A stretch of DNA of 9,222 bases from Lachnospiraceae bacterium. Its GTDB lineage: Bacteria; Bacillota_A; Clostridia; Lachnospirales; Lachnospiraceae. The translations under genes were made by a program, and so were the position numbers. Below the pieces are notes generated by a model, which searched no databases, had not been told where the DNA came from, and saw only the letters and a list, made by a program, of their open reading frames with translations. The stretch spans positions 609 to 9,830 of the forward strand of contig DMAZ01000064.1 in the NCBI GenBank assembly GCA_003446335.1, written 5' to 3'. Shown here in pieces: positions 1 to 9,222 of the stretch. Positions within the stretch are counted from its first letter, which is position 1. Each line of letters begins with the position of its first letter.

Positions 1-7
1 AATTTGA

Positions 8-91
8 GGTGTTAAAGACCCGGGCGTGAGCGAGGAAGAGGTGGAGCGTGTGACGGAGGAGAACGCCAGGAAACTGTTCCTGATTTTCTGA
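8..91 (+). CDS. C-terminal end of a probable TatD/amidohydrolase-type metal-dependent hydrolase (partial)
   Basis: The frame ending at the TGA at 89-91 reads GVKDPGVSEEEVERVTEEN and then ARKLFLIF. The pattern S-x-E-E-V-x-x-V-T-x-E-N-A-x-x-L-F is the usual last helix of TatD-family and related TIM-barrel metal hydrolases, so this is probably the tail of such a gene. The frame is interrupted by a TGA at 5-7, and no good start with a ribosome binding site lies between 8 and 91. The neighbouring frame (from base 3) reads FEVLK before running into a stop at 27-29. One missing base in the A-run at 14-16 would join the two into a continuous ending, so a frameshift or sequence error at the edge is possible. 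Identification rests on 27 residues only. A different hydrolase family is possible. Confidence 0.4.
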   Translation, partial: GVKDPGVSEEEVERVTEENARKLFLIF

Positions 92-137
92 CAGGGAAAA
101 ATAGATAAAAAGCGCACAGAATAAATTGGATAATGTG

Positions 138-168
138 CTGAATTCATTGAATTGAACATGAAATTCAG
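138..168 (+). other. AT-rich hairpin in the glgB1 upstream region
   Basis: The arms CTGAATTCAT (138-147) and ATGAAATTCAG (158-168) are complementary with one bulged A and a 10-nt loop. The hairpin lies between the upstream stop codon and the stronger hairpin at 171-207. It has no T-tract, so it is not a convincing terminator. It could be part of a 3' untranslated structure of the upstream gene or a protein-binding dyad. Function is unknown. Confidence 0.35.
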
Positions 169-170
169 AG

Positions 171-207
171 AACGGGGGACGTGAAATCCATTTACATGTT
201 CCCCGTT
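171..207 (+). terminator. Stable hairpin, possible terminator of the upstream gene, overlapping the glgB1 promoter
   Basis: The arms AACGGGGGACGTG (171-183) and CATGTTCCCCGTT (195-207) pair over 13 bp, counting two G-U wobbles, with an 11-nt loop that can form three more pairs (AAA with TTT). The downstream T-content (TTTGCGTTTA) is weak for an intrinsic terminator. Its place 80 bp after the upstream stop fits termination of that gene. Its right arm and loop contain the -35 box and spacer of the next promoter, so the dyad could also be an operator. Confidence 0.5.
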
Positions 208-231
208 TGCGTTTATAATAATACATATAAT
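191..231 (+). promoter_or_regulatory. SigA-type promoter for the first branching enzyme
   Basis: TTTACA (191-196) and TATAAT (214-219) are separated by 17 bp, one mismatch from the housekeeping consensus. A second TATAAT lies at 226-231 without an equally good -35 partner. Transcription would start near 226 and leave about 93 nt of leader before the ATG at 319. The -35 box sits in the loop of the hairpin at 171-207, and that hairpin's right arm lies in the spacer. Activity is inferred from the match to consensus. Confidence 0.65.
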
Positions 232-281
232 GTCCTCGTATTTCGAGTGGCTGTTTAGGCAGTTTGCACTAAAAAAGAAAA

Positions 282-312
282 CACAGCGGGTAGCTGTGGA
301 AGGAGAAGAGGT
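282..312 (+). promoter_or_regulatory. Leader hairpin and ribosome binding site of glgB1
   Basis: CACAGC (282-287) pairs with GCTGTG (293-298) around a 5-nt loop. Just after it come two purine-rich candidates: AAGGAG (300-305), 13 nt from the ATG and therefore far, and GAGGT (308-312), 6 nt from the ATG and well placed. The hairpin ends two bases before the first candidate, so it could mask or present the site. No known riboswitch consensus is recognised in the 226-318 leader. Confidence 0.45.
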
Positions 313-318
313 AATCCT

Positions 319-2391
319 ATGGAAAATGAATATCTGTTTTCAGAACTGGATCAGTATCTTTTCGGTCATGCCACGCATTATGATCTGTATAAAAAGCTTG
401 GCGCTCATCCGACTACCATAGACGGAGTGGACGGAACCTATTTTGCGGTATGGGCACCGAATGCACAGCGTGTTTCCGTTATCGGAGAGTTCAATGACTG
501 GGATACAGAAGCCAATATTATCACCAATGAAGATGATATCGGTGTATGGCAGGGATTTATCCCGAACGCGAAAGCCGGCCAGATGTATAAGTATTTCATC
601 ATCGGATATCAGGGTGAGCACCTTTACAAGGCAGACCCGTTCGCCAATCAGGCAGAACTTCGTCCGGGAACGGCATCCGTTATTGCGGATCTGCGCAATC
701 TGAAATGGAGCGACTCCACCTGGATGAAGAAGCGCCAGAAATTCGATATCAGTAAAGATCCGATGGTCATCTATGAGTGCCACATCGGTTCCTGGATGAA
801 GCATCCGGAATCTGCCGGCAGAGGCAAGGAAGGCTTCTACAATTACCGTGAGTTCGCCGAGAAAGCTGCAGATTACTGCAAGGATATGGGTTACACCCAC
901 ATCGAGCTGATGGGTATTGCGGAGCATCCGTTCGACGGTTCCTGGGGATATCAGGTCACCGGTTACTATGCACCGACCTCCCGCTACGGAACGCCGAATG
1001 ACTTCCAGTATATGATCAATTACTTCCACAAGAAGGGTATCGGCGTTATCCTTGACTGGGTACCGGCACACTTCCCGAAAGACGCTGCAGGTCTTGCATG
1101 CTTCGACGGCACAGAGCTGTACGAGCACAAGGATCCGCGTCAGGGCGAGCATCCGGACTGGGGTACCAAGATCTATAATTACGGCCGTCCGGAAGTCAAG
1201 AATTTCCTTATGGCAAATGCCCTCTACTGGGTCGAGTTCTTCCACGTTGACGGCCTCCGCGTAGACGCGGTCGCATCCATGCTGTATCTTGACTACGGCA
1301 AGAAGGACGGTGAATGGGTAGCCAACAAGTACGGCGAGAACAAGAACCTTGAAGCCATCGAATTCTTTAAGCATATGAACTCCTGCCTGCTCGGCAGAAA
1401 TAAGGGCGCTGTCATGATCGCCGAGGAATCCACCGCATGGCCGAAGGTCACAGCCAAGGTCGAGGAAGACGGACTCGGATTCTCCATGAAGTGGAACATG
1501 GGCTGGATGAATGACTTCCTGGAATACATGAAGCTTGATCCGCTGTTCCGTAAAGGCAATCACTATAAGATGACATTCTCGACATCCTATGCATACAGTG
1601 AGAACTATATCCTGGTTCTTTCACATGACGAGGTCGTTCATCTGAAGTGCTCCATGTGGAGCAAGATGCCGGGCATCTACGAGGATAAGTTCCACAACCT
1701 GCGTGCCGGTTATACCTATATGATGGGCCACCCGGGCAAGAAGCTTCTCTTCATGGGCCAGGAATTCGGCCAGCAGAGAGAGTGGAGCGAGGAGCGCGAG
1801 ATCGACTGGTTCCTGCTTGAGACGGATCTGAACAGGCAGCTGCAGGATTATGTACGTGACCTGTGGAAGATGTATGCTAAGTATCAGTGCCTCCACGGAA
1901 CAGACTACGACCCGCTCGGATTTGAATGGATCAACGCCGATGACGCGGACCGCAGTATTTACAGCTTCATGCGCAAATCCTCCGACGGCAAGAAGAACCT
2001 GCTGTTCGTCTTGAATATGACGCCGATGGCCCGTCCGGATTACCGCTGCGGCGTTCCGGTACTCGGAAACTATAAGCTGGTCATGAACTCCATGGATCCG
2101 AAGTACGGCGGCGATGCTCCGCGTACCAAGAAGACCTACAAGGCGACCGAAGGCGAGTGCGATAACAGACCGTACGCGATTGCTTACGATCTGCCGGCAT
2201 ACGGATGCGCGATCTTCGAGTTCGACTATGTGACGGATGAGAAGCCGGTCAAGAAAGCTGTCAAGAAGGCCGCTAAGAAGGCGATCGAAGCGCCTGAAGA
2301 GGCTCCGAAGAAAGCCGTCGAAGCGCTTGAAGAAGCTCCGAAGAAGGCAACGAGAAAGAGAGCAGGCAAGAAGAAAGCAGATGCTGAATAA
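319..2391 (+). CDS. glgB: 1,4-alpha-glucan branching enzyme (GH13) with lysine-rich C-terminal tail
   Basis: This cytoplasmic enzyme of glycogen synthesis cuts an alpha-1,4 glucan chain and transfers it to form an alpha-1,6 branch. The 690-residue protein starts with an N-terminal CBM48-like domain (LGAHP at 27-31, VWAPNA 44-49, GEFNDW 56-61). A GH13 barrel follows: AEHPFDGSWGY from 201, DWVPAH 246-251, GLRVDAV with nucleophile D316, AEES with acid/base E369, and SHDEVVH with H436 and D437. A beta-rich C-terminal domain ends near 637. Residues 640-690 form a Lys/Ala/Pro/Glu tail with an 11-residue tandem repeat, unlike ordinary GlgB. Usual family motifs are altered after HDEVVH (HLKC instead of HGKK, MPGI instead of MPGD, FMGQEF instead of FMGNEF). 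It has its own promoter and terminator. The ATG at 319 is supported by GAGGT 6 nt upstream. Branching-enzyme identity is very likely; exact chain specificity is unknown. Confidence 0.95.
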   Translation: MENEYLFSELDQYLFGHATHYDLYKKLGAHPTTIDGVDGTYFAVWAPNAQRVSVIGEFNDWDTEANIITNEDDIGVWQGFIPNAKAGQMYKYFIIGYQGEHLYKADPFANQAELRPGTASVIADLRNLKWSDSTWMKKRQKFDISKDPMVIYECHIGSWMKHPESAGRGKEGFYNYREFAEKAADYCKDMGYTHIELMGIAEHPFDGSWGYQVTGYYAPTSRYGTPNDFQYMINYFHKKGIGVILDWVPAHFPKDAAGLACFDGTELYEHKDPRQGEHPDWGTKIYNYGRPEVKNFLMANALYWVEFFHVDGLRVDAVASMLYLDYGKKDGEWVANKYGENKNLEAIEFFKHMNSCLLGRNKGAVMIAEESTAWPKVTAKVEEDGLGFSMKWNMGWMNDFLEYMKLDPLFRKGNHYKMTFSTSYAYSENYILVLSHDEVVHLKCSMWSKMPGIYEDKFHNLRAGYTYMMGHPGKKLLFMGQEFGQQREWSEEREIDWFLLETDLNRQLQDYVRDLWKMYAKYQCLHGTDYDPLGFEWINADDADRSIYSFMRKSSDGKKNLLFVLNMTPMARPDYRCGVPVLGNYKLVMNSMDPKYGGDAPRTKKTYKATEGECDNRPYAIAYDLPAYGCAIFEFDYVTDEKPVKKAVKKAAKKAIEAPEEAPKKAVEALEEAPKKATRKRAGKKKADAE
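2284..2349 (+). repeat. 33-bp tandem repeat encoding part of the GlgB1 tail
   Basis: Two adjacent 33-bp units (2284-2316 and 2317-2349) encode the 11-residue copies IEAPEEAPKKA and VEALEEAPKKA, residues 656-677. They differ mostly at third positions plus two amino acids (I/V and P/L), so the duplication is not brand new. The repeat sits within a longer lysine-rich stretch (KKAVKKAAKKA before it, RKRAGKKK after it). Such tandem units can change copy number by slippage or recombination. Confidence 0.85.
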
Positions 2392-2404
2392 TCAGACTAT
2401 CATT

Positions 2405-2434
2405 CGCCGGCTGGGTGACCAGCCGGCGTTTTTT
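2405..2434 (+). terminator. Rho-independent terminator after glgB1
   Basis: CGCCGGCTGG (2405-2414) and CCAGCCGGCG (2419-2428) form a perfect 10-bp GC-rich stem with a GTGA tetraloop (GNRA type), followed at once by six T residues (2429-2434). It starts 14 bp after the glgB1 stop. It should separate the two branching-enzyme genes into different transcripts, apart from any read-through. Confidence 0.95.
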
Positions 2435-2472
2435 CATGCAGCGGATTTTCTTCCGGGAAGCCGGATGTTCGT

Positions 2473-2482
2473 TGATCGATCA
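2473..2482. promoter_or_regulatory. Perfect palindrome TGATCGATCA upstream of glgB2, possible operator
   Basis: This 10-bp perfect palindrome with a central CG is flanked by GTTCG on each side (2467-2471 and 2485-2489). Central-CG palindromes are typical of LacI-family sugar-responsive repressors, which would suit a glycogen gene, but no regulator is nearby. A poor promoter candidate overlaps it: TTGATC at 2472-2477 and TACGAC at 2496-2501, 18 bp apart. Short palindromes also occur by chance. Confidence 0.25.
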
Positions 2483-2514
2483 TCGTTCGCAAAAGTACGA
2501 CACATAAGTTTTCG

Positions 2515-2542
2515 GATATACAAAATGGCCGTGTTGTATATC
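2515..2542 (+). other. Perfect inverted repeat in the glgB2 upstream region
   Basis: GATATACAA (2515-2523) and TTGTATATC (2534-2542) are perfect reverse complements around a 10-nt spacer. A smaller 5-bp hairpin (CGACA 2542-2546 with TGTCG 2552-2556) follows and shares its first base with the larger arm. The repeat lies between the glgB1 terminator and the glgB2 start, where a promoter must exist, although no clear -35/-10 pair is seen. It could be an operator or an mRNA leader hairpin. It has no T-tract and is not a terminator. Confidence 0.45.
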
Positions 2543-2629
2543 GACAAGGACTGTCGGGACAGGATACTCTGATTACAGAAGAAGGAAAATATTACCTCTT
2601 ACCCGAGAAACGAATGCATGATATTGTAC

Positions 2630-2635
2630 GGGAGG
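2630..2635 (+). promoter_or_regulatory. Ribosome binding site that fixes the glgB2 start
   Basis: GGGAGG at 2630-2635 lies 5 nt before the ATG at 2641, an ideal arrangement. The in-frame upstream ATG at 2614 has no comparable site, so the longer version with nine extra residues (MHDIVREDF) is unlikely. Confidence 0.85.
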
Positions 2636-2640
2636 ATTTT

Positions 2641-4443
2641 ATGGATTTTCAGAAATTTTATAACGGTGAGGAATTCAGAGCCTATGATTTTCTTGGTGCA
2701 CATCCGCAGGATGGAGGCGGTGTGGTCTTCCGCACATTTGCGTTAAATGCGGAAAGTGTGTCCCTGATCGGTGAGTTCAATAACTGGACGGAAGCACCCA
2801 TGTCCGACGCGAAAAGGAAAGGATTCTTCGAGCTTTCTGTTCCGGAGGCCAGGGTCGGCCAGATGTATAAATATGTCATTTACAGTAAGCTGGGACGCAT
2901 TGAACACTGCGATCCCTACGGGTTCGGAATGGAGCTGAGGCCGGCATTTGCCTCGATCGTCAGAGACCTCAGGGAGTACACCTTCACGGACGATAAGTGG
3001 ATGAAGACGCGAACGCTGAATTATGACAGGCCTCTCAATATTTTCGAGATGCATGTCGGCTCCTGGAAACGCAACGAGAATGATCCCAACGGATGGTACA
3101 GGTACGATGAGATCGCTGATGATCTGATCGCCTACTGCAAGGGGCTCGGATATACGCATGTGGAATTCATGCCGCTGGCCGAGCATCCGTTCGACGGATC
3201 CTGGGGGTATCAGCAGACGGGATTCTTCGCTCCGACATCCCGCTACGGAACGGCTGCGCAGCTGAAAAAGCTGGTAGATAAGCTGCATAATGCCGGAATC
3301 GGCGCAATCGTGGATTTCGTGCCTGCCCATTTTGCAAATGATTACTACGCCCTCAAGGAATACGACGGGACCGAGCTTTACGAATACCCGGCAAGCGATG
3401 TCTCCGACAGTGAGTGGGGGACGCGCAACTTCATCTATGCCCGCCGCGAGGTCATGACCTTTATGCAGTCTGCGGCAAATTACTGGCTGGCGGAGTACCA
3501 CTTCGACGGCCTCAGAATGGATGCCATCAGCCGGGTCATCTACTGGATGGGAGATGAGAAGCGCGGTGTCAACGAGACTTCCGTAGACTTCCTGAAGAAG
3601 ATGAATGAGGGGCTTCACAGACTGCATCCGACAGCTATGCTGATCGCGGAAGATTCGACGTCCTATCCGGGGTGTACGAAACCGGCCTGGGCAGGCGGTC
3701 TCGGATTCGATTATAAGTGGGATCTGGGATGGATGAATGACACGCTGGATTATTTCATGAAGCAGTCGGATGAGCGTAAGGACCTTCCGGGCAAGCTGAC
3801 GTTCTCCATGCATTACTTCTACAATGAGAGATATATGCTTCCCCTCTCGCACGATGAGGTCGTGCACGGGAAGAAGACAATCATCGATAAGATCTTCGGC
3901 GATTACGAGATGAAGTTCCCGCAGGCAAGGGCACTGTATATGTATATGATGGTACATCCGGGCAAGACGCTGAACTTTATGGGAAATGAGATTGCCATGT
4001 TCCGTGAGTGGGATGAGACGAAGGAGCCGGACTATTTCCTTCTGAAGTATCCGATGCATGACTCTTTCCGGCATTATTTCTCGGAGCTCTGGAAAGTCTA
4101 CACGGAGACACCGGCCCTCTATGAGATGGATTATGAGCCGGAGGGATTCCGCTGGGTGACGATCAATGACAACGGACGGAACATTTTCGGTATTCAGCGG
4201 TACGCGAAGGACAGGAACAAAGGCAGTGTGATCGCGCTTTTCAATTTCTCGAACCGGGACTGCGTCTACAGGCTGCATCCCGAGAAGTCCTGCGCGATGG
4301 AGGAGATCCTGAATACAGACTGGGAGCGTTTCAGCGGGAAGACGAGAGAAGAGAAGGGACGGATGATTCGGGCCACTTCTATGGACGGGACACCGATCGC
4401 GCTGCCGGCGTTTTCGGCGGTCCTGTATAAAATTAAGCAGTGA
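2641..4443 (+). CDS. glgB: Second 1,4-alpha-glucan branching enzyme paralogue (GH13)
   Basis: A 600-residue paralogue of the preceding gene, predicted to form alpha-1,6 branches in glycogen in the cytoplasm. The N-terminal CBM48-like domain shows LGAHP at 18-22 and GEFNNW 44-49, with TFALNA where the first copy has VWAPNA. The GH13 barrel has AEHPFDGSWGYQ, DFVPAH 225-230, GLRMDAI with nucleophile D294, AEDS with acid/base E337, and SHDEVVHGKK with H404 and D405. A C-terminal beta domain ends in SAVLYKIKQ with no lysine tail. It keeps the family HGKK and FMGNE signatures that the first copy has lost, but differs after them (NEIAMFREW). Its leader carries inverted repeats and no recognisable strong promoter, so transcription could be its own or partly read-through. 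The pair is an old, diverged tandem duplication rather than a recent copy. Family call is near certain; the division of labour is unknown. Confidence 0.94.
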   Translation: MDFQKFYNGEEFRAYDFLGAHPQDGGGVVFRTFALNAESVSLIGEFNNWTEAPMSDAKRKGFFELSVPEARVGQMYKYVIYSKLGRIEHCDPYGFGMELRPAFASIVRDLREYTFTDDKWMKTRTLNYDRPLNIFEMHVGSWKRNENDPNGWYRYDEIADDLIAYCKGLGYTHVEFMPLAEHPFDGSWGYQQTGFFAPTSRYGTAAQLKKLVDKLHNAGIGAIVDFVPAHFANDYYALKEYDGTELYEYPASDVSDSEWGTRNFIYARREVMTFMQSAANYWLAEYHFDGLRMDAISRVIYWMGDEKRGVNETSVDFLKKMNEGLHRLHPTAMLIAEDSTSYPGCTKPAWAGGLGFDYKWDLGWMNDTLDYFMKQSDERKDLPGKLTFSMHYFYNERYMLPLSHDEVVHGKKTIIDKIFGDYEMKFPQARALYMYMMVHPGKTLNFMGNEIAMFREWDETKEPDYFLLKYPMHDSFRHYFSELWKVYTETPALYEMDYEPEGFRWVTINDNGRNIFGIQRYAKDRNKGSVIALFNFSNRDCVYRLHPEKSCAMEEILNTDWERFSGKTREEKGRMIRATSMDGTPIALPAFSAVLYKIKQ

Positions 4444-4472
4444 ACGCGGACTTCCCATATTTCATATCCGAA

Positions 4473-4623
4473 CAGTCTTATCATGAAATATACATCGTCA
4501 GGACGCTTCCGCTCTGTCTCGCTGGCAGCGGTACTAATGAATTTTCGGCGTTTGCACTTGAAAATTCAAAGTACCGGCCGCGAGACGAAGCCGTTCCGAT
4601 GTATATTTTCATGATTGCGACTG
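4473..4623 (+). repeat. 151-bp imperfect palindrome able to fold into one long hairpin (unidentified element or structured RNA)
   Basis: Nearly the whole stretch pairs with itself. From outside in: CAGTC 4473-4477 with GACTG 4619-4623; 4480-4497 with 4597-4615 (18 pairs, one bulge); GGACGCTTC 4501-4509 with 4587-4596 (9 pairs, one G-U, one bulge); GTCTCG 4516-4521 with CGAGAC 4581-4586; GGC with GCC; CGGTAC 4529-4534 with GTACCG 4571-4576; TGAATTTTC 4538-4546 with GAAAATTCA 4560-4568. This leaves a 13-nt apical loop (4547-4559) and totals about 56 pairs. It begins 30 bp after the glgB2 stop, so it would be in that gene's 3' untranslated RNA. No T-tract follows directly. It may be a MITE-like palindromic repeat, an RNase III target or mRNA stabiliser, or a small RNA. 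I recognise no known family. The structure is certain; its nature is not. Confidence 0.7.
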
Positions 4624-4686
4624 GACTTTCAATGTGATGTATGGGAAGCTAAAGTTAGTAATCAGGTGCATTTTACACAAAAATAA

Positions 4687-4739
4687 GGCCATATATGGTT
4701 GACATACGCAGTTATGACACCATATATGGCCCTTTTTTT
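4687..4739. terminator. Bidirectional terminator between the converging glgB2 and ATPase genes
   Basis: GGCCATATATGGT (4687-4699) and ACCATATATGGCC (4719-4731) pair perfectly over 13 bp. The 19-nt loop can itself form CATA (4703-4706) with TATG (4713-4716). On the + strand the stem is followed by C and then seven T (4733-4739). On the - strand it is followed by TTATTTTTGTG. It therefore fits termination of both glgB2 from the left and the ATPase operon from the right, whose stop codon lies 40 bp away. The stem also contains two copies of the palindrome CCATATATGG, 31 bp apart. Confidence 0.85.
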
Positions 4740-4771
4740 CAATTTTTGAGGTTTTGCAAATGCTTCCCTTT

Positions 4772-7414
4772 TCAGTGGCTCATCCGGTCCCGGAACGAAG
4801 CCTGCCTCCGCTCCTGCTCCTTTTTCAACCGGATTATGAGCTTGTTGGTCAGGCGCGAATACCAGTAGATCATCATCATGACCAGGATCATGAGCGGGAT
4901 GAGCAGCAGCGACCACCACATGAAGATCGAGTGCATGTCATAGAAGTTCGGCAGCAGCAGGACCGCCGCAAGGAAGGTCCCTACACACAGATAGACGATG
5001 AAGGTGCGGTATTTGCTGCCCTTCAGCGGGTGACAGACTTCCGCGACCACCAGCAGGGCCACAAGCCCGCCGAGCATCAGGTTGAAGGTCGAGAAGACGC
5101 TCACATCCCACGGGAAGATGAAGTTCAGGAACTGCACGATGAGGATCGCGGTCACCATGGTCAGGGCCGAGGGGAGCGCGACCTTCAGCACGTGACCGAG
5201 GAAACCCTCTGACGCCACATTTTCCTGCTTCTCCAGTGTGAGCAGGAAGCTCGGAAGTCCGATTGCGCACAGATTTATGAGTCCCATCTGCAGGGTCGTG
5301 AACGGATAGGTGGACTTCAGGAAAATGAACAGGAAGCTCAGTATGCAGGAATAAATCGTTTTGGTCAGGTACAGAGAGCTGACGCGTTCGATATTTGCAA
5401 TAATGGTCTTCCCCTCGCTCACGATATCCTTCATGGAGGAGAAGTCGGAGTCGAGGAGCACGATGTGCGCCGCCTGTTTGGCTGCCTCGGAGCCCGCCGC
5501 CATCGCGATGCCGCAGTCGGAATCCTTGATGGCCAGTACATCGTTCACGCCGTCTCCTACCATGGCCACGGTCTTGCCGTTGGCCTGCCAGGCTTTGACA
5601 AATGCCTGTTTCTGCTCCGGTTTCACCCTTCCGAAGACACTGTATTTCGTGATCTCCTGCGCAAAGGCAATGGGATCGGTCGGGAGCTCGGACGCGTCGG
5701 CATAATTCTCGGCGCCCGCCACTCCGGCTTTCCGGGCGACGGTGGATACGGTGATCGGGTTGTCTCCGGAGAGGACCTTGATGTCGACGCCGGCTTTGGC
5801 GAAGTATTCGAAGACTTCCCCGGCGTCCTCCTTGATTATGTCGGAGATGACGATTGCTGCCAGCGGCTCAATGCGGCCTTTCTTTTCCTTTTCGGCTGAG
5901 ATGCCGTCGGACAGGCCGAGGAGCAGTACGCGGTAGCCCTGCTCGGAGTATTTGTTTATCAGGCGAAGCGCCTTTTTGTTCTTCGGAATCAGGAACTCCG
6001 GCGCACCGATGACGAAGTCTCCGATGTCGGTGAATCCGGCTGCCTTGTATTTGCGCGCCGATGAGAACGGAATCGTCTCGCGGACCGGCCAGTCGGTCTT
6101 CTTTCCGAAGTAGTTGTCAACGGCGGTCTGTGTGGCATTGGCATCTTCAAATGCGCCGTTTATATGGGCGATGATCTCGGAGACGGTCTCCCGGTCCATA
6201 TCCCCGAACTCGATGATTTCCTCTACCTTCAGTTCACCGGTCGTGATGGTGCCGGTCTTATCCGTGCACAGGATATCTGCTCTTGCCAGCGATTCGATGG
6301 CCGCCATCTCCTGGACGAGAGCCTGCTTTCTGGCAAGTCTTCCCACACCGATGATGAAGGAGACAGACGTTAGAAGGACCAGTCCTTCCGGAATCATGCC
6401 GATGACGCCGGACACCGTGCGGAGAATAGCCGTATCGATGTCGCCGCTCGCAAGATACTGGCTTCGGAAAAGCAGAAGTCCGATCGGGACAAGAGCCACG
6501 GAGACCACTTTGATAATACGTCCGATCGTCCGCTGCATTTCTGACTGTGCTCTCTTTTTACGGGCAGCCTTGCTCACGAGCTCTGTCGCGTAGCACTCTT
6601 CACCGACTTTTTCGACCTGCATGATCGCTGTGCCGGCTGAGATGAAACTGCCGGAGAGAATCGGATCTCCGTCCGTTTTTTTGACGGGCTTTGACTCACC
6701 GGTGAGCATGGACTCGTTGACTTCGAGACCCTGGCAGAGATAGACAGAGCCGTCGGTCGTGACCTGATCGCCGGGATTCAGGTATATAATGTCATCCCGG
6801 ACGATTTCGTTGACAGGTACTTCGCATTTGGATCCGCCTCTCAGAGCCATAACTTTCGTCATAGTTATGACGTTCAGCTGATCGATCAGCTTCTTTACTT
6901 TCAGCTCCTGGATGATGCCGATGAAGGTATTCGAGATCGCGGTGCCCAGAAAGAGTACATTTTTGAGCTGGCCCGTGGTCATAACGAGAATACCGAGGAG
7001 GATATTTAAGAGGTTAAAGTATGTGAACGTGTGCAGGCGGATGATCTGACCGACGGTTTTCTGCCCCTTTTTAGGCTGGGTGTTGATCATTCCTTCCTGC
7101 GTGCGCCAGGCGACTTCCGTTTCCGTAAGTCCGGTCCGCATGATCTCCTCTTTGGGCCGGGCAGGCGGCTCGGCGATAAGCTCGGCTTTTGCTGCGGCTT
7201 TCTTACCGGAGCGCCGTTTTTTATCCGTGACCGGCTCTTCATCCGCGTCAAGCGTTTCGTCTGCTACCGGCTCTTCGTCTATTTCAGGATCTCCTCCTGT
7301 GACCGGCTCTTCATCACCGACATAATATTCGGAGAGAGTCGTATCATCCCCGGAGACGGGGAGTTTTTCTTTTATGGAATTGTTCTCTGGTGTATCTGTT
7401 TCTTTTTTAATCAT
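4772..7414 (-). CDS. CtpE-like P-type cation-transporting ATPase
   Basis: An 880-residue membrane pump that couples ATP hydrolysis to cation movement through a phospho-aspartate. The actuator motif TGES is at 238-241, PEGL in membrane helix 4 at 342-345, the phosphorylation site DKTGT with D385, and the hinge GDGVND at 620-625. Membrane helices lie near 130-148, 150-168, 300-318 and 331-360, then six more from about 668 to 865. The stretch PEGLVLLTSVSF with VQEMAAIESLARAD just before DKTG matches mycobacterial CtpE, linked to calcium uptake; the ion here is inferred. Residues 1-91 are an extension with three DEEPV-type acidic repeats and a basic KKRRSGKK patch. The ATG at 7414 has only a weak GGA site, but lies 15 nt after pth, which suggests translational coupling. 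Met92, preceded by GAGGAG only 3 nt away, would give 789 residues, close to the CtpE length. Confidence 0.9.
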   Translation of the reverse strand: MIKKETDTPENNSIKEKLPVSGDDTTLSEYYVGDEEPVTGGDPEIDEEPVADETLDADEEPVTDKKRRSGKKAAAKAELIAEPPARPKEEIMRTGLTETEVAWRTQEGMINTQPKKGQKTVGQIIRLHTFTYFNLLNILLGILVMTTGQLKNVLFLGTAISNTFIGIIQELKVKKLIDQLNVITMTKVMALRGGSKCEVPVNEIVRDDIIYLNPGDQVTTDGSVYLCQGLEVNESMLTGESKPVKKTDGDPILSGSFISAGTAIMQVEKVGEECYATELVSKAARKKRAQSEMQRTIGRIIKVVSVALVPIGLLLFRSQYLASGDIDTAILRTVSGVIGMIPEGLVLLTSVSFIIGVGRLARKQALVQEMAAIESLARADILCTDKTGTITTGELKVEEIIEFGDMDRETVSEIIAHINGAFEDANATQTAVDNYFGKKTDWPVRETIPFSSARKYKAAGFTDIGDFVIGAPEFLIPKNKKALRLINKYSEQGYRVLLLGLSDGISAEKEKKGRIEPLAAIVISDIIKEDAGEVFEYFAKAGVDIKVLSGDNPITVSTVARKAGVAGAENYADASELPTDPIAFAQEITKYSVFGRVKPEQKQAFVKAWQANGKTVAMVGDGVNDVLAIKDSDCGIAMAAGSEAAKQAAHIVLLDSDFSSMKDIVSEGKTIIANIERVSSLYLTKTIYSCILSFLFIFLKSTYPFTTLQMGLINLCAIGLPSFLLTLEKQENVASEGFLGHVLKVALPSALTMVTAILIVQFLNFIFPWDVSVFSTFNLMLGGLVALLVVAEVCHPLKGSKYRTFIVYLCVGTFLAAVLLLPNFYDMHSIFMWWSLLLIPLMILVMMMIYWYSRLTNKLIIRLKKEQERRQASFRDRMSH
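7227..7325 (-). repeat. Acidic DEEPV repeats in the ATPase N-terminal extension
   Basis: Three near-identical 17-bp units occur at 7227-7243, 7263-7279 and 7309-7325. The outer two are identical, and the middle one differs at three positions. On the coding strand they encode DEEPVT, DEEPVA and DEEPVT within a disordered-looking acidic segment of about 35 residues. The spacing is unequal (36 and 46 bp), so this is a dispersed short repeat rather than a strict tandem array. Confidence 0.75.
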
Positions 7415-7429
7415 AGAGTTCCGTATTAT

Positions 7430-8005
7430 CTAGTTTGTTCCTTTGGTGTTATAGCGGTTCATCGCCGCATCAATGCCGTCTGTCACGATTGTCTCGACCG
7501 CCTCCGCGGCGCGGATGATCGCGTCGTCTACCTGTGTACGCTCCTCCTTCGGAAAGCGGGAGAGCACCCAGTCGGCCAGCTCCCAGTCCTGAGGCTTCGC
7601 GCCCGTTCCCACGCGCACACGGATAAAATCCTGCGTGCCGATGCACTGGATGATGTGCTTCAGACCATTCTGACCGCCTGCGGATCCTTTCTTGCGGATG
7701 CGGATCCGCCCCGGCTCCAGGTCTATGTCGTCACTGATCACGATCAGCTCGTGCGTCGGATCTATTTTGTAAAAATCCATCAATTCACGCACGCTCGTCC
7801 CGCTCAGATTCATATATGTGACCGGTTTTGCGAGGACGACTTTCTGCCCTCCGATTATGCCGGTACCGTAGACAGCATGAAATTTTCTTCCGGCTTGCGG
7901 GATGTTGTTGACCGTGATGAGACGGTCAATGACATCGAAGCCCATGTTGTGGCGGGTGCCCTCATAACGGCTGCCCGGGTTGCCGAGTCCAACTATGATG
8001 TACAT
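7430..8005 (-). CDS. pth: Peptidyl-tRNA hydrolase
   Basis: This 191-residue cytoplasmic enzyme frees tRNA from prematurely released peptidyl-tRNA during translation and is normally essential. The length is typical of bacterial Pth. The sequence shows the opening motif GLGNPG at 6-11 with N9, catalytic H19 in GTRHNMGF, the substrate-binding YMNLSG at 64-69 (M65, N66), DDIDLEPG from 92, and GSAGGQNGLKH with N113. These match the active-site residues known from E. coli Pth (N10, H20, M67, N68, D93, N114) one or two positions on. The ATG at 8005 has AAAGGA (8018-8013) 7 nt upstream. The stop lies 15 nt before the ATPase start, so the two are probably cotranscribed. A 76-bp gap separates it from the membrane-protein gene upstream; that gap can form a bulged hairpin but shows no convincing promoter. 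Confidence 0.97.
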   Translation of the reverse strand: MYIIVGLGNPGSRYEGTRHNMGFDVIDRLITVNNIPQAGRKFHAVYGTGIIGGQKVVLAKPVTYMNLSGTSVRELMDFYKIDPTHELIVISDDIDLEPGRIRIRKKGSAGGQNGLKHIIQCIGTQDFIRVRVGTGAKPQDWELADWVLSRFPKEERTQVDDAIIRAAEAVETIVTDGIDAAMNRYNTKGTN

Positions 8006-8081
8006 GATGATTTCCTTTCGATAAAGAATAATTCTGCCCTGATTGCATCTGACCTTCCGATGAGAATCGGGAAGACCGAAG

Positions 8082-8615
8082 TTATTTTATGTATACAATG
8101 GCCGAAGGCTGCAGAGAAGTAATGATTCTCGCACCGCCCGAATGGATCAGACCGACCGAGTAGACTATAGACAGTATATCGGGATCGTTCAGGAAGAAAA
8201 GGCAGACCACAGAAGTCAGTATTTCCACTACCCCGATAAAGACCGGGTATTTCCACTTGGCGGACCGCATTCTTTTCGTTTCCAGGGCTCGAAGAATTGC
8301 CACTGCTCCGGAAAATGCCATACCTATGATCAGGTATATCATGGCATACTGACGGGGTACATGATCCATATTCATAGCGAAGAGTCCTGCATCCAGCAGA
8401 AAAAGTCCTTTGAAGAAGATATATATACCCCCGACCATGTACTTTGCCATGGTGAAGTAGTAGAACAGCTGCCTGATCCCGGTGAAGAACAGAGACAGTT
8501 CCAGCAGGAGCAGAACGATGAGGTAGTTTCCGTCGTCCGGGATGATCATGATAACGCCCAGGAGGATCGTGAACAGGCCTAAGATGACATTTGCGATTCT
8601 TTGAGAGCTGCTCAT
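8082..8615 (-). CDS. DUF308/HdeD-like six-helix membrane protein
   Basis: The 177-residue protein is almost wholly hydrophobic, with predicted membrane helices near 7-26, 31-54, 60-81, 90-111, 122-142 and 147-168. Helix ends such as TGIRQLFYYF (45-54) and SGGARIITSL resemble the repeated pattern of the HdeD/DUF308 family. HdeD of E. coli is linked to acid resistance; the biochemical function of the wider family is unknown, and nothing here shows a role. The ATG at 8615 overlaps the stop of the upstream gene as ATGA and has a strong GGGAGGA (8628-8622) 6 nt before it, so the two are translated from one mRNA. The short length and six helices fit the family. Confidence 0.7.
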   Translation of the reverse strand: MSSSQRIANVILGLFTILLGVIMIIPDDGNYLIVLLLLELSLFFTGIRQLFYYFTMAKYMVGGIYIFFKGLFLLDAGLFAMNMDHVPRQYAMIYLIIGMAFSGAVAILRALETKRMRSAKWKYPVFIGVVEILTSVVCLFFLNDPDILSIVYSVGLIHSGGARIITSLQPSAIVYIK

Positions 8616-9222
8616 GACTTGTCCTCCCGTTCTGTCTTAGTTTTCTCCGGAAATTCAGCTTTATGTTTTTTATCATTTATCCGCGCTTCTGCCAGTATTC
8701 TGAAGTCCTTAATACCCTTGAAGCCCTTCTTTTCGAAATCAATGGAGAAACCTGCGAGAAGACTGCCTGATATAAAAATCTTGTTGGTGACAAGACTTTT
8801 CTGAGCAAGCGCAGCAAGGAAAAATCTGCCCAGGAAAGTGTCGTCCTTATGTGCCTTGTCAGCTTCACGGTATTCCTGGTCATATCTGGAAATATCAAAG
8901 TCCGGTATTTCCTGTCCGGATAATTTTTCACCGAAGGCTTTCCAGTCGTCGCTGTCTAATGGTCGTCTCTTTTCGAAAATAGCCATGATCTCTTCACGGT
9001 AGGGCTCGACCGTATCCCAGGCATAATGATTTCTCATAAAGGGAGCGAAATCTCCGTGCAGATACTGCATCGCGTAGACCATCTGGCAGAAGGCATGATA
9101 ATAGTCTGAAGGATTGTCTTTGTACAGGTAGCTGTAATTACCCCAGGCGGGGAGGAATTTGTACCGGATAAAACTGTAATCCGGCAGGTGTCCGGCACGG
9201 CCGTGCCCGAGGTTCATGATCG
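8612..9222 (-). CDS. Unidentified cytoplasmic protein, 5' end outside the window
   Basis: The frame stays open to the window edge. The first Met (9217) has no visible ribosome binding site, and the codon before it is sense, so the true start is probably outside. About 202 residues are visible. There is no membrane segment. The first part is rich in Tyr, Trp and His (PDYSFIRYKFLPAWGNYSYLY, with a following YYHAF), the middle is charged, and the end is a lysine/glutamate-rich tail (EFPEKTKTEREDKS). The Tyr/Trp-rich stretch with WDTVEPYREEI loosely recalls the C-terminal parts of some clostridial glycosyltransferases, but I see no catalytic motif and do not assign a function. Its TGA overlaps the ATG of the DUF308 gene, placing both in one operon. 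Confidence 0.75.
   Translation of the reverse strand, partial: IMNLGHGRAGHLPDYSFIRYKFLPAWGNYSYLYKDNPSDYYHAFCQMVYAMQYLHGDFAPFMRNHYAWDTVEPYREEIMAIFEKRRPLDSDDWKAFGEKLSGQEIPDFDISRYDQEYREADKAHKDDTFLGRFFLAALAQKSLVTNKIFISGSLLAGFSIDFEKKGFKGIKDFRILAEARINDKKHKAEFPEKTKTEREDKS

Follow-up and report, generated by a model that had tools for sequence, protein, structure and literature searches.

The window, a stretch of 9,222 nucleotides from a Lachnospiraceae bacterium, carries a second glgB gene and a convergent P-type ATPase gene, with a long palindromic element and a separate terminator-like hairpin between them. The features are as follows.

2614 to 4443, plus strand: second glgB gene (branching enzyme); the element begins 1 bp past its stop codon
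4445 to 4654, plus strand (the conserved orientation of the core): whole palindromic element, probably an old MITE-like copy, from alignment to L250/L094 and to family copies
4445 to 4467, no strand assigned: left terminal inverted repeat, decayed, CGCGGACTTCCCATATTTCATAT, from arm pairing, alignment and family ends
4470 to 4499, plus strand: 5' inner arm, varying between copies and complementary to the 3' inner arm
4500 to 4534, plus strand: conserved core, 5' strand AGGACGCTTCCGCTCTGTCTCGCTGGCAGCGGTAC, consensus aCGCTc.CGCT..GcAgCGGTACTAA
4535 to 4569, plus strand: variable terminal hairpin of the core
4570 to 4592, plus strand: conserved core, 3' strand AGTACCGGCCGCGAGACGAAGCC, consensus AAGTaCCGgC...acgccc
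4593 to 4630, plus strand: 3' inner arm
4632 to 4654, no strand assigned: right terminal inverted repeat, decayed, ATGTGATGTATGGGAAGCTAAAG, from arm pairing and alignment
4679 to 4739, plus strand: terminator-like hairpin, separate from the element, from arm pairing
4772 to 7414, minus strand: P-type (E1-E2) ATPase gene, convergent

Alignment with relatives gives an element of 210 bp, its ends at 4445 and 4654 being set by eye and aligned with CTAAAACTTCCC..GGGAAGTTTKAG. An open reading frame of 65 aa at 4440-4637 had no Pfam match and was taken as spurious. The original prediction placed a palindrome at 4473 to 4623, and RNA folding confirmed that it is real: the segment 4465-4630 reached -72.9 kcal/mol where its shuffled versions averaged -39.4 (z -9.0), none of 200 shuffles being equally stable, and the segment 4440-4680 reached -95.5 kcal/mol (z -7.9). 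The proposed span, however, was too narrow, since an arm pair at 4451-4467 and 4632-4648 (17 nt, 82% complementary) lies outside it; 82 base pairs form across 4444-4655. The outer arms had been called almost perfect, which is roughly right, although they contain several bulges and mismatches. A separate terminator had also been expected at 4687, and a terminator-like hairpin is indeed present at 4679-4739, with arms (4679-4699 and 4719-4739) that are 90% complementary and seven T at the end; it was not listed by the terminator scan, and its 19-nt loop is longer than the 8 that the scan allows. The single point in favor of a one-off local inverted duplication or a chance structure at glgB is that the flanks of the window copy carry no recognisable target duplication. 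Chance is ruled out by the shuffles, and with homologues dispersed through other genomes the probability left to such an origin is negligible.

The best copy found by DNA similarity was 79% identical (E 1.1e-27). Among the genomes of the first eight GlgB loci, three (G001, G002 and G003) had matches at E<=1e-5, and in the genus of G001 matches at E<=0.01 were found in 12 of 42 genomes, the weakest in G011 (1.1e-3), scoring being limited to 19 candidate places in each genome. Matches numbered 22 in G018 and 20 in G037, counted as pieces rather than as exact copy numbers. A covariance model, R1, made from 24 copies including that of the window and run with at most seven candidates scored per genome, had matches at E<=0.001 in 78 of 397 genomes of the family, 56-58 of these at E<=1e-5, and at E<=1e-5 in 8 of 391 genomes of the class, six of the eight being already within the family sample. 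What appeared to be an isolated oddity is thus a dispersed repeat family in about one fifth (78/397) of the sampled Lachnospiraceae genomes. The original prediction recognised no known family, and this stands: the window had no match in Rfam at the gathering score, and a search of five relatives' loci at E<=1 gave two sub-gathering matches, both at L107 3060-3128 and outside the elements. An element of phage or plasmid origin was rejected, as blastn of 4430-4670 against phages and plasmids returned nothing and a 28-base core pattern had no exact match in viral contigs. No description of this palindrome family was recognised in the literature covered, which did not extend to most subscription papers or to ISfinder.

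Copies of the family have two recurring end types, A (CTMAAACTTCCCAC) and B (GGTAATTGCGAAAC). Type A ends exceeded the reversed control in all six genomes (for example, 96 vs 13 in G037 and 26 vs 8 in G001), and type B ends clearly exceeded it in four of seven (G177, G370 with 90 vs 2, G379 and G088), with no clear excess in G127, G375 and G417. The elements enclosed by inverted end pairs measure 36-431 bp and comprise complete palindromes, shortened derivatives and insert-bearing copies; in the end survey, one end or both could not be recognised in 10 of 35 copies. As in a MITE, members of the family are about 205 bp long, have inverted ends and contain no transposase gene, the ends of the window copy being decayed.

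Dispersed copies and flanking target duplications, named in the original prediction as support for a mobile element, were both found in relatives. For type A, whose ends read CTM..KAG, an exact 7-bp duplication was seen in 12 of 65 pairs, against 0.26% of mismatched flanks; at least six of the seven bases were duplicated in 19 of 65 (control 2.2%), and three further pairs had an exact 8-bp duplication (control 0.00%). These figures come from a test in which two offsets and seven lengths were tried and the ends fixed post hoc, and some of the 65 pairs are alternative pairings of one element or orthologous (L198 and L311, both among the exact 12). The 50 of 65 pairs with neither an exact 7-bp nor an exact 8-bp duplication were counted against the MITE reading. 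Type B copies have duplications of 10-12 bp, with TTTATTCCAA and ATCCAGTCTT as exact examples; 6 of 15 pairs cleared a score threshold cleared by 0.5% of mismatched flanks, and 6 of 15 had an exact core motif.

Empty sites were sought with 12 joined-flank queries, drawn from 25 two-ended elements, in seven genomes, and eight site pairs were inspected. The sites of L191 and L193 are element-free in G037 and read there as one target copy, with diverged bases next to the junction. Two candidates in G018 were rejected: at the L185 site a deletion has left one end, and at the L189 site the element is gone together with about 59 bp beside it. At L195, L198, L199 and L205 both genomes have the element, the G037 copies carrying deletions or, nested within them, a 50-nt palindrome. 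The right flank of L195 also holds a separate 75-bp palindromic repeat (query 672-746), which matches on both strands and has many matches in G001, G002, G016, G018, G037 and G056.

A likely transposase for the type A members emerged from PF01609, which had 49 matches in 13 genomes, 30 of them fetched and scanned for ends. One of the 30, at L237, is a 490-aa transposase lying between ACTCAATCTTCCCAT and ACTCAAACTTCCCAC ends, the latter at the contig end, and belongs to NCBIfam transpos_IS4_4 (451 bits). Homologues 32-40% identical occur in four other genomes, which brings the total to 5 of 24 searched carrier genomes and was counted against the MITE reading; metagenome-assembled genomes often miss multicopy IS. 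ACTAAAACTTCCCA ends enclose the elements at loci L244 and L245, the latter about 1.57 kb long; no clear duplication was found at the flanks of these two IS copies, which was likewise counted against the MITE reading. None of the 30 fetched matches (of 49) is bounded by type B ends. De Palmenaer et al. (PMC2266710, Table 1) characterise ISPepr1, a subgroup of the IS4 family, by a length of 1500-1600 bp, ends of YT-AA-YTT---A and repeats of 7-8 bp; their text describes its targets as AT-rich and names Y(2)R(3)E(6)K among the hallmarks of the family as a whole. The end consensus is present as CTAAAACTTCCCA at L244 and L245 and as CTCAATCTTCCCA and CTCAAACTTCCCA at L237, and the YREK motif as YGCRWSIECCFKVGK in L237 and YGKRWQIEVFFKTCK in L245 and L244. 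The L237 element, at about 1.72 kb, is above the ISPepr1 range, and AT-rich repeats of 7-8 bp like those of ISPepr1 were seen on the non-autonomous copies. In ends, motif, size and duplication length, type A therefore fits the ISPepr1 subgroup.

Relatives of the glgB locus were found through the GlgB protein, giving 24 loci of which the top three are 80% identical. In G037 a diverged copy, 71% identical, lies at the same place after glgB. Of the 82 pairs of the window copy, 53 are the same in the G037 copy, nine are changed on both sides, three on one side and two are gapped, while 15 are unpaired at aligned positions, partly through alignment error. The ends of the window copy are altered in concert, reading CCCATA/TATGGG instead of CCCAC/GTGGG. 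The element is absent from the glgB 3' site in G001, G002, G003, G041 and G018, the last having a GlgB 90% identical to that of the window and a contig that stops 180 bp after the gene. With these five genomes element-free and a different palindrome in G027, an insertion common to all close relatives is ruled out. One old insertion shared by the window and G037 is likelier than two independent ones, although it is not proven and the G037 insertion could be independent. The original prediction of a recent mobile palindromic element such as a MITE thus holds for the mobile MITE type and fails on its age, given the decayed ends, the lack of a duplication and the G037 counterpart at 71% identity.

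Other palindromes occupy the same intergenic place in other genomes. The one in G027 (C149, L254) is long and has a GGCAATTGCGAAA-type end, so which palindrome has entered the glgB 3' spot varies between genomes. In L001 (2074-2580) and L002 (7800-8300), glgB is followed by a tandem array of palindromic units of about 70 bp, CAAAGGCAGC..GCTGCCTTTG, which is a different palindromic repeat from the window element.

Given the recurring ends, target duplications and empty sites of its relatives, and a transposase gene bounded by matching ends, an old MITE-like insertion is the best reading of the window copy. We consider it likely that the palindrome belongs, as an old copy, to a non-autonomous, MITE-like family of IS type in Lachnospiraceae, about 205 bp long and a full-length foldback, and that it was moved in trans by an ISPepr1-like transposase and inserted behind glgB before the lineages of the window and G037 separated. 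The putative transposase would move CTAAAACTTCCCAC-bounded palindromes in trans into AT-rich sites, often immediately past stop codons. Two processes may have kept the arms complementary: the retention of both ends by transposition-competent copies, and hairpin-mediated copying from one arm to the other, which restores their pairing. After its entry behind glgB in the shared ancestor, the element would later have decayed. No function is demonstrated for the window element at this position.

The copies have in common an asymmetric core, consisting of a 5' strand CGCTYYCGCT plus GCAGCGGTACTAA, a variable terminal hairpin, AAGTACCGGC and GCCC; 3 of 46 core matches, lacking the 3' core or lying at an edge, were left out of the extraction, and the consensus includes three antisense model matches. 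The arms around the core differ between copies yet remain complementary. Among 77 model matches, 94.9% of pair cells were standard and 26 of 28 pairs had two-sided changes, with a covariation score of 0.370 against 0.130 when shuffled (0 of 500) and at most 0.082 when slid, in an alignment that was fitted to the model, holds the sequences from which the model was built and has three rows that are antisense matches. The one core occurs with both end types and with other copy-specific complementary arms, the outer arms of copies in G019, G033, G046 and G226 being of neither type, which was counted against the MITE reading.

Several copies have additional structures. In L048, L188, L310 and L311 a 50-nt hairpin, GCACAGCATAAGTTCGATCACGG..CTCACTTAT, lies inside the core at the same point, after GGGACGCT, and its presence differs between orthologous copies (L198 vs L311). 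The arms in L104 (3730-3910), L056, L155 and L156 contain a further nested palindrome, TTTATCTCAGTGGGGGATTG..CCACTGAGATAAA or variants of it. The GC-rich copies L106 and L107 (G033 and G046) have a core with two hairpins, forming a three-way junction, and very long copy-specific arms, and each of these loci contains two copies in opposite orientation.

A conserved asymmetric core that is common to two end types is more than a simple MITE accounts for. The arms could be accounted for by re-pairing through hairpins and by maintenance through transposition; the core could not, and is set apart as the piece that MITE biology leaves unexplained. The core may itself be mobile, entering the tips of existing hairpins, both MITEs and other palindromes, so that the arms are host palindromes of various origin. 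This would suit a core found beneath two end types and other copy-specific arms, and the 50-nt palindrome at one fixed point within the core of several copies shows that insertion of palindrome into palindrome occurs here. The comparable short elements L157, L160 and L165, however, resemble one-arm deletion derivatives by eye, and no clear intact arm pair without a core was recognised in an unsystematic look, which makes a mobile core quite improbable. A tentative suggestion, and one to which we give somewhat less than even weight, is that the core is an undescribed structured nucleic-acid module (aCGCTYYCGCT..GCAGCGGTACTAA-hairpin-AAGTACCGGC), acting as folded single-stranded DNA or RNA in at least two transposon end systems and in other palindromes across Lachnospiraceae. 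Such a module would be strand-specific, for example as a transposition helper or as a tolerated mRNA 3'-end signal past stop codons.

The original prediction also offered a small RNA or selected RNA structure, for which the compensatory changes speak and on which mismatch spectrum and orientation are mixed. A functional RNA in mRNA 3' regions would be a hairpin co-transcribed with the upstream gene, its core binding a protein or setting the 3' end or stability. The two-sided changes in the core are consistent with this, with the caution that compensatory changes in long bacterial hairpins alone need not signify a functional RNA. A hairpin under selection as a transcript should have more G-U than A-C mismatches. 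Family-wide, helices 2-6 had 69 G-T against 19 A-C cells, a result in favor of an RNA, the three antisense model matches being excluded here and from the gene-orientation counts. However, 38 of the 69 came from one pair, without which the counts were 31 vs 19 (p 0.12), and in helices 3-6 without that pair they were 18 vs 5, a single pair again supplying 11 of the 18. In 31 close copies (35 with L179, L182, L188 and L208 dropped, eight copies from L045-L053 and L110 being left out as well), the 69 whole-element pairs gave 29 G-T and T-G against 22 A-C and C-A (p 0.40).

Orientation gave a similarly divided picture. According to gene calls from codon usage, which are approximate, trained mostly on one genus and weaker elsewhere, the 5' neighbouring gene is directed into the core in 67 of 97 copies and away from it in 24, with six uncalled. 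In the clade of G001, G002, G016, G018, G037 and the window, the upstream gene is sense into the core in 36 of 42 called copies (p 3e-6), and co-directional neighbours number 24 vs 2; 22 of 38 copies lie at most 15 bp past an upstream stop (open frames of at least 60 codons, a count without control). The bias is weaker outside the clade (31 vs 18, p 0.085), and a second sample from G027, G041 and G056, comprising 20 copies of which two also belong to the 97, gave 13 vs 6 (p 0.17) and co-directional neighbours of 6 vs 5. As 13 vs 6 is not significant, the sense bias is either not general or not detectable in these three genomes, and, being strong in one clade, it was rejected as a rule for the family. 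The orientation counts do not distinguish replication direction from transcription, and a replication-strand bias could yield 24 of 26 (p 0.14 against 0.8). Orthologous copies are deleted or interrupted, which also argues against an RNA function. With mixed evidence from both mismatches and orientation, we regard an RNA role as on balance doubtful and less probable than the old MITE-like insertion.

The family can be compared with several known systems. ERIC, YPAL and Correia-type families are dispersed, imperfect intergenic palindromes of about 100-200 bp from other phyla, and the present family, likened to them by description only, is similar in size and in intergenic dispersal. Sites of the attC type have a variable terminal structure; a folded element with a conserved asymmetric core and a variable tip is common to both, and no attC boxes were recognised by eye. 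REPs, to our knowledge, are without target duplications. A palindrome of REP/BIME type, moved by a RAYT (Y1) transposase, would likewise be a dispersed extragenic palindrome, and the asymmetric conserved part would be in keeping with it; its length and ends, however, differ from those of the window family, in which about 205 bp, terminal inverted repeats and target duplications are features of DDE elements and the conserved core has no GTAG. REPs are described as 20-40 bp long with GTAG or CGTC tags (PMC2817692, PMC3733652), and a 20-40-bp hairpin with a GTAG or CGTC foot is not what the element family presents. The duplications and the DDE partner thus disfavour a REP/RAYT origin, which we consider highly improbable. 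The closest likeness is to the ISPepr1 elements of the IS4 family and the MITEs derived from them. By eye the palindrome resembles its partner IS little beyond the ends, and it differs from an ISPepr1 IS in being a full-length foldback with a conserved core that also occurs under another end type; as far as ISPepr1 is described in PMC2266710, the two are alike in ends of YT-AA-YTT---A, a partner of about 1.57 kb (L245), the YREK motif and AT-rich duplications of 7-8 bp.
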